Of a stretch of DNA of 64,000 bases, positions 1-64,000 are shown piece after piece. Below the pieces are notes generated by a model. That model was not told the DNA's origin. It did not search any database and worked only from the letters and a program-made list of their open reading frames with translations. The stretch is from the NCBI GenBank assembly GCA_021848385.1, contig JAJZUQ010000001.1:1-64000 (forward strand), read 5' to 3'. Position 1 is the first letter of the stretch, and each line of letters opens with the position of its first letter. This stretch comes from Deltaproteobacteria bacterium. Its GTDB lineage: Bacteria; Desulfobacterota; Desulfuromonadia; Geobacterales; Geobacteraceae. The position numbers were made by a program, and so were the translations under genes.

Positions 1-116
1 GGAAGGTACCACCCCGGAGCCCCGGGATGAATTCAAATCGAAAAAAGAACAATCGTGTCAAAGAACATTAATAATCAGGTGGTTAAGCCAGTACATTCGA
101 AATTAACCGGACAGTA
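1..116. other. Left edge, no identifiable gene
   Basis: Two forward frames stay open for some 70-100 bases and could be the last codons of a gene starting outside the window, but neither tail is recognisable. The frame of the following HNH gene is open only back to a TAA at 84-86, so the missing N-terminus of that protein is not encoded here in frame. Confidence 0.4.
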
Positions 117-779
117 GTGCTGTTCCATATGAAGTCCGCAGGCTTCTGGCTGCCGCTTGATGCAGAGCAGAAGGTCATGAAATATCGTGACCTGCCGGCT
201 TACATTCAGTTTGACCCACCCTTTTTTGCCGCACTGAATGATCATGCCTTTCGCGAGCAGGCCCGAGCCATCCTTATTCAGACGTATTTCGAATCGCACG
301 AACAGGCCGCCCTCTGGGCACTGACTGGCGTTGCACAACCACCAGCGGATAGCTTTGCGCCGCTGCCGACAGACAGTGAGGCTGTCGAGCGGGGAAGGGA
401 AGGACGCTTCAGGATCGGTGTGGTAACTGCCTACAACTACACCTGCGCCCTGACCGGCTACCGGTTGGTCACCCTCACTTCCGGTTCTATAGTTGATGCC
501 TGCCACATTCATCAGTTCGCCCACAGCCGCAACAACGATCCCACCAACGGCATTGCTCTTTGCAAGAATGCCCACTGGCTGTTCGACAACGGTCTCTGGA
601 CCCTCCGGGATGACTACACGATACTAATTGCCGACCGGCACTTTGCCGAAGCTGGGGAGGAGGCGTTCCAGCTTGGACGTATGAGAGACAAGCGGATCGC
701 TCTGCCAGCCAACACCGCCTACTGGCCAGGACAGCAACATTTGGAATGGCACCGCACCCACAAGTTTCTCGGCTGCTAA
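117..779 (+). pseudogene. HNH endonuclease (HNH_2 type), 5'-truncated remnant
   Basis: The C-terminal part fits the HNH_2 nuclease family: CALTG, then VDACHI with the first histidine, then NDPTNGIALCKNAHWLFDNG with the asparagine and last histidine. Residues 1-60 (LFHMKSAGFW... ILIQTYF) match the middle of typical family members of about 300 residues, whose first 80 or so residues are absent here. The GTG at 117 has no Shine-Dalgarno sequence, and the frame is closed at 84-86. The catalytic core is intact, so a shortened product is possible, but the simplest reading is a gene that lost its 5' end in a rearrangement. It sits next to a toxin-antitoxin pair and repeat scars, consistent with an accessory region. 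Family confidence is good; functional status is uncertain. Confidence 0.6.
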
Positions 780-858
780 AATCCCCCGCTTCGCCGGCCA
801 AACACCACACTAACCTCGCTGTTCCGCCCAACCGACACCCTCCTAGCGAACCGCACGC

Positions 859-880
859 AACGTCTTGACGTCATGACGTT
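859..880 (+). promoter_or_regulatory. Operator-like nested palindrome upstream of the TA operon
   Basis: A 12-bp perfect palindrome ACGTCATGACGT (868-879) lies inside a wider inverted pair AACGTC (859-864) and GACGTT (875-880). It overlaps a candidate -35 element TTGACG (865-870). Ribbon-helix-helix antitoxins bind such short palindromes as dimers to repress their own operon, so this is the expected operator; binding itself is inferred. Confidence 0.55.
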
Positions 881-913
881 ATAGTGCTACGGTATGCCCA
901 GGAGGAAAGAACC

Positions 914-1147
914 ATGAGCGCACGTACCAAACGGGCTACCGTCTACTTTGACCCTGCCATTCACCGAGCGCTGCAACACAAGGCGCTGGTGACCTCACGA
1001 TCCCTTTCCGATATCGTCAACGATGCAATGCAGCAGTTACTGGCCGAGGACGCCGAGGACCTGGCAGCTTTCGAAGAGCGGGTCAACGAGCCACTGGTTT
1101 CCTACGAAGCCGTGTTGAAAGAGCTCAAGGCCAATGGCCGCATATAG
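914..1147 (+). CDS. Ribbon-helix-helix (CopG-type) antitoxin
   Basis: A 77-residue protein whose N-terminal 45 residues (KRATVYFDPAIHRALQHKAL then SRSLSDIVNDAM) have the beta strand-helix-helix pattern of CopG/Arc DNA-binding proteins. The acidic C-terminal tail is typical of the toxin-binding part of an antitoxin. The ATG at 914 is preferred over an in-frame upstream start at 884 because AGGAGG at 900-905 is at ideal distance. Its last 14 bases overlap the RelE-like toxin start at 1134, a standard translationally coupled antitoxin-toxin layout. It would neutralise the toxin and repress the operon through the palindrome at 859-880. Confidence 0.85.
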   Translation: MSARTKRATVYFDPAIHRALQHKALVTSRSLSDIVNDAMQQLLAEDAEDLAAFEERVNEPLVSYEAVLKELKANGRI

Positions 1148-1394
1148 CATTTTCTTCAAGGATTCGGTCCGGAAGGAGCTGGCTGCCATTCCCAAAGGCG
1201 ACCTGCAACGCATCATGGAGCGGATCGGAACTCTTGCGGAAAACCCCCGCCCCATGGGGTGCGAGAAGCTTTCCGGCCAGGAAAAGTACCGCCTGCGCCA
1301 GGGAAACTACCGCATCGTCTATTCCATCCAGGATTCCCAACTCACCGTGTGGGTGGTCAAGGTCGGCCACCGGCGCGAGGTCTACCGGTTCTGA
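1134..1394 (+). CDS. RelE/ParE-family toxin
   Basis: An 86-residue basic protein with the RelE/ParE fold pattern: YSIFFKDSVRKELAAIP, then helix, then GCEKLSGQEKYRLRQGNYRIVYSI and the C-terminal VVKVGHRREVYR. The conserved R-x-G-x-Y-R-(I/V)-x-Y block and the final H-R-x-x-V-Y are present. RelE members cleave ribosome-bound mRNA and ParE members poison gyrase; the sequence cannot decide between them, although the RxGNYRIVY and KVGHRREVY pattern is closest to RelE-type entries. It overlaps the antitoxin gene by 14 bases and should be co-translated with it. A 24-bp internal piece (1210-1233) reappears at 1922-1945, suggesting local duplication. Confidence 0.85.
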   Translation: MAAYSIFFKDSVRKELAAIPKGDLQRIMERIGTLAENPRPMGCEKLSGQEKYRLRQGNYRIVYSIQDSQLTVWVVKVGHRREVYRF

Positions 1395-1497
1395 TGGAAG
1401 GGAATTAGGGGGGTCAGGAACACTTCCCGGTTTTTCTGTGTACCACTCGATTCCTTGTTTTAGTTACTTACTCCGTCTGCCGGCCCAATTTCTGTTC

Positions 1498-1555
1498 TTG
1501 ACAATCGCTGCTCACTGATATACTGACTTACAATATAGGTTATATGACCTACATT
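1498..1555 (+). promoter_or_regulatory. Promoter with overlapping palindromic operator for the HTH gene
   Basis: TTGACA at 1498-1503 and TATACT at 1519-1524 make a candidate promoter, with a short 15-bp spacer. Just downstream, AATATAGGT (1532-1540) and ACCTACATT (1547-1555) form an inverted repeat with one mismatch and a 6-bp centre, ending 23 bases before the ATG at 1579. The position suits autorepression by the encoded winged-helix protein. Confidence 0.5.
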
Positions 1556-1578
1556 AAGGTACTACGGGTCGAAAAATC

Positions 1579-1908
1579 ATGATTGAAGCAATTGTCGGTT
1601 CCATCAGCTGCGAGCGCGTCCTTACCTTCCTGAATGCCAGAGGTGAGGGGTATGCCCGAGAAATAGCAACCTTCTACAGCAGTTCGCTGGCACCGATCCA
1701 GAAGCAGCTGGACAAGCTGGAAACAGGCGGAGTGCTGGCGAGCCGCACTGCCGGCCGCACCCGATTGTACACGTTCAACCCGCGCTACCCTTTGTTGACA
1801 GAACTCTCAGCACTGCTGGAAAAAACCATTTCTTTTTATGACGAAGAGCTGCAGCAGCGACTGCTGCTGAACAGACGACGGCCGCGGCGCAGAGGTAAGC
1901 CGCTGTGA
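1579..1908 (+). CDS. ArsR-like winged helix-turn-helix regulator
   Basis: A 109-residue protein. Residues 10-65 fit a winged helix: RVLTFLNARGEGYAREIATF, the recognition helix SSLAPIQKQLDKLETGGVL, and the wing SRTAGRTRLYTFNPRYP. The C-terminus is a helix followed by a strongly basic tail (RRRPRRRG). In Geobacter-type genomes similar one-domain regulators often sit beside nucleotidyltransferase-fold genes; here one lies 1.1 kb downstream. No metal-binding cysteine motif is visible, so metal sensing is not supported. A palindrome at 1532-1555 probably mediates autoregulation. The gene is bracketed by partial direct repeats (1210-1233/1922-1945 and 1424-1452/1978-2006). Confidence 0.75.
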   Translation: MIEAIVGSISCERVLTFLNARGEGYAREIATFYSSSLAPIQKQLDKLETGGVLASRTAGRTRLYTFNPRYPLLTELSALLEKTISFYDEELQQRLLLNRRRPRRRGKPL

Positions 1909-1921
1909 CCTCACTGTCCGA

Positions 1922-2006
1922 GCATCATGGAGCGGATCGGAACTCGTGTATTGATCATAATCGGCTTGTTTCCCCAGTTTCCGGTTTTTCTGCGTACCAG
2001 TGGATT
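1922..2006 (+). repeat. Direct-repeat scar duplicating relE and its downstream flank
   Basis: Positions 1922-1945 repeat 24 bases of the toxin gene exactly (1210-1233). Positions 1978-2006 repeat the flank 1424-1452 with 25 of 29 matches. The two blocks keep their order, but the distance between them shrinks from about 190 to about 32 bases. This looks like a duplicated toxin-gene end that then suffered an internal deletion, or a recombination footprint around the inserted HTH gene. Confidence 0.65.
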
Positions 2007-2029
2007 TTTAAAGGAGTATAAATAGGGTC

Positions 2030-2872
2030 GTGTCTCAACTCTCCTCGAACCAGCTGAAAAAAAGATTGCTCAAGGAAGAGCCAGCAGGGCTCATCCATAA
2101 TCCCCGTGCGCGCAGAGTTCGGCGTGGCGGCGAGGGGCAAAGCCATCCCATGCTCATCATATTGCTGGTTCTGCTGGCAGTCGGAGTGGCTGCCGTTTTC
2201 CTGCTGGCTCCCGGCCATTTCGGGACGCTCCTGGCGGGTAATCATACCGGGCAGCCCCTGCAACCACCGGCACCGGCCAGTGCTGTGACCGGAACGGAGC
2301 GTCAACAGCCGCCGGCCCCCCGGAATGAACCGCCGGCCCAGGAGGAGGTGGCGACCCCGCCCGAAGGGGCCAGCTTCTACAAGTACACGGACGCCAATGG
2401 TGTAATCCACTTCGTTGACAATGAAGACAGCATCCCCCCTGCCTATCGCAACCGGGTTACGAAGTACAAGGATAGGGAGAAGGGGCAGACGACCAGCGTG
2501 AAAATTGTCGGTGACCAGGTGCTCGTACCGGTAACCTTGCGCAACGGCAGTATAGCCGTACAGGTGTGGCTCGTCCTTGATACCGGAGCCACGGTGACCA
2601 CGATCCATGAAGATGTCGCCGCCCGGCTCAATATCGACTGGAACGCTACTCGCGGAAGGTCGGCGCGGATTGCTAACGGAAGTCAGGTCGCCACCAGGTC
2701 AGCCATGCTTGACTCGATTACCGTCGGAACAAGGGCCAGTTCTCCGATAGAAGTTAGTATCATGCCGTTTCAGGGAGAAAAGGGGATAAACGACGGGCTC
2801 CTCGGCATGAACTTTCTCCGTGACCACCGCTTCCACATCGACTTCGCCAACCAGCAGTTGCGCTGGGACTGA
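2030..2872 (+). CDS. Membrane-anchored DUF4124-retropepsin-like aspartic protease
   Basis: A 280-residue protein in three parts. A basic N-terminus leads to one membrane helix (about residues 41-60), then a proline/alanine-rich linker. A DUF4124-like segment (about 116-145, YKYTDANGVIHFVDN) follows. Residues 160-280 form a clan AA retropepsin-like domain with the catalytic D-T-G-A-T at 184-188 and the C-terminal GLLGMNFL flap-side motif. Such single-domain proteases act as dimers, presumably on the periplasmic side here. The start is a GTG at 2030 with AAGGAG at 2011-2016, a slightly long spacing. The substrate is unknown. Both motif sets are clear, so the domain call is firm while the biological role is open. 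Confidence 0.8.
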   Translation: MSQLSSNQLKKRLLKEEPAGLIHNPRARRVRRGGEGQSHPMLIILLVLLAVGVAAVFLLAPGHFGTLLAGNHTGQPLQPPAPASAVTGTERQQPPAPRNEPPAQEEVATPPEGASFYKYTDANGVIHFVDNEDSIPPAYRNRVTKYKDREKGQTTSVKIVGDQVLVPVTLRNGSIAVQVWLVLDTGATVTTIHEDVAARLNIDWNATRGRSARIANGSQVATRSAMLDSITVGTRASSPIEVSIMPFQGEKGINDGLLGMNFLRDHRFHIDFANQQLRWD

Positions 2873-2916
2873 CTCTCCAGAATGCCCCCACCCCACAGGC
2901 AGCCATGTTCATACAG

Positions 2917-2993
2917 TCAGTTATACTCATACTCATTGAATTTTGAGTATAACCAGGTTATACTCAAAACCGGGAACTAAAGAGTATAACTGA
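2917..2993 (+). promoter_or_regulatory. Nested inverted repeats (four GAGTATAAC sites) before the nucleotidyltransferase gene
   Basis: The nonamer GTTATACTC or its complement GAGTATAAC occurs four times in alternating orientation, at 2920-2928, 2945-2953, 2957-2965 and 2982-2990. The inner pair extends to a perfect 14-bp arm hairpin (2941-2954 and 2956-2969, one-base loop). The outer pair extends to perfect 12-bp arms (2917-2928 and 2982-2993). The array ends 12 bases before the ATG at 3005 and overlaps the ribosome binding site. It is most likely a multi-site operator, possibly also an RNA structure masking the start. Confidence 0.7.
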
Positions 2994-3004
2994 GGAGTTG
3001 AGCT

Positions 3005-4024
3005 ATGGAACGTATCGGTGGCGAGACAATGGTGTTGTATGCAGACCTGCGCGAACGGCTGGAAGTATTTGAGGCAATGCGCACTATCGCTCGCCTGCCG
3101 GGCGAGTTTGTGACGAAGACGGTTAAAGGAAACATCTACCACTATTTCCAGGCAACACTCCCCACGGGCCGTTCCCAGATCTATCTCGGGCCTGATAACG
3201 AGAGCGTTCGCCGGTTGATCGAGATTCGGCGAGCCGGTGAGAAAGACGTTCGTGCCGATGAAGTTATGTTGCAACGTCTCTCCGCACAGATAATAGCTGG
3301 CGGTGCCTGGCCAGTACAACCCGACATGGCAAAAGTCATCTCCAGATTGGCGGACAGCGGCGTTTTCAGCCTTGGCGGGGTGCTCGTGGGCACAATTGCC
3401 TTCGTAGTGATGGGAGGCCATCTCGGTGTCATATGGGGCAGGGACGCAAGGATGACACAAGATGTGGATATAGCAACGGACACAGGGATATCGGTTGCTG
3501 TTCCTGAACTTAAAACCGACATCCCGGACACTCTCGAATCCCTTGAGATGGGATTTTTCCCCGTGCCGCGACTATCCCGCACAGAACCATCGACCAGTTT
3601 TGCCATTAGAGGCAAAACTCTTCGCGTGGACATCCTGACTCCGATGAGAAAGGGGAGTCAGGTCCCCGTGCCGATCCGGCGGCTTAATGCTGCAGCTACT
3701 CCGCTCCGCTTCCTTGACTTTCTGCTGGAGGACCCGGTAAGTGCGGTTATGATCGCCGGGACACCCTGCCTTGTCCGTATACCGCAACCTGCGCGGTATG
3801 CGCTTCACAAGTTGATTATTTCTCAGGAGCGTGGGGCATCTGCTACCGACAAGATGAAAAAAGACCTGAAGCAAGCCCAAGCCTTAATCTCTCTCTTACA
3901 CGAGGACCGACCCGGAGATATCGCATTGGCATGGGAATCATTGACATTACGCGGAACCGGCTGGGTCAAAAAAGCCCGTGTAGCGGCCGGGATCGCCGGA
4001 ATTGATCTTTCCCGGTTTCAATAA
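3005..4024 (+). CDS. GSU2403-family nucleotidyltransferase-fold protein
   Basis: A 339-residue protein matching the GSU2403 family (NTP_transf_8, nucleotidyltransferase superfamily). The core has GGVLVGT (about 124-130) and the metal-binding acidic pair D-V-D (153-155, TQDVDIA), then the C-terminal helical part with RYALHKLIISQ. The enzyme should transfer a nucleotide to an unknown target; related folds include AbiEii-like toxins and MNT enzymes. No partner antitoxin overlaps it. GAGG at 2993-2996 sits at good distance from the ATG at 3005 and lies at the end of an elaborate inverted-repeat array, implying tight control. Family assignment is confident; function is not known. Confidence 0.8.
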   Translation: MERIGGETMVLYADLRERLEVFEAMRTIARLPGEFVTKTVKGNIYHYFQATLPTGRSQIYLGPDNESVRRLIEIRRAGEKDVRADEVMLQRLSAQIIAGGAWPVQPDMAKVISRLADSGVFSLGGVLVGTIAFVVMGGHLGVIWGRDARMTQDVDIATDTGISVAVPELKTDIPDTLESLEMGFFPVPRLSRTEPSTSFAIRGKTLRVDILTPMRKGSQVPVPIRRLNAAATPLRFLDFLLEDPVSAVMIAGTPCLVRIPQPARYALHKLIISQERGASATDKMKKDLKQAQALISLLHEDRPGDIALAWESLTLRGTGWVKKARVAAGIAGIDLSRFQ

Positions 4025-4062
4025 AGGGTAATAGGAGTGGGATTCCCCCAAGAGAGCACACA

Positions 4063-4311
4063 ATGACCGACCATAAACCGAAAGACCCCCTGCACGGCAT
4101 CACCCTGGAAGCCATGCTTGCCTGGCTGGTGGAACATTACGGCTGGGAAGCCATGGGACGGCGGATCGATATCCGATGCTTCCACAATTCTCCCAGCATC
4201 TCGTCCAGCCTGCAATTCCTGCGCAGGACCCCCTGGGCGAGAGCCAAAGTCGAGCGGCTGTACCTGCGGCTCGTCGCAGCAGAGCGGTTGCCGGGAAAGG
4301 AGCGCTCATGA
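4063..4311 (+). CDS. VF530-family small DNA-binding protein (DUF2132)
   Basis: An 82-residue protein with the family's hallmark sequence: DPLHGITLEAMLAWLVEHYGW, then RIDIRCFHNSPSISSSLQFLRRTPWAR and a closing helix KVERLYLRL. VF530 proteins are small helical proteins reported to bind double-stranded DNA; their role is unclear. Length is normal for the family. The stop codon overlaps the next start (ATGA at 4308-4311), so the two genes are translationally coupled. Confidence 0.85.
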   Translation: MTDHKPKDPLHGITLEAMLAWLVEHYGWEAMGRRIDIRCFHNSPSISSSLQFLRRTPWARAKVERLYLRLVAAERLPGKERS

Positions 4312-4544
4312 AGCTGACGGGAGCACCCAAGCTGGTGGTCTGGGCGGAGAAGGTGCGGAAGGACCGGCTGAAGGTCTGGCAGGAGACCTCTCCGGAGATC
4401 TTCAAGGCCATCGAACCCCTGGTGAACCTGCAGACGAGTGCCGACTGGTGGATTTCCCACAAGGACAAGGGGCTGGAGGTGGTATGCACGCAGCTGCTCG
4501 GGGGGAACCGGCAGCGGCCGGCCGCTGGCCCGCGGAAGAAATGA
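4308..4544 (+). CDS. Small conserved-looking protein of unknown function
   Basis: A 78-residue protein beginning at an ATG that overlaps the stop of the VF530 gene by four bases, with AAAGGA at 4296-4301. It is rich in lysine and tryptophan (WAEKVRKDRLKVWQ, SADWWISHKDKGLEVV) and ends in a basic tail. No signal peptide or membrane helix is visible. I do not recognise a family. Coupling with the VF530 gene suggests a shared function, perhaps nucleic-acid related, but that is inference only. Confidence 0.6.
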   Translation: MKLTGAPKLVVWAEKVRKDRLKVWQETSPEIFKAIEPLVNLQTSADWWISHKDKGLEVVCTQLLGGNRQRPAAGPRKK

Positions 4545-4661
4545 ACGCAGAAAATTCCGGGGACCCTCCAGCCCCAGATGTGCTATTATGAAGTCAGGCA
4601 GAAACAAAGGTTCGACGCTGTTGCACCGTGAACGAACCGACGACGAAAGGAGGTTGCCACC

Positions 4662-4832
4662 ATGACAGGCATCGGCTGGGAAATGTTCGGAACGGGCATG
4701 AGTCTTCTTATCGTCACGCTGGTATCGGCCATCCTCTTCGTGTACACCTGGTTGCGGTCGGGCGAAGATAGACACATGACCACCCATCCCCATCTGGACA
4801 GAATGGCCGGAGATGAAGGGGAAGACTGGTAA
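4662..4832 (+). CDS. Small single-span membrane protein
   Basis: A 56-residue protein. After a short N-terminus (MTGIGWEMFGTG) there is one hydrophobic helix of about 18 residues (MSLLIVTLVSAILFVYTW), then a charged, histidine-containing tail ending in DEGEDW. A strong ribosome binding site AAAGGAGGT (4646-4654) precedes the ATG, and a clear terminator follows at 4859, so this short frame looks like a real monocistronic gene. Function unknown; the layout resembles many small inner-membrane proteins. Confidence 0.65.
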   Translation: MTGIGWEMFGTGMSLLIVTLVSAILFVYTWLRSGEDRHMTTHPHLDRMAGDEGEDW

Positions 4833-4858
4833 CTACAATCCATAAACAACACGCGTGA

Positions 4859-4899
4859 GACAGGCTGCGTTTTGCAGAAAACGCAGCCTGTCCCGTTTA
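4859..4899 (+). terminator. Strong hairpin terminator after the small membrane gene
   Basis: Perfect 15-bp stem (4859-4873 with 4878-4892), GCAG loop, ending AAAACGCAGCCTGTC and followed by a short CGTTT stretch. The T-run is weak, but the stem is long and lies between two genes with separate ribosome binding sites. Confidence 0.7.
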
Positions 4900-4942
4900 A
4901 ACCCCTTACACACGATACAGATCAACTCTCCTGGAGCAACCG

Positions 4943-5287
4943 ATGACCGAACCCACCTGTGACTTTTACTGCGGCAATATTCTGGCCGGCCTTACGGAGG
5001 TACCGGTCTATTTCCAGAACGAGCGGGTCTTCGCCTTCCACCACACCAACCCCATCTGGGAAGCCCATGTCGTCCTTCTCCCTAAAAAGCACATCGAATC
5101 GCTGCTCACCCTGGAAGAGGCGGACAACGACCTGCTGCTGGAGCTGATGGGGAGGGCGAAGGTGATCGCCGGGGATTTCATGGCCCGTTTCGGCGGAGCC
5201 CGGGTCTATACCAACCTGGGTGATTACCAGTCCTCCAAGCATCTCCACTGGCACATCGGCGCGGGCCAGCAGCTGCGCCCTTACTGA
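4943..5287 (+). CDS. HIT-family nucleotide hydrolase/transferase
   Basis: A 114-residue histidine-triad protein. The active-site motif H100-L-H-W-H104 (KHLHWHIGAGQQ) is at the C-terminus and the N-terminus has the substrate-site pattern FYCGNI and VFAFHHTNPIWEAHVVLLPKKHI. HIT proteins hydrolyse nucleoside phosphoramidates or related nucleotides in the cytoplasm. The usual third motif position is W rather than a small hydrophobic residue, a mild variation. Length is typical. The ATG at 4943 follows CTGGAG. It stands alone between the terminator at 4859 and the BI-1 gene. Confidence 0.85.
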   Translation: MTEPTCDFYCGNILAGLTEVPVYFQNERVFAFHHTNPIWEAHVVLLPKKHIESLLTLEEADNDLLLELMGRAKVIAGDFMARFGGARVYTNLGDYQSSKHLHWHIGAGQQLRPY

Positions 5288-5362
5288 GTGGCATTCTCTT
5301 GACAAACGGCCAGAACATCGCCACCATAAACCGGTCACTACCCTGAGACAAAGGAGCAGACG

Positions 5363-6055
5363 ATGAACCAGTTCGACATAAGTTATCCCCAGACGAGCGA
5401 CCAGCTCGTTGCCGCACAGAACACCCTCATCCGCCAGGTCTACGCATGGATGGGCGCAGGACTCTTCCTCACCGCCCTGATGGCTGTGGTCACCCTCTCG
5501 TCCCCGACCCTCCTGCAGGCCATCACCGGCAACCGGCTCGTCTTCTACGGCCTTATGCTCGGCGAGCTTGGCATGGTGTTCGCCCTTTCCGGCGCCATCA
5601 ACCGGCTGAGCGCCTCCACGGCGACCATGCTGTTCCTCGCCTATTCAGCCCTGAACGGCATCACTTTTTCTGTCATTTTCCTCATCTACACCGCCGACTC
5701 CATCGCTTCCACCTTTCTCGTCACCGCCGGGATGTTCGGCGCCATGAGCGGCTACGGCTATATCACCAGGCGTGACCTCACCTCCTGGGGAAGCTTTCTC
5801 TTCATGGGGCTGATCGGCGTGGTGATCGCTTCCATCGTCAATATCTTCGTTGGGAGCAGCAGGGTCTCCTGGATCATCTCCGCCATCGGGGTGATCGTCT
5901 TCACCGGACTGACCGCCTACGACACCTGGAAGATCAAGGCGATGGCTGCCCAGGGAGGCGGAAGGAAACCGGCCATCATGGGAGCCCTGACCCTCTACCT
6001 GGATTTCATCAATCTGTTTCTGATGCTGCTCAGGCTGGGGGGGAACCGGCGCTAG
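5363..6055 (+). CDS. Bax inhibitor-1/YccA-YbhL family membrane protein
   Basis: A 230-residue protein with seven predicted membrane spans and the family's C-terminal signature: FTGLTAYDTWKIKAMA followed by ALTLYLDFINLFLMLLRL. Members form pH-sensitive calcium-leak-type channels or modulate membrane proteases such as FtsH; which applies here is unknown. ATG at 5363 with AAAGGAG upstream (5350-5356). The next gene (YheU) starts 27 bases after the stop and is probably co-transcribed. Confidence 0.85.
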   Translation: MNQFDISYPQTSDQLVAAQNTLIRQVYAWMGAGLFLTALMAVVTLSSPTLLQAITGNRLVFYGLMLGELGMVFALSGAINRLSASTATMLFLAYSALNGITFSVIFLIYTADSIASTFLVTAGMFGAMSGYGYITRRDLTSWGSFLFMGLIGVVIASIVNIFVGSSRVSWIISAIGVIVFTGLTAYDTWKIKAMAAQGGGRKPAIMGALTLYLDFINLFLMLLRLGGNRR

Positions 6056-6082
6056 TAGTTTCCTTCCGGAAAGGGGGAAAAG

Positions 6083-6328
6083 ATGACAGGGGAAAAACGG
6101 CCTGACCTTGAGGAAGAAGGAATTGAGGTCCCCTACGACCGGATAGCCCCGGAGACCTTGCGGAATATGATCGAGGAGTTCGTGACGCGGGAGTGGGCGG
6201 ATCTGAGCGATTCGAGCCATACGCTCGACGACAAGGTGGGACAGGTCATGCGGCAGTTACGGGAGAGAAAGGTGAAGGTGGTATTCGATTTCCGTTCGGA
6301 AACAGGGAACATCGTCGTCTGTCGTTGA
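6083..6328 (+). CDS. YheU-family (UPF0270) protein
   Basis: An 81-residue acidic protein matching the YheU family: IEVPYDRIAPETLRNMIEEFVTREW, then DDKVGQVMRQLRERKVKVVFD and the closing TGNIV. The family is widespread in proteobacteria and structurally known, but its role is not. It follows the BI-1 gene closely with its own GGAAAGGGGG ribosome site and precedes a two-way terminator. Confidence 0.8.
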   Translation: MTGEKRPDLEEEGIEVPYDRIAPETLRNMIEEFVTREWADLSDSSHTLDDKVGQVMRQLRERKVKVVFDFRSETGNIVVCR

Positions 6329-6354
6329 AGGGACTAACCCACAGACCGCACAGC

Positions 6355-6380
6355 AAAAAGCCCGCACGAGCGGGCTTTTT
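6355..6380. terminator. Bidirectional terminator
   Basis: AAAAAGCCCGC (6355-6365) pairs perfectly with GCGGGCTTTTT (6370-6380) around a four-base loop. The A and T tracts make it work on both strands, ending yheU on the plus strand and the exported Lys/His-rich gene on the minus strand. Confidence 0.9.
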
Positions 6381-6414
6381 GCGTTACATGTCAGCGATGA
6401 ACCGGCGGGCCGGA

Positions 6415-6660
6415 TCAATCGTCATGCTTATTGTGTTTCTTGTGTTTCTTCTCCTTGTAATGCCCCTTGTGCTTGCCGTTGTCACCCTTCTCCTTGACAA
6501 TGACCGTATCGTGATGCACCACGGTCACCGGGGGAGGCTGGGGAGTGCCGACCTGCACCCTCACGTTGGGGGTAGCGACGTCAACGCCGACACCAACGCC
6601 GGCCATGGCAAAACTGGCGGTAGCAAGGACACCTGCAATGCTGGCTAGTACCTTCTTCAT
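6415..6660 (-). CDS. Small exported Lys/His-rich protein
   Basis: An 81-residue protein with a signal peptide (MKKVLASIAGVLATASFAMA, cleavage expected around residue 20-21). A short valine-rich region (GVGVGVDVATPNVRVQVG) follows, then a very basic tail dense in Lys and His (KHKGHYKEKKHKKHNKHDD). The tail could bind metals, anions or the envelope; nothing more can be said. The start at 6660 is preferred to longer in-frame starts because AAGGAG precedes it and it yields a proper signal sequence. Similar small lysine/histidine-tailed exported proteins occur in Geobacter-type genomes, but I cannot name a family. Confidence 0.65.
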   Translation of the reverse strand: MKKVLASIAGVLATASFAMAGVGVGVDVATPNVRVQVGTPQPPPVTVVHHDTVIVKEKGDNGKHKGHYKEKKHKKHNKHDD

Positions 6661-6812
6661 TTCAGATTCTCCTTCCTGCTGGGTATGATCCGATCGTGGA
6701 TCGATTCTCGTAGATGATTCAGCAGTACCGACTATAACGTGCTGATATATAACAGGAACAATATATGGCTTTCCCCCGGAAGTCAATCTTTACCTGAGAA
6801 CACCCGCCGGGC

Positions 6813-7871
6813 TCAGTCGACCCGCTGACGATAGGCATTCAGAAACCGGGCGTCCTCGTCATAGGTAACCGGGTAGATGAACGGCACCGGCTGCGGCTGC
6901 ATGGTGGTATCGACGTTTCTGAAGGTGAAGAGGCAGGAATTGGAGAGCGCCTTGTCGCCGACGCCCCGGGCAAACCGCTCGATGTCCGACTGGACAGTAA
7001 TGGTCGTCTTCCCGGTGTAGACCACCCGTGCGGAGAACTTCAGCTGGTCGCCGAGGAGCACCGGCTGGTTGAAATTGATCCTGTTCACCTGGCACGGCAC
7101 CACCCGGTCCGGTGCCACCATCTCGGCGGCCAGGGCGGCCAGTTCGTAGGCCCGCCGGATGAGATACCCGCCGAAAATGGTTTTCGGAACGTTTTCCTGT
7201 TCCGGATAGGCCCGCTGGATGGACTGGAGCACGAGAGCGCTGGCGCGGATGCCGCAGAACCCTTCCGTCTCCTGCTGCTTGTGCAGTTTCTTGAGGAGCA
7301 GGTATTCGTCGAGGGACGGCATCTCCTCGGCCTTGGCCAGGCTCTCCCGGTACACCTGCCGCCGCTGGTTGGCCTTTTCATACCGGCGCTTCTCGATGTC
7401 GAGGACGTAGTCGAGGGGCGGCAGGGAGAGGCTCCGTGCCTGTCCCCCGTCGGTGGAACGGGCCACCATGGTGAAATAGGCGGTGGCCACATGCCCCGAA
7501 CCCGGCCCCAGATGTTCAATCCGGATGCCGACTTCGAGGGACGATTTCCCCACGTGGTTGATCTGGGCCGAGAAAACCAGGTCGTGTTTCGTATCGGCCG
7601 GGTGTCGCACGACCACGCTGTCGATGGCGGCAGTGACGACCCTGGCGTCGGGATGGAACCTGTTGACGTACGCCAGGGCTGTGTTCTCGGCAACCTTGTC
7701 GAGGGTTTCAAGCAGCTTGCCGAAGCGGATGTTGCCGACTATATCCCGGTCGGTTGCGAGAAAGCGCCGTGCCAGTACAGGGTCGGTGGAAAAGGGGAGA
7801 ACCAGCAGATACCGTGTGTCGTGCGGCGTCAGTGCTTCGTCCGGCTTCGCGGCTGGATTGTCTGGAGTCAT
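6813..7871 (-). CDS. Acyl-CoA thioesterase with two hotdog domains
   Basis: A 352-residue protein with tandem hotdog folds of the BACH/BFIT acyl-CoA hydrolase type. The first spans about residues 30-150 (NIRFGKLLETLDKVAENTALAYV, the hotdog helix, then VVRHPADTKHDLVFSAQINHVG). The second spans about 190-330 (IFGGYLIRRAYELAALAAEMVA, then NQPVLLGDQLKFSARVVYTG). It should hydrolyse acyl-CoA thioesters in the cytoplasm; chain-length preference is not readable. GGGGA precedes an ATG at 7871; a start five codons upstream at 7886 lacks a ribosome site. It lies downstream of fprA on the same strand with a 30-46 base gap. Confidence 0.8.
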   Translation of the reverse strand: MTPDNPAAKPDEALTPHDTRYLLVLPFSTDPVLARRFLATDRDIVGNIRFGKLLETLDKVAENTALAYVNRFHPDARVVTAAIDSVVVRHPADTKHDLVFSAQINHVGKSSLEVGIRIEHLGPGSGHVATAYFTMVARSTDGGQARSLSLPPLDYVLDIEKRRYEKANQRRQVYRESLAKAEEMPSLDEYLLLKKLHKQQETEGFCGIRASALVLQSIQRAYPEQENVPKTIFGGYLIRRAYELAALAAEMVAPDRVVPCQVNRINFNQPVLLGDQLKFSARVVYTGKTTITVQSDIERFARGVGDKALSNSCLFTFRNVDTTMQPQPVPFIYPVTYDEDARFLNAYRQRVD

Positions 7872-7917
7872 CTGTTCATTCCCCATGGATTCACGTTAGC
7901 TGCGTTGATGATGACCG

Positions 7918-9105
7918 CTACTTCTTCACTACTTCCTCGGCGATGGTCCGTCCCAGAAGTTCGCACTGTTCCAGCGCCTCCGGACGGGGAGTGAAGGGTG
8001 CCCGGACAAAGGGAACCGGCAGCTTGAAGTTGAGCCCCTTGAGGCGCTCCTCGGCTATTTTGCACGCTTCGCCGCTCCAGCCATAGCTGCCGAAGACGGC
8101 GGCAAGTGAGCTCTTCAGCCTGACCGATGATAGATAGGCAAGCACGTCCCACATCGGCTTGGGGATATCCCGGTTAATGGTGGGAATACCAAAGATCAGG
8201 GCGTCCGCCTCCTCCATGTGGTCGCGGATTTCGTCGGCAGTGAGATGGTTGATGTGGTAGGTGAGCACATCCACCCCCGGCAGAGCCGCTCCCTTGGCGA
8301 CGGCCGCCGCCATCTTTTCCGTGTTGCCATGGGGGGAGAGATAGAAGATCACCACCCTTTTCCCTCCGGCAACCGGCTGGCACCAGGTCTCGTAGTAGCC
8401 GATATATTTCAACGGGTCGGAGCGAAGCACCGGGCCGTGGGAGGGGCAGACAACCTCGATCCGCTCACCCTTGATCTTGGCGATGGCCGCCAGCGCCCGG
8501 TCCTTGAAGGGGCGCATGATGCAGTCGAAGTAAAACTGCATGTCCTTGAGGTATTCGGGCAATTCGTCGTTGAAGATGGACGGGCCACAGTAATGGGCAC
8601 CGAAGGCGTCACAGGTAAAGAGGACACCATCCTCCTCCAGGAGGGTAAACATGGTGTCTGGCCAGTGGAGGAACGGGGCGACGATGAAGCGGACATGCCT
8701 CCCCCCCAGATCGATCACCTCCCCGTCCTTGACGATGTGGGCGGTAAAATCGGTGTGGATCAGGTTCTTGAGGAAGGTGTTGGCAGCCTGGGTGGAGACC
8801 ACGGTCGCCTTGATGCAGTGCCTGAGCATGAAGGCGAGCGACCCGGAGTGGTCCGGCTCGGTGTGGTTGATGATGAAGTAGTCCACGTCGGCCGGGTCGA
8901 CAAGTTTTTTCACCTTGGCAAGAAACTCCTCGGCCCGCTCCTCCTTCACCGTATCGACGATGGCGATCTTGTCCTTCCCCTTGATGAGGTAGGAGTTGTA
9001 GGTGGTTCCCTGCTCCGTCGGGAAGAGGTCGTCAAAGGTGCGCAGGCCGGGGTCTTCTGCCCCTATCCAGTAGAGCCCCGGTTTTATCTCGATCACGTCG
9101 TTCAT
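7918..9105 (-). CDS. fprA: A-type flavodiiron protein (FprA/ROO family)
   Basis: A 395-residue flavodiiron protein. The metallo-beta-lactamase-like half carries the diiron ligands H81-x-E83-x-D85-H86 (NHTEPDHSG), then the histidine in PFLHWPD and the aspartate in FTCDAFGAH. The C-terminal half is a flavodoxin-like FMN domain (VVIFYLSPHGNTEKMA). These enzymes reduce O2 to water or NO to N2O using electrons from rubredoxin or a similar donor and protect anaerobes. No rubredoxin gene is adjacent. AGGAG precedes the ATG, and a promoter lies 50 bases upstream on the minus strand (9156-9184). Confidence 0.9.
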   Translation of the reverse strand: MNDVIEIKPGLYWIGAEDPGLRTFDDLFPTEQGTTYNSYLIKGKDKIAIVDTVKEERAEEFLAKVKKLVDPADVDYFIINHTEPDHSGSLAFMLRHCIKATVVSTQAANTFLKNLIHTDFTAHIVKDGEVIDLGGRHVRFIVAPFLHWPDTMFTLLEEDGVLFTCDAFGAHYCGPSIFNDELPEYLKDMQFYFDCIMRPFKDRALAAIAKIKGERIEVVCPSHGPVLRSDPLKYIGYYETWCQPVAGGKRVVIFYLSPHGNTEKMAAAVAKGAALPGVDVLTYHINHLTADEIRDHMEEADALIFGIPTINRDIPKPMWDVLAYLSSVRLKSSLAAVFGSYGWSGEACKIAEERLKGLNFKLPVPFVRAPFTPRPEALEQCELLGRTIAEEVVKK

Positions 9106-9516
9106 ATGCTAGTCTCCTTGTTTGTCGTTTGGTGCGTCAAAACTGCAGCGGTTAAATAATACCAAACTAGTCCTGTTTCGACAAGGGGGATGGCGCTCAT
9201 CCTTAAAACATTTGTCGCCAGGGCCCACGAACCGCACAGGGAAAATCCTCTCCTTGACTTGATTCGTGGCTTTCCGGTACTCTTATATTTTAACCTGTAG
9301 TCGGCAGTTGAACACTGCCTGCAGTCGTACTAAAGGGCTATTTCTGTAATTCTAGGCTCATTGCGCTGCAGCCGATCAACTCACCCTGCGGGTTCGGACA
9401 GGATCGGCTGCGGACGCTTCATTTCACCAAGAATTACGACGAAATACCCCTCAGGTACTCCTTCCGGCTGCATTCAACTGCCATTTTCAGGATTAACTGA
9501 ACGATGGGGAGTTTGC
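9106..9516. other. 411-bp divergent intergenic region fprA/ttcA
   Basis: The left part holds the minus-strand fprA promoter. The right part would be a leader of roughly 230 bases for ttcA: a weak candidate promoter TTGACT (9254-9259) with TACTCT (9278-9283), then an inverted repeat with perfect 10-bp arms (GCAGCCGATC at 9368-9377 and GATCGGCTGC at 9402-9411). No known riboswitch motif or open frame with a good start was seen. Confidence 0.4.
9156..9184 (-). promoter_or_regulatory. Sigma-70-type promoter of fprA
   Basis: On the minus strand TTGTCG (9179-9184) and TATTAT (9156-9161) are separated by 17 bases, about 50 bases upstream of the fprA start. The -10 matches the consensus at five of six positions. 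Confidence 0.55.
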
Positions 9517-10302
9517 GTGGCACTGATCGAGGACAAGCTGTACAAGCGGATCAAGAATGGCGTGGGAAGGGCAATAGCCGACTTCGGCCTGATCGAGGAG
9601 GGGGACCGGATAGCGGTTGCGGTCTCGGGGGGGAAGGACTCCTATACGCTGCTCCATATCCTGGCTGAACTGCAGCGGCGGGCCCCCGTAAAATACGACA
9701 TCATGGCAATCAATATCGACTCCGGCTATCCCGGCTTCCAGTCCGGCGTCATCGCCGAGCACCTGCGGGAACATGGCTTCACCCATCACATGGAGGCGAC
9801 CGAGCACTATGGCATCATCCAGGAGAAGCGGCGCCCCGGTTCTTCCTACTGCTCCATCTGCGCCCGGCTCAAGCGGGGGGTTCTCTACGGCCTCGCCCAG
9901 CGTTTCAACTGTAACAAGCTCGCCCTGGGTCACCACATGGACGACTTCGTGGAAACCCTGCTCCTGAACCAGTTTTTTGTCGGCTCGCTAAAGGCGATGG
10001 CACCGCGCATGCTGGCCGACAACGGCCAGACTACGGTTATCCGCCCCCTGGTCTACGTGGAAGAGGAGGACATTGTCACCTTCTCCCGCCTGAACCGCTT
10101 CCCGGTTGTCTGCTGCTGCTGCCCGGTCTGCGGCGTTGCCGACCAGCAGCGCAAGCGGATGAAGGAACTGCTGCACCACCTGGAGCAGGACATACCCCAC
10201 GTCAAGCGGAGCCTTTTGCGGGCACTTGCCAACGTGCAGCCACGGCACCTGCTCGACCCGCTGCTGCGCAAAGAGACCGGCGCCGATGGCTTGTCACCTT
10301 GA
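9517..10302 (+). CDS. ttcA: tRNA 2-thiocytidine synthetase TtcA-like protein
   Basis: A 261-residue ATP-dependent tRNA thiolase of the TtcA family. It has the PP-loop S37-G-G-K-D-S (residues 37-42), the conserved C112-x-x-C115 pair (YCSICARLKR), the GHHMDDFVET block, and a cysteine cluster CCCCPVCG (199-206) near the C-terminus. TtcA binds an Fe-S cluster and installs 2-thiocytidine at position 32 of certain tRNAs. A GTG start at 9517 is chosen because GGGGAG lies just upstream and the family begins at this point; an open frame back to 9361 has no such site. The four-cysteine run at 199-202 is unusual but seen in anaerobe members. Confidence 0.85.
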   Translation: MALIEDKLYKRIKNGVGRAIADFGLIEEGDRIAVAVSGGKDSYTLLHILAELQRRAPVKYDIMAINIDSGYPGFQSGVIAEHLREHGFTHHMEATEHYGIIQEKRRPGSSYCSICARLKRGVLYGLAQRFNCNKLALGHHMDDFVETLLLNQFFVGSLKAMAPRMLADNGQTTVIRPLVYVEEEDIVTFSRLNRFPVVCCCCPVCGVADQQRKRMKELLHHLEQDIPHVKRSLLRALANVQPRHLLDPLLRKETGADGLSP

Positions 10303-10426
10303 CGGCTGCCTTGACCGCGGCCCGGACTTTCACCCGGCTCCGCCGACGATCGCGCCAGCTGTCCACAACCGCCAGATATCCACAGTACAGCACCAGTCCC
10401 GCTCCGAACACCACCATAGGTTCCAT
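10202..10426 (-). CDS. Possible small membrane protein, antisense to the ttcA 3' end
   Basis: A 74-residue frame starts at an ATG with a good ribosome site (GAGGTGA) in the gap after ttcA. It encodes one hydrophobic helix (MVVFGAGLVLYCGYLAVV) followed by a long, very basic tail. Its last third overlaps ttcA in antisense, and that part has low-complexity Ala/Arg composition. The start signals look genuine; the overlap makes it doubtful. No family recognised. Confidence 0.35.
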   Translation of the reverse strand: MEPMVVFGAGLVLYCGYLAVVDSWRDRRRSRVKVRAAVKAAVKVTSHRRRSLCAAAGRAGAVAARWQVPAKGSA

Positions 10427-10581
10427 GACGTCACCTCTTTCTTGATCTATGGTATAAGGATAGCAGATAGCTGCGACACAATACGTCGCAATGCATGCCC
10501 ATGCAGGATCTATTTTCCTTTTTATCCCCAACCTTTTGGGGAGCAGTAATCATTCTGTTGTGTCAGCAACCGGGAGCCATT

Positions 10582-11559
10582 ATGGGTAAACGTTTCATGC
10601 AACCGCTCCGGATCGCCGTGCAATGGGGATATCTCCTCTTCATGGTCTATCTCGGCGTGGAATTTTTCCGTTTCGTCCGCTACTGCCGCAGCGGCGGCGC
10701 TACCACCTTCGTTGCCCGACCGGATGGCGTGGAGGGTTTTCTCCCCATCTCTGCGCTGGTGAGCCTCAAGGAATGGCTGATGACGGGAGATATCAATCCG
10801 GTGCATCCAGCCGGCCTTGTCATCTTCCTCACCATCGTTGCCGTCTCCTTCGTCCTCAAGCGCTCCTTCTGTTCCTGGATCTGCCCGGTGGGCACCCTGT
10901 CGGAATTCCTCTGGAAGGGGGGGTTCGGCCTGTTCCACCGCAACTACCCTCCCCCACGCTGGCTGGACATGGCGCTGCGTGGCATCAAGTACCTGTTGCT
11001 CGCTTTCTTTCTCTACTCCATCCTCATGGTCATGGGGCCGGAACAGATCACCTCCTTTATCTATTCCGACTACAATAAGACCGCCGACGTGCGGATGCTC
11101 GATTTTTTTCTCAACCCCTCCCTGTTTTCTCTCGGGGTGATCCTTTTCCTCACACTTCTCTCCCTGCCGGTGCGTAACCCCTTTTGCCGCTTTCTTTGTC
11201 CCTACGGTGCCCTCGTCGGCCTCATTTCCATGGTTTCCCCCACCAAGGTAAGCCGCAATGGAGAACTTTGCGTCTCCTGCGGGGTCTGCACCCAGGTCTG
11301 CCCCTCCTACATCCCTGTCATGGCAAAGCGGCGGGTCCATTCGCCCGAATGCATCGGCTGCTGGCGCTGCATCAGCCATTGCCGCGCCGAGGGGGCACTG
11401 GAGATGAAACTGACCGGCGGAAAGATCATCGTTCCCGGCCTGCTGTTCGCGCTGCTGGTTGTACTTCTCTTCTGGGGGGGGACCATTTTGGGACGTCTGA
11501 CCGGACACTGGCATACGTCAGTTACGGTCCAGGAGTACATGCGGCTCCTGGGGCGGTAG
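10582..11559 (+). CDS. Polyferredoxin-like membrane protein (NapH/CcoG type)
   Basis: A 325-residue membrane protein with about five spans. It bears the two membrane-face cysteine motifs of NapH/RdxA-type proteins (SFCSWICPVGTL near residue 95 and FCRFLCPYGAL near 210), followed by two [4Fe-4S] ferredoxin motifs, CVSCGVCTQVCP and CIGCWRCISHC. Such proteins move electrons between quinol or periplasm and Fe-S partners. The ATG at 10582 with GGGAG upstream is preferred; an in-frame start at 10495 adds residues not typical of the family. The electron partner is not in the neighbourhood, so the specific role is open. Confidence 0.8.
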   Translation: MGKRFMQPLRIAVQWGYLLFMVYLGVEFFRFVRYCRSGGATTFVARPDGVEGFLPISALVSLKEWLMTGDINPVHPAGLVIFLTIVAVSFVLKRSFCSWICPVGTLSEFLWKGGFGLFHRNYPPPRWLDMALRGIKYLLLAFFLYSILMVMGPEQITSFIYSDYNKTADVRMLDFFLNPSLFSLGVILFLTLLSLPVRNPFCRFLCPYGALVGLISMVSPTKVSRNGELCVSCGVCTQVCPSYIPVMAKRRVHSPECIGCWRCISHCRAEGALEMKLTGGKIIVPGLLFALLVVLLFWGGTILGRLTGHWHTSVTVQEYMRLLGR

Positions 11560-11610
11560 GGCAGGCAATGATGCTCTGGCACGGTATACCGCGAAACCTT
11601 TAAAATCGAA

Positions 11611-11705
11611 TTAACAGGGATGCACAGGATGAACAGGATTAAGGTCAAAGGCTTTGATCGAAATGTTTTTCGTTTTTATCCTGTCTATCCTGTCCATCCC
11701 TGTTA
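11611..11705. repeat. Large imperfect hairpin repeat of ACAGGAT units
   Basis: The left arm (11611-11641) contains ACAGGGATGCACAGGATGAACAGGAT-type tandem units; the right arm (about 11675-11705) is its near-complement, TATCCTGTCTATCCTGTCC followed by ATCCCTGTTAA. A smaller inner hairpin (TCAAAG/CTTTGA) lies between. Such ACAGGAT-rich palindromes recur between genes in many deltaproteobacteria and may act as terminators or dispersed REP-like elements. Only one copy was noticed in this window. Confidence 0.75.
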
Positions 11706-11776
11706 AACAAGTTTTTAAGTTTTTATTTCTGTCTTTGTGCCCATGTGGTAGATAGCTTATTGTCGAGGATGTGTGG

Positions 11777-12694
11777 ATGACTGGCAAGCGCTACAACCCA
11801 TTTTCCGAGGAGCTGAAGCGGGTCTTCGGCTGCCGGGTACACCGGATTTCCGTGGATGCGGGTTTCACCTGCCCGAACCGTGACGGCACCGTGGGTTCGG
11901 GGGGATGCATCTACTGCGGTGGTGACGGCTCCGGTTCGTTCGGCATCGCACGTGACCTTTCCATTACCGGGCAATTGGAGGACGGCAAGGAGGTCATGGC
12001 CCGCAAATACAAGGCGGCACGGTTCATGGCCTACTTCCAGCCTTACTCCAACACCTATGCAACTGCCGAGGCGCTTCGCACCCTGTATGATGAGGCGCTG
12101 ACTGTCCCGGACGTGGTAGGCCTCATTGTCGGGACCCGCCCGGACTGCCTTCCCGCCGATGTCCTTGACCTTCTCGTCGGCTACCACCGGCGCACTTACT
12201 TCTGGCTTGAGTTGGGGATCCAGACGTTCCACGACAGGACCCTGTCGCTCATCAGACGCGGGCACGACGCAGCTGCGTCAATAACGGCCATCCAATCTGC
12301 AAGATCCCTCGGCTTGCGGGTCTGCACCCACGTAATCCTCGGTCTGCCTGGCGAGAACCGCGATGATATGCTGTCAACAGCCGGGTTACTGAACGATCTG
12401 GGTGTGAACGGGGTAAAGCTCCATCTCTGCCACGTTATGGCAGGAACGGAGCTGGCGAATCTGTATGAACGAGGGGAGGTTCGGCTGCTTGACCAGGACG
12501 AATACGTGGAGCTTGTTTGCGACTTTCTTGAGCGGCTGGATCCTTCGATATGCATCCACCGCCTTACCGGAGACGGTGGCCGTGACCATCTGGTTGCGCC
12601 TCAATGGTCGACGGCAAAGTTCGAAGTGCTGAACGCAATCGACAGGGAGATGGAAAGGCGGGATTCGATGCAAGGGAAGAGGATTGAGTCATAG
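11777..12694 (+). CDS. TIGR01212 (YhcC) family radical SAM protein
   Basis: A 305-residue radical SAM enzyme of the TIGR01212/YhcC family: C32-PNRDGTVGSGG-C44-IY-C47 is the family's extended cluster motif. Further family blocks are TRPDCLP, LELGIQTFHDRTL and THVILGLPGE. These proteins have a cobalamin-independent SAM core; some act on tRNA or sulfur chemistry, but the reaction is unknown. The ATG at 11777 has CGAGGA at 11764-11769; a GTG two codons upstream is also possible. Length is normal. Confidence 0.85.
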   Translation: MTGKRYNPFSEELKRVFGCRVHRISVDAGFTCPNRDGTVGSGGCIYCGGDGSGSFGIARDLSITGQLEDGKEVMARKYKAARFMAYFQPYSNTYATAEALRTLYDEALTVPDVVGLIVGTRPDCLPADVLDLLVGYHRRTYFWLELGIQTFHDRTLSLIRRGHDAAASITAIQSARSLGLRVCTHVILGLPGENRDDMLSTAGLLNDLGVNGVKLHLCHVMAGTELANLYERGEVRLLDQDEYVELVCDFLERLDPSICIHRLTGDGGRDHLVAPQWSTAKFEVLNAIDREMERRDSMQGKRIES

Positions 12695-12857
12695 AGGCTC
12701 GTCCATATACGTCCCCATGGGCAGCAAAATATTCGAATAAACCGGATGCCATTGCAGCACGCTCCGCAGTCCGTCTTGATGCTGTTGCCTGTTATCATGA
12801 TAATTGCGGGATTGGGAAAGTTGCGGAGATCGGTTGAACTGATGATGGTCCCATTTG

Positions 12858-13307
12858 TTACTTTAACTCAGACAGATCCACCTTGAATCCCTCGAATGTG
12901 GGAAGTACCTCCTCTTCATCATCTTCGTGGTAGTAGACGTAGACCAGTTCGATGCTGGCCGGCTTCTTTCCCGGCGGTACCGGCAGGGAGAGCCCTTGGT
13001 GGAGAAAGGTACCAGGCTCGATAGTCGTAGGGAAAAAAGCGAACGTGGCGCGGCCGAGTTCTTCACCCGTTGCGGAAATATGCCGCGCCCGTAACTCCAG
13101 GTTCCGGACAGGCTTGGGACCTATTGCTCGAATACCTCCGGTGACGGAAAGCTGGTCGCCGTTTTTCCAGACCCGCCACATTACGACAATTTCCTTGAAC
13201 TCGCGGGCACCGGATAAACCCGGGCCGTCATTCCCGGCTTTTGCGGAAGCATCTATGAATACTCCACCCAAAAAGAGAATAAGGAGTACAATGGTTACTT
13301 TCTTCAC
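12858..13307 (-). CDS. Exported protein of unknown function
   Basis: A 149-residue protein with a clear signal peptide (VKKVTIVLLILFLGGVFIDA, cut near residue 22). The rest resembles a beta-sandwich: VVMWRVWKNGDQLSVTGGIR, LELRARHISATGEELGRATF, PASIELVYVYYHE, then an acidic stretch. A GTG at 13307 preceded by GAGGGG is the likely start; longer in-frame starts would put the signal peptide inside the protein. It sits 19 bases after a small coiled-coil gene and is probably co-transcribed. No family recognised. Confidence 0.65.
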   Translation of the reverse strand: MKKVTIVLLILFLGGVFIDASAKAGNDGPGLSGAREFKEIVVMWRVWKNGDQLSVTGGIRAIGPKPVRNLELRARHISATGEELGRATFAFFPTTIEPGTFLHQGLSLPVPPGKKPASIELVYVYYHEDDEEEVLPTFEGFKVDLSELK

Positions 13308-13326
13308 AATGTACCGCCCCTCTCTT

Positions 13327-13524
13327 TCAGCGATACTGAAGTATCTCCAGCAGGTGCTCATACTCTTCCAGTTGCCTTTCGAGGGTACTAAGCTCGCCGG
13401 GTGTATAGACCCGGTCACCCTTCCCAATTTCGCGCCGTAGCCGTTCGATTCGCTCGGTGAGGGTGTCAGTCCTCCGGGGGCTTGGTATGTCACCGAGCAG
13501 TTCACGGTCTTTTTCGTCAGCCAT
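13327..13524 (-). CDS. Small coiled-coil protein of unknown function
   Basis: A 65-residue, highly charged protein (MADEKDRELLGDIPSPRRTD, then TERIERLRREIGKG and TLERQLEEYEHLLEILQ). Two heptad-like helical stretches suggest a short coiled coil or helical hairpin. The ATG at 13524 follows GGTGAGAG. It lies between the DUF2019-like gene and the exported protein on the same strand, so the three may form an operon. No function can be assigned. Confidence 0.55.
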   Translation of the reverse strand: MADEKDRELLGDIPSPRRTDTLTERIERLRREIGKGDRVYTPGELSTLERQLEEYEHLLEILQYR

Positions 13525-13612
13525 TTCTCTCACCCCATATCTACAGACTGTGAGTATACCAACTTTTTGCTCACCCACCAGAAGCAACAGACTGCCTGTC
13601 GGAAGCTGAAGC

Positions 13613-13960
13613 TTACCCCCACTCCCCCTTTTCCCAGCGTTCAATTGCGCAACCGGCTCGAAATCCAAGAAGAGTCGGTTCTTGTGCAACCCTGCGCAGC
13701 ACAGACAGGGCATGTTCTGGGTTGTATGGGAGCAGGTAGACTGCGGCCATCCCCGCTACTGCCGCCTCTGGGCTGAGGGAGAGGGCCTCAAGTTTCTGTT
13801 CTCCTTCCTTACCTTCTGCAAGTATGCTTGCTGCAAGCCGGGCAAGGATATCCGCCTGGCGATTTGCCGTTTCTTCATCAAGAGACTCCATCGCCTGATC
13901 ATGGCTCCGGGCAGACCTGGTAAATCGGTCAATCAAACGTTCCATCATCGATATTTCCAT
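13613..13960 (-). CDS. DUF2019-like small helical protein
   Basis: A 115-residue helical protein. Its second half (EAAVAGMAAVYLLPYNPEHA, then LSVLRRVAQEPTLLGFRAGCAIERWEKGEW) resembles DUF2019/HEAT-like proteins, in which a two-helix repeat counts residues around a YLLP-type turn. The start at 13960 is uncertain; an ATG four codons later (13948) is equally plausible because no strong ribosome site stands out. DUF2019 proteins are often found near toxin or contact-dependent genes as immunity-like proteins, but no toxin partner is visible here. Confidence 0.55.
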   Translation of the reverse strand: MEISMMERLIDRFTRSARSHDQAMESLDEETANRQADILARLAASILAEGKEGEQKLEALSLSPEAAVAGMAAVYLLPYNPEHALSVLRRVAQEPTLLGFRAGCAIERWEKGEWG

Positions 13961-14053
13961 ACACCATTTCCATTAAAACGTTGAGAATTCAGGGCACTCG
14001 AATTTGAGATCAGCATAAATGTAGAATAAGCGGAATTGTTAGTATGTAGAGGC

Positions 14054-14086
14054 ACAAAAAAACCCCTCTGCTGTTTGGCAGAGGGG
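14054..14086 (-). terminator. Terminator of the nuo operon
   Basis: CCCCTCTGC (14063-14071) pairs with GCAGAGGGG (14078-14086); on the minus strand the hairpin is followed by seven T residues. It lies 25 bases beyond the nuoN stop. Confidence 0.9.
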
Positions 14087-14110
14087 CTAGCGTTCTTATA
14101 ATGAGCCGGA

Positions 14111-15574
14111 CTAGAGGAGTATCGCTTTCTGTGCCAGCTGCAGGATTATGCTCGGCACGACTCCCGGCACGACCACACCAACCACAGAAATAGCGATGCA
14201 GAGGAGTACGGGAGGACTAAGCTTCATCCAGTCGAATTCTTCGACGGGGTCCTTCATATACATGAAGACCATGACCCGGAGGTAATAATAGCATGAAGCG
14301 GCGCTGTTAAGGACACCGATGATGACAAGCCAGATATACCCAGCCTTGAGGGCACTGGAAAAGAGGTAAAATTTACCAATGAAGCCGGCCGTGGGAGGTA
14401 TACCTGCCAGAGAAAAGAGGAAGAGCGCCATGACCATGGCGAGTACTGGGTGCTTTACGCTGAACCCGGCATAATCTTCGACGTTATTGTTCGGTTCACC
14501 TTTCTTGCCAACCAGGATGATGATGGCGAAGGCACCGATATTCATGAACGCATAGGAGAGCATATAAAAGAGTATACCGGCAGTTCCCTCGCCATTGCCT
14601 GCCGCAAAACCGACCAGGCAATACCCGGCATGGGCAATCGAGGAGTAGGCAAGCATCCGCTTGATATTGTTCTGGGTCAGGGCGATGACATTACCAACTG
14701 TCATGGTCAGTACCGCCAGTACCCAGAGCAGACTACTCCAATCAACGGCAAGTACCGGCATGGCAACCATGAGTACCCGGATGAAGGCGGCAAAGCCTGC
14801 AGCCTTCGGTCCGGCGGACATGAATGCGGTCATGGGGGTAGGTGCTCCCTCATAGACGTCAGGAGTCCACATGTGGAACGGAGCAGCCGCTACCTTGAAT
14901 GAGAAACCGGTCGCCATAAGGAGCATTCCGACAACAAACATCGGATTGGCAGAAAGGGTACCATCCTGAGCGGCAGCCGCTGCGATCCCGGCTATTTTGG
15001 TAGTACCGGTGGCACCATAGGTAAGTGCCATACCGTAAAGAAGGAACCCGGTTGAAAATGCGCCAAGGAGGAAATATTTGAGGCCAGCCTCGTTTGATTT
15101 TGTATCAGCACGCTTGAAGCCAGCCAGCACATAAAGGGAGACAGACAGAACTTCCAGACCGAGGAATATGGTCATCATGTCGGTACCGGATGACATGAGC
15201 ATCATACCGGCCGTGGCGAAGAGGATGAGCGGATAGAGTTCACCATGATTGCACTCTTCCTTGACCATATAGTGATCCGATATCAGGACCGCCAGCCCTG
15301 AGGAGATCAGGAATATCGCCTTAAAGAAGAGCGAGAAGTTATCCTGCAGGACTGAGCCGTTGAACCCCTCCTGAAGCGATAGCGGAGCGTTCCAACCGCT
15401 GACTACACTGAAAAAAGCGACGACAATTCCGACGAGGCTCAGGTACCCCAGGTAGGCCTTTTGCTCGCCGGGAACAAAGACATTGAGGAGCAGCAGCACC
15501 ATGGCAACAATCGACAGGATTGTCTCCGGCATGATTGCGGCGAAGTTTATGGCTGGCATAACGAGTGTTTCCAT
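14111..15574 (-). CDS. nuoN: NADH-quinone oxidoreductase subunit N
   Basis: A 487-residue antiporter-like membrane subunit of complex I, with about 14 hydrophobic spans. Conserved features include the lysine/histidine-lined channel region (YSSIAHAGYCLVG) and GGIPPTAGFIGKF-type C-terminal motif (SLAGIPPTAGFIGKFYLF). It pumps protons as part of the membrane arm. ATG at 15574 is preferred to a TTG one codon earlier, with GGAGG upstream. It is the last gene of the operon and is followed by a terminator. Confidence 0.95.
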   Translation of the reverse strand: METLVMPAINFAAIMPETILSIVAMVLLLLNVFVPGEQKAYLGYLSLVGIVVAFFSVVSGWNAPLSLQEGFNGSVLQDNFSLFFKAIFLISSGLAVLISDHYMVKEECNHGELYPLILFATAGMMLMSSGTDMMTIFLGLEVLSVSLYVLAGFKRADTKSNEAGLKYFLLGAFSTGFLLYGMALTYGATGTTKIAGIAAAAAQDGTLSANPMFVVGMLLMATGFSFKVAAAPFHMWTPDVYEGAPTPMTAFMSAGPKAAGFAAFIRVLMVAMPVLAVDWSSLLWVLAVLTMTVGNVIALTQNNIKRMLAYSSIAHAGYCLVGFAAGNGEGTAGILFYMLSYAFMNIGAFAIIILVGKKGEPNNNVEDYAGFSVKHPVLAMVMALFLFSLAGIPPTAGFIGKFYLFSSALKAGYIWLVIIGVLNSAASCYYYLRVMVFMYMKDPVEEFDWMKLSPPVLLCIAISVVGVVVPGVVPSIILQLAQKAILL

Positions 15575-15615
15575 CAAATATTTCCTCCGGTGACTATTCT
15601 GAAACCGTTAACGTG

Positions 15616-17187
15616 TTACTTCATCTCCATCGCAGGGGGCGTGGTGACCATCGGGGCCATCTGCTGGAGACCAGCAGGTACCTGCTGCTGAAGGCGTGCT
15701 GCGTATTTTGTTGTGGAGAGCTGGATCATCCTGTCGATGGCAGGGCTCATCTTATTCAGGAACGGCGTGGGGTATACACCCATGAAGAAGATAAGCACAA
15801 GGAGGGGCGCCATTATGGCAATCTCACGGGCATTAAGGTCTTTCAGGGTTTGATTCTTAGGGTTGTTAAGCTCGCCGAACATGACCCGCTGGAACATCCA
15901 GAGCATATACACGGCTGACAGGATAACGCCGCTCGTAGCGATAACGGCATACCAGCGAAGACCGCCCTCGAAAGCGCCGAGCAGGACGAGGAACTCGCCG
16001 ACGAAACCGTTGGTTCCTGGAAGGCCGATCGATGACAGTGTTACAACCATGAAAATAGTTGCAAAAACCGGCATCTGTTTGGAGAGGCCACCGAAGTCCG
16101 TAATGAGTCGGGTATGCCGGCGTTCATAAATGAAGCCGACGATAAGGAACAGTGCACCAGTGGAAACACCATGGTTGAGCATCTGCAACATGCCACCCGC
16201 CACACCCTGCTGGTTGAGGGCAAACACTCCGAGCATAACGAACCCGAGATGGGCAACAGACGAGTAAGCAACCAGCTTCTTGACGTCCTCCTGCACCATC
16301 GCCACGAGTGCGGCATAGATGATGCCGATCACAGCAAGAGTGGCTATAAGCGGTGTGAATTTTGCGGTTGCGTCTGGAAACAGTGGCATTGCGAAGCGGA
16401 CAAAACCGTAAGTCCCCATTTTCAGGAGGATAGCAGCAAGTATCACGGAACCTGCCGTCGGTGCTTCGGTATGTGCATCAGGCAACCAGGTATGCAGTGG
16501 GAACATCGGCACCTTGATGGCAAATGCGAGTGCGAAGGCAAGGAACAGCCACGTCTGTGTCGCGGGGTCGAGGGAAAGCTGATAGAAGTTCAACAGATTG
16601 AAATCACCACCGCCTGCCTTGAAGTAAAGGTAGATAAGCGCCACAAGCATGAGGAGAGAGCCGACCATGGTGTAAATGAAGAACTTGACCGCAGCGTAAA
16701 CCTTACGTTTACCACCCCAGATCCCGATTATGAAGTACATCGGGATAAGCATGACTTCCCAGAATATGTAGAAAAGGAACAGGTCGATGGAGATGAAAGC
16801 ACCGAGCATACCGACCTCAAGGAGCAGGAGACAGATCATGTACTCCTTGACCTTCTCCTCAACGGCAGTCCAGGTTGAGAGTACCGCGATCGGCATGATA
16901 AAGGTTGTCAGGATCACGAGCCAGAGGCTGATGCCGTCGATACCAACGTGATAGTTCATCTGGAAGGGGCCTGCAGCGATCCAGGGAACCATCTCCACGA
17001 ACTGAAACTCGGCGTTGGACTGGAACCCGGTAACCAGAGGCAGGGACGCCAGGAAGGTAATCAGGGTCACTACCATCGCGAGGCCGCGAAGGACGGAGTG
17101 GTTATTCTTGTTCATAAAGAGGAGAAGAATTACCCCGATCAGCGGTGTGAATGTAATTATGCTCAGTAACGCGGGCATCTGGTTCAT
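15616..17187 (-). CDS. nuoM: NADH-quinone oxidoreductase subunit M
   Basis: A 523-residue membrane subunit. Family blocks include FYIFWEVMLIPMYFIIGIWGG, the HTWLPDAHTEAPTAGSVILA motif near the middle, and YSSVAHLGFVMLG. The glutamate in the FWE motif and lysines in the helices are needed for proton pumping. It lies between nuoL and nuoN, in the standard order. The C-terminal extension after the last span is alanine/glutamine-rich and variable in the family. Confidence 0.95.
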   Translation of the reverse strand: MNQMPALLSIITFTPLIGVILLLFMNKNNHSVLRGLAMVVTLITFLASLPLVTGFQSNAEFQFVEMVPWIAAGPFQMNYHVGIDGISLWLVILTTFIMPIAVLSTWTAVEEKVKEYMICLLLLEVGMLGAFISIDLFLFYIFWEVMLIPMYFIIGIWGGKRKVYAAVKFFIYTMVGSLLMLVALIYLYFKAGGGDFNLLNFYQLSLDPATQTWLFLAFALAFAIKVPMFPLHTWLPDAHTEAPTAGSVILAAILLKMGTYGFVRFAMPLFPDATAKFTPLIATLAVIGIIYAALVAMVQEDVKKLVAYSSVAHLGFVMLGVFALNQQGVAGGMLQMLNHGVSTGALFLIVGFIYERRHTRLITDFGGLSKQMPVFATIFMVVTLSSIGLPGTNGFVGEFLVLLGAFEGGLRWYAVIATSGVILSAVYMLWMFQRVMFGELNNPKNQTLKDLNAREIAIMAPLLVLIFFMGVYPTPFLNKMSPAIDRMIQLSTTKYAARLQQQVPAGLQQMAPMVTTPPAMEMK

Positions 17188-17228
17188 TTACTCTGCTCCT
17201 TTTGCTCCTGTTAAAAATTGTCTGGGTA

Positions 17229-19235
17229 CTACCGGAAGATATAGAAGGCAACAATTACGACAACGCCAAGGGTCATGCTGAACGCATAGTTGAACACATA
17301 GCCCGACTGAATATGGCGCAGTACACCACTGAAACCCATGAAGATACTCCCTACACCATTGACGATGCCATCGACAACAACCACGTCGAACCCTTTCCAG
17401 AGGAAATTCCCCAAGGACTTGCAAGGGTTGACGAAGAGGAAATCGTACAGTTCATCGACGTACCATTTATTGAACACTGCCCGGTGCAGACCCGGAAAGG
17501 TAGCGGTGAACTTGGCAGGAAGAGTATTGTTCTGAACGTACATGACAAAGGCGATGCTGATGCCAATCACAGCAATGACAACCGAAAGCAGCATGAGACC
17601 CCATTCGGTTCCGGCGCTGTGGTGCGCGGCGATCAACCCATGCGTCTTGTTGAATTCCTCGGAGAATTCGAAAACCGGTGTGAGGAAAAGCTCGAATTTG
17701 TTGGAAACGCCGCCGAGTGCATCGCCGATCAGTTTCGGGATGCCGATAAACCCGCCGACAGCGGAAAGGATGGCCAACACGATAAGGGGGAAAACAATCA
17801 CCATGGGGGACTCGTGGAGATGGTCTTTGGCTGCCGGATTAATTCGACACTCGCCATGAAAGGTCATGAAGACCAGACGGAACATGTAGAATGCCGTCAG
17901 CAACGCAGCGAGCGCACCCATCCCCCAGAGAAGATAATTGAGATCGCCGTGAAGCGGGTTCGCAAACGCCTGCCAGAGGATTTCGTCCTTAGAGAAGAAA
18001 CCTGCAAAGGGAGGTATTCCCGCTATGGCGATTGTAGCAACGAGGAACGTCCCGTAGGTCAGGGGCATCTTCTTCCAGAGTCCACCCATGTTTCTCATAT
18101 CCTGGGCGTCATCATGAGAATGCGCATGGTGCAGGGCTCCATGCATCGAGTGAATGACGGCACCTGACCCAAGGAACAAACAAGCCTTGAAGAAGGCGTG
18201 GGTCATGAGGTGGAAGATACCGGCTGCGAAAGCGCCGACCCCCATGGCCAGGAACATGTAACCGAGCTGGGAAACGGTAGAGTAAGCGAGAACACGCTTG
18301 ATATCATTCTGGGCAGTACCGATGGTTGCGGCAAACAGCGCCGTTGCACCACCGACTAGAGCTACTACCGTAAGCGTGGTTGGCGCCTGTATGTAAAGGA
18401 AGTTCATACGGGCGATCATGTAGACACCGGCGGTAACCATGGTAGCGGCGTGGATGAGTGCGGAAACGGGAGTCGGACCCTCCATGGCATCAGGCAACCA
18501 GGTGTAGAGCGGTAGCTGTGCAGATTTGCCGGTTGCACCAACAAAGAAGACAAGGGTAATGGCTGTCAGTATTGTGCATCCCTGAAACAGCTCGGCATGC
18601 TTGGCAAGCTCCGTGAACTGGATGGTCCAGATGCCATGGTTCTGACCGAGCCACCAGTAGAGGCTGAATATACCGAGAAGGAACCCGAAGTCACCTACCC
18701 GGTTCATGACGAACGCCTTTTTGCCTGCGTCACCAGCGGATTTCTTGTGGAAATAGTAGCCGATGAGGAGGTAGGAACAGAGACCGACACCCTCCCAACC
18801 GACAAACATGAGAAGCAGGTTGTTACCCATTACCAACAGAAGCATGGAGAACATGAACAGATTAAGGTAGGAAAAGAATCTATAGAAGCCCTCCTCACCA
18901 TGCATGTACCCAATGGAGTAAACGTGGATCAAGAATCCGACTCCGGTAACCACCATAAGCATGATGCAGGAGAGAGGATCAATAAGAAATGCGATGTCTG
19001 CCTGGAATGTTCCTGACTTGATCCAGGTGAAGATAGGCACGTTATGCACCCGCTCATGGACCGGGAGGGATATGATGTTGAAGAGCGTCATGCACGCCAC
19101 CGCGAAGGAGCAGAGCACGGCGAATGCGCCAATCCCGCCGATTACCTTTTCTTCTTTGATGGTCTTTCCAAATAATCCGTTAATCAAAAAACCGATCAGT
19201 GGAAAGAGGGGTATAAGCCATACATTATCAAACAT
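17229..19235 (-). CDS. nuoL: NADH-quinone oxidoreductase subunit L
   Basis: A 668-residue antiporter-like subunit, the largest membrane subunit of complex I. It has the GWEGVGLCSYLLIGYY block, TWLPDAMEGPTPVSALIHAA, and YSTVSQLGYMFLA. The long C-terminal amphipathic helix and terminal span (VFNYAFSMTLGVVVIVAFYI) are present. It forms the distal proton channel of the membrane arm. Length fits the family (600-670). Confidence 0.95.
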   Translation of the reverse strand: MFDNVWLIPLFPLIGFLINGLFGKTIKEEKVIGGIGAFAVLCSFAVACMTLFNIISLPVHERVHNVPIFTWIKSGTFQADIAFLIDPLSCIMLMVVTGVGFLIHVYSIGYMHGEEGFYRFFSYLNLFMFSMLLLVMGNNLLLMFVGWEGVGLCSYLLIGYYFHKKSAGDAGKKAFVMNRVGDFGFLLGIFSLYWWLGQNHGIWTIQFTELAKHAELFQGCTILTAITLVFFVGATGKSAQLPLYTWLPDAMEGPTPVSALIHAATMVTAGVYMIARMNFLYIQAPTTLTVVALVGGATALFAATIGTAQNDIKRVLAYSTVSQLGYMFLAMGVGAFAAGIFHLMTHAFFKACLFLGSGAVIHSMHGALHHAHSHDDAQDMRNMGGLWKKMPLTYGTFLVATIAIAGIPPFAGFFSKDEILWQAFANPLHGDLNYLLWGMGALAALLTAFYMFRLVFMTFHGECRINPAAKDHLHESPMVIVFPLIVLAILSAVGGFIGIPKLIGDALGGVSNKFELFLTPVFEFSEEFNKTHGLIAAHHSAGTEWGLMLLSVVIAVIGISIAFVMYVQNNTLPAKFTATFPGLHRAVFNKWYVDELYDFLFVNPCKSLGNFLWKGFDVVVVDGIVNGVGSIFMGFSGVLRHIQSGYVFNYAFSMTLGVVVIVAFYIFR

Positions 19236-19277
19236 TCCAGACTCCTTGTCCGTATAGTTCCTGAAACTTGAATGCGA

Positions 19278-19574
19278 TTACCACTTCATCATGTTGATGT
19301 CTTCAACGTCGATCGACTCACGGTTTTTGAAGAAGGCGATCATCAGCGCCAGACCTACTGCCGCCTCGGCCGCTGCAACCGTCATGACGAAGAAGACGAA
19401 TACCTGACCATCAATATTGCCCAGATGCTTTGAAAGAGCGATAAAGGTCAGATTGACAGCATTGAGCATCAGTTCGATACACATGAACATGACGATGGCG
19501 TTCCGTCTGATCAGCACACCAAGGGTACCGATGGAAAAAAGTATTGCGCTCAGAATGAGGTACTTCTCTAACAT
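19278..19574 (-). CDS. nuoK: NADH-quinone oxidoreductase subunit K
   Basis: A 98-residue, three-span membrane subunit. The two glutamates used for proton transfer are in span 2 ([18 protein letters not shown]) and span 3 ([19 protein letters not shown]). It sits between nuoJ and nuoL. Size and motif are typical. Confidence 0.95.
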
Positions 19575-19592
19575 TTCATCACCCCTGACTGG

Positions 19593-20099
19593 TTAGATTT
19601 TCTTTTTCGACAGGACTACGGCACCGATTATGGCGACCAGGAGAAGCAGCGACGTTATCTCGAAGGGAAGGAGGAACTGACTGTACATCGCCTTACCTAT
19701 CAATTCGGTATGCCCGACACTTTCGACCACGCTGCTGGTAATCGGCCCCATCCCCTCCTTGGCTGCCGTACTCCTGAACAGGAAGTAACATGTCTCAAAG
19801 AGTACAAAGAAGGCGACAATGCTGCTGATGGCAACGGCATGGTTGGAGCGTTTCCCCGTTTCACTCCTGATGTTAAGGAGCATGATGACGAAGACGATGA
19901 GGACCATGATCGCACCCGCATAGACAATGACCTGAATAGCTGCCATGAACGGGGCATCCAGCATGACATAGAAGGTAGCCAGGCAGAAGAACGTCATTAC
20001 CAGCGACAGAGCGCTGTTAATCGGATTCTTGCAGGTGATCACCAGAATGCTGGAAAGGACAGCCACTGCTGCCACAATGGTAAAGAAGAGGGTTTCCAT
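19593..20099 (-). CDS. nuoJ: NADH-quinone oxidoreductase subunit J
   Basis: A 168-residue membrane subunit with five spans. It has the conserved VIVYAGAIMVLIVFVIMLLN segment, whose pi-bulge helix region couples the quinone site to the proton channels. It follows nuoI by about 10 bases and precedes nuoK by 18. Confidence 0.95.
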   Translation of the reverse strand: METLFFTIVAAVAVLSSILVITCKNPINSALSLVMTFFCLATFYVMLDAPFMAAIQVIVYAGAIMVLIVFVIMLLNIRSETGKRSNHAVAISSIVAFFVLFETCYFLFRSTAAKEGMGPITSSVVESVGHTELIGKAMYSQFLLPFEITSLLLLVAIIGAVVLSKKKI

Positions 20100-20109
20100 T
20101 GCTGCTCCT

Positions 20110-20508
20110 TTATTTCTTTTCTAAGAGTCTTTCTTTAACGAACACAAAGTCTTCCCGCTTGTAGCTGGCCAGTTCAAATTCCTGGGTCATCTTCAATGCA
20201 TCGACGGGGCAGGCCTCAACACAGTATCCGCAGAATATGCAACGAAGCATGTCAATTTCGTAGCGGGCCGCGTATTTGTCATGATTTGCATCCTCCCCCG
20301 CCTCAACTGTAATACATTTGGCGGGGCAGACCGTAGGGCAGAGATAACAGGCAACGCATTTCGCCCGCTCATGGGAAACCTTGAGGCCATGGAGCCCGCG
20401 AAAATTAGGTACAACATTGGGCCGTTCGTCCGGGTACTGGAGGGTAACCGGTTTCTTGAACATATGGAGAAACGTTATCTTCAGACCTTGCAGCAATGGC
20501 ATTATCAT
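20110..20508 (-). CDS. nuoI: NADH-quinone oxidoreductase subunit I
   Basis: A 132-residue ferredoxin-like subunit with two [4Fe-4S] motifs: C51-VA-C54-YL-C57-PTV-C61 and C90-IF-C93-GY-C96-VEA-C100. These carry clusters N6a and N6b that pass electrons towards NuoB. The N-terminal amphipathic helix attaches it to the membrane arm. Gene order nuoH-nuoI-nuoJ is standard. Confidence 0.95.
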   Translation of the reverse strand: MIMPLLQGLKITFLHMFKKPVTLQYPDERPNVVPNFRGLHGLKVSHERAKCVACYLCPTVCPAKCITVEAGEDANHDKYAARYEIDMLRCIFCGYCVEACPVDALKMTQEFELASYKREDFVFVKERLLEKK

Positions 20509-20531
20509 GCGAATTTACCTCTTTTCGTTTT

Positions 20532-21596
20532 TTATCCTACCACCATGATCCAAAGAGCGGTGGCAACGACATTGACCAGTGTAATCGGCAGGAATACTTT
20601 CCACCCCAGCCGCATGAGCTGGTCATAACGGTAGCGCGGGTAGGTAGCCCGTATCCACATGCAGCAAAAGATCAGGAAATAGACCTTGGCAATGAACCAC
20701 ATCCATCCCGGCAGGAACGCCGGCCCATGCCAACCACCGAGGAAAAGAGTGGTGGTGACTGCACAGACCGTTACCATGTTGGCATACTCAGCCATGAAGA
20801 ACATGGCATATTTCATACTGGAATACTCAGTGCAGAATCCGGATACAAGTTCTGTTTCAGCTTCGGGAAGATCGAACGGGGTGCGGTTGATCTCTGCTAT
20901 CGAGCATATGAAGAAAATGATGCCCGCAAGAAAAGTGAAGGGGTTGCGGAACAGATACCAGCCGGCCACTCCGAAAGCACCCGCCTGGTCAGCAACGATC
21001 TGGTTGAGGGAAAGAGAGCCGGACATGAGAAAGATGGAAACGATTGCCAGGCCAGCTGCCAGTTCGTAGGAAATCATCTGCGCAGAAGCGCGGAGACCGC
21101 CAAGCAGAGAGTACTTGCTGTTGGAGGACCAACCGGCAAGAACAATCCCATATACACCGAGAGACGCCATACCGAGGATATAGAGAACGCCGACGTTAAG
21201 GTCAAGCACCTTCCCTACCGTAGGGTCGTACACCGATGCGATCTGCAGGGGAATCGTGTAACCGAATACCTCAACATTGCCGCCGAAGGGTATGACGGCA
21301 AAAGATATGAATGCAGGCACCAGGGCAATCAACGGTGCAACCAGAAAGGCAAAAGTACTTGCCTGTTTAGGAACAACCTCTTCCTTGAAAAAGAGTTTCA
21401 GTCCGTCAGCAATCGGCTGAAGCAAACCGTACCAACCGGTCCGCATCGGTCCGAGCCGCACCTGCATAAAACCGATGACTTTCCGTTCTGCGTAGGTTGC
21501 ATAAGCCACCGTCAACAGTACGAATACAAAGGCTATGAGAACCTTGGCGACCATGGCGACATAGTACATCGGTGGCAGTGCTAATAGAGCGTCCAT
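20532..21596 (-). CDS. nuoH: NADH-quinone oxidoreductase subunit H
   Basis: A 354-residue membrane subunit forming part of the quinone-binding chamber. Conserved loops are seen: YAERKVIGFMQVRLGPMRTG near the N-terminus, and EINRTPFDLPEAETELVSGF with the acidic residues near the quinone tunnel. It lies between nuoG and nuoI. Eight spans are predicted, as usual. Confidence 0.95.
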   Translation of the reverse strand: MDALLALPPMYYVAMVAKVLIAFVFVLLTVAYATYAERKVIGFMQVRLGPMRTGWYGLLQPIADGLKLFFKEEVVPKQASTFAFLVAPLIALVPAFISFAVIPFGGNVEVFGYTIPLQIASVYDPTVGKVLDLNVGVLYILGMASLGVYGIVLAGWSSNSKYSLLGGLRASAQMISYELAAGLAIVSIFLMSGSLSLNQIVADQAGAFGVAGWYLFRNPFTFLAGIIFFICSIAEINRTPFDLPEAETELVSGFCTEYSSMKYAMFFMAEYANMVTVCAVTTTLFLGGWHGPAFLPGWMWFIAKVYFLIFCCMWIRATYPRYRYDQLMRLGWKVFLPITLVNVVATALWIMVVG

Positions 21597-21639
21597 GTGT
21601 TCCTCTTCCCTTCGAAAATAATTGGTATAGGAGTAGTTG

Positions 21640-24129
21640 CTACTTGCTGATGCTGACCCAGGTCACCGGCGCACCAACAGTGATGCTGTTGACAGAAGCT
21701 TCGTTAAAATGATAAGGGGCAAATACGACCCCCTGAGGCATGCGTGTTCCAACCTTGGCCTTCAGTTTGAGTTCGCCGGCTGCGGATTTTACTGCAACCG
21801 TATCACCCTCTTTGACATTGAGAGCTTGAGCATCGTCACGGCCCAATTCCACATATCCTTCCGGGCAGACATGCATGGGGCCTTCACCAAAGCGGGACAT
21901 GGTCCCACAGTGGTAGAGCGCACTGCCGGTTACGAGGGCGAACTTGCCACTCTCCGCAGTGATAGCCGCAGCTTCTGCCGCAACGAGTCGAGGTTTGACG
22001 GTGATCGGGAGAATCGCCCCTGCATCTCCTAATCCAGCAAAGGTAAGTTCGGCATAGGCAGGAACGGTTGCAGCGATCTCAGCAAACACAGCAGCAGCAT
22101 CGGCATAGGGAGCATTTCCAGTCAGGCCGGCAAGGACGCCATTGAGTATGGCAAAATCGCTCCGTGCTTCGCCAATAGGTTTAATGGCCTGATTAACACG
22201 CTGCACAGCACGTCCGACACTGGTGAAGGTACCGCTCTTTTCGGCAAAGGAACAGGCCGGCAATACAACGTGTGCCTTCGCTGCAGTTTCAGTCAGGAAC
22301 AGGTCCTGAACCACGAGGAATTCAACCTTGTCAAGTGCCGCTTCGACTTTTTTCCGATCGGGGTAGGAAACGACGGGATTTTCTCCGGCCACAAAAAGGG
22401 TCTTGATGGAACCGTTCTGACAACCCGCAAGAATCGCATCTGCATCAGCACCACCAGCAGTCGGGTAGAGGCCGAGGTCTGCTGCTCCCTGACTGTTGTT
22501 CTTCTCACCAAGGAAGAGAACCCCGCACCCTTCTTTACCGACCTTGCCTGACAGAATCGCCAGGTTTGCAAGGGCCTGCGCCAACACCTTGCCGTGGCCC
22601 GGATATCCAAGACCAAGGGGAAGTATAATGAGCGCATTTGCAGCCTTTGCGTAGTCTCTCGCAAGGGTCTTTATCGTATCGGCATCAAGTCCGCTGGCAG
22701 CGGCAACTTTTTCGGGTGCAAAGGCCTCTAGCTGCTTCTTAAGGGCTTCAAATCCTTCAACACCTGTCGCAGTCGTATCCTGAAGATTTTCTGCAAGCAG
22801 CACATGGGCGAGGGCATTAACAAGGGCAACTTCCTGTCCAGGTTTGTGAACGTAGGTAACCGCCTTAGGGAGCTTCGACAACTTGCCGCGCTTGTCTGAT
22901 ATGATCCTGAGGTCGATTTCCTTGCGCTTGACCCCCAGGTTGATCTCGAAGCCAATGACCGGGTGGGTTTCATAGGCGTCTGTTTTAACCACAAGCAGGA
23001 GATCAGCTTTCTGAATATCCGCGATAACTGAAGGAGAAGCGGCGGCGCCAAAGCTCTCTGTCGCACCCGCGGTGAGCGCAGCATGGGCAAAACCGGCAGA
23101 GTGGTCGATGTTGTCAGAGCCCAGGCCTTCTTTGAAGAGCTTCTTGAAGAGGAACAGCTCCTCATTGGTGAGCCGCGGCGTTACAAGGCCGGCAACTGAT
23201 TTACCACCGGCATTCTTTGCCTCGGAGAGCTTTGCTGCAACAAGCGTTAACGCCTCGTCCCAACTGGCAGGCTGCAGGGAGCCATTTTTCCGGATGAGCG
23301 GTGTTGCCAGCCGCTTGTCACTGTTGACAAACTGGTAGCCGAAACGCCCGCGAGTACAGAGCTGGCCGTTATGAAATCCCTGGTTTTCATCATAGATGGT
23401 GGTGAGGACCTTGTTGTCCTTGACCCCCAGGGTTAACTGACAACCGGTACCACAGTAGGAACAAACCGACTTTACCTTATTGAGAGCCCACCAGCGGGAC
23501 TTGAACTTGAAGGGACGAGAGACTAGCGCGCCAACGGGACAGACAGAGACGCAGGAGCCGCAGAATTCACAGTTCAGGGGGCCATCGAATTCGGTACCTA
23601 TCTTCGCCTCAATACCGCGGTTTATGAAGGTATAGGCCCCGAATGAAACGATCTCGTCACAGATCCGCGCACACTTGCCGCAATGAATACAGCGGTTCAT
23701 ATCACGTTCTATGAGCGGGTTCTCATAATCTATCTTATGCTGAAATTTTTCGTCTTGAAAGCGGTTGCTGTTAACCTTGTACTCATAGGTGAGGTTCTGG
23801 AGGTCACAGTCGCCTGCCGCATCGCAGACCGGGCAGTCAATCGGATGTTTGAGAAGCAAGAGTTCCAACACCATTTTGCGGGCCTTGATGATTTCGTCGG
23901 TCGAAGTCCTGACAATCATCCCCTCAGTCACCGGTGTAGTGCAAGCGGGAATCTGCCGCCCCTTCATCTGCTCAACCTCCACGAGACACATGCGGCATCC
24001 GCCGAACGGGTGGAGCTTCTTATCATGACAGAGGATCGGTATTCTTATGCCGGCTGCCTTGGCCGCATCAAATATGGTAGCGTCTTTGGGTACCGTTACC
24101 TTTTTATCGTCGATTGTAAGATTTACCAT
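21640..24129 (-). CDS. nuoG: NADH-quinone oxidoreductase subunit G
   Basis: An 829-residue Fe-S subunit of the peripheral arm. The N-terminus binds [2Fe-2S] N1b (C34, C45, C48, C63), then the His-Cys3 cluster (H95, C99, C102, C108). Two ferredoxin-type [4Fe-4S] motifs follow (C147/150/153/157 and C187/190/193/197), then C223-SY-C226-GTG-C230 of the molybdopterin-oxidoreductase-like domain (cluster N7 type). The rest is a degenerate molybdopterin-binding domain that carries no cofactor in complex I. Size is at the long end of the family. Confidence 0.93.
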   Translation of the reverse strand: MVNLTIDDKKVTVPKDATIFDAAKAAGIRIPILCHDKKLHPFGGCRMCLVEVEQMKGRQIPACTTPVTEGMIVRTSTDEIIKARKMVLELLLLKHPIDCPVCDAAGDCDLQNLTYEYKVNSNRFQDEKFQHKIDYENPLIERDMNRCIHCGKCARICDEIVSFGAYTFINRGIEAKIGTEFDGPLNCEFCGSCVSVCPVGALVSRPFKFKSRWWALNKVKSVCSYCGTGCQLTLGVKDNKVLTTIYDENQGFHNGQLCTRGRFGYQFVNSDKRLATPLIRKNGSLQPASWDEALTLVAAKLSEAKNAGGKSVAGLVTPRLTNEELFLFKKLFKEGLGSDNIDHSAGFAHAALTAGATESFGAAASPSVIADIQKADLLLVVKTDAYETHPVIGFEINLGVKRKEIDLRIISDKRGKLSKLPKAVTYVHKPGQEVALVNALAHVLLAENLQDTTATGVEGFEALKKQLEAFAPEKVAAASGLDADTIKTLARDYAKAANALIILPLGLGYPGHGKVLAQALANLAILSGKVGKEGCGVLFLGEKNNSQGAADLGLYPTAGGADADAILAGCQNGSIKTLFVAGENPVVSYPDRKKVEAALDKVEFLVVQDLFLTETAAKAHVVLPACSFAEKSGTFTSVGRAVQRVNQAIKPIGEARSDFAILNGVLAGLTGNAPYADAAAVFAEIAATVPAYAELTFAGLGDAGAILPITVKPRLVAAEAAAITAESGKFALVTGSALYHCGTMSRFGEGPMHVCPEGYVELGRDDAQALNVKEGDTVAVKSAAGELKLKAKVGTRMPQGVVFAPYHFNEASVNSITVGAPVTWVSISK

Positions 24130-24170
24130 CTCGCCCTCTGTTCTCCCTCGGATGTTTACTTGGTGATCAG

Positions 24171-25952
24171 CTACTCAATGGCCATGAATCGGCAGGCGTC
24201 ATAGCAGGACTTGCATTTGGTGCACTTTTCCTTGTCAAGGAAAGCCACCTGCCCCTTCTCCCAGACAATGGCGTCCACAGGACAGGCTTTGAGGCAAGCG
24301 CCGCACTTGACACACTTTTCTTCCATTACCTGCCACAGGAGGAGTTCTTTGCAGCAGTTTGAGGGGCAACGCTTGTCATTTATGTGTGCCTCGTACTCGT
24401 GACGGAAATATTTGACCGTCGAGAGGATCGGGTTCGGAGCCGTCTGACCAAGGCCGCAAAGTGACGCCTTTTTGATGGTTGTACCCATCTCCAGCAACGT
24501 TTCAATGTCCTGGGGTTCGCCCCGTCCTTCAGTGATCCGCTGAAGTATGTCGAGCATAGCCTTCAGTCCGATCCGGCAGGGAACACACTTTCCACAAGAC
24601 TCCATCCTGGTAAAGGCAAGGAAGAACTTGGCCACGTCCACCATGCAGGTAGTCTCGTCCATGACGACCAGACCGCCTGACCCCATCATGGCACCTGCTT
24701 TGATGAGAGAGTCGTAGTCAACCGGTGTATCGAGCACTTCCGCCGGGATACAGCCGCCGGATGGACCGCCCGCCTGGACTGCTTTGAATTTGCGGTTATT
24801 TGCTATGCCACCGCAAACATCATAGATGACCTGTCGGACCGACATCCCTGCCGGTACCTCGACGAGCCCGGTATGCTTGACCTTTCCGGTAACGGCAAAG
24901 ATCTTGGTCCCCTTGGTCGTCTCCGTACCGAGGGAGGCATACCAGTCAGCCCCTTTGTTGATTATATGACGGACATTGGCAAAAGTTTCCACGTTGTTGA
25001 TGTTAGTCGGCTTGCCCCAAAGGCCTTTGACTGCCGGAAACGGTGGACGCGGCCGAGGCATGCCACGCTCCCCCTCTATGGAAGCCATGAGTGCAGTTTC
25101 TTCACCGCAGACGAATGCGCCGGCACCCATTTTTATCCGCATGTCGAAGTCGAAGCCCCACCCCATGATATTCTTGCCAAGCCAGCCTTTCTCATAACAG
25201 GTATCGATGGCACGCTGCAGGCGTTCGATAGCCAAGGGATACTCAGCACGAACATAGACATATCCGTAGTAACAGCCAATGGCATAGGCGGCGATCATCA
25301 TCCCCTCAATGATACAGAAGGGGTCACCTTCGAGCACTGAGCGGTCCATGAAGGCGCCGGGGTCACCTTCATCAGCATTGCAGATCAGGTACTTCTTTTC
25401 ACCAGGGGAAGCGGCACAGAAGGACCATTTCATGCCGGTCGGAAAACCACCGCCCCCACGGCCACGAAGACCGGACTTTTTAACTTCGTCGATAACCTCG
25501 GCTGGCTTCATGGACTTGATACATTTTTCGATCGCCTTGAAACCATCTTCTTCAAGATACGCGTCCAGACTGTCGGGGTCTATCTGACCGCATCCGGTCA
25601 TGACTATGCGCATCTGCTGATCAACGAAGGTGTTGTAGTAGGGCTTTGCCTTGCGTTTCTCCATGACCGTCTTGTTAATAATGTGCTCTTCGACGATCTG
25701 TTCAACCTCTTCAGGCTTGACAAAGTCATAGGTGACCCGTCCCTGCTCAGGGGTGATGATATCGACGAGAACATCATTGGCACAGAGGCCACGGCAGCCG
25801 GTCTTGATGACATCGCAGCGCTTTCCGACGACGGCATCAACACCTTTTTCCGCGATTTGCTTGATGAATGCCGCCTCAACTTCCTTGGCACCCATGGAAA
25901 TGCCGCCAGTTCCCTGGCAGATCAGAATTTTTATCGCTGCGTTTTCGCTCAT
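24171..25952 (-). CDS. nuoF: NADH-quinone oxidoreductase subunit F, extended Fe-S form
   Basis: A 593-residue NADH/FMN subunit, longer than E. coli NuoF (about 445). Residues 7-95 form a thioredoxin-like ferredoxin domain as in HydB/HndC. Then come the NADH site GLRGRGGGGFPTGMKW (about 146-161), the FMN block GAGAFVCGEETALMASIEG, and the N3 cluster ESCGKCVPCRIG. The C-terminus has two [4Fe-4S] motifs (CVKCGACLKACP and CTKCKSCYDAC). In the N-terminal domain the usual C-x4-C pair is C12 and G17, so one ligand is missing, while C46, C53 and C57 are present. The layout resembles NADH units of multimeric hydrogenases. Confidence 0.92.
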   Translation of the reverse strand: MSENAAIKILICQGTGGISMGAKEVEAAFIKQIAEKGVDAVVGKRCDVIKTGCRGLCANDVLVDIITPEQGRVTYDFVKPEEVEQIVEEHIINKTVMEKRKAKPYYNTFVDQQMRIVMTGCGQIDPDSLDAYLEEDGFKAIEKCIKSMKPAEVIDEVKKSGLRGRGGGGFPTGMKWSFCAASPGEKKYLICNADEGDPGAFMDRSVLEGDPFCIIEGMMIAAYAIGCYYGYVYVRAEYPLAIERLQRAIDTCYEKGWLGKNIMGWGFDFDMRIKMGAGAFVCGEETALMASIEGERGMPRPRPPFPAVKGLWGKPTNINNVETFANVRHIINKGADWYASLGTETTKGTKIFAVTGKVKHTGLVEVPAGMSVRQVIYDVCGGIANNRKFKAVQAGGPSGGCIPAEVLDTPVDYDSLIKAGAMMGSGGLVVMDETTCMVDVAKFFLAFTRMESCGKCVPCRIGLKAMLDILQRITEGRGEPQDIETLLEMGTTIKKASLCGLGQTAPNPILSTVKYFRHEYEAHINDKRCPSNCCKELLLWQVMEEKCVKCGACLKACPVDAIVWEKGQVAFLDKEKCTKCKSCYDACRFMAIE

Positions 25953-25984
25953 GACGAATAGTCCCCTACTGGATAAGTATCGAG

Positions 25985-26494
25985 CTACTTCTTCATCGGC
26001 CTCTGGCTATAATCGGCTATGATATCTCCGACCTTCTGCACCGTCATCGAACCGTAGGTTGAATCATTCACCATAGCCAACGGAGCCATACCACAGGCAC
26101 CGAGGCAGGCGACCTTTTCAAAGGTAAATCGCAGGTCGGGAGTGGTCTCAGCATGACCGATCCCAAGCTTGTCAAAGAAAGTCTCAACAATACGAGGAGC
26201 TCCCTGCACATGGCAGGCAGTGCCGACGCAGACCCTGATAATAAACCTGCCCCGTGGCTTGAGATGAAACTGTGCATAGAACGTGAGAACACCGTAGATC
26301 TGGCTCGGATAAACGTTCAGCCGCTCCGCGACAAGATCAATGGTCGGCTTGGGTACGTATCCGTACTCATCCTGAATTCCCTGAAGGACCGGCATCAGGT
26401 TTCCCGGCAGAGTCAGATACTTGTCGATGACATGGTTTGCAGCTGCCAGATCAATATCTGCAGTCGGTATTTCTTCGGCTGGAGCGTTACTCAT
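25985..26494 (-). CDS. nuoE: NADH-quinone oxidoreductase subunit E
   Basis: A 169-residue subunit with the [2Fe-2S] N1a site C89-VGTA-C94 and C130-LGA-C134. The N-terminal helical bundle (MPVLQGIQDEYGYVPKPTID) packs against NuoF. The ATG at 26494 is chosen because AAGGAG stands nine bases upstream; a start three codons earlier would overlap that site. It precedes nuoF by about 30 bases. Confidence 0.94.
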   Translation of the reverse strand: MSNAPAEEIPTADIDLAAANHVIDKYLTLPGNLMPVLQGIQDEYGYVPKPTIDLVAERLNVYPSQIYGVLTFYAQFHLKPRGRFIIRVCVGTACHVQGAPRIVETFFDKLGIGHAETTPDLRFTFEKVACLGACGMAPLAMVNDSTYGSMTVQKVGDIIADYSQRPMKK

Positions 26495-26520
26495 GTACTC
26501 CATCTCCTTTGATAAGTGAG

Positions 26521-27693
26521 TTACCTGTCGATTTCCCCAAGGACGATGTCAAGCGTCCCGATGACCGCAACCAGGTCGGCAATCATGGCGCCCTTTGCCA
26601 TTTTTTCAATCGCGCCGAGGTTGACAAAAGAGGGTGGACGGATCCGCATGCGGTAGGGCTTGGTCCCGCCATCACTAACAATGTAGTATCCAAGCTCACC
26701 CTTCGGATTCTCAACACTCTGGTAGACCTCCCCTTCCGGGACAGGGAACCCTTCACTGGCGATCTTGAAGTGGTGGATCAATCCTTCAATGGTATTGTAG
26801 ACTTCTTCCTTCGGCGGGTAGCAGACCTGTGGTGCATTGGCAAGAACCGGCCCCGGCTTGAGGGAGTCCAATGCCTGTTTGATGATTTTAACCGCTTCGC
26901 GCATCTCGACGAGACGGACCTTGTACCGGTCATAGGTGTCGCAGTTCTTACCGACCGGCACTTGGAAGTTGTACTTCTCGTATCCGCTGTAGGGATTGTC
27001 TCTCCGCAGATCCCAGTCAACACCTGAACCGCGCAGAGCCGGACCGGTGATACCGTAATTTATTGCATCTTCGGCAGAGATTACACCGTTACCAATAGTC
27101 CGCTGCATCCAGATGGTATTCTTGGTCAGAAGCCCTTCATAGGTATCAAAATGACCCGGAAAGGTATCTACGATTTCCTGTACGTCCTTCTCGAAGCCGT
27201 CGTAGACATCTGCGGAAAGACCGCCGATACGGAAGTAACTGCTCGTCATCCTGGCGCCGGAGATCTTTTCGTAGAGCGACATGACCTTCTCGCGCTCACG
27301 GAAGGCATAGATGAAGACCGTCATGGCTCCGATGTCGAGGGCATGGCACGCGATCCAGACAAGGTGGGATTTTAGGCGGGTCAATTCGGTCAGAATGACG
27401 CGAACCGTTTGCGCCCTCTCCGGGATCTCGATCCCGAGCAGTTTTTCCACCGCCAGCACGTAACCGAGGTTGTTGCTCATGGGAGCAAGGTAATCGAGCC
27501 GGTCTGTCAGGGGAAGCGTCTGGTGATAGGTCCGGTGCTCCGACAGCTTCTCGACCCCGCGGTGCAGGTACCCGATGTGCGGCGTGATCTTCTGGATCAC
27601 TTCACCGTCCAGTTCGACAACCAGCCGCAGAACCCCGTGTGTGCTCGGGTGTTGCGGGCCCATGTTTACTGTCATGATCTCTGTACTAGCCAT
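26521..27693 (-). CDS. nuoD: NADH-quinone oxidoreductase subunit D
   Basis: A 390-residue 49-kDa-type subunit that shapes the quinone site with NuoB. Conserved stretches are MGPQHPSTHGVLRLVVELDGE at the start, HIGYLHRGVEKLSEHRTY, and PKGELGYYIVSDGGTKPYRMR near the end. It is a relative of the large [NiFe]-hydrogenase subunit without metal ligands. It is separate from nuoC here, not fused as in E. coli. Confidence 0.95.
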   Translation of the reverse strand: MASTEIMTVNMGPQHPSTHGVLRLVVELDGEVIQKITPHIGYLHRGVEKLSEHRTYHQTLPLTDRLDYLAPMSNNLGYVLAVEKLLGIEIPERAQTVRVILTELTRLKSHLVWIACHALDIGAMTVFIYAFREREKVMSLYEKISGARMTSSYFRIGGLSADVYDGFEKDVQEIVDTFPGHFDTYEGLLTKNTIWMQRTIGNGVISAEDAINYGITGPALRGSGVDWDLRRDNPYSGYEKYNFQVPVGKNCDTYDRYKVRLVEMREAVKIIKQALDSLKPGPVLANAPQVCYPPKEEVYNTIEGLIHHFKIASEGFPVPEGEVYQSVENPKGELGYYIVSDGGTKPYRMRIRPPSFVNLGAIEKMAKGAMIADLVAVIGTLDIVLGEIDR

Positions 27694-27740
27694 TCGTCGC
27701 CTCTATATGTTGGATAGATTAGTATTGATATATGGTTAAA

Positions 27741-28235
27741 TCAGGACAGCCGGCCCTTATAAGGTTCACGACCCGGCCCCTGGAGGGGGTAGTCCTTCCG
27801 GAGAGGATGTCCGACCCAGTCGTCCGCCATAAGAATCCTGCGCAGGTCCGGGTGACCGGTGAAATTGATACCAAACAGGTCAAACACTTCGCGCTCCAGG
27901 AAGTTGGCGGAATTCCAAAGACAGGTGGCACTGGCAATCGACGTATCAGACTCATCCACCGGAGCCTTGATCCTGATACGGTCCTTGGCAGGGATAGAGT
28001 ATAGATTGTAGACCAACATGAAACGGGGGGTTTTCCCGTAATAGTCAACTGCAGTCACGTCGGTCAGCATGTTATACCCAAGCTCTTCCTTCAGGTATTT
28101 GCAGATGGCGATGATATCCTCTTTCTTGACCGTCACCGTCACTTCGCCGCGGAATTCCTTGATCTCCAGGAGAGAAGAAGCAAACTTTCCCTTTAAACCT
28201 ATCACTGCACGATTATTCTCAGCCATATTAGTCAT
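27741..28235 (-). CDS. nuoC: NADH-quinone oxidoreductase subunit C
   Basis: A 164-residue 30-kDa-type subunit with the signature EREVFDLFGINFTGHPDLRR followed by GHPLRKDYPLQG. It is a structural subunit of the connecting fragment. GGAAAAGGT precedes the ATG at 28235. Gene order nuoB-nuoC-nuoD is standard. Confidence 0.95.
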   Translation of the reverse strand: MTNMAENNRAVIGLKGKFASSLLEIKEFRGEVTVTVKKEDIIAICKYLKEELGYNMLTDVTAVDYYGKTPRFMLVYNLYSIPAKDRIRIKAPVDESDTSIASATCLWNSANFLEREVFDLFGINFTGHPDLRRILMADDWVGHPLRKDYPLQGPGREPYKGRLS

Positions 28236-28259
28236 ACCTTTTCCTTTGGTATTGATCCC

Positions 28260-28775
28260 TTACGCCGCTGGCTCCAACCTCTCACCAAGTCCGATTGACG
28301 AGCCGAAACTGTTCCTCTCCTTCATGATCTTGTCCTGAAGTTTCATAAGGCCGAACAGAAGCGCCTCGGGGCGCGGCGGGCAACCGGGGATATAGACGTC
28401 AACGGGAAGCGCCTCGTCGATCCCCTGCACAACACTGTAGGTATCGAAAATTCCGCCAGAGCAGGCACAGGCTCCCATGGCTACGACCCATTTCGGCTCC
28501 GGCATCTGCTCATAGACCGTCTTGATAACGGGGAGCATCTTCTTGGTAACCGTGCCGGCTATTATAATGCAGTCTGACTGACGGGGTGACGCGCGGAAGA
28601 TGATTCCGAAACGGTCCAAGTCATGATGGGACGCCCCGGTGGCCATCATCTCAATGGCGCAGCAGGCCAGACCGAAGGTCATTGGCCAGATCGACGATTT
28701 ACGCGCCCAGTTGACAAGGCCGTCCAGCGACGTGGTAATGATGTTATCACCCAATGGCTGCTGATCTACTCCCAT
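28260..28775 (-). CDS. nuoB: NADH-quinone oxidoreductase subunit B
   Basis: A 171-residue subunit carrying the final cluster N2. The ligands are the tandem C38-C39 ([13 protein letters not shown]), a third cysteine in MGACACSGG, and the cysteine of [13 protein letters not shown]. It passes electrons to the quinone. Its start overlaps the end of nuoA by ten bases, so the two are coupled. Length fits the family. Confidence 0.95.
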
Positions 28776-29137
28776 TCCAATGCTCCTTTTTTCCAGACGT
28801 ATATGTAACCGACGAAGAGAATGACGATGAAGACCCCCATCTCAGCAAGAATAAAGGGACCGAGGCCGGCAGCGATGAACTTCTTATAGACCACCGCCCA
28901 CGGATAGAGGAACACCGCCTCGATGTCGAACAGGATGAAGAGCATCGCAATAAGGTAGAACTTGATCGAGAATCGCTCCCGAGCACTACCGACTGGCTCA
29001 CACCCGCACTCGTAGGGAGCCATCTTTACCTCTGACGGCTTTTTCGGTCCGATAAGGGACGAAAAAATAAGCGAGCCAAGACCGAACAGAATTGCGATCG
29101 TTAGCAGAACGATTATGGGCAGATAAGCACCAAGCAT
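28766..29137 (-). CDS. nuoA: NADH-quinone oxidoreductase subunit A
   Basis: A 123-residue, three-span membrane subunit. The conserved loop [20 protein letters not shown] and second-span [13 protein letters not shown], with the acidic pair, are present. It is the first gene of the nuo operon; GGAGG precedes the ATG. The promoter region lies between it and hemL. Confidence 0.95.
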
Positions 29138-29265
29138 CTTTTTCCTCCAATTTCTTGTAGAACGTTGGTCTGTTTTATTGCTGCTCTGGAACGAGTTCTT
29201 TGTCGATTTTTAACTATCAGCCTTGTCACAAAGCATCTGATCGTATTCGCCTTTATCATCGAAGC

Positions 29266-29278
29266 GTATACTGTATAC
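29266..29278. promoter_or_regulatory. GTATAC-T-GTATAC palindrome in the nuo leader
   Basis: Two copies of GTATAC separated by one base form a perfect 13-bp dyad. It lies just downstream of the expected transcription start of the nuo promoter, a position typical of repressor operators. The cognate regulator is not identified. Confidence 0.45.
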
Positions 29279-29294
29279 AATCTCCGTTGGTCGG

Positions 29295-29323
29295 AACTTA
29301 TTTCATTTCAGAATCATTGTCAA
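29295..29323 (-). promoter_or_regulatory. Candidate nuo operon promoter
   Basis: On the minus strand a perfect -35 TTGACA (29318-29323) is followed after 17 bases by TAAGTT (29295-29300), a weak -10. An A/T-rich tract lies directly upstream. A weak -10 with a strong -35 suggests activator dependence or misidentification. Confidence 0.4.
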
Positions 29324-29479
29324 GAAAAAAAAGTTCTAATTTTTTAACCTTCAGTCATGTTTTTCACTGGCTCAGGAAGCGATTGCCACACCCCTTCCCG
29401 GTGCTATTAACCCTTGACATCATGCGAATTTATGTGGTACCACGCGACGTTGCGAATTGAAAAAAGCGAGGTGCAGACG

Positions 29480-30763
29480 ATGAAAACCGGACGTTCCGTA
29501 CAGTTGTTTCAACAGGCCCAGCAATCCATACCCGGGGGTGTAAACAGCCCGGTGCGTGCATTCAAGTCCGTCGGGTCCGAGCCTCTGTTCATCAAAAAGG
29601 CACGTGCTTCCAAAATTTACGATGAGGATGGCAACGAATATATAGATTATGTCGGCTCCTGGGGCCCGATGATCCTGGGGCACTGCCATCCCGATGTTGT
29701 GACCGCAGTGAGGGCCGCCGTCGAGAGCGGCAGCAGTTTCGGGGCACCGACCGAGCTTGAGATCACCCTGGCTGAAATGGTCATCAAGGCCGTACCTTCC
29801 ATAGACATGGTGCGTATGGTAAGTTCAGGCACCGAGGCAACCATGAGCGCGATCCGTCTTGCCCGTGGGTACACTGGCCGTGACAAAGTACTGAAATTCT
29901 CCGGCTGCTACCACGGTCATGCCGATGCCCTGCTGGTCAAGGCAGGGTCAGGAGCCGCCACGTTCGGAGTGCCCGACTCCCCCGGCGTGCCGAAAGACTT
30001 TGCCAAGCTCACCCTGACCGCGACCTACAACGACCTGGAATCGGTGCGAACCCTCGTCGCCGAAAACAGCGGGGAGGTCGCCTGTATCATCGTCGAACCG
30101 GTCGCCGGCAACATGGGAACCGTTCCCCCACGGGAAGGATTCCTGGAAGGACTGCGGGACATCTGCACCAACGAGGGCATCGTTCTCATCTTCGACGAGG
30201 TAATGTCCGGGTTCCGGGTTGCCTATGGCGGCGCACAGGAACTCTACGGCGTTACCCCCGACATGACTACCCTGGGAAAGATAATCGGCGGAGGACTGCC
30301 CGTCGGCGCCTTTGGCGGCCGGACAGATATCATGCAACTCCTCTCTCCGTCAGGCGGCGTCTATCAGGCCGGCACCCTCTCAGGCAATCCACTCGCCATG
30401 ACCGCCGGCATTACCACCCTGCGATTGCTTCAACAGGAGGGCTTCTACCAGAAGTTGGAAGAGAAGAGCGCCTGCCTCTCTGCCGGCATCGCCCAGGCGG
30501 CCAAAGACGCCGGCTACCCGATTTTCTCAACCCGCGTCGGGAGCATGTTCTGTGCCTTTTTCACTCGAGGTGAAGTCCACGACTGGACGACTGCCGCCCA
30601 GTGTGACACGAAGGCCTTTGCCTCCTATTTCCGCACCATGCTGGAAGAGGGGATTTACCTGGCTCCCTCCCAGTTTGAAACCGCCTTTGTTTCCGCCGCC
30701 CACACCGATGCCGACCTGGACAGGACTATTGCGGCGGCTCGCAAGGCATTCAAGGCGCTGTAG
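29480..30763 (+). CDS. hemL: Glutamate-1-semialdehyde 2,1-aminomutase
   Basis: A 427-residue PLP enzyme that converts glutamate-1-semialdehyde to 5-aminolevulinate in C5-pathway heme and cobalamin synthesis. The PLP lysine is K267 ([17 protein letters not shown]), with [15 protein letters not shown] for phosphate binding and the acidic [13 protein letters not shown] at 29480 with GCGAGGTG upstream; a longer in-frame start at 29414 lacks a ribosome site. It diverges from nuo and precedes the atp genes. Confidence 0.95.
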
Positions 30764-30785
30764 CCTGCCGTCACCAAATAGGAGA

Positions 30786-30814
30786 TTGACACATCTCTGT
30801 CGATGTGCTATTAA
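30786..30814 (+). promoter_or_regulatory. Sigma-70 promoter of the atpZIBE operon
   Basis: TTGACA (30786-30791), a 17-base spacer and TATTAA (30809-30814) make a near-consensus promoter ending 41 bases before the atpZ start. This is one of the best promoter matches in the window. Confidence 0.75.
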
Positions 30815-30855
30815 GCTTGAGTTTTTCACCGCACCTTCAATGTCAGGTTCCTCAC

Positions 30856-31101
30856 ATGGAAAAGGATACAAAGAGCCTGATAAAGACCCTGGGAATGGTG
30901 TCGAGCATGGGAATTTCCGTGGCGCTGGCCATTGCCATCGGAGTTTTCATCGGACTGCAGCTGGATAAATGGCTCGGTACCAACCCGTGGTTCTTCTTTA
31001 TTTTTCTTTTCATTGGCATAGCTGCGGGCTTCCGGAACATCTATGTAATCGCAGGCAAAGAAATCCACAGAAATGACCGTAGTGACGATAAAGGAGCCTG
31101 A
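30856..31101 (+). CDS. atpZ: AtpZ/AtpI-family protein
   Basis: An 81-residue two-span membrane protein of the AtpZ family: KSLIKTLGMVSSMGISVALA, then GVFIGLQLDKWLG and a second span PWFFFIFLFIGIAAGFRNIY. AtpZ is encoded next to AtpI upstream of ATP synthase genes and is proposed to help in Mg2+/Ca2+ uptake or rotor assembly. The ATG at 30856 is preferred over an upstream in-frame start at 30805, which would fall across the -10 element. It overlaps atpI by 29 bases. Confidence 0.8.
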   Translation: MEKDTKSLIKTLGMVSSMGISVALAIAIGVFIGLQLDKWLGTNPWFFFIFLFIGIAAGFRNIYVIAGKEIHRNDRSDDKGA

Positions 31102-31459
31102 CCACTGCACAATAGTTGCCACTGGCAGCTGGTGCCTGCTCGCCGCACTGACCGCAGGAGGTGCCTGCCTCGGTTCTCTCAGGTTCGCCGGAGGTGTGCT
31201 GGCTGGAGGGTTGATTGCCATCGGCAATTACTACTGGCTGATGAGCATCATGCACCGGGTGCTCTACCGTCAGCAGGAGAGCCCCGAACGTTTTGCCATC
31301 CTGCGCTACCTGCTTCGACTCACGGTCATCGGTGTCCTGATATATCTGCTCATTGTTAAACTCGGCGTTGACATCCGGGGCCTTCTCCTCGGGCTGTCAA
31401 TCCTGGTCATGACCATAACCGCACTTGCGCTCTATACGCTGAACACAAAAGGAGAGTAG
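31073..31459 (+). CDS. atpI: ATP synthase subunit I (AtpI-like)
   Basis: A 128-residue four-span membrane protein of the ATP synthase I family (GGVLAGGLIAIGNYYWLMSIM, then RLTVIGVLIYLLIVKLGVDI). AtpI acts as an assembly factor for the c-ring. It overlaps the preceding atpZ and is three bases from atpB. The sequence is variable in the family, so the call rests on topology and context as well as on motifs. Confidence 0.8.
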   Translation: MTVVTIKEPDHCTIVATGSWCLLAALTAGGACLGSLRFAGGVLAGGLIAIGNYYWLMSIMHRVLYRQQESPERFAILRYLLRLTVIGVLIYLLIVKLGVDIRGLLLGLSILVMTITALALYTLNTKGE

Positions 31460-31462
31460 TCC

Positions 31463-32155
31463 ATGGTTCATCCGTTACTGTTTTTGCAGTTCTTCAGAGA
31501 ACTCCTTGTTGAGACCCTCCACATTTCCGAAGCCGGCGCCGATGCCATCGCCTACACCTGGCTGGTCATGGCCCTCCTGCTGATTGTTTCCCTGCTCGCC
31601 ACCAAGGGGCTGAAAACCGTCCCCGGCAGCCTGCAGAACTTCATGGAAGTTATCGTCAGCGGCATCGAAAATATGGTGGTGGAGACCATGGGTGAACATG
31701 GACGCCCCTACTTTCCGCTGATCGCAACCATCGCTATCTTTGTCCTCGTCTCCAACCTGATCGGGCTGGTCCCCGGCTTCTATCCGCCGACCGCCAACCT
31801 TAACACCACGGCCGCCTGCGCCATTATCGTCTTCCTCGCCACGCATATTGTCGGGGTTAAGGAGCACGGATTCCACTATCTCAAACATTTCATGGGGCCG
31901 ATCTGGTGGCTGGCGCCGATCATGTTCTTCATCGAAGTCATCGGCCATCTCAGCCGCCCCATATCCCTCTCTCTCCGACTCTTCGGCAACATGAACGGCC
32001 ACGAGCTTGTGCTCATGATCTTCTTCGGGCTCGTTCCGTTCCTGGTACCCCTTCCCATGATGGTGATGGGAGTGCTTGTTTCCTTCATCCAGGCCTTCGT
32101 CTTCATGCTCCTGGCCATGATCTACATCCAGGGCTCCCTTGAGGAAGCCCATTAA
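31463..32155 (+). CDS. atpB: F1Fo ATP synthase subunit a
   Basis: A 230-residue membrane protein carrying the proton half-channels. The essential arginine lies in [16 protein letters not shown], and the last helix has the conserved [22 protein letters not shown]. It forms the stator interface with the c-ring. GGAG precedes the ATG. Only Fo subunits a and c are here; atpF and F1 genes must be elsewhere. Confidence 0.95.
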
Positions 32156-32209
32156 GAATTCGACTTCCTATACTATTTAGGAGATATTTCACGAAAGGAG
32201 GAACCAACA

Positions 32210-32485
32210 ATGAGTTTTTTCACTATGTGCGTACTCGCCGCCGGTATCGGCATGGCACTGGGCACCCTCGGAACCGGTATCGGTCAGGGGCTTGCCGTCA
32301 AGAGCGCGGTGGAAGGCGTTTCCCGTAATCCGGGCGCTTCCGGCAAGATCCTCACCACCATGATGATCGGTCTCGCCATGATCGAGTCTCTCGCCATCTA
32401 TGCCCTGGTCGTATGTCTCATCATCCTGTTTGCCAACCCCTACAAAGACATCGCCCTCAAGCTGGCAGAAACCGTCGCCAAGTAA
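32210..32485 (+). CDS. atpE: F1Fo ATP synthase subunit c
   Basis: A 91-residue two-helix hairpin protein, the rotor subunit. The glycine-rich first helix (GIGMALGTLGTGIGQGLAV) and the RNPGASGKI loop are typical. The ion-binding carboxylate is E59 in GLAMIES. The usual sodium-binding set is not evident, so proton coupling is most likely. A strong AAAGGAGG ribosome site fits high expression. A bidirectional terminator follows. Confidence 0.95.
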   Translation: MSFFTMCVLAAGIGMALGTLGTGIGQGLAVKSAVEGVSRNPGASGKILTTMMIGLAMIESLAIYALVVCLIILFANPYKDIALKLAETVAK

Positions 32486-32506
32486 TCCGCTTTACCCGTC
32501 ACCATA

Positions 32507-32538
32507 AAAAAAGGTGTGTCGCAAGACACACCTTTTTT
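32507..32538. terminator. Bidirectional terminator after atpE and pepA
   Basis: AAAAAAGGTGTGTC (32507-32520) pairs perfectly with GACACACCTTTTTT (32525-32538) around GCAA. A and T tracts on both sides serve atpE (plus) and the aminopeptidase gene (minus). Confidence 0.92.
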
Positions 32539-32563
32539 TATTTCTGCAATTTATTCCTTGAGA

Positions 32564-34048
32564 TTAACAGATGGATCGCAGGTATTCGATCAGCAATCTC
32601 ACCCCTACCCCCGTCGCACCCTTGGGTATGTGGGGTTGTCCCTTCTCCTCCCAAGCGGTGCCGGCAATGTCAAGGTGCGCCCAGCGCGTTTTCCCCACAA
32701 ACTGCTGGAGGAACCAGCCGGCGGAGATGGTGCCGGCCGTCGGGCCGCCGGCATTCTTCAGGTCAGCGATATCGCTCTTCACCAGGTCGCCGTACTCCTC
32801 CCAAAGGGGGAGTTCCCATACCCGTTCGCCGCTAGCCTCTCCGGCCATCGTCAAGGCCCGCTTCAGGCCGCTGTTGTTCCCCATCAGGCCGGTAGCACCA
32901 TTGCCAAGTGCGACGACACAGGCCCCGGTCAGGGTTGCCACGTCGATAAGTGCAGCAGGGTGATAGCGCTGTGCATAGTGAAGGGCATCACAGAGGAGCA
33001 GCCGCCCCTCAGCATCGGTATTGACAATCTCGATGGTCTTGCCCGACATGGCTTTTACCACATCACCCGGCTTGTAGGCAGCGCCACCGGGGAGATTTTC
33101 GGCAGCAGGCACCAGTCCCACCAGGTTCAGGGGGAGGCGCAGGGCGGCAGCTGCCTGGAGCGTACCGAGCACGGCGGCGGCACCTGCCATATCGTCCTTC
33201 ATCCGCTCCATTCCTCCCCTTGGCTTGAGTGAAATCCCTCCTGAATCAAAGGTGACCCCCTTCCCCACCAGAACGATGGGACGCCCCTTCTCCTCCCCTC
33301 CCCGATATTCGAGGGTGATGAACCGGGGTGGTTGGTGGGACCCGCGACTTACTGCCAGCAGCGCTTTCATACCAAGACGTTCCAACTCATCCCGCTCCAG
33401 GACCCGGCACGTAATGCCAAACCCGGCTGCCATCTCCAGACCCTTCTCCGCAAGGTAGTCAGGGGTGGCGACGTTGCCCGGCTGGGAAACCAGGTCCCTT
33501 GCAAAAGAGACCGCATCGCACACGCAGACAGCTTCAGCGACATACGACTCGACGTTCGTCCTTCCCTTTTTGTCAGGACAGAGGAAGGTCAGTTCGGTGA
33601 CAGCACTCTCCTCACCGGCGTCTGTTTTGTAGTGTGAGAACTCGTAACTGCCGAGCAACGTTCCCTCTGCAACAGCGCGTATCATGGCCGGAGCGTCTCC
33701 CGCGGCTAAATGCAGGAGGCAGCTTCCCCGTTCGATTCGCGACTTCTTCAGCACCTGCACCATTGTTCCCGAGGCTCGCCGCAGGCGTTCCGCGGTGAAA
33801 TCTTTACGTTTCCCCAGGCCGACCAGGAGGATTCGTTCAGCCGGCAGTCGACCCAGGGTATGCACCATCTTTGTCGTGTCGAGCTTGCCGGCAAAATCCT
33901 GCTGCCGGCAGAGAGGCAGGAGTCTCCCCTCCATGGCCCGGTCCAGCCTGCTAATCCATTCCGGTTCCCCCTCTTCCTCAAAACATCCCGCCACCAGAAC
34001 CGGACAGAGGTGCTTCAGATAATCCCCCACCACCAACGAAATGTGCAT
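32564..34048 (-). CDS. pepA: Leucyl aminopeptidase (M17 family)
   Basis: A 494-residue cytosolic zinc peptidase. The catalytic C-terminal half has VGKGVTFDSGGISLKP, with the metal-binding lysine and aspartate, and NTDAEGRL, with the catalytic arginine. It removes N-terminal residues from peptides as a hexamer. The ATG at 34048 with GGAGGT is preferred; a longer in-frame start at 34099 has no site. Some M17 proteins also bind DNA, but nothing here shows it. Confidence 0.92.
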   Translation of the reverse strand: MHISLVVGDYLKHLCPVLVAGCFEEEGEPEWISRLDRAMEGRLLPLCRQQDFAGKLDTTKMVHTLGRLPAERILLVGLGKRKDFTAERLRRASGTMVQVLKKSRIERGSCLLHLAAGDAPAMIRAVAEGTLLGSYEFSHYKTDAGEESAVTELTFLCPDKKGRTNVESYVAEAVCVCDAVSFARDLVSQPGNVATPDYLAEKGLEMAAGFGITCRVLERDELERLGMKALLAVSRGSHQPPRFITLEYRGGEEKGRPIVLVGKGVTFDSGGISLKPRGGMERMKDDMAGAAAVLGTLQAAAALRLPLNLVGLVPAAENLPGGAAYKPGDVVKAMSGKTIEIVNTDAEGRLLLCDALHYAQRYHPAALIDVATLTGACVVALGNGATGLMGNNSGLKRALTMAGEASGERVWELPLWEEYGDLVKSDIADLKNAGGPTAGTISAGWFLQQFVGKTRWAHLDIAGTAWEEKGQPHIPKGATGVGVRLLIEYLRSIC

Positions 34049-34116
34049 TACTGGACCTCCGGATGTGGATTGTGCTACAGTAGCCATAACTAAAGACACT
34101 ATAAAGGTTAGAACTC

Positions 34117-34830
34117 ATGCAGATTGTCGCCGACATGCACACCCACACCATCGCTTCGGGGCACGCCTACTCCACGGTCAACGAGCTGGCCCAGGAGGCG
34201 GCTCGCAAGGGACTCCTGGCTCTGGCAGTAACCGACCATGGACCGGCCATTCCCGGGGGACCCCATCTCTACCATTTCGGCGCCATGCGCTTCTTTCCCC
34301 AGACCATCGGGGGAGTACGCATTCTGACCGGTGTGGAAGCCAACATCATCGACCCCGACGGCACCCTCGACGTCCCCGAGGATTACCTCCAGAGACTCGA
34401 TTTCGTCATGGCAGGCCTCCATGAGGGATGCGGCATGGACGGATTGGGCTCCGACGGTAACACTTCCGCCGTCATCAAGGCAATGGCCAATCCCCGGGTA
34501 AAGGCCATCTCCCACCCCGGCAACCCCATCTTCCCCCTTAATTACGAAACGGTCGTCGAGGCAGCCCGCCAGACCGGAACAGCCCTGGAAATCAACAACT
34601 CCTCTTTTGTCATCAGTCGCAAGGGGAGCCGGCCCAACTGCGAGTCCCTAGCAGAACTCATTGCACGCACAGGAGCGCCGGTGATGGTCGGCAGCGATGC
34701 CCACATCGCCCAAGGGGTAGGGGAATTCGCCGCAGCAATCGAGGTACTCGAATGTGCGGGAGTCGTCGAGGAGCAGGTGGTCAACTCCTCTCTTGAGCGC
34801 CTCTATGCTTTTCTCGGACTCACCCCTTAA
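34117..34830 (+). CDS. PHP-domain phosphatase (YcdX type)
   Basis: A 237-residue PHP-domain protein. Metal-binding motifs are DMHTHTIASGHAYST at the N-terminus, VTDHGPA, an acidic-histidine in GVEANI and AGLH, ISHPGNP, and SDAH near the C-terminus. These are the trinuclear-zinc ligands of YcdX-type phosphatases. The substrate is unknown. It is divergent from pepA. Confidence 0.85.
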   Translation: MQIVADMHTHTIASGHAYSTVNELAQEAARKGLLALAVTDHGPAIPGGPHLYHFGAMRFFPQTIGGVRILTGVEANIIDPDGTLDVPEDYLQRLDFVMAGLHEGCGMDGLGSDGNTSAVIKAMANPRVKAISHPGNPIFPLNYETVVEAARQTGTALEINNSSFVISRKGSRPNCESLAELIARTGAPVMVGSDAHIAQGVGEFAAAIEVLECAGVVEEQVVNSSLERLYAFLGLTP

Positions 34831-34835
34831 ACGGT

Positions 34836-34867
34836 AAAAAAAAGAGGCCGTCACAGCTGACGGCCTC
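34836..34867 (-). terminator. Terminator of the degP operon
   Basis: GAGGCCGTCA (34844-34853) pairs with TGACGGCCTC (34858-34867). On the minus strand the hairpin is followed by eight T residues, just after the protease stop codon at 34892. Confidence 0.9.
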
Positions 34868-34891
34868 GATGCACCAATAACTACCTGAGAA

Positions 34892-36295
34892 TCACTCTAC
34901 TTTCATCGCCACGTACAGCGAAAGCTCACCTCGACGCAGCAGCAGGCGCATGAGCGCCCCTTTCTTGTGGGCAGCCAGGGCCTTCTCAAAATCCGCCACC
35001 GTTGCCACCTTTAAACCGTCGACCTCCCGGACTATGTCACCCTTCACGATACCCGCTTCTTCGGCCGAGCTCCCCTCTTTAACCTCCGCAACGATGACCC
35101 CTTTGACCTCCGGCACTCCAAGCTGTGATGCAAGCTCTTTTGTGAGCTCCCGGACGGTTATGCCAAGCAGGTCCGCACCGTGCGACTGGCTTCCAACCAC
35201 GGCGCCGTCCTTGAGCCGTTCGATGAGGACAGTCAGTTCCAGTTTCTTCCCGTCACGCAGTACCTTGAGGGGAACCTTCCTTCCCGCCGTCGTAGCGGCG
35301 ACGAGCCGCGGAAGCTCGTTCATTTCATGTACCTGTTTCCCATCGAACTTAAGGATGATGTCTCCCGCCTTTACCCCCCCCTTATCGGCGGGGCTCTCCT
35401 TAACCACGTCAGCGACAAGTGCGCCACTCTTCGCGTCCGACAGTCCGAAGGACTGGGCCAGTTCCGGAGTTAGGGGCTGGATGGAAACTCCCAGCCACCC
35501 GCGGGTAACCCGCCCGGTGTCCCGTAGCTGGGGGATAATACTCTTGGCCATATTGACCGGAATGGCAAAACCGATCCCCTGCCCCCCCGCAACAATGGCG
35601 GTGTTGATTCCTATTACCTCGCCCCGGGCATTAAAGAGGGGGCCGCCGGAATTTCCAGGGTTTATGGATGCATCGGTCTGAATGAAATCGTCGTAGGGAC
35701 CGCTGCCTATGACCCGCCCCTTGGCGCTGATGATGCCTGCCGTAACGGTCTCTGCGAGTCCGAAGGGATTGCCGATCGCCATTGCCCACTCGCCGACTTT
35801 TATGTCGTCGCTATCTCCCAGGGAAGCTGCAGGCAACTTCTCGCTGGCGGCAATCTTGACAAGAGCGAGATCAAGCTTTTCGTCCGAGCCTTTGATCTCT
35901 CCCACGAATTCCCTGCCGTCGGCAAGTTTCACCTTGATCTCATTGGCTCCTGCAACAACGTGATTATTGGTGAGAATATAGCCATCATCACTGATAATGA
36001 ACCCCGAGCCAAGACTACGCTCTTTGTGGGTGCGCTGGGGCATTTCCTCGAAAAACCGTTCAAAGAAATCCTCGAAGGGATCGGATCCGAAAGGAGTAGG
36101 GGCGGGACGCCTCAGGCGTTTCTGGGGTGCAATCACCTTGGCGGTGCTGATATTGACGACGCTCGGCTTCAGCTTAGCGGCCAGCTCGACGAAGTCAGGC
36201 AGAACCGCTTTGGCAAAAGCTGTTCCATTCATCAGCAGCGCAAGGAAGAAAACCGGAAGAAACCACTTTCCACTACGTGCAAGCATTTTTTTCAT
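34892..36295 (-). CDS. degP: DegP/HtrA-family periplasmic serine protease
   Basis: A 467-residue Do-type protease. A signal peptide (residues 1-28, ending GTAFA) exports it. The trypsin-like domain has the catalytic triad H112 (TNNHVVAGA), D142 (KLDLALVKI) and S216 (NPGNSGGP). Two PDZ domains follow (about 265-350 and 370-460). It degrades or refolds damaged envelope proteins. It lies 45 bases downstream of a sensor kinase-regulator pair, suggesting control by that system. A terminator closes the operon. Confidence 0.93.
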   Translation of the reverse strand: MKKMLARSGKWFLPVFFLALLMNGTAFAKAVLPDFVELAAKLKPSVVNISTAKVIAPQKRLRRPAPTPFGSDPFEDFFERFFEEMPQRTHKERSLGSGFIISDDGYILTNNHVVAGANEIKVKLADGREFVGEIKGSDEKLDLALVKIAASEKLPAASLGDSDDIKVGEWAMAIGNPFGLAETVTAGIISAKGRVIGSGPYDDFIQTDASINPGNSGGPLFNARGEVIGINTAIVAGGQGIGFAIPVNMAKSIIPQLRDTGRVTRGWLGVSIQPLTPELAQSFGLSDAKSGALVADVVKESPADKGGVKAGDIILKFDGKQVHEMNELPRLVAATTAGRKVPLKVLRDGKKLELTVLIERLKDGAVVGSQSHGADLLGITVRELTKELASQLGVPEVKGVIVAEVKEGSSAEEAGIVKGDIVREVDGLKVATVADFEKALAAHKKGALMRLLLRRGELSLYVAMKVE

Positions 36296-36339
36296 GGGGC
36301 CTCCTCTTTACAGATATCCCCAGTAATGTAATGTCGCCG

Positions 36340-37785
36340 TTACGTATTGTCAACCTCGGCGGAAATTCCGGCAACGGATCTGTCAACAAGCGGAAGAAAG
36401 ACCGTGAACGTGCTCCCCTTCCCTACTTCGCTGACGACATCGATCCGCCCGCCATGTGCCTCAGTATATGATTTCACCAGCGAAAGGCCAAGCCCGCTCC
36501 CGCCGTCAGCGCGATTCCGGGCCTCGTCGACCCGGTAAAATCGATCGAAGATATAGGGGAGGTCGGCAGCCGGAATTCCCTGTCCCCCATCGGAGACCGA
36601 AACTTGTGCATAGTGTGTATCATTCTTCAGACAGATGCGGACACGGCCGTCGCTCTCCGTGTATTTCAGGGCATTGTCTAAAAGGTTCAGGAATACCTGA
36701 TGCAGACGCGTCCGGTCCCCCCGGATAAGGGTCGGCCGGTCACCGGCAAATTCAAGCAGCACCCCTTTTTCAGCAGCCAGTGTGCTGAATTGCTGAACTA
36801 GCTCCTGGAGTAATTCTCGAAGTTCCACCTCCTGCAGATTGAGCGACAACCCGTTCTCCTCAGCCCTGGACAGCTCGAGGAGCGATTCGACAATGCGCGA
36901 CATGCGGTTGACTTCTTCCATGTTGCTCTTCATAAGCTCGCGGAATTCGTCAGGTTCCTTTGCCCACTTTAGCCCGACTTCGATCTCGCCGCGCAGGATG
37001 GTAAGGGGTGTGCGCAGCTCGTGGGAAACATCTGCCGAAAAACGGCGGGTCCGATTGAATGAATTCTCCAGTCGCGCCAGTGTGGCATTGAATGTTTCCG
37101 CCAGCCGTCCTATCTCGTCCCGGGGATTTACTACATCCAGCCGGTGGCTCAGGTTTTCCGCGGAGATCCTCCTGGCGCTCCTGGTTATCAGGTCGACAGG
37201 CTTGAGCGCCCTGCCGGCGAGAAACCAGCCGCCGTACACCAGCAGAAGCAGTGAAAGAGGAATGGAAATGGTAAAGATGAGGAGAATCTTGTTGAGAATT
37301 TCAGTCGGATCCACCAACGATGAACCCACCTGTATGATGGTATCCAGTTGACCCCGGACAAGGACCGGAAAGGTGATGACCCGAATGGGATAGCGATCAC
37401 TGTCGCGGTAGGTTTCGTAGACGATCCTGCTGGCAGTGGCAGCGGCAAGGGACCGCTTGTTCAGTGGCAGGCGGATCTCGTCAAGATTGCTGGTGGAGGC
37501 ACGGAGATTGCCCCTTCTGTCCAGAATCCGGACATACTTGCCGGTAATCCGGGCTCCGATGAAATCCTCCAGGAGCTGATCGATTTCGGAATGAACGCCG
37601 CGATAAAACGGTTCGAAGGTGGGGCTTGCTATTGCTTCCGCAATAGCAAGCAGATCCCGGTCGGCCTCTTGGTACAGCTGGTTCCGAAGGGACACGTAGA
37701 AGAACGAGCTGAACAGTATCAGGATTACGGCAAGCGTTACCGAATACCAAAGGGTAAGCGTGAAGCGGATTGATTTGAAGAACAA
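36340..37785 (-). CDS. Sensor histidine kinase (two-TM, HAMP)
   Basis: A 481-residue inner-membrane kinase. Span 1 (about 10-32), a periplasmic sensor of about 130 residues, span 2 (about 166-190), a HAMP linker, HisKA with H255 (FSADVSHELRTPL), and a HATPase domain (LHQVFLNLLDNALKYT, SDGGQGIP, GGSGLGLSLV). The start is a TTG at 37785; AGGAGG lies within the last codons of the response regulator gene, so translation is coupled. The architecture resembles heavy-metal or envelope-stress kinases. With degP next to it, an envelope-stress role is inferred. The signal is unknown. Confidence 0.88.
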   Translation of the reverse strand: MFFKSIRFTLTLWYSVTLAVILILFSSFFYVSLRNQLYQEADRDLLAIAEAIASPTFEPFYRGVHSEIDQLLEDFIGARITGKYVRILDRRGNLRASTSNLDEIRLPLNKRSLAAATASRIVYETYRDSDRYPIRVITFPVLVRGQLDTIIQVGSSLVDPTEILNKILLIFTISIPLSLLLLVYGGWFLAGRALKPVDLITRSARRISAENLSHRLDVVNPRDEIGRLAETFNATLARLENSFNRTRRFSADVSHELRTPLTILRGEIEVGLKWAKEPDEFRELMKSNMEEVNRMSRIVESLLELSRAEENGLSLNLQEVELRELLQELVQQFSTLAAEKGVLLEFAGDRPTLIRGDRTRLHQVFLNLLDNALKYTESDGRVRICLKNDTHYAQVSVSDGGQGIPAADLPYIFDRFYRVDEARNRADGGSGLGLSLVKSYTEAHGGRIDVVSEVGKGSTFTVFLPLVDRSVAGISAEVDNT

Positions 37786-37789
37786 CTAA

Positions 37790-38464
37790 TCAATCCTCCT
37801 CTTTGAGAATGTAGCCAACCCCTCGCACCGTATGGATGAGTTTCTTGTCCGCGTCACGGTCGATTTTTTTCCGCAGGTAATTGACGTACACATCAATAAT
37901 GTTGGTGAAGCTGTCAAAGGTGTAGTCCCAAACGTGATCGGCAATCATGGTGCGGGTCAGCACCTGGTTCGGATTGCGCATGAAGTATTCAAGCAGGGCA
38001 TATTCCTTGGCGGTGAGGTCGATCTCCTTCTCGCTACGCCAGACCTTGTGTGTTACCGGGTCGATGCGCAGGTCGGCAAAACGGAGTTCCGCGCCGCGGT
38101 CCATTTCACTGCGGCGGAGCAGTGCCCTTACACGTGCAAGCAGTTCTGCAAAGGCAAACGGCTTGGTGAGATAATCGTCGGAGCCCGAATCGAGACCGGC
38201 AACTATATCCTCAACGGAATCCTTGGCCGTGAGCATGAGCACCGGCGTCATGGTGCTTCTTCCGCGCATTTCCCGAACGACGCTTAAACCGTCCCGCTTG
38301 GGAAGCATCCAGTCGAGGACGATCAGGTCATATGCCTTGTCAAGGGCCATGCGGAGGCCTTCTTCCCCATCATTGGCGATATCCACGTCATATTTCTCTT
38401 CCTCGAGGCCACGCTTGATGAAACTGGATACCTTCTTCTCATCTTCAACCACAAGAATTTTCAT
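37790..38464 (-). CDS. OmpR-family response regulator
   Basis: A 224-residue regulator. The receiver domain has E7-D8 and phospho-acceptor D51 (LIVLDWMLPKRDGL) and the LTAKDS lysine. The C-terminal winged helix is OmpR-type (LTAKEYALLEYFMRNPNQVLTR... VYVNYLRKKID). It should be phosphorylated by the kinase encoded downstream. The last codons contain the ribosome site of that kinase gene. Confidence 0.92.
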   Translation of the reverse strand: MKILVVEDEKKVSSFIKRGLEEEKYDVDIANDGEEGLRMALDKAYDLIVLDWMLPKRDGLSVVREMRGRSTMTPVLMLTAKDSVEDIVAGLDSGSDDYLTKPFAFAELLARVRALLRRSEMDRGAELRFADLRIDPVTHKVWRSEKEIDLTAKEYALLEYFMRNPNQVLTRTMIADHVWDYTFDSFTNIIDVYVNYLRKKIDRDADKKLIHTVRGVGYILKEED

Positions 38465-38516
38465 GATTCACACCTCTCTGATCGATAGTTTTATTTCACG
38501 CCCGTCTACGGGTATT

Positions 38517-39329
38517 TCAATAGCTGAAATAGGTACTGATCCGCTTCAGTATCTCCGCCGCCGATTCCTCAACCGACTTGTTCGTTACGTCGATGACCAG
38601 CCACTCGGGATGCTGCCGGTATAACCGCATGCACCAGCCAAGCTCTTCTTCCACATGCTCGAAATCCGCATAGCTGCCACGCGGGCTCTGATGGAGATTG
38701 CGCAGCCTCGCAGTGCGAAGTTCCACCAGCCGCTTGGGATCGATGGTCAGTCCCACTACCCTGTGCTGATGAACCTCGAACAGTTCAGGAGGAAGATCGA
38801 TCCCTTTTACCAGCGGGACATTGGCCACCTTGTATCCCCGGTGGGCCAGGTACATGGACAGGGGAGTCTTTGAGGTCCTGGAAACGCCGATAAGGACAAC
38901 GTCCGCCTTGTGAAGGCTGCGCAGTTCCTGGCCGTCATCCTGCTTGACCGTATAATCCACCGCCTCCACCCGTTTGTGGTATTCGGAGTTGATCTGGTAG
39001 AGGAGCCCCGGCACCTTCTGGGGAGGCATCTTGAAAATATCCGACAGTTTGTACAACAACGGGCTGATGAGATCCACGGCATCGAAACCGTGGGCCTCCA
39101 CTTCGTTCCGGAGGAGTTGGGCAAGTTCCGGATCGACCAGGGTATAGATGATGAGCCCCGGCTGGACCGTCACCTGGGCCACGGCAGTCAGGATGTCCTC
39201 ATGGCTCCTCAGGCCGCTCAGCCGGTGCAGGTTTATTTCCACGTCCTTGAACTGGGACAGGGCCGCCCGTACCACCCGCTCAACCGTTTCTCCCGTCGCA
39301 TCGGAGAAAAGATATACTTGCTGTTCCAT
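38517..39329 (-). CDS. PEP synthase/PPDK regulatory kinase-phosphorylase
   Basis: A 270-residue DUF299-family protein that switches pyruvate,phosphate dikinase or PEP synthetase on and off by ADP-dependent phosphorylation and Pi-dependent dephosphorylation. The N-terminus [16 protein letters not shown] and the P-loop G148-VSRTSKT (148-155) with [10 protein letters not shown] are present. The ATG at 39329 with GAGAGG is favoured; a GTG at 39350 lacks a site. It controls entry of pyruvate into gluconeogenesis, which is important in acetate-grown Geobacter. The target enzyme gene is not in this window. Confidence 0.88.
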
Positions 39330-39401
39330 GGGCCTCTCGACTACGCTCACACGGCAATTTTCATTAACTTATACCACGATATCTCTAATGTGCAAACAAT
39401 T

Positions 39402-40568
39402 TCATGAATTAGTGAATTCATCCCGGATTTTTTCCCGCAGTTCGGGACGGGCGATGAGTTCCGCCGCCGTCAACGCCATCACCGTTGCCCCTTCGACTAC
39501 CGCCTGCCTCCCCTGGTCCGAGACAGTTGCCTGGGCAAAGGCGTCCGTATGGATGTGAACCCCTGCTCCGATGGGGACATGGGGATGGATGGTCGGCACC
39601 ACCTGCGACACGTTGCCGATATCTGACGAACCGAGGTTTTTGTCGGCGGGAGCATTCGCCTCGGCCAGACCGAGCCAGGCAAGCTGCTCGGAATAGAGGG
39701 ATGACAAGGTATGGTTGATCTTCAAGGGGGCCAGCACCCGCTCGTCGGTGGCGACCTCCAACCGGCAGCCGGTTGCCAGCGCTGCTCCTTCGGCACATGC
39801 GACAACCCGGTCCCTAGCCCGGCCGACCTCATCAAGGTCCGATGCCCGGACGTAAAAGTAGCAGGCGGCAGTAGCGGGGATGATATTGGGCGCGACCCCG
39901 CCGTCGGTGATGATTCCGTGGACGCGTACATCCTGGCGCAGTTGCTGACGGAGCGCATTGATGCCGTTGAATGTCTGGATCACCCCGTCCAAGGCGTTGA
40001 TCCCCTCTTCGGGGTAGGCTGCGGCGTGGGATGGACGCCCGACAAAGGTGAAACGGATCCGGGCAAGCCCCAGATAGTGCTTGACAACTACACGTCGAGA
40101 TGATGGATGAACCATCATCGCCGCATGCACCCCCTGGAAAACTCCCGCCTTGACCAGTTCTACCTTGCCGATGCCGAGTTCTTCGGCGGGCGTTCCGAGC
40201 ACGATGATCCGGGCCTCCCCGGCAGGAACGACATGGCGCAAGGCGATTGCCGCACCGACAGCTGCGGCAGCTATAATATTATGGCCACAGGCGTGTCCCA
40301 GACCGGGCAACGCATCCATCTCCGCAAGGATGGCGATCGCCGGGCCACCAGAACCGTACTCGGCACGAAAGGCCGTATCCATCCCCGCCAATCCCCGTTC
40401 CAGGCGGAATCCTTCCCGCTCCAGAACATCTGCCAGCAGGGCTGAACTCCGATGTTCCTGCAGACCGGTTTCAGGAAACCGGAACAACTGTTCGGCAATA
40501 CCGGCCAGTTCATCCCTGCGCCCTTCCACCAACTCCACTATGGCCTGCTTGATAGTCGCTGGTTTCAT
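39402..40568 (-). CDS. M20-family metallopeptidase/amidohydrolase
   Basis: A 388-residue M20D-type hydrolase. The metal ligands are in GHACGHNIIAAAAVGAAIAL, TPAEELG, and the histidines of MMVHPSS and the C-terminal HIHTDAFAQ region. The dimerisation domain lies around residues 170-290. Family members cleave acylated amino acids or aminobenzoyl-glutamate; substrate cannot be told. It stands alone between the PPDK regulator gene and divergent prmA. Confidence 0.85.
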   Translation of the reverse strand: MKPATIKQAIVELVEGRRDELAGIAEQLFRFPETGLQEHRSSALLADVLEREGFRLERGLAGMDTAFRAEYGSGGPAIAILAEMDALPGLGHACGHNIIAAAAVGAAIALRHVVPAGEARIIVLGTPAEELGIGKVELVKAGVFQGVHAAMMVHPSSRRVVVKHYLGLARIRFTFVGRPSHAAAYPEEGINALDGVIQTFNGINALRQQLRQDVRVHGIITDGGVAPNIIPATAACYFYVRASDLDEVGRARDRVVACAEGAALATGCRLEVATDERVLAPLKINHTLSSLYSEQLAWLGLAEANAPADKNLGSSDIGNVSQVVPTIHPHVPIGAGVHIHTDAFAQATVSDQGRQAVVEGATVMALTAAELIARPELREKIRDEFTNS

Positions 40569-40707
40569 CCCCGCCCCACAATAATCTTAATGAGAATTAC
40601 ACATGAAACGCGGTGATTTGTCAAGGTTTTTTGTTGTCAGGCGCCCATTGTTTTGCTACGTTACGAGGCATTGTACCGCAAAGTCTACACACCGGAGTGA
40701 CCTTCTG

Positions 40708-41652
40708 ATGGAAAACATGGAATGGGCCGAGGTCTCCTGCATCGTTCCCGCCGCCATGGTGGATGAGCTGGCGGAATTCCTCATTGAGCTCTCCGGCAGC
40801 GGCGTCAGTATAGACAACCTCTTTCTCGACACTTTCTCCCTCGACACCGTCGATGAGACGGACATGAAAACGGTCAAGGCGTACCTCCCTGCCAACGATG
40901 CCCTGTCGACCTCTGTCGACGCAATCACCTCGTTCCTGGCCAGAAGTGGCCCCACATTCGCCGGGTTCACCTTCCTGCAACCGACAATCTCCCTGCTCCG
41001 GGAAGAAGATTGGGCAAACAACTGGAAACAGTATTTCAAGCCTGCCCGCATCGGCAAAAGGCTGGTGATAAAACCGACCTGGGAAACCTTCTCCCCCGAG
41101 CCCGGCGATCTTATCATCGAACTGGACCCCGGCATGGCCTTTGGCACCGGCACTCATGCCACTACCCGGCTCTGCCTTGAGGCCCTTGAACAGCTCTTTT
41201 CCGGTGAAGGTCCGTGGGGTGAGGATCGGGGGCCGACACCGGCCACGGTACTCGACGTGGGGACCGGTTCCGGCATTCTTTCCATCGCCGCCGCAAAACT
41301 CGGGGGACGCCGGATAGTCGGACTGGACATCGACCCCCGGGCGGTGGAAGTGGCGCGTGAGAACCTGCTCCTGAACGGAGTGGACCATAAGGTTGAACTT
41401 GGCACAACCCCCCTCGCGGAGGTAAAAGGCACGTTTGATGTGGTGCTCGCCAACATCCTGGCCGAAGAGCTGGTGCGATTGGCGACCCCACTGGTCAGCC
41501 GCCTCGTGCCGGGAGGAACACTGGTGCTGTCGGGTATATTGACGGAACGTGAGGAATTTGTCCTGTCCGGTTTTGCCGGCCACGGCGTAACCTTGATCGC
41601 GACCACCCGCCACGACGAGTGGAGCTGCCTCTGTTACCGGCGAGACAGCTAA
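40708..41652 (+). CDS. prmA: Ribosomal protein L11 methyltransferase
   Basis: A 314-residue SAM-dependent methyltransferase. The N-terminal L11-binding domain (EWAEVSCIVPAAMVDELAEF) is followed by a linker with the WANNWKQYFKP motif, the GTGTHATTRLCLEALE block and the SAM site LDVGTGSGILSIAAAKLG. Catalytic-loop NILAEELV is intact. It trimethylates L11. ATG at 40708 with CGGAGTGA; upstream in-frame starts do not belong to the family. It ends one base before the rsmE GTG start. Confidence 0.92.
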   Translation: MENMEWAEVSCIVPAAMVDELAEFLIELSGSGVSIDNLFLDTFSLDTVDETDMKTVKAYLPANDALSTSVDAITSFLARSGPTFAGFTFLQPTISLLREEDWANNWKQYFKPARIGKRLVIKPTWETFSPEPGDLIIELDPGMAFGTGTHATTRLCLEALEQLFSGEGPWGEDRGPTPATVLDVGTGSGILSIAAAKLGGRRIVGLDIDPRAVEVARENLLLNGVDHKVELGTTPLAEVKGTFDVVLANILAEELVRLATPLVSRLVPGGTLVLSGILTEREEFVLSGFAGHGVTLIATTRHDEWSCLCYRRDS

Positions 41653-41653
41653 A

Positions 41654-42394
41654 GTGCGGCGATTCTTCGTCCCCCCGGGGAGCCTGGACCGGGAAACGAT
41701 CAGCATCGGCGGAGAACTCCACCACCACATGATCAGAGTGCTCCGCCTGAAGGCCGGCGCCCCCGTGCTCCTGGCGGACGGCGAAGGGCACGAGGCCCGG
41801 GGCACCATCTCCCAGGTGGGAAAAGAAAGCCTTATCATCACGAGGGAGGGGGGCGTGTTGGCTGAAGCCGCCGACAGCGGCCCCTCCATAACCCTCTATC
41901 AAGGAGTGCCGAAGGGGGATAAACTGGAGCTGATCCTCCAGAAGGGAACCGAGCTGGGTGCAGCCGCAATCGTGCCGTTTCAGGCAGACAGGTCCGTCTC
42001 GCGGATCGGCCAGGAACAGCGTTCCGGCAAGCTCGAACGCTGGCAACGGATAGCCGACGAGGCGGCTCGCCAGTCACAACGGATCTCCTTGCCGCGAATT
42101 TCTTTTGCCGGGAGCCTGGACGAGGTTTTAGAGTCGGCAAACCAGTCCCTCAAGCTGCTTCTCTGGGAGGAAGAGCGGGAAACCCGCCTCAGGGCTGTTC
42201 TTGCAGGGAAGACCGCACCGGAAAGCATAGCCGTCATCATCGGACCCGAGGGTGGGCTGACGGAGAAAGAAGCCAGACAGGCACGTGAGACAGGGTTCAT
42301 ACCGGTCTCGCTGGGACCGCGCATCCTCCGGACGGAAACTGCCGGTCTCGCCATTCTGTCTATCTTGCAGTTCCGCTGGGGGGACGTCGGATAA
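41654..42394 (+). CDS. rsmE: 16S rRNA (uracil-1498-N3)-methyltransferase
   Basis: A 246-residue SPOUT methyltransferase. The N-terminal PUA-like domain (RRFFVPPGSLDRETISIGG) is followed by the knotted domain with IIGPEGGLTEKEARQARE and LGPRILRTETAGLAIL. It methylates U1498 of 16S rRNA. It starts with GTG one base after the prmA stop, so the two are translationally coupled. Confidence 0.93.
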   Translation: MRRFFVPPGSLDRETISIGGELHHHMIRVLRLKAGAPVLLADGEGHEARGTISQVGKESLIITREGGVLAEAADSGPSITLYQGVPKGDKLELILQKGTELGAAAIVPFQADRSVSRIGQEQRSGKLERWQRIADEAARQSQRISLPRISFAGSLDEVLESANQSLKLLLWEEERETRLRAVLAGKTAPESIAVIIGPEGGLTEKEARQARETGFIPVSLGPRILRTETAGLAILSILQFRWGDVG

Positions 42395-42491
42395 TTCCGT
42401 TCCAGATGTCACGATGGATACGTGCAGAGATGGTGCTTGCAGCGTCTATGATGACCTTACGATCACACGATAAACACAAGGAGTAGATACG

Positions 42492-43220
42492 ATGAAATGT
42501 CCCAAGTGCGGTTACAACAGCTTTGAATTTCACGACAGCTGCAAGAAATGCAACCATGATCTGACGTCGTTCAAGGAAACACAGGGGATCCGTCCCGTGT
42601 TTCTGCAAGTACCTTCAGAAACGACAGCCGAACCGGCGAAAGAAGAAGAGGACGACTTCGTCCTTGCCCCAACCGCCACGGCAGCGGACGAGGGACTGTT
42701 CAACGGGGATTTTGCCCCCGCAGAGGATACAGCACCTTCCGCAAGTGATTTCGGCATGGACTTCGGCAGCAGCGAAGAAAATGGTGCAACGGACTTCAGC
42801 TTTGCCACCGCGACAGAACCTGCAGCGACTCCCCAGGTTGAAGAGCCGGCTTTCGGCGATTTTTCCTTTGATGAGCCCGTTTCTGCCCCGGACCAGACGG
42901 CAACTCCTGCGCATGAATTCGTGGACGACAGCTTTGCAGACCTGTTGGAAAACTCCACTGGTGGGGATACAGCCACGCCTGTGGCAGAACCGGCGGCGGA
43001 TGGATTTATGGATTTCGGCAATGTGGGGGAAGAAGAACCTGTTACCGAACCTCCGTCAGGAGGTGGGGGGATCGAGATGGACTTTTTCTTTCAGGAAGAT
43101 GAGCCGGCAGAAAAGGACAAGCCCAAAAAGCTGCCGGCCGAAGATCCCGGGCAAGCTTCGGATAATCTCGACTTCCTGTTCGGCGACCCCTCCGACGACG
43201 GGGACAAACTGGAACATTAA
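42492..43220 (+). CDS. Acidic protein with N-terminal zinc ribbon
   Basis: A 242-residue protein. Residues 3-21 form a zinc ribbon (C-PK-C at 3 and 6, C-KK-C at 18 and 21; CPKCGYNSFEFHDSCKKCNH). The remainder is a very acidic, low-complexity chain with recurring Phe-containing acidic patches (DDFVLAP, GDFAPAED, FGDFSFDE, FMDFGNVG). These look like short linear motifs that could dock on a basic partner. No membrane helix. ACAAGGAG is at 42477-42484. The 3' end abuts a palindromic element beginning at its stop codon. No family recognised. Confidence 0.65.
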   Translation: MKCPKCGYNSFEFHDSCKKCNHDLTSFKETQGIRPVFLQVPSETTAEPAKEEEDDFVLAPTATAADEGLFNGDFAPAEDTAPSASDFGMDFGSSEENGATDFSFATATEPAATPQVEEPAFGDFSFDEPVSAPDQTATPAHEFVDDSFADLLENSTGGDTATPVAEPAADGFMDFGNVGEEEPVTEPPSGGGGIEMDFFFQEDEPAEKDKPKKLPAEDPGQASDNLDFLFGDPSDDGDKLEH

Positions 43221-43402
43221 GAACTTGTTCGTAAATAACTTTGTCTGGTATCGCGTCCGGATTCGGGGCGGATTTTCCTGACCTGATGAGTAAAACCACA
43301 GGCGTAGCAGGGCTACGTCGAGGATTTTATGATTGAAGGGCGGGGAAAGATGCCATGAATACGGAATGCGAGTCCGCAAAGCTTTATTTGCGAATAAGTT
43401 CT
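43220..43402. repeat. 183-bp imperfect palindromic element (MITE-like)
   Basis: The ends are near-complementary (AGAACTTGTTCG at 43220-43231 against CGAATAAGTTCT at 43391-43402). A perfect CGTAGC-AGG-GCTACG hairpin lies at the centre (43303-43317). The intervening arms pair along their whole length at about two thirds identity, so the element folds into one long hairpin. The left end includes the final A of the zinc-ribbon stop codon. Size, structure and intergenic location suggest a non-autonomous MITE or large REP element. It lies between converging genes and may also end transcription. Confidence 0.75.
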
Positions 43403-43486
43403 AAGGTTTAGCTGGGACCGTCTGCGGCAGGTGCCCCGTAAAGCGAGAGAATTCTGGGCTGTGCGGGGCGCTCGGCTCTCACGGAT

Positions 43487-44671
43487 CTACGATTCCATCT
43501 CCATAAGAGCCGCCAGGTCGGCGGCCAGTACCTCCCGCTGCCACCCTTTCAGGGCGGCCAGCGCCGTCTCTCGCGCCTCAAGGCTCCTGTCAGCAACGGC
43601 AAGAGACTCCAGCAGGCTGTTGTTGATCAGCAGTCCCGCATCTATACCCATCTCCCGCGCTTTCGACTCCCGTACCTGTTTCAGCCGCTGAAGTACCGCC
43701 TGCTGCCCCTTGTCGAGCACCTGCCGTTGCTGCCGGGGAAAACGCGGGAATTTGTCGGGAGGCAGGGCCATCCCACGTGCAACAGCCTGCGTAATCCCGG
43801 AGCCAAACCGTTGCTGAAGCTTTGCCGGGAAGCCGGGAACCGCCGCCAGATCTTCCATGGTCCGTGGACGCCCTTCAGCCAGTGCCCTGACCACATCGGT
43901 CCCCAGCACCTTGAACGGGGGGACATCCTGCCTTCGGGCCTGCTGATCGCGAAATATGAGCAGCTCCTCCAGCACGGCCAGGGTTCTCGGCTCCATGCGG
44001 GCAGCCCCCTTGAAGCGGAGGCAAAGGGGCTCCTGATCGCGGGAAACGACCCGGACGCGGGAAAGCAACCGGCATTCCTCCTCCACCCACCCAAGCCTCC
44101 CCCTTAGGCGGAGTTCCTGCTCCAATTGCCGGTTGAGGCGGATCAGCAGCGTCGTATCCTGCACCGCATAGGCAATCATCTCGCTGCTCAGCGGCCTTCT
44201 GCTCCAGTCCGCCTTCTGGAATTTCTTATCCAGTTCCACACCGAACCGCCGTTTCAGTACCGCTGCGAGTCCCACCTCCGCCTCACCCAAGAGTTGACAG
44301 GCGATCATGGTGTCAAACAGGTTGTTGACCTCCAGACCGAAGTCGCGGTGCAGGGAGCGGATATCATAGTCAGCACCGTGGAATACCTTGCGGATGGCGG
44401 GATTGGCAAGCACCGGCGCAAGCGGCGCCAGATCAGGCAAGGCAAGGGGGTCGATGAGGGCGCTTTCCGTCGGAGTAGCAACCTGGATCAGGCAGACTTT
44501 TTCGGTGTAGTGGTGGAGCGAGTCAGCCTCCAGGTCGAAGGCAAGCACCGGTTCCCGTTCCAGCCTTCCCGCCAGGCCGATGAGCGCCTCCCGTGTGGAA
44601 ATAATGCCGATAAAGTCGGCGGTCTCGTGCCGCAAGCCGGCTTCGGCTCCGGCAGATTCAGCAAATGTCAC
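43487..44671 (-). CDS. rnd: Ribonuclease D
   Basis: A 394-residue 3'-5' exonuclease. The DEDD motifs are [14 protein letters not shown] (DxE), [12 protein letters not shown], and [15 protein letters not shown] (Y-x3-D). One or two HRDC domains follow (about 210-290 and 310-380). It matures tRNA 3' ends. The GTG at 44671 lies inside hisC (14-base overlap) with GGAGG eight bases before it; longer in-frame starts read through hisC antiparallel sequence and are unlikely. It is the last gene of the mqn-hisC operon. Confidence 0.88.
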
Positions 44672-45701
44672 GAAGTGCCTCCACTGTCTTCTCCATCTCC
44701 TCGCGGGTACCGATGGTGATCCGCATACCGTGGGCAAGGAGCGGGTCGGTGAAGTAGCGGACCAGGATTTTCCGGTCAAAGAGCCCCTGATAGATCCTCT
44801 CACCGTTCCGGTCCGGCGGTGATGCAAAGACGAAATTCGCCCGGGATGGAATTACCGTATAGCCAATCTGCCGAAGCTCATTGCTGAACCATTCGCGGGT
44901 TGCCCGGATTTTCTCCACACAGCCGCGGAAATAGTCCTGGTCCCGCAGGGCGGCAGCGGCAGCGGTCTGGGCCAGCCGGTCCAGGTTGTAATGGTCACGG
45001 ATCTTGTTGAGTGCCGCGATCACCTCGGGACGGGCGATTGCCAGCCCGAGCCGCATGCCGGCCAGAGAATAGCTCTTGGAGAAAGTCCGGGTCACCACCA
45101 CGTTGTCAAAGCGACGGACCAGGTCGAGGGAATGCTCATCGGCGAAGTCTACGTAGGCCTCGTCGATCACCAGCATCCCCGCCACCCGGCCGGCCAGCTC
45201 CTCGATGAACTCCCGGGGGAAGCAGAATCCGAGGGGCGCATTGGGATTGGTGAGGAAGAGGAGCTTCCCCTCGTAACGCGCGGGAAAATCGGCCAGCTCC
45301 AGCTGCTCCGTCAGGCCAAAGGTCCGCACCCGCGCCCCCTGGATTTCCGCCAGGGTGGCATAGTAGGAGTACGAGGGATGCACATAGGCGATCTCCTCCC
45401 CTTCGGCAGCAAAGGCACGTATCAGATTGTTGAGCAGCTCGTCGGAGCCGTTGGCCATGACGATCCAGTCGGAGGGAAAGCCATAAAGCCGGGCCGCCTC
45501 CTCCAGCGGCGCACGGCTGGCGGCATCGGGATAGCGCCGCAGCCCCTCTCCCGCCTCGGCCATAATCGCCTCCAGCACCCGGGGTGATGGGGGATAGGGA
45601 TTTTCATTGGTGTTCAGCTTGATATAGGCCGCCGCGTCAGCGGGCTGGTAGCCCGGCACGTACCCGGCCATCTCCTTGATATTCCTGCGCAGGGGGATCA
45701 T
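44658..45701 (-). CDS. hisC: Histidinol-phosphate aminotransferase
   Basis: A 347-residue PLP aminotransferase. K209 ([12 protein letters not shown]) holds [15 protein letters not shown] at the N-terminus and the SRANFVFA and YFTDP blocks near the end fit HisC. It converts imidazole-acetol phosphate to histidinol phosphate. Its start overlaps the mqnC stop by three bases, and its end overlaps rnd. The other his genes are not here. Confidence 0.9.
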
Positions 45702-46783
45702 GGGACCTCCGTCAACTGGTTGTATTCTTCGAGAATGGTATAGGTGGTGGTGCGGCGCGCAGGGGTAAAACCGGCGCCGCGGATCAGTTGGATCATCTCC
45801 TCCCGGCTCATCCGGAAGGAGCAGCCGGCCGCCGCCACCACGTTTTCTTCCAGCATGGTCCCCCCCAGGTCGTTGGCCCCGAAGAAGAGCGCCACCTGGG
45901 CCATCCTGGCCCCCTGGGTTACCCAGCTCGCCTGGATGTTGGGAATGTTATCGAGAACGATGCGGGAGAGGGCCAGCACCTTCAGGTATTCCACGCCTGT
46001 GGCGGTCTTCCCCCCCAGCTCCGTGTTACCCGGCTGGTAGGTCCAGGGGATGAAGGCGGTGAAGCTCCCCCCCGCCGCCTGAAGGGCCCGGACCCGGAAC
46101 AGGTGTTCGACGATGTCCTCACGGCTCTCGCGGCTGCCGAACATCATGGTGGCGGTGGTCGGAAGCCCTTGCCTGGCTGCCTCCCCCATCACCCTCGCCC
46201 ACCCCTCCCAGCCTATCTTGTTGGGAGAGATACTCTGCCGAACGCTGTCCACCAGTATCTCCGCTCCCCCGCCGGGAACCGAGTCCAGACCGGCCTCGTG
46301 GAGGCGCCGGAGTGTTTCGGGAACCGTGAGATCCGACAACCGGGCGATATGAGTGATCTCCGCCGGCGACAGAGAATGGTTCTGCACCGACGGGAAGCGG
46401 CGCTTGATCTCCCGGAACAGGCTTTCGAAGAACTCGATGTTCAGGTCGGGATGGAGCCCCCCCTGCATGAGGAGCTGGGTCCCTCCCTGGTCAACCAGCT
46501 CGGCGATCTTCGCAAATATCTCCGCCTCGGCAAGGACGTAAGCATCGTCGGAACCGGCATCCCGGTAGAACGCGCAGAACTTGCACTTGGATTCGCAGAC
46601 GTTGGTGTAGTTGACGTTGCGGTCCACAACGAAGGTAACCCGGTTGTCCGGGTGAAGCCTCTTCCGGATGCCGTCGGCGAGCTTGCCCACTGCCAAAAGA
46701 TCGGCGTCGACGAGGAGCCAGAGCGCCTCCTGCCGGTTTATGGCTTCGTTGTTCTCAATTTTGGCAGTAATCGTCGTCAGCAT
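45698..46783 (-). CDS. mqnC: Cyclic dehypoxanthinyl futalosine synthase
   Basis: A 361-residue radical SAM enzyme of the futalosine menaquinone pathway. The cluster motif is C63-ESK-C67-KF-C70 ([15 protein letters not shown]). Other family blocks are [15 protein letters not shown], the [10 protein letters not shown] loop and the C-terminal [14 protein letters not shown]. It cyclises dehypoxanthine futalosine. ATG at 46783 is taken because the family begins at this point; an open frame continues upstream. It is paired with mqnE across a repeat-containing gap. Confidence 0.9.
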
Positions 46784-46802
46784 GTCTAATACCTTAAAGC
46801 TC

Positions 46803-46944
46803 TCACCACAGAGAACGGAGAGGGTCACCGAGGGAAAACGTACTCTACCCAGAAAACAGGCTAACCGTATTGGCAAAAGAATCTTCGATTCATGCCAAAA
46901 ACTGGTTTGCTGTCCTCCGCAGTTCCTCCGGGTCCTCTGTGGTT
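46803..46944. repeat. Inverted CCACAGAG-type repeat between mqnC and mqnE
   Basis: CACCACAGAGAACGGAGAGG (46803-46822) and, on the other arm, TCCTCCGGGTCCTCTGTGG (46924-46942) form an imperfect inverted repeat of about 30 bases per arm. CCACAGAGGACACGGAGG-like words are dispersed in many bacterial genomes. Mutual identity of the arms is moderate, so it is a likely but degraded element. Confidence 0.5.
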
Positions 46945-46959
46945 AATGCTTGCTGTTAA

Positions 46960-48042
46960 TCAGTACGTCCGAAGCTCGTTATAGAGCGTATCCCGCTCCA
47001 CCGGTACCCGCCCCGCCATCCGGATGAGGGAGACGATGTCGTCGCGCCCCATGGTCTGGGGGGAAGAAGCACCGGCATCGTGACCGATCTTCTCTTCCAC
47101 CACCGTCCCGTCCAGATCGTTCACCCCGAAGCAGAGGGCCGTCTGGGCGATCTTTTCGCCGAGCATCACCCAGTACGCCTTGATATTGGCGAAATTGTCC
47201 AGGTAGAGCCGGGCAACGGCAAGGGTCTTGAGATCATCCACCCCGCCGCTCAAGGGGTTCTTCAGGTGGCCGAGGGGGTTGTTCTCCGTCTGGAAGGCAA
47301 GGGGGATGAACACCTGAAACCCGCCGGTCTCATCCTGCAGATCCCGCAACTGCCGCATATGATCGACCCGGTCCGCATAGGTCTCCACATGGCCGTAGAG
47401 CATGGTAGTGTTGGATTTGAGCCCGGCACCGTGGACCGCCCGCATCACCTCAAGCCACCGTGCGCCGCTGATCTTCTCCGGGCAGAGACGGTCGCGCACC
47501 TCCTGGCGGAGAATCTCCGCCCCTCCACCCGGCAGGGAACCGAGGCCTGCCTCCTTCAATATCTCAATGGTCCTCTCCAGGGAAAGACCGGCTAACTTGG
47601 CGAGGTAGTCGATCTCCACGGCGGTGAACGCCTTGATATGAAGGGAAGGAGCCGTTTCCCGTACCGCCAGGAGCATCTCCAGGTAGAAGTCGAAGGGAAG
47701 GTCGGGGTGCAGGCCGCCGACAATGTGGATCTCCGTCGCCCCTTGGGCAAGGGCCTGGCGGGTCCGGTTCCGGATTTCGTCGAGATTGTAGGTATAGGCC
47801 CCCGGCTCATCGGCGGTACGGGAGAAAGCGCAGAACTGGCACCGGTTCACGCAGATGTTGGTGTGGTTGATATGCCGGTTGACGTTGAAAAAAACCTTCC
47901 GGCCGTTGCGCCGCTCGTTGGCAAAGGCCGCCAGTTCGCCAACCGCCAGGAGGTCCGGCGACTCGAACAGGAAGAGGGCTTCGTCGTCATCCAGCCGTTT
48001 GCCGCTTCGGACCTTCCTGTCTATGGATGCAAATGAAATCAT
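46960..48042 (-). CDS. mqnE: Aminofutalosine synthase
   Basis: A 360-residue radical SAM enzyme, paralogous to MqnC. The cluster motif is C64-VNR-C68-QF-C71 (NICVNRCQFCAFSR), followed by [29 protein letters not shown] and the C-terminal DGTVVEEKIGHDAGAS. It joins SAM and 3-[(1-carboxyvinyl)oxy]benzoate to aminodeoxyfutalosine. It precedes mqnC in the transcription direction and follows ubiX. Confidence 0.9.
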   Translation of the reverse strand: MISFASIDRKVRSGKRLDDDEALFLFESPDLLAVGELAAFANERRNGRKVFFNVNRHINHTNICVNRCQFCAFSRTADEPGAYTYNLDEIRNRTRQALAQGATEIHIVGGLHPDLPFDFYLEMLLAVRETAPSLHIKAFTAVEIDYLAKLAGLSLERTIEILKEAGLGSLPGGGAEILRQEVRDRLCPEKISGARWLEVMRAVHGAGLKSNTTMLYGHVETYADRVDHMRQLRDLQDETGGFQVFIPLAFQTENNPLGHLKNPLSGGVDDLKTLAVARLYLDNFANIKAYWVMLGEKIAQTALCFGVNDLDGTVVEEKIGHDAGASSPQTMGRDDIVSLIRMAGRVPVERDTLYNELRTY

Positions 48043-48093
48043 ACGTTCTCTCGTTCTCCAAACCGCCAGCAGGGATTAACAGCGTTCCCGACA

Positions 48094-48717
48094 CTAGTCC
48101 CCAATCCCGGCTTCTTCTCCCCAGCGCCGGACCAGCTGATGCTCCATCCCCAGACTGTCCAGCACTCGCCCCACCAAAAAATCCACCATGTCGTCGAGGG
48201 AATGGGGGTGATGGTAGAACGCAGGCATGGCCGGGACCATCCGTACCCCCATCCGGGTGAGTTTCAGCATATTCTCCAGGTGGATCTCGTTGAGCGGCGT
48301 CTCCCGGGGGACCATCACCAGCCGGCGGTGCTCCTTGAGCATGACGTCCGCGCAACGCTCCAGCAAATTACCGGAAACCCCCGTCGCTATGCGGGCCAAG
48401 GTCCCCATGGAGCAGGGGCAGATCACGAGCGTATCGGGCGCGGCAGAACCGCTGGCAATGGGGGCGAAGAAGTCATCCTCGGCATAATAGGCAAGCTGTG
48501 CGGCATCCACCCCGAAGTGGCGGCAAAGGTCTTCCCTGACCGCCGCTGCCTCACCTTCCCACTCCAGCCCACACTCCTCCTTGAGAACTGCAAAGCCGGG
48601 ACGACTGATGAGCACCGTCAACCGCACCGATGCGCGCAGCAGCTCTTCGGCGATCCTCAGGCCGTAGACCACCCCGGAGGCGCCGGTGAGGGCAAGAACG
48701 ACATGTCGCGCTGTCAT
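48094..48717 (-). CDS. UbiX-like flavin prenyltransferase
   Basis: A 207-residue flavoprotein of the UbiX/Pad1 family. The GASGVVYGLRIAEEL motif binds FMN, and the conserved CPCSMGTLARIATGVSGNLLERCADVMLKE and MVPRETPLNEIHLENM blocks are present. It makes prenylated FMN for a UbiD-type decarboxylase. Between ubiA-like and mqnE genes it most likely serves the late decarboxylation step of the futalosine pathway. ATG at 48717 overlaps the preceding stop by four bases (ATGA). Confidence 0.88.
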   Translation of the reverse strand: MTARHVVLALTGASGVVYGLRIAEELLRASVRLTVLISRPGFAVLKEECGLEWEGEAAAVREDLCRHFGVDAAQLAYYAEDDFFAPIASGSAAPDTLVICPCSMGTLARIATGVSGNLLERCADVMLKEHRRLVMVPRETPLNEIHLENMLKLTRMGVRMVPAMPAFYHHPHSLDDMVDFLVGRVLDSLGMEHQLVRRWGEEAGIGD

Positions 48718-49592
48718 GCCCCCCCCTTCCGGGTAAGGACATCTATCAGGGTGGCAACGAAGATGATGACGCTGACATAGCCGTTCATGGTGAAGAACGC
48801 CAGGTCCAGCCGCGTCAGGTCCCCTTTCCGCAGCAGCCAGTGCTCGTAGCCGATCAGAAGAGCCGCCAGCACCAAGCCGGCAAGGAACCACCCCCCGAGG
48901 TGCATGGTCAGGTAAACCCCGGTCAGCAGCACGAGCATGATGAGGGAAAAGAGGCGGGCAGTCCATAAGGAGCCGGTGACTCCAAGCCGTACCGGGATGG
49001 AGTGGAGCCCCCGCTGCTGGTCGAACTCCAGATCCTGAAGCGCATAGAGGATATCGAAGCCGGCCACCCAGAAGAGCACCGCCAGTCCCAGCAGCACCAC
49101 CGGCAGATCCACGGTCCCCCGGATGGCTATCCACGCCCCGACAGGAGCGGCACCGAGACAGAGCCCCAGCACCAGGTGCGCCAGGGAAGTGAACCGCTTG
49201 CAGTAGGAATAGAGCACGAGGAAAGCGAGTGCCACTGGCGAGAGGTAGAGGCAGAGACGGTTCAGTTGGGCGGCAGCGAAGAACATGAGGAGTGAGGCGA
49301 GCAGCACATAGACGAAGACTGTCCCCTTGCCGAGGAGACCGGCAGGGATGGCACGGCTGCTGGTACGGGGATTGGCGGCGTCGATCTCCGCATCGATGAG
49401 CCGGTTCAACCCCATTGCGGCGGTACGCCCCCCCACCATGGCCATGAGGATCCAGAACGCCTGCTCTCCAGAGGGAAGCCCCCCCTTCGCCAGCAACGCA
49501 CCAGTGAAGGCAAAGGGGAGGGCGAATATGGTATGGGGAAATTTGATCATCTCCAGGAATACCCGGAGTTTATCCAGCCACGCTACTTTCAT
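48714..49592 (-). CDS. UbiA-family prenyltransferase (probable MqnP)
   Basis: A 292-residue membrane prenyltransferase with about nine spans. The two Asp-rich motifs are NRLIDAEIDAANPRTSSRAI and ALQDLEFDQQRGLHSIP. It should attach a polyprenyl chain to 1,4-dihydroxy-6-naphthoate in menaquinone synthesis; neighbours mqnE, mqnC and ubiX support this over ubiquinone. Two starts fit: 49592 (AGGTGG eight bases upstream) and 49610 directly after the previous stop. Confidence 0.87.
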   Translation of the reverse strand: MKVAWLDKLRVFLEMIKFPHTIFALPFAFTGALLAKGGLPSGEQAFWILMAMVGGRTAAMGLNRLIDAEIDAANPRTSSRAIPAGLLGKGTVFVYVLLASLLMFFAAAQLNRLCLYLSPVALAFLVLYSYCKRFTSLAHLVLGLCLGAAPVGAWIAIRGTVDLPVVLLGLAVLFWVAGFDILYALQDLEFDQQRGLHSIPVRLGVTGSLWTARLFSLIMLVLLTGVYLTMHLGGWFLAGLVLAALLIGYEHWLLRKGDLTRLDLAFFTMNGYVSVIIFVATLIDVLTRKGGA

Positions 49593-49611
49593 TGCACTTT
49601 CCACCTGCATG

Positions 49612-50124
49612 CTAACCCTGCCATTTCTCCGCAACGAGTAGTTCCTTCACCCGCTGCAACTCCTTCTTCAGATAATCGAGTTCGAACATGCCGGGGTATA
49701 CCTCGTAGGGGTACCGCTTCTTCAGCGTATCGAGCTTCCCGGCTTCGTCATAGACGTAGAACGTTCTGAGTTCAAGATCACAAGGTATCAACTGGACGGC
49801 AGATCCTTTCCCGTCGGCAACAACCCTGACCCTCAGTCGGTAGTAATAATCCCTTCCACCGGCCGGCATGCCGGAACTGGTGTCGTTGAAGAAGAACCGG
49901 TAGCTGGTAAGAATCACACCACCAGTCGTATCAACGGTATCCAGGAGAAACCCGTCCTGAAGCAGCCGTTTTTCAAACTCGGCGACGGCCCGGTCCACCG
50001 GTTGCCGGGACTTGAACTCCACGCTCTCCAGGGGAACCGGCATCAATCGCATATGATAGCAACCGCCGGCGCCGAGCAGGACTATCAGCATCACCCCGGC
50101 CAGAACCCCTCGCCACACCGTCAC
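49612..50124 (-). CDS. Lipoprotein of unknown function
   Basis: A 170-residue protein with a signal peptide and lipobox (LIVLLGAGGC, cysteine near residue 22). The rest is a mixed alpha/beta domain: LESVEFKSRQPVDRAVAEFE, GFLLDTVDTTGGVILTSYRF, YYYRLRVRVVADGKGSAVQL and a charged C-terminal helix. This is the head of the ubiA-mqn-hisC-rnd operon by spacing. GTG at 50124 with GGGAGGA is favoured over a GTG at 50142. No family recognised. Confidence 0.65.
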   Translation of the reverse strand: MTVWRGVLAGVMLIVLLGAGGCYHMRLMPVPLESVEFKSRQPVDRAVAEFEKRLLQDGFLLDTVDTTGGVILTSYRFFFNDTSSGMPAGGRDYYYRLRVRVVADGKGSAVQLIPCDLELRTFYVYDEAGKLDTLKKRYPYEVYPGMFELDYLKKELQRVKELLVAEKWQG

Positions 50125-50378
50125 AAACTGTATTCCTCCCACGTCAAGGGCATCTGCTCACCCATCAACGGTGACGGCAGCAATCTCCCGTAACGTATCG
50201 ACCTTAACCTGCATTCGCCGGAGTACCCCACCTCTCCCGCTTTTGCAGATATTCCTGCATGGTTGCGGTAAGTCATCACCCTCACCATGAAATGTCGTGA
50301 CATTTTACTGAATCTAATTTTGTAGCACTTCGGGGGGAATCTGACAACGGTTTTTTGGCAAAAGAGCCAGTTAACCTG

Positions 50379-50407
50379 TTGACAAACAACAACCATCAAG
50401 GTATATA
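50379..50407 (+). promoter_or_regulatory. Sigma-70 promoter of the tRNA-Pro gene
   Basis: TTGACA (50379-50384), a 17-base spacer and TATATA (50402-50407), 12 bases before the mature tRNA 5' end. Strong match for a stable-RNA promoter. Confidence 0.75.
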
Positions 50408-50418
50408 TATGCCCTTGT

Positions 50419-50495
50419 CGGGATGTAGCGCAGCCTGGTAGCGCACCTGCTTCGGGAGCAGGGGGCCGCTGGTTCAAATCCAGTCATCCCGACCA
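50419..50495 (+). tRNA. tRNA-Pro (anticodon CGG)
   Basis: A complete cloverleaf: acceptor CGGGATG/CATCCCG, D arm GCGC...GCGC, anticodon stem CCTGC/GCAGG with loop TTCGGGA (anticodon CGG), five-base variable region, T arm GCTGG-TTCAAAT-CCAGT, and an encoded CCA end. It reads CCG codons. It borders the AT-richer block on its right. Confidence 0.97.
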
Positions 50496-50601
50496 AAGAA
50501 ATCAAGGAGTTATGGCACCATGCTGTAGCTCCTTTTTCTTTTTTCTCTTTTGGGATCCTTTAATGTTGACCGCATTACTTAACGGAGGTGTCGGCCTGAT
50601 C

Positions 50602-51459
50602 ATGTCCTTATATCAAATAGTCATATTAGCCATAGTGCAAGGTGCCGCAGAACTGTTGCCGGTGTCGAGTTCAGCCCATGTAATTGTAGCTGAAAAGCTT
50701 ATGGGCCTTGATCCGACAAAGCCTGAGATGACTCTTTTACTGGTTATGCTCCATACAGGAACCATGTTTGCGGTTATCTACTATTTTTGGAAGTCATGGA
50801 GAGAGAGCTTCTTTTCATCGTCTAAGGTTTTATTGGACTCGGTGAAAATGGTTATCTTGGCTACAGGGATCACAGGGATTGTAGGATTATCATTGAAACA
50901 TCTGATTGAGAAGTTCTTTATGGCGAACGTGTCACATGCAGAAATTGAGATGCTATTCGGCAATCTGAATCTCATCTCTGTTTCACTCGCCGTTGTTGGT
51001 GTATTAATTATATTTGCAGGGATTAAGGGCCGCAACATTCCCGATGAAAAGAGCAGTGTGGGTATATTGGAATCCTCATATATTGGAGCAGTACAAGGGG
51101 TGTGTTTACCATTTCGTGGGTTTTCACGTTCCGGAGCCACTATCTCCACAGGCCTCCTCTTAAAAACATCAAGAAGGAAAGCCGAGGAGTTCAGCTTTGC
51201 TCTTGCGGTTGTGCTTACTCCCCCCGTCATTGTACGTGAAGTCATGAGATTGATGAAAGGGCAACATGCATCCACCATTCGGGATATGACGGGACTATTT
51301 ATGCCGAGCCTGCTGGGTATGGTGTTCAGCTTTATAGCAGGACTCATTGCTCTCAAATGGTTGTCCAGTTGGCTGGAGAAGGGTCGCTGGCACCTGTTTG
51401 GAGTCTACTGCATCTGTGTATCCATAGTAGTCTTTATATTACATCTTAACGGCCTGTAA
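50602..51459 (+). CDS. Divergent undecaprenyl-diphosphatase (UppP/BacA family)
   Basis: A 285-residue membrane protein with about eight spans. The UppP signatures are present with changes: QGAAELLPVSSSAHVIVAEKL (usual EFLPVSSSGH) and LPFRGFSRSGATIS (usual PGTSRSGATI). UppP recycles undecaprenyl pyrophosphate at the membrane and gives bacitracin resistance. The start at 50602 with GGAGGT is the best; longer in-frame starts at 50512 and 50563 exist. Codon use is more AT-rich than the flanking genes, suggesting transfer. Followed by an ABC exporter pair. Confidence 0.8.
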   Translation: MSLYQIVILAIVQGAAELLPVSSSAHVIVAEKLMGLDPTKPEMTLLLVMLHTGTMFAVIYYFWKSWRESFFSSSKVLLDSVKMVILATGITGIVGLSLKHLIEKFFMANVSHAEIEMLFGNLNLISVSLAVVGVLIIFAGIKGRNIPDEKSSVGILESSYIGAVQGVCLPFRGFSRSGATISTGLLLKTSRRKAEEFSFALAVVLTPPVIVREVMRLMKGQHASTIRDMTGLFMPSLLGMVFSFIAGLIALKWLSSWLEKGRWHLFGVYCICVSIVVFILHLNGL

Positions 51460-51578
51460 AGACTGGAGCCGTATTCACCCTCGGGATGATGTTTGTTATC
51501 GACAAGCAGGTAGCAAAAAAACTGCATGTCGCTCAGGTTTGACAAGAAACAATAGGAAAATTTACAAGAGACCCCTAT

Positions 51579-52283
51579 ATGATTGAGTTGAAAAATGTTA
51601 CCAAACGTTACGATTCGCTCACGGTTGTTGACGATGTATCCTTCACGGTAAAGGCAGGTGAGTGCTTTGCACTGCTTGGACCCAATGGTGCAGGAAAGAC
51701 GACTATCGTTAAAATGCTGCTCAACTTTACACGCCCGACATCTGGCAGTTTATCTATAAACGGTATTTCAAGTTCACAGGCAGAATGCCGACAAGCTGTC
51801 GGTTATCTTGCCGAAAACCACCATATCCCACCATCACTTTCAGGGTGGCACTACCTCCTGCGCTGTGCTGAGCTATTGGATATGAACCAGTCTGAGGCTA
51901 TCGATCACTGCAGGCACATTGTCGAACTGATCGGCATGCAAGGCAGGGAACATACAAAAGCCGGCACATATTCGAAGGGTATGGTTCAACGGTTCGGATT
52001 AGGCGCTGCACTCATGGGAGAACCAAAACTGTTAATTCTGGATGAGCCCACCTCTGGCTTGGATCCCATCGGTATCAGGGAAATACGCCAGCTCCTGGAG
52101 TCGCTTAAAGATCAAGGCATGACCATCTTTCTGAATTCACATCTGCTATCGGAAGTTGAGAAAATCTGCGATACCGCAGCTATCATCAACCGTGGCAAAC
52201 TCTTGGTAAAAGAGAACATTTCTGCCATTGTCAGAGATGGCGAGACGCTGGAAGACCTGTTTGTAAGACTCGTGAGAGGTTGA
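51579..52283 (+). CDS. ABC transporter ATP-binding protein
   Basis: A 234-residue ABC ATPase of the exporter type (CcmA/NatA-like). Walker A is GPNGAGKT (34-41), the signature is TYSKGMVQR, Walker B is LLILDEPTSGLDP, and the switch histidine is in NSHLLSE. It is one base from the permease gene. The pair would export an unidentified substrate. More AT-rich than the core genome. Confidence 0.88.
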   Translation: MIELKNVTKRYDSLTVVDDVSFTVKAGECFALLGPNGAGKTTIVKMLLNFTRPTSGSLSINGISSSQAECRQAVGYLAENHHIPPSLSGWHYLLRCAELLDMNQSEAIDHCRHIVELIGMQGREHTKAGTYSKGMVQRFGLGAALMGEPKLLILDEPTSGLDPIGIREIRQLLESLKDQGMTIFLNSHLLSEVEKICDTAAIINRGKLLVKENISAIVRDGETLEDLFVRLVRG

Positions 52284-52284
52284 C

Positions 52285-53133
52285 ATGGAAACTTCGAAAG
52301 CACTTCCCCCCATGACAAGGATTGCTAAATATACGCTTATTGACGAAGTGCAGCAGAGAAGTTTTGTCGTCATGTTCGTTATCTGCGCCATCTGCGTATT
52401 TCTAGTTCGTGGTTGTTATCACGGCAATTATATGGTGAACGGGCAAGCTCTTGATACCGGAACTATCGTCAGAACTTTATCGAAAGCGATCTTCCACGTC
52501 ATCAGCAGTGGCGTGATGGTCATAGCGGCCTTACTCTCGATGCGGATATTCAGGCGCGACCGAGACGAAGGGACTCAATCGTGTGTTTTGTCTAAGCCGA
52601 TAGAGCGGTGGCAGTATGTTATGGGAAAGCTTCTTGGATTATGGGTCTTATCGGCACTATTCATGTTCATCTTGCATAGCATTGTGTTCTTGATCACCTC
52701 CATCAATTTGAAGGTTTTCATACCGGGATACCTCGCTGCCTCACTGCTATGTACTATCAACCTGCTCTTTGTGGTTATTGCTGTGCTTCTTTTGTCACTC
52801 CTGATGCCGGATATTGTCGCTTTTCTTTGTGTCCTGGGGATCGGCATCGTCGGCTTTGTAGCTGACGGCATAGCTGCTGCCAGCCACAGTCAGATAGTAC
52901 AGGCGATAGTGCAGCAACCTGCCGGCCAGCCACAGTCTGACCTGACTTGGTGGAAAGTAGTCTATGTTTTATGGCCGAAGCTTTTAGGCGTTCAACAATT
53001 GGCAGCTTCGTTGATTGAGAGTGATGCATCCCATGGATTCGGGCCTATCTATCCGCTCATCAATATTCTTGCCTACTGCCTTATTCTGGGACTGTTGCTA
53101 TTCAAGCGATTTAGGGCTGAAGATATTGTCTAG
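52285..53133 (+). CDS. ABC-2 type permease
   Basis: A 282-residue membrane protein with six or so spans, of the ABC-2/NosY type. The N-terminus has the MRIFRRDRDEGTQSCVLSKPIERWQ cytoplasmic loop typical of these permeases and LSKP motif. It partners the ATPase encoded directly upstream. A NosY-like role cannot be shown, and the substrate is unknown. Confidence 0.8.
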   Translation: METSKALPPMTRIAKYTLIDEVQQRSFVVMFVICAICVFLVRGCYHGNYMVNGQALDTGTIVRTLSKAIFHVISSGVMVIAALLSMRIFRRDRDEGTQSCVLSKPIERWQYVMGKLLGLWVLSALFMFILHSIVFLITSINLKVFIPGYLAASLLCTINLLFVVIAVLLLSLLMPDIVAFLCVLGIGIVGFVADGIAAASHSQIVQAIVQQPAGQPQSDLTWWKVVYVLWPKLLGVQQLAASLIESDASHGFGPIYPLINILAYCLILGLLLFKRFRAEDIV

Positions 53134-53202
53134 TTTTTGGGATGATTGATCATCAGGAAAACCGATTGATAGTTGTCCCTGGCCCGATTAAACCGGTAAA
53201 TA

Positions 53203-53442
53203 ATGAAACAAACACCCCAAAGCGATACACCACTCGAACACATTGACCCCGAGACCCACAGCGTCTATCTGCCAGCAGTGCAGTTCTTACCTCCAAAGGC
53301 AGCATCGCCGACAAACCCGAAAAAGGACATCATCCGTCTCCAGCCGGAGAATCCGAACTACAATCCGATCATTATCCGCGAGGAGGAAGCAGAGGTCACC
53401 ATCATCGGCAAGGTGGTCGGCGTCTACCGGAGCCTGGAGTAG
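53203..53442 (+). pseudogene. LexA/S24-type repressor C-terminal remnant
   Basis: A 79-residue frame. Residues 43-79 (IIRLQPENPNYNPIIIREEE... VTIIGKVVGVYRSLE) match the end of LexA/UmuD-type S24 peptidases (the R-L-x-P-x-N-P...G-K-V-V-G block). The first 40 residues do not match any LexA domain, and the HTH, cleavage site and catalytic Ser/Lys are absent. It lies directly before DUF6504 and a dinB fragment, the usual order of a lexA-imuB/dinB-like mutagenesis cassette. Read as a decayed lexA. Confidence 0.7.
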
Positions 53443-53445
53443 CCC

Positions 53446-53661
53446 ATGCGGATCAGGGAGCCCATACGGGTAGCCGCGGTCTTCGGGCCGGGGCACACCC
53501 TTAAGCCGGTCTGGTTCGACTGGAGAAACCGCAAGCACGGCGTCCTGGAGACCACCTACTCCTGGACCGACATGAAGGGAAACGCCAAGCGTTTGCACTT
53601 CGCGGTACAGGACGAGGGGGGGCTGTACCAGCTGACCTACGATACTGCCGAGCAGACCTGA
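53446..53661 (+). CDS. DUF6504-like small protein
   Basis: A 71-residue protein starting four bases after the lexA remnant. The sequence REPIRVAAVFGPGHTLKPVWFDWRNRKHGV... LHFAVQDEGGLYQLTYD fits the small beta-rich proteins (DUF6504) that accompany Y-family polymerases or their inactive partners in mutagenesis operons. It appears intact. Its role is unknown; being between lexA and dinB remnants it is probably a survivor of that cassette. Confidence 0.6.
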   Translation: MRIREPIRVAAVFGPGHTLKPVWFDWRNRKHGVLETTYSWTDMKGNAKRLHFAVQDEGGLYQLTYDTAEQT

Positions 53662-53687
53662 AGTCTGAAAGACCTTGAAGGAGAAGC

Positions 53688-54278
53688 ATGACATTGTCAA
53701 TCATCCCATCATCAGCTGATATGCTATCGATACTGAAGCTCTTCATTATCCCGGCCGGCGGCGGCATTCCTGCCGGGGTTATGCTCGCCAAGACCAAAGG
53801 AGTGGCCTGGCCCGTCACCACACTGCTCTATCTGGGGTCGGATATCATCCTGGCCATTGCTTTTGAACCAATCCTGCGTATCATCGCCTTTTTCTGCGGG
53901 AAAGTTTCATTCCTGACCCGGTTCAGCGCTGCATTGAAAGCCGCAACAGCGCGGAGCGTGTCGCATTACGGCGGCACAGGTGCTGGCCCGATTGCCCTCA
54001 TCATGATCGCGTTCGGGGTTGACCCCATGACAGGGCGGGCCACAGCCCTCGCTGCCGGTCACGGCATCGTGACCGGCTGGGCCATCGCAGTCACAGGCGA
54101 CATGCTCTATTTCGCGGTCATCGCGATCAGCACGTTAAGCCTGAACTCGTACATACGAGACCCGAACACGACCATGCTGATCATCCTCGTGGCAATGTTC
54201 TTTATTCCTGTAATCATACGCCGTATCCGATCAAGGAGCCCACTCTCTCAAGAGGCCGAGGCATTGAACAGCGAGTAA
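53688..54278 (+). CDS. Membrane protein of unknown function
   Basis: A 196-residue protein with about four hydrophobic segments ([61 protein letters not shown] to [16 protein letters not shown], and [19 protein letters not shown]). It is reminiscent of small-multidrug-exporter-like proteins, but I cannot assign it. AAGGAG precedes the ATG. Its last codons run over the point where dinB would start, so it is wedged inside the decayed cassette. Confidence 0.6.
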
Positions 54279-54735
54279 TCCTTCACATCGACATGAATGC
54301 CTTCTTCGCCTCCGTGGAGCAGCAGGCGAACCCGGAGCTGCGAGGCAAACCGATCGCCGTTATCGGCCGGGGCCGCACTGTTGTCACTACCGCTTCCTAC
54401 GAAGCCGATCCTTCGGCGTCAAGACCGGCATGAACACCTGGCAGGCGAAACAGTCCTGTCCGTATATCATCTTCGTTATCAGCGATAACCGAAAGTACAC
54501 CCACACCTCCACCGAGATCATGGCCATGATGCGGGAATATACACCGCTGGTCGAGGCCTTCTCCATCGACGAACCCTGGATAGACGTCACCCACGCCTTG
54601 AGCCTCTTCGGCTCACCGGAAACCATCGCCTACCAGCTGAAAGCCAGAATTAAACAGCGCTTCGGTATTAACCTCTGTGCCCGGTCATCGCAGTCCTATC
54701 TCCTCACCTGTCGTCAACATCGCCAGAATGTTTGA
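54267..54735 (+). pseudogene. dinB: dinB (DNA polymerase IV) fragment, frameshifted and truncated
   Basis: Reading [20 protein letters not shown] from 54276 gives the Y-family N-terminus with the first catalytic aspartate. At about 54407-54411 one base is missing between GAAGCC and TTCGGCGTC, and the frame moves. The rest, [10 protein letters not shown], continues to VEAFSIDEPWIDVTHALSLF (catalytic DE) and RFGIN, then loses homology near 54675 and stops at 54735. The start codon is also gone: the upstream frame is that of the neighbouring membrane gene. About 140 of 390-400 residues remain, so it is non-functional. Confidence 0.85.
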
Positions 54736-54779
54736 AGAATCAATCACCCGACAAATAATGAATTTTTTCACATTTATAT

Positions 54780-54807
54780 TTGACAAGCCAAAAGTACGCG
54801 ATAAAAA
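54780..54807 (+). promoter_or_regulatory. Promoter of the riboswitch-controlled gene
   Basis: TTGACA (54780-54785), a 16-base spacer and TAAAAA (54802-54807). Predicted start near 54814, inside the palindrome at 54804-54825 and about 22 bases before the aptamer. Confidence 0.6.
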
Positions 54808-54825
54808 TTAAACGTGTTTAATTTT
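54804..54825 (+). promoter_or_regulatory. Perfect operator-like palindrome at the transcription start
   Basis: AAAATTAAAC (54804-54813) and GTTTAATTTT (54816-54825) are perfect complements around two bases. The dyad overlaps the -10 and predicted start, a classic repressor position. The regulator is unknown. Confidence 0.6.
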
Positions 54826-54835
54826 ACAGATAGAC

Positions 54836-54913
54836 GATACTACTAAACCATCCGCGAGGATGGGGCGGAAAGCCTGCAGTGTCTCACTGAGATAGCCGGG
54901 TTGCCGAAATATC
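54836..54913 (+). promoter_or_regulatory. GEMM-I (cyclic dinucleotide, class I) riboswitch aptamer
   Basis: P1 closes GATA with TATC at the ends. The P2 hairpin is CCATCC-GCGA-GGATGG (54848-54863) with a GNRA tetraloop, preceded by AAACC and followed by GGCGGAAAGCC. P3 is CAGTG-TCT-CACTG, then AGCCGGGTTGCCG, the tetraloop-receptor and ligand-site strand. This is the c-di-GMP-I/GEMM-I layout, in Geobacter used by both c-di-GMP and 3',3'-cGAMP aptamers. The base before AAACC is T where Vc2 has C21 and the next is C where Vc2 has G20, so ligand preference cannot be read with certainty. Confidence 0.8.
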
Positions 54914-54941
54914 ATGCGATATATTAGGCTCCGGATTTTTT
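54896..54941 (+). terminator. Riboswitch expression platform: terminator overlapping the aptamer
   Basis: CCGG (54896-54899) and GCC (54903-54905), part of the aptamer's 3' strand, pair with GGC (54927-54929) and CCGG (54931-54934). An inner ATATC-ATGC-GATAT hairpin closes the loop and a six-T run follows. The terminator and the ligand-bound aptamer cannot form together, so ligand should switch transcription on. Confidence 0.65.
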
Positions 54942-55085
54942 CGCGCCAAAATTCTACTAAGTTGCTGTGTCGATATCTGGCAGAGAGCCTTCAAAGATGG
55001 GCATATCCCAAACGAAAGGAGGTGAAAGGGGAATACTGGAACTATTGTGTTTGCCGTAAAAAATAAAAAGAAAAGGAGCAGAAGA

Positions 55086-55823
55086 ATGAAGAGGTTATCT
55101 ATCTTGTTTGCAGCAGTCTTTTCGTTTACCTCCGCAATACCTGTATTTGCAGGGGTTGGCAACATCTCAGACAATGGCCCCCATTACAACCTGAACATCA
55201 TCGGCGTAGCAAAAGGTAAAACAGTCGATATGACCGACTCGCAGCGCCACACCATCTTTGTCCCTCTCAACACCGCGGGGTATGTTGACGGAAACGTCAA
55301 AATCTCCTATGTACGTGCCCCCGCAGGAGAAGGCTTCGCAGTATTGGATGGTAATGCAACGGATAAAGATGGTGCCATTATCCAGGTTCCTTACGAGTAT
55401 TGTACCGACCTGACTACTGGCTGCCAGGACCTGCTGAGCTATAATGTTTATGCAGTGGCGTTAGGGAAACAGGGCGGCTCCGTTTTGGTAAATGCCTCCT
55501 GCACATACGACACCAACGTGCTCGACAGCAACGGGATTTCGGGGACCTGCACGGATACCCTCCTCATGAACAACTTCACCCTCACCCGTGACAAGGGACA
55601 ACCTAAGCCCCAGAATATCTCTGACATATTTCGCGCCTCCGGTTGTCTGGATCTTGACAGTTCCGGAACGTGTAATACTGGTGATATCACCTTCAGCAAC
55701 ATCTGGATATTCAACATTCAGCAACTCACCGACTATTTCTGGACATACGACAACGATGGTCTGAAACACATGCAGATCAGGTTCTATCCTACCGTTTCCG
55801 GAACTATCAGCATCGTGAAGTAA
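55086..55823 (+). CDS. Riboswitch-controlled exported protein of unknown function
   Basis: A 245-residue protein with a signal peptide (MKRLSILFAAVFSFTSAIPV, cut after VFA near residue 22). The mature part is beta-rich with five or six cysteines (ENYC-type pairs in PYEYCTDLTTGCQDLL, NASCTYD, SGTCTDTLL, SGCLDLDSSGTCNTGD), suggesting disulfides in the periplasm or outside. CLDLDSSGTCNTGD resembles a small calcium-binding loop. AAGGAG precedes the ATG. Control by a cyclic-dinucleotide riboswitch fits a surface or extracellular-electron-transfer role, as for Geobacter cGAMP-regulated cytochromes and pili, but it has no heme motif. No family recognised. Confidence 0.75.
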   Translation: MKRLSILFAAVFSFTSAIPVFAGVGNISDNGPHYNLNIIGVAKGKTVDMTDSQRHTIFVPLNTAGYVDGNVKISYVRAPAGEGFAVLDGNATDKDGAIIQVPYEYCTDLTTGCQDLLSYNVYAVALGKQGGSVLVNASCTYDTNVLDSNGISGTCTDTLLMNNFTLTRDKGQPKPQNISDIFRASGCLDLDSSGTCNTGDITFSNIWIFNIQQLTDYFWTYDNDGLKHMQIRFYPTVSGTISIVK

Positions 55824-56128
55824 CACAGATTCAATCGGTACGATTGCTTAAAGTGTAATGCAACAACAGGGTTAAATAAGCCGACACCTCCTCTCTCGCC
55901 TGCTACCCCGGCAACCTGACAGTTGTTTGCATCTCCACCCAAGATTCACGCCACACAAAAGGTCGGTTTCACGATAATCGACCTTTTGTGTGGCCTTACT
56001 TTCATTGGTAACATAGCAACGTGTCACGGTTATCTCCCCTACTCATCAGGACGTTCGCTTTCCGTTCCACCTCGCTGCACCGCGTAGCCGATGTTGCTTT
56101 TTCCCGGCAAAATATATACAACTGCATC
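55824..56128. other. Intergenic region with a terminator only
   Basis: About 300 bases. Apart from the hairpin terminator at 55951-55993 there is no open frame, promoter or repeat I can support. An in-frame GTG for the next gene at 56021 exists but lacks a ribosome site. Confidence 0.4.
55951..55997 (+). terminator. Intergenic terminator
   Basis: CCACACAAAAGGTCG (55951-55965) pairs perfectly with CGACCTTTTGTGTGG (55979-55993), a 15-bp stem with 13-base loop. No long T-run follows, so strength is moderate. It ends transcription from the exported-protein gene. Confidence 0.65.
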
Positions 56129-57889
56129 ATGGGCTCATTGCTGCGCGTAAAACCTCTGCTGATTTTCCCGCTGCTCTTCATGGCTCTCTGCCTGCCCAGC
56201 ACGCTGCTGCATGCTGAGAGCGCGGACGAACCCGGCCCCGATTCGCGCACCATCGTAGTCGGTGGCGACCGGGATTATCCCCCGTACGAATTCATCGATA
56301 AGGATGGCCATCCCGCCGGCTACAACGTTGACCTCACCCGGGCCATTGCCGATGTGATGGGGATGAAGGTGGCGTTCCGCTTCGGCAGCTGGTCGGAGAT
56401 GCGCCATGGTTTGAGCAACGGCAGCATCAACATCCTCCAGGGGATATCCTGGTCGGAGGAGCGGGCGAAAAAGCTCGACTTCAGCCCCCCCCACACTATC
56501 GTTCACCACGCGGTCTTCGCCCGGAAGGGAACCCCGGCCATCTCCTCTCTGGAGGAACTGCGGGGCAAGAAGGTCATCGTTTTCCGCGACGGCATCATGT
56601 ACGACAAGCTGATGAGCCTCGGTTTCGGCAAGGATCTGATTCTTACCGGCACACCGGCCGACGCCCTCCGGCTGCTCGCCTCGGGCAAGTACGACTACTG
56701 CGTGGTCGCCAGCCTCCCCGGCATGTACCTGATCCGCGAACTGCACTTGACTAACGTGGTGCAGGTGGCCAAGAACGTTTCCGCCCGGAAGTACTGTTAC
56801 GCGGTGAACAAGGGGGACGCCGAGCTCCTGACCCGCTTCAGCGAGGGGCTGGCCATCGTCATGCAGTCCGGCAAGTACCAGGCCATCTACGACAAGTGGC
56901 TCGGGGTGAATGAGCCCCCCACCTTTCCCCGGGAACGGATACTGAAGTACGGTGCCATGGTACTGCTTCCGCTGGTCCTGGGGCTCGCGGCCAGCATGGT
57001 CTGGTCGCGCACCCTGCAGCGACGGGTTGCCGTCCGCACCGGTGAGCTGGCTCGGGAGGTGGCAGAACGCAAGCTCGCCCTGGAGGAGCTGCGCCGCCAC
57101 CAGGACAGACTGGTGCAGGCCGACAAGATGGCATCCCTTGGCATCCTGGTCTCCGGAGTGGCCCACGAGATAAACAATCCCAACGGCCTGCTGCTGCTCA
57201 ATCTGCCCATATTGCGGGACGTGTACGCCGACGCCCTGCAGGAACTGGAAGAGCGCTACCAGCGGGAGGGAGATTTCCTTCTCGGCGGGGTCAGCTATGC
57301 CAGGATGCGTGACGAGATACCCCAGATGCTGGAGGAAATGGTTCACGCCGCCCAGCGTATCAAACGTATCGTGGAAGACCTGAAGGATTTTGCCCGCCCC
57401 GATGCGGTGGCAGCCATGGAGCAGTTCGACGTCAACCAGGTAGTACAGGCGGCGGTGCGGCTGGTGGAGCCGTCCCTGCGCAAGGCAACTACCCGGTTCT
57501 CCGCGACCTACGGCGAGCGGCTTCCCCGCGTCTGCGGCAATTCCCAGCGTATCGAGCAGGTAGTCATCAATCTGCTTATCAATGCCTGCCAGTCGCTGCC
57601 GGCAAACGACCGGGCCATCGTACTGTCAACCGCCTACGAACAAGCCAGCGACAGCGTTACCCTGACCATCAGGGACGAGGGAATCGGCATACCGCCGGAG
57701 CATTTCTCCCACCTGACTGACCCGTTTTTCACCACCAAGAGGGAAAGCGGCGGTACCGGCCTGGGGCTCTCCATCTCCGCCGGCATCGCCCAGGAACATG
57801 GCGGTGAGATCACTTTCAGTTCGCCGCCGGAAGGGGGAACCACGGTCAAGCTGGTTCTCCCCGCCATGAAGGAGGTTATACCGCCATGA
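56129..57889 (+). CDS. Sensor kinase with periplasmic solute-binding domain (DctB-like)
   Basis: A protein of about 586 residues. After a signal peptide/span (LLRVKPLLIFPLLFMALCLP) comes a SBP_bac_3-type solute-binding domain (RDYPPYEFIDKDGHPAGYNVDLTRA... GKKVIVFRDG), a membrane span (YGAMVLLPLVLGLAASMVW), a coiled coil, then HisKA with GVAHEINNPNG and a HATPase domain (INLLINACQSLP, RDEGIGIP, GGTGLGLSIS). The start at 56129 is best because it places the signal peptide at the N-terminus. It is translationally coupled to the activator gene (ATGA) and, with dctA, forms a probable dicarboxylate-sensing system. Confidence 0.87.
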   Translation: MGSLLRVKPLLIFPLLFMALCLPSTLLHAESADEPGPDSRTIVVGGDRDYPPYEFIDKDGHPAGYNVDLTRAIADVMGMKVAFRFGSWSEMRHGLSNGSINILQGISWSEERAKKLDFSPPHTIVHHAVFARKGTPAISSLEELRGKKVIVFRDGIMYDKLMSLGFGKDLILTGTPADALRLLASGKYDYCVVASLPGMYLIRELHLTNVVQVAKNVSARKYCYAVNKGDAELLTRFSEGLAIVMQSGKYQAIYDKWLGVNEPPTFPRERILKYGAMVLLPLVLGLAASMVWSRTLQRRVAVRTGELAREVAERKLALEELRRHQDRLVQADKMASLGILVSGVAHEINNPNGLLLLNLPILRDVYADALQELEERYQREGDFLLGGVSYARMRDEIPQMLEEMVHAAQRIKRIVEDLKDFARPDAVAAMEQFDVNQVVQAAVRLVEPSLRKATTRFSATYGERLPRVCGNSQRIEQVVINLLINACQSLPANDRAIVLSTAYEQASDSVTLTIRDEGIGIPPEHFSHLTDPFFTTKRESGGTGLGLSISAGIAQEHGGEITFSSPPEGGTTVKLVLPAMKEVIPP

Positions 57890-59295
57890 CCCATTCTCCC
57901 TCCCCTGATTTCAAGATTCTCCTGGTGGATGACGAGCCGGCCTGGCTCCGCTCGGTCAGTCTCATTCTGGCCAGGGCGGGGATTACCAATATCGCCACCT
58001 GTAGCGACGGCCGCGGCGTCATGGATATCCTGGCGGACGGAGAGGTGGGACTGGTGCTCCTCGACCTGACCATGCCCCACCTGGCCGGTGAAGAACTCCT
58101 GGCCGCCATTGCCGAGAAGCACCCGGAGGTGACCACCATCGTCGTCAGCGGCATGAACCAGCTGGAGACGGCGGTCCGCTGCATGAAGCTCGGGGCCTTC
58201 GATTATTTTGTCAAGACGGTGGAAGAAGACCGGCTGGTGCAGGGGGTGATGCGCGCCATTCGCATGCACCAGCTGGAGAGGGAGAACCGGGTCATGTCCG
58301 ACAGGCTCCTCTCCCGTAGGCTACGCCACCCGGCCGCCTTCAGCGATATTGTCACCGCCGACCCGGCCATGCATGACATTTTTGCCTATATAGAAGCGGT
58401 GGCTCAAAGCCCCCAGCCGCTCCTTATAACTGGCGACAGCGGCGTGGGAAAGGAACTGGTAGCCCGGGCGGTGCACCGTCTGAGCGGAAGGGCAGGTCAG
58501 CTGGTTTCCGTCAACGTGGCAGGCCTGGATGACAACGTCTTTGCCGATACCCTTTTCGGTCATCTGCGCGGCTCCTTCACCGGCGCCGATCAGGCGCGGC
58601 GGGGGATGGTGGAGGAGGCGGCCGGAGGGACCCTACTCCTCGACGAGATCGGGGACCTCTCCATCGCCTCCCAGATAAAGCTACTCCGCCTGCTACAGGA
58701 GGGAGAGTACTTCCCCCTGGGGAGCGACCGTCCCAAGCGACTCTCCGCCAGAATCATCGTCGCAACCCACCAGAACCTCTCCGCCAAGGGAGCCGCCGGT
58801 CAGTTTCGCCGCGACCTCTACTACCGTCTCCGCACCCATCGCATCAAAATTCCACCGCTCAGGGAGCGGCTCGGCGATATACCTCTCCTGGTGGAACATT
58901 TTCTCCAGAAAGCTGCGCAGGAGTTGGGGAAGAAAAAACCGACCCCGCCCCGGGAGCTGTTCCAACTTCTGGCCAGTTACAGCTTTCCCGGCAACGTACG
59001 CGAACTCAGGTCCATGGTCTACGACGCGGTCAGCATCCACCGGGACCGGGTCCTCTCCCTGCAGAGCTTTATCGCCGCCATCGGTTCGGCCGCTACAAGC
59101 GGCGAAGGGACACAGCGATTGCCGGGGGAAAATATCTTCCGGGGGGTGGAGAAGTTGCCAACCATCTCCGAGACGGTGGAGCAGCTGATTGCCGAGGCAA
59201 TGGACCGAGCCGACGGCAACCAGACCATCGCGGCCCGGATGCTCGGCATCTCCCAGCCTGCCCTGAGTAAAAGGCTTTCCCGCAGGGAAACCTGA
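57886..59295 (+). CDS. Sigma-54-dependent response regulator (NtrC/DctD type)
   Basis: A 469-residue activator. The receiver has D15-D16, phospho-acceptor D60 (LVLLDLTMP) and K110. The AAA+ domain has Walker A GDSGVGKE (183-190), the sigma-54 contact loop G229-SFTGA (usually GAFTGA), and Walker B GGTLLLDEIG. A Fis-type HTH ends the protein (QTIAARMLGISQPALSKRL). It should act at the sigma-54 promoter before dctA. Start overlaps the kinase stop (ATGA). Confidence 0.92.
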   Translation: MTHSPSPDFKILLVDDEPAWLRSVSLILARAGITNIATCSDGRGVMDILADGEVGLVLLDLTMPHLAGEELLAAIAEKHPEVTTIVVSGMNQLETAVRCMKLGAFDYFVKTVEEDRLVQGVMRAIRMHQLERENRVMSDRLLSRRLRHPAAFSDIVTADPAMHDIFAYIEAVAQSPQPLLITGDSGVGKELVARAVHRLSGRAGQLVSVNVAGLDDNVFADTLFGHLRGSFTGADQARRGMVEEAAGGTLLLDEIGDLSIASQIKLLRLLQEGEYFPLGSDRPKRLSARIIVATHQNLSAKGAAGQFRRDLYYRLRTHRIKIPPLRERLGDIPLLVEHFLQKAAQELGKKKPTPPRELFQLLASYSFPGNVRELRSMVYDAVSIHRDRVLSLQSFIAAIGSAATSGEGTQRLPGENIFRGVEKLPTISETVEQLIAEAMDRADGNQTIAARMLGISQPALSKRLSRRET

Positions 59296-59330
59296 AAATC
59301 CATTCCATTGACTCAAGGGGGATAACTTTC

Positions 59331-59431
59331 GTTATAATTAATAACCTTTGTTATACCCCTTATCCATCACCGCACCAACCCCGTTCTGTCTCTGCTGCGG
59401 ACCACTTCCCATGACAGAGGTTATACCCCTT
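59331..59431 (+). promoter_or_regulatory. Upstream activator-binding sites for dctA
   Basis: The region between the activator gene and the sigma-54 promoter has GTTAT-AATTA-ATAAC (59331-59345), an exact dyad, and two copies of GTTATACCCCTT (59350-59361 and 59420-59431) 70 bases apart, about seven helical turns. These are good candidates for enhancer sites of the NtrC-type protein encoded upstream. Confidence 0.55.
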
Positions 59432-59501
59432 CCTTTTCTCCAGGCATCAATAAAACAAAGTTATTTCAATTATTGCAGATAGTTATCAACCGTATACGGT
59501 T

Positions 59502-59517
59502 TGGTATCCCTCTTGCT
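59502..59517 (+). promoter_or_regulatory. Sigma-54 promoter of dctA
   Basis: TGGTATCCCTCTTGCT contains the -24 GG and -12 GC of a sigma-54 promoter in correct spacing (TGGCAC-N5-TTGC consensus). It lies about 70 bases before the dctA ATG and downstream of the enhancer sites. Confidence 0.7.
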
Positions 59518-59588
59518 AATATAGCTTTACACACTGACGTCTGTAAGAGGCGCAGGTTGCACCATTTCACGCAGGAAAGGAAAGTTTC

Positions 59589-60914
59589 ATGCAAAAGAAA
59601 CGTTTCTACCAATATCTGTATGCCCAGGTGCTGACTGCCATCGCCTGCGGTATCCTCCTCGGGTACTACTACCCGGACGCAGGTGTTGCCATGAAGCCGC
59701 TGGGTGACGGTTTTATCAAGCTTATCAAGATGATCATCACCCCGGTCATCTTCTGCACTGTTGTCACCGGGATCGCCGGCATGGAGGACATGAAGAAGGT
59801 CGGCAGGGTGGGGGGAAAAGCGCTTATCTACTTTGAAGTGATCTCCTCAATCGCCCTGGCCATCGGCCTTTTCATCATCAACGTAGTCCAGCCCGGCGTC
59901 GGCTTCAATGCCGACGTGACCAAACTGGACACCAAGGCGCTTACCGCCTTCACCACCCAGGCCAAGGCCCATTCGATGGTGGATTTCCTCCTGAACATCA
60001 TCCCGTCTTCGGTGGTTGACGCCTTTGCCAAGGGAGATATTCTTCAGGTGCTCCTTTTCGCGCTCCTCTTCGGTTTTGCCCTCTCCGCCCTGAAAGAAAA
60101 GGGGAAACCGGTGCACCGGTTGATCGAGAACGTTTCCCACGCCTTTTTCGGTATCGTCAATATCATCATGAAGCTTGCCCCCATCGGTGCCTTCGGCGCC
60201 ATGGCCTTTACCGTCGGCAAGTTCGGCGTCGGCTCCCTCTCCAAGCTTGGGATGCTCATGGGGAGCTTCTACCTCACCTGCATCCTCTTCATTTTTGTGG
60301 TCCTCGGCACCATCGCCCGCCTCTGCGGCTTCAGCATCTTCAAGTTTCTCCGCTACATCAGCGATGAACTCGTCATCGTCCTTGGCACATCTTCCTCCGA
60401 GTCTGCCCTGCCGCGAATGATGACCAAGCTGGAAAATCTCGGCTGCAAGAAATCGGTGGTAGGCCTGGTTATCCCAACCGGCTACTCCTTTAACCTGGAC
60501 GGCACCTCCATCTACCTCACCATGGCCGCCATCTTCGTCGCCCAGGCAACCAACACCCCTCTGACCCTGACCCAGACCATCACCATTCTGGGAGTCCTCC
60601 TTCTCACTTCCAAGGGAGCTGCCGGCGTTACGGGGAGCGGCTTTGTCACTCTTGCCGCCACCTTCGCCGCCATCCCCACCATCCCGGTGGCCGGCCTGGC
60701 CCTGATCCTCGGCATAGACCGCTTCATGTCCGAAGCCCGGGCCATCACCAACCTGATCGGCAACGGAGTGGCAACGGTGGTTGTGTCCAAGTGGGAGAAC
60801 GACCTTGATGTCGAACGGATGAAGCGGGTACTGAACGGTGACGGCGAGCCGTCCGCCATCACCGAAGCCGCCATGTCGCTGGTTGAGCCTGAACTGGAGA
60901 GTGTGCCGGAATAG
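59589..60914 (+). CDS. dctA: C4-dicarboxylate/proton symporter DctA
   Basis: A 441-residue DAACS-family transporter with eight spans and two re-entrant loops. Family motifs are [33 protein letters not shown] (hairpin 1, serine-rich), [14 protein letters not shown], and [15 protein letters not shown]. It imports fumarate, malate or succinate with protons. AAGGAAAG precedes the ATG. It follows a matching sensor-regulator pair and sigma-54 promoter, and has its own terminator. Confidence 0.95.
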
Positions 60915-60959
60915 CCATCGTTGTGCTGAAGTGTCATGGTTATGGTTGATAAAAAGGGA

Positions 60960-60989
60960 AGAGGCGCCGGAGTTGGCGCCTCTTTTTTT
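60960..60989 (+). terminator. dctA terminator
   Basis: GAGGCGCC (60961-60968) pairs with GGCGCCTC (60975-60982), loop GGAGTT, followed by seven T residues. It lies about 50 bases after the stop. Confidence 0.9.
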
Positions 60990-61032
60990 GTTTGCGGGGA
61001 GAGGTGAATTCTACTAATGTCCAGTTAGGAAA

Positions 61033-61755
61033 CTACTTGAGCTTCAGGACAACCGTGTAGATGTCGCCGCTCTCCTTTTCCCGCACCTGCATCCGCAGTT
61101 CCTTGGCGGACTGGGCCTCGCCGGGGAAGAAGATGAAACCGTTTGCCAGGTAGGCATTGGGAATGACCTTCCCCTCAAGCCCTTTCTCCCGGATATCATC
61201 GGCGATGCGGTAATTCTGCTCCCGGTCCGATCCACCCTGGACCCCGCCGATGACCGCACCCCCCGCAGCACCGAGGACCGCCCCCTTTCCGAGAGCCTCC
61301 CCCACGTTATGACCGGAAACGATGCCGATGGCCGCACCCAGGATGGTACCGGCAACCGCCCCGAACATCGCGCTTTTACCCGCACCCGCCGCCACGGCCC
61401 CCGAAGCGGTGTACTGCTCCACGCGTTCGACTGCGGCCCGGTTCTCCATTACATTCCAGTAACGGTTGCTGTCATCCACGAGGAATGTCTGTCCAGAGAC
61501 GATCTCCATGGTCTGACCACTCTTGTTGTCGATCACCAACTGGACCGGGAGAAGCCCCGCCCCCCGGATGTCGAAACCGAAGGCTTCCGCAGCCACGGAT
61601 TGGTCTGCGTAGGCCTCCGCAGCCATGGGAGCCCCCGCGACCACCTGGAAGTTGGGATAGGCTTCTGGCGGCTTGAACGAGACGTACTGGGTCTTGTAGG
61701 TGGCGCAGCTGGAAACCAGCGTCAGACAGAGCATCATGGATACGAGACGTTTCAT
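61033..61755 (-). CDS. Glycine-zipper lipoprotein of unknown function
   Basis: A 240-residue protein with a lipobox (MMLCLTLVSSC, cysteine at 17). The central part has a glycine zipper (GAVAGTILGAAIGIVSG and GAVLGAAGGAVIGGVQGG), which may insert into membranes or self-associate. A beta domain precedes it (VQLVIDNKSGQTMEIVSGQT). No family name is certain. It is divergent from the PAS kinase. Confidence 0.7.
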   Translation of the reverse strand: MKRLVSMMLCLTLVSSCATYKTQYVSFKPPEAYPNFQVVAGAPMAAEAYADQSVAAEAFGFDIRGAGLLPVQLVIDNKSGQTMEIVSGQTFLVDDSNRYWNVMENRAAVERVEQYTASGAVAAGAGKSAMFGAVAGTILGAAIGIVSGHNVGEALGKGAVLGAAGGAVIGGVQGGSDREQNYRIADDIREKGLEGKVIPNAYLANGFIFFPGEAQSAKELRMQVREKESGDIYTVVLKLK

Positions 61756-61983
61756 GGGTCAACCCCCTTGAAGTAGCTTTGTCATAAAGAATACCACACC
61801 TTCAGCGGCGCCGGCAAGGAGAAGCACCCTGCCTTCCACGGGGAGTCAGTATACTGGCAGCCATAGCCGGCGTAATTGAGATCTCCGCTATAAACAGTCG
61901 CTTTTCCCCTTTTTTTGGCTATAATAATATCTCTTCATGTTCTTGACAGAAGGATGGCAGGCTGCTGACCGGGATCTGAACAC
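61756..61983. other. Divergent intergenic region
   Basis: 228 bases between the lipoprotein gene (minus) and the PAS kinase (plus). A TATAAT-like TATAATAATATC lies near 61920 on the plus strand; no convincing -35 or regulatory repeat is visible. Confidence 0.3.
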
Positions 61984-63909
61984 ATGGGACGGATTAACGG
62001 AGAAAAACATTCAAAGCTCAAAGCGGTCATTAAAACCGACCGGGAGAATGCGGAAGTCGCTCTCCGTATCCGGGATGCCGCTATCGATGCGTCCATCAAC
62101 GCAGTCGCCTTTTCCGATCCCAACGGTCTGCTCACCTATGTTAACCCTTCGTTCCTCAAAATGTGGGGCTACGGAGACGACAGCGAGGTTCTCGGCCGCT
62201 CCGCCGTCTCATTCTGGCACATAACCGAGGATATACGTCACGCCAAGGACGCCCTGCGTCACGATGGCTGCTGGAGTGGAGAGCTGGTTGCCGTTCGCAA
62301 GGACGGCTCGTTGTTCGACGTGATGCTGTCGGCAGCTGTCATCGCCGGCGACGACGGCACACCCCTCTGTTTGATGGCGTCATTCGTAGAGATAACCGAG
62401 CGCCGCAAGGCTGAGGCGGCTCTTGCCGACAAGGAACGGCGATACCGCTCTCTGGTCGAGGCGATGAACGAGGGAATTGCCATCCACGAGCTCGTGCTTG
62501 GCGAGGCCGGCAACCCTGTCGATTACCGGATACTTGACATAAACCCGGCATATGAGAAATACACCGGGCTCACGAGAGACCAGTCGCAGGGGAAACTGGC
62601 AACTGACCTTTACGGCACGGCCGAAGCCCCCTATCTCGACATCTATGCCCCCATTGCCCAGAATGGTGGACATTGCGAGTTCGAGACTTACTTCCCCCCC
62701 ATGGACAAGCACTTCCGGATCTCAGTCTTTTCCCCCAACCACGGTCAGTTCGCCACCATCTTCATCGACATAACCCATATCAAAGAGCATGAGGAGGCGC
62801 TCCGGCAGAGCGAGGAAATGTTCCGGCAGCTTCTGGAGCACTCCCCCATAGCCATTGTCATCAGCAACACCGAAGGCGCCATAGAACTGTTGAACGACCG
62901 GTTCGTCGATATTTTCGGTTATACCCTCGCCGAAATACCGGACCTGGCAACGTGGTTTCAACGCGCCTGCCCCGATCCATCTTACCGCAAGGTGGTGATG
63001 GATGCGTGGAACGCTATGGTAGAGCGGCCTCATCCGAAAGAAAAGCCTGTCGACCATACCGAATGCCGGGTAACCTGCAAGGATGGCAGGGAATGCATCA
63101 CCGAATTCATTACTGCGGTAATAGACGGTAAGAACCTGGTGATCATGAACGACGTCACCGAACGGAAAATGGCCCTGCAACAGATCGAATATCTTAACAC
63201 CGCCCTGGCGGCCAGGGCGGCCGAGCTGGAAAACTCAAACCGGGAGCTGGATTCCTTCAGTCATACGATTTCCCACGACCTGCGTACCCCCCTGACCAAT
63301 ATCAGCGGCTACGCCCAGCTCATGCGGGAGATATATGGCGACCGCCTTGACGATCAGGCAATTGATTTCCTCAGGGAGATAGCCTGCGCCACCGAACGGA
63401 TGGACAACATGATCGAATCGCTCCTCAAATTCTCCGCCCTGTCCCGTCAGCCTCTCCAGAAGGTACGGGTCGACCTCAATTCCATCGCGGCCAACGTCAT
63501 TACCGAACTCCAGCTGACTACTCCCCAGCGTCGGGTGCAGTTCATTGCCTCAGATCGAATGGTTGTTCAGGGGGATCCTACACTGCTCCGGATCGTCATG
63601 GCCAACCTGCTCGGCAATGCCTGGAAATACACAGCCAAGAAGGAATCGACTGTCATCCATTTCGGCATCACCGAGCGCAACGGACAGAAGGTTTACTATG
63701 TGAAAGACAACGGGGTCGGGTTCGACAAGAAGCTTGCTGACCAGATTTTCACCCCGTTTCACCGGCTCCATAAGGCCGAGGATTTCAAGGGAACCGGTAT
63801 CGGGCTCGCCACCGCCCAGAGGATTATCCATCGCCACGGCGGGGATATATGGGCAGAGGGGGAAGTGGACAAGGGTGCTACGTTCTATTTTACCCTGGCT
63901 AATGATTGA
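61984..63909 (+). CDS. Soluble PAS-domain sensor histidine kinase
   Basis: A 641-residue cytoplasmic kinase without membrane spans. PAS 1 (about 30-145, ending ITERRKAEAAL), PAS 2 (about 150-270), PAS 3 (about 278-395, EEMFRQLLEHSPIAIVISN), a coiled coil, then HisKA with H431 (SFSHTISHDLRTPLTNISGY) and HATPase (MANLLGNAWKYT, DNGVGFD, GTGIGLATAQ). The PAS domains would sense redox, light or small ligands. No response regulator is adjacent; it may be an orphan kinase. ATG at 61984 has no strong ribosome site. Confidence 0.87.
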   Translation: MGRINGEKHSKLKAVIKTDRENAEVALRIRDAAIDASINAVAFSDPNGLLTYVNPSFLKMWGYGDDSEVLGRSAVSFWHITEDIRHAKDALRHDGCWSGELVAVRKDGSLFDVMLSAAVIAGDDGTPLCLMASFVEITERRKAEAALADKERRYRSLVEAMNEGIAIHELVLGEAGNPVDYRILDINPAYEKYTGLTRDQSQGKLATDLYGTAEAPYLDIYAPIAQNGGHCEFETYFPPMDKHFRISVFSPNHGQFATIFIDITHIKEHEEALRQSEEMFRQLLEHSPIAIVISNTEGAIELLNDRFVDIFGYTLAEIPDLATWFQRACPDPSYRKVVMDAWNAMVERPHPKEKPVDHTECRVTCKDGRECITEFITAVIDGKNLVIMNDVTERKMALQQIEYLNTALAARAAELENSNRELDSFSHTISHDLRTPLTNISGYAQLMREIYGDRLDDQAIDFLREIACATERMDNMIESLLKFSALSRQPLQKVRVDLNSIAANVITELQLTTPQRRVQFIASDRMVVQGDPTLLRIVMANLLGNAWKYTAKKESTVIHFGITERNGQKVYYVKDNGVGFDKKLADQIFTPFHRLHKAEDFKGTGIGLATAQRIIHRHGGDIWAEGEVDKGATFYFTLAND

Positions 63910-63926
63910 TAACTCACCGGCTAAAA

Positions 63927-63959
63927 AATCCCCGCCTGCTCAACATGAGGGCGGGGATT
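63927..63959. terminator. Terminator after the PAS kinase
   Basis: AATCCCCGCC (63927-63936) pairs perfectly with GGCGGGGATT (63950-63959). A tract of A residues precedes it, so it may act for genes on both strands. The remaining 40 bases contain nothing identifiable. Confidence 0.75.
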
Positions 63960-64000
63960 CGTATTAATGCAGAGTCCAGAAACCTTGCCAGCTAACGCCC

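Follow-up and report, generated by a model that had tools for sequence, protein, structure and literature searches.

A GEMM-Ib riboswitch, most likely sensing 3',3'-cGAMP, before a secreted-protein gene on a lineage-specific DNA segment in Geobacteraceae

The locus and its lineage-specific setting

We analysed a 64,000-nucleotide stretch of a Geobacteraceae genome (the whole of this stretch is called the window here), in which a promoter, a perfect dyad and a structured RNA leader precede a single gene (Table 1). The gene encodes a 245-amino-acid protein with an apparent signal peptide, recognised by eye, and the strong hairpin behind it is consistent with a one-gene unit. The protein yielded no match in Pfam, NCBIfam or PHROG, no homologue among 57 relatives or in plasmids or viral contigs, and no useful match among solved structures (best E-value 0.53), while a structure prediction from two sequences reached a mean pLDDT of 34. 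The sole homologue found, 57-59% identical, is encoded in a Desulfuromonadales metagenome bin (L041), and the region upstream of it contains no GEMM-I match. Since this homologue adjoins a tRNA-Sec and a gene that by eye resembles a phage-type integrase gene (L041:5001-7206), the controlled gene's family may travel on integrating elements.

Table 1. Coordinates of features in the window
Feature	Position	Strand	Basis
Segment carrying leader and gene, missing in closest relative G001	50542-56076		Flanks 116 bp apart in G001
Sigma-70-type promoter, TTGACA-17-AAAAAT	54780-54808	+	10/12 consensus matches; sibling-like spacing to aptamer
Perfect 10+10 dyad with a spacer of 2, covering the -10 box and predicted start; candidate operator	54804-54825		Sequence
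GEMM-Ib aptamer including P1, P2 and P3	54829-54913	+	RF01051, 37.6 bits; sibling alignment
Intrinsic terminator overlapping aptamer 3' strand, six-T tail	54896-54941	+	-14.6 kcal/mol; sibling hairpins
Shine-Dalgarno-like AGGAG, 7 nt before ATG	55074-55078	+	Direct reading
Controlled gene, 245-aa protein, apparent signal peptide	55086-55823	+	No known family
Strong terminator-like hairpin 3' of gene, 19 pairs	55950-55994	+	Terminator scan

Leader and gene lie together on a 5.5-kb segment directly behind a tRNA-Pro(CGG) (50419-50495). In the closest relative, G001, the sequences corresponding to window positions 46960-50541 and 56077-63900 are neighbours on one contig, 116 bp apart. No string of 10 or more bases is shared between the tRNA end and positions 50600-57000, and no att-like repeat is evident. 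Also on the segment, just upstream of the riboswitch, are a remnant of the C-terminal part of lexA (53332-53439) and a broken, frameshifted dinB (54263-54669); intact relatives of lexA and dinB are found close together elsewhere in G001. The simplest reading is that the segment was gained in the host lineage, the alternative being that it was lost as a whole in G001.

The promoter proposed in an earlier, sequence-only reading of this DNA was recovered with 10 of 12 consensus matches. Its -35 box lies 54 nt upstream of the aptamer's ACGA. Among the other eight leaders of the same genome, six carry TTGAC 53-74 nt before ACGA, one carries TTGAAA at 52 nt and the eighth is the downstream member of a tandem pair.

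The aptamer and its ligand pocket

Using the covariance model of Rfam family RF01051 (c-di-GMP-I/GEMM-I), we obtained a match at 54832-54908 on the forward strand that spans the full model length and scores 37.6 bits. Given a gathering score of 35 bits this is a narrow pass: the search supports the element, but not with the score well above threshold that the sequence-only reading had anticipated. The leader is the lowest scorer of the nine RF01051 matches in the genome (37.6-51.9 bits). With the same model, the family was found in 57 of the 58 lineage genomes searched, our own included, and in none of the 14 control genomes. P1 is formed by GATA (54829-54832) with TATC (54910-54913), and P2 (54848-54863) reads CCATCC-GCGA-GGATGG, that is, a GNRA-type GCGA loop on a base-paired stem. 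Like this P2, the motifs GCGGAAAGCC and GCCGGGTTGCC are found in the leader, in agreement with the earlier reading. In an alignment of 67 leaders (7 own and 60 from relatives), each P2 pair is retained in 66 or more, and both sides of the stem show exchanges. The GEMM-I element is real, and its family is abundant in the host genome.

Aligned to the published numbering, A54842 corresponds to position 20 of Vc2, and A occupies this position in 8 of the 9 GEMM-I copies that the covariance model found in the genome. In Geobacter, A20 marks the GEMM-Ib subclass, which is selective for 3',3'-cGAMP, and the exchange A20G switches it to c-di-GMP (PMC6456294). We therefore assigned the leader to the GEMM-Ib subclass; judged by these published homologues, its ligand is most likely 3',3'-cGAMP.

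C54904 aligns with C75 of Gs1761. At Gs1761 position 12 (Vc2 18, also by alignment), the leader carries C54840 in place of the conserved, ligand-contacting A that most relatives have; this A is present in the crystallised cGAMP aptamer and hydrogen-bonds the ligand in simulation (PMC6274999). A pattern search that allowed A or C only at this position gave A in 146 and C in 4 of the 150 matches listed, all four C-bearing leaders belonging to the host genus; as the same search required A at Vc2 20, it is no measure of the frequency of A20. Of these four, G000:C19 and G003:C34 are apparent orthologues by their shared terminator. Because C is present in three leaders besides ours, among them these apparent orthologues in different genomes, it is tolerated, and since it occurs in 4 of the 150 matches listed, A at this position is not a strict requirement of GEMM-Ib. 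The unusual pocket base could alter ligand preference, which would favour c-di-GMP as the ligand, as would the name of the Rfam family and the report that one Geobacter GEMM-I (OmcST) responds to both ligands (PMC6456294). However, position 54842 carries A and not G, the very change known to select cGAMP (PMC6456294), and we regard c-di-GMP as a highly improbable ligand of this aptamer.

A cGAMP-sensing organism would be expected to encode a Hypr GGDEF cyclase such as GacA. Three genomes of the same genus carry gacA with the Ser signature (GHLVGS), and a fourth relative has a homologue. The gene was not found in the host assembly, which has a contig gap at the corresponding place: the match on C43 extends as far as its final base (5767) and resumes on C20 at base 141. 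Because the place of gacA falls between these contigs, its absence is uninformative, and we set it aside as evidence against cGAMP sensing. At the selecting position, canonical GGDEF enzymes carry Asp and GacA carries Ser. A further GGDEF protein, L056 (G000:C97:51612-52082), has Thr (GHFAGT) there and is kept in three same-genus genomes. It was considered as a cGAMP cyclase; none of the literature examined credits it with that activity.

The terminator, the direction of the switch and competing readings

The terminator hairpin (54896-54934) is built from CCGGG/TCCGG, GCC/GGC and ATATC/GATAT, and six T follow at 54936-54941. Positions 54896-54905 are common to the aptamer's 3' strand and the terminator, and the CCGGGTTGCC strand can alternatively pair with the stretch ending at 54934. 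As terminator and aptamer compete for this 3' strand, the two folds are mutually exclusive, just as the sequence-only reading had described; sibling leaders show the same layout. A simple terminator scan gave no match for this hairpin, probably because of its internal loops. Since nearly all of the 67 GEMM-Ib leaders have an equivalent overlapping hairpin, the built-in terminator is the standard expression platform of the family and not peculiar to 54896-54941.

In G. metallireducens, the pilM riboswitch is an ON switch whose aptamer and terminator exclude each other (PMC9262584), and ligand-raised read-through has been reported for sibling riboswitches (PMC9262584, PMC6456294). Siblings in the host genome are found in front of pilM and, in tandem, in front of an L,D-transpeptidase gene, in agreement with the published regulon. 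From these published homologues we infer an ON direction also for the present leader; the earlier proposal that ligand turns transcription on gains support from the covariance-model match, the sibling leaders and the published riboswitches of the same type. Transcription would start near 54815. Binding of cGAMP to the nascent aptamer would let P1 and the junction hold the CCGGGUUGCC strand, so that the polymerase would continue into the gene; without ligand, the CCGGGUUGCC strand would pair with 54918-54934 and transcription would end at the T run. With its anatomy visible in the leader, and with ligand and direction suggested by homologues, the element is very probably a GEMM-Ib riboswitch of the transcriptional ON type that controls a single secreted protein.

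Points against this ON switch are the lowest model score of the nine, the pocket C, the weak terminator and the gacA gene not found in the assembly, although the place of gacA falls in the gap described above. By an automatic cut-out rule, which was too tight for at least one further leader (L142), the terminator is the fourth lowest of 67 in strength, and the aptamer's leave-one-out score is the 12th lowest of the same 67. Both ranks, like the exchange of A for C at Gs1761 position 12 and the broken lexA and dinB remnants on the same segment, would fit a decaying descendant of a cGAMP switch that has become unresponsive and leaves the gene constitutive or leaky. Against such decay, the core and P2 are undamaged, the selecting A and C75 are both present, the T run of the terminator is kept, and the presence of the position-12 C in three other leaders, including the two apparent orthologues, shows that it is tolerated. 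We therefore think a defunct switch unlikely. Given the exchange at a ligand-contacting base and the low terminator strength, a switch that is weaker or leakier than its siblings is plausible.

The sequence-only reading had also placed a DNA-binding protein at the dyad as a second layer of control, so that a protein would repress at the start site and cGAMP would control termination. The dyad itself, AAAATTAAAC-GT-GTTTAATTTT, was confirmed: it is perfect, is centred on the predicted start and covers the -10 box, and its length is reached in 20 of 5,000 local dinucleotide shuffles. However, it was picked out after inspection, and the window holds ten perfect dyads with arms of at least 10, so that only the location of this one is notable. 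It is single-copy in the genome, was not found in 12 relatives with up to one mismatch allowed, and has no comparable counterpart in the other eight GEMM-I leaders of the genome. LexA was considered as its binder, as lexA and dinB remnants lie nearby, and was rejected since the dyad before G001 lexA, TAGTGTACAAATATACACTA, is dissimilar. No candidate regulator emerged. The dyad thus lacks the recurrence and conservation of a repressor operator, although a private one-gene operator would look alike. The protein layer was not borne out by these comparisons; the dyad is a possible operator, and control in two layers seems rather doubtful. A bolder scenario, in which C at Gs1761 position 12 has tuned the cGAMP pocket to another affinity or selectivity, the riboswitch was recruited to the lineage-specific segment to control an undescribed secreted protein, and a dedicated repressor acts at its promoter as well, is very unlikely.

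Relation to known riboswitches

The riboswitch is ordinary for its family and belongs to an already-known type of element. It resembles the Geobacter GEMM-Ib riboswitches GSU1761 and Gmet_0970 in its fold, A at Vc2 20, overlapping terminator and location upstream of an exported-protein gene, but differs from them in C at Gs1761 position 12, a weaker terminator and an unrelated target on a lineage-specific segment. The mutually exclusive aptamer and terminator are shared with the pilM riboswitch of G. metallireducens, reported as an ON switch (PMC9262584), whereas the direction of our leader is drawn by analogy and its target gene is a different one. Compared with the Vc2 type of RF01051, it shares the fold and passes the gathering score, but has A for G at position 20 and C for A at position 18. 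What is new here is the lineage-specific location, the pocket C, the weak terminator and the specification of the ligand as, most likely, cGAMP.

With this locus, the likely cGAMP regulon of Geobacter-type bacteria gains an orphan secreted protein, and a cGAMP-type riboswitch is seen on a lineage-specific DNA segment. Moreover, the natural exchange of A for C at a ligand contact, found in four of the leaders listed and in one genus, provides a convenient probe of the strictness of the cGAMP pocket.

Within the host genome, the ninth GEMM-I copy (L007, G000:C97:46235-46315) is divergent and carries C, neither A nor G, at the ligand-selecting position. It precedes a gene for a protein in which a kelch-like repeat was recognised by eye.
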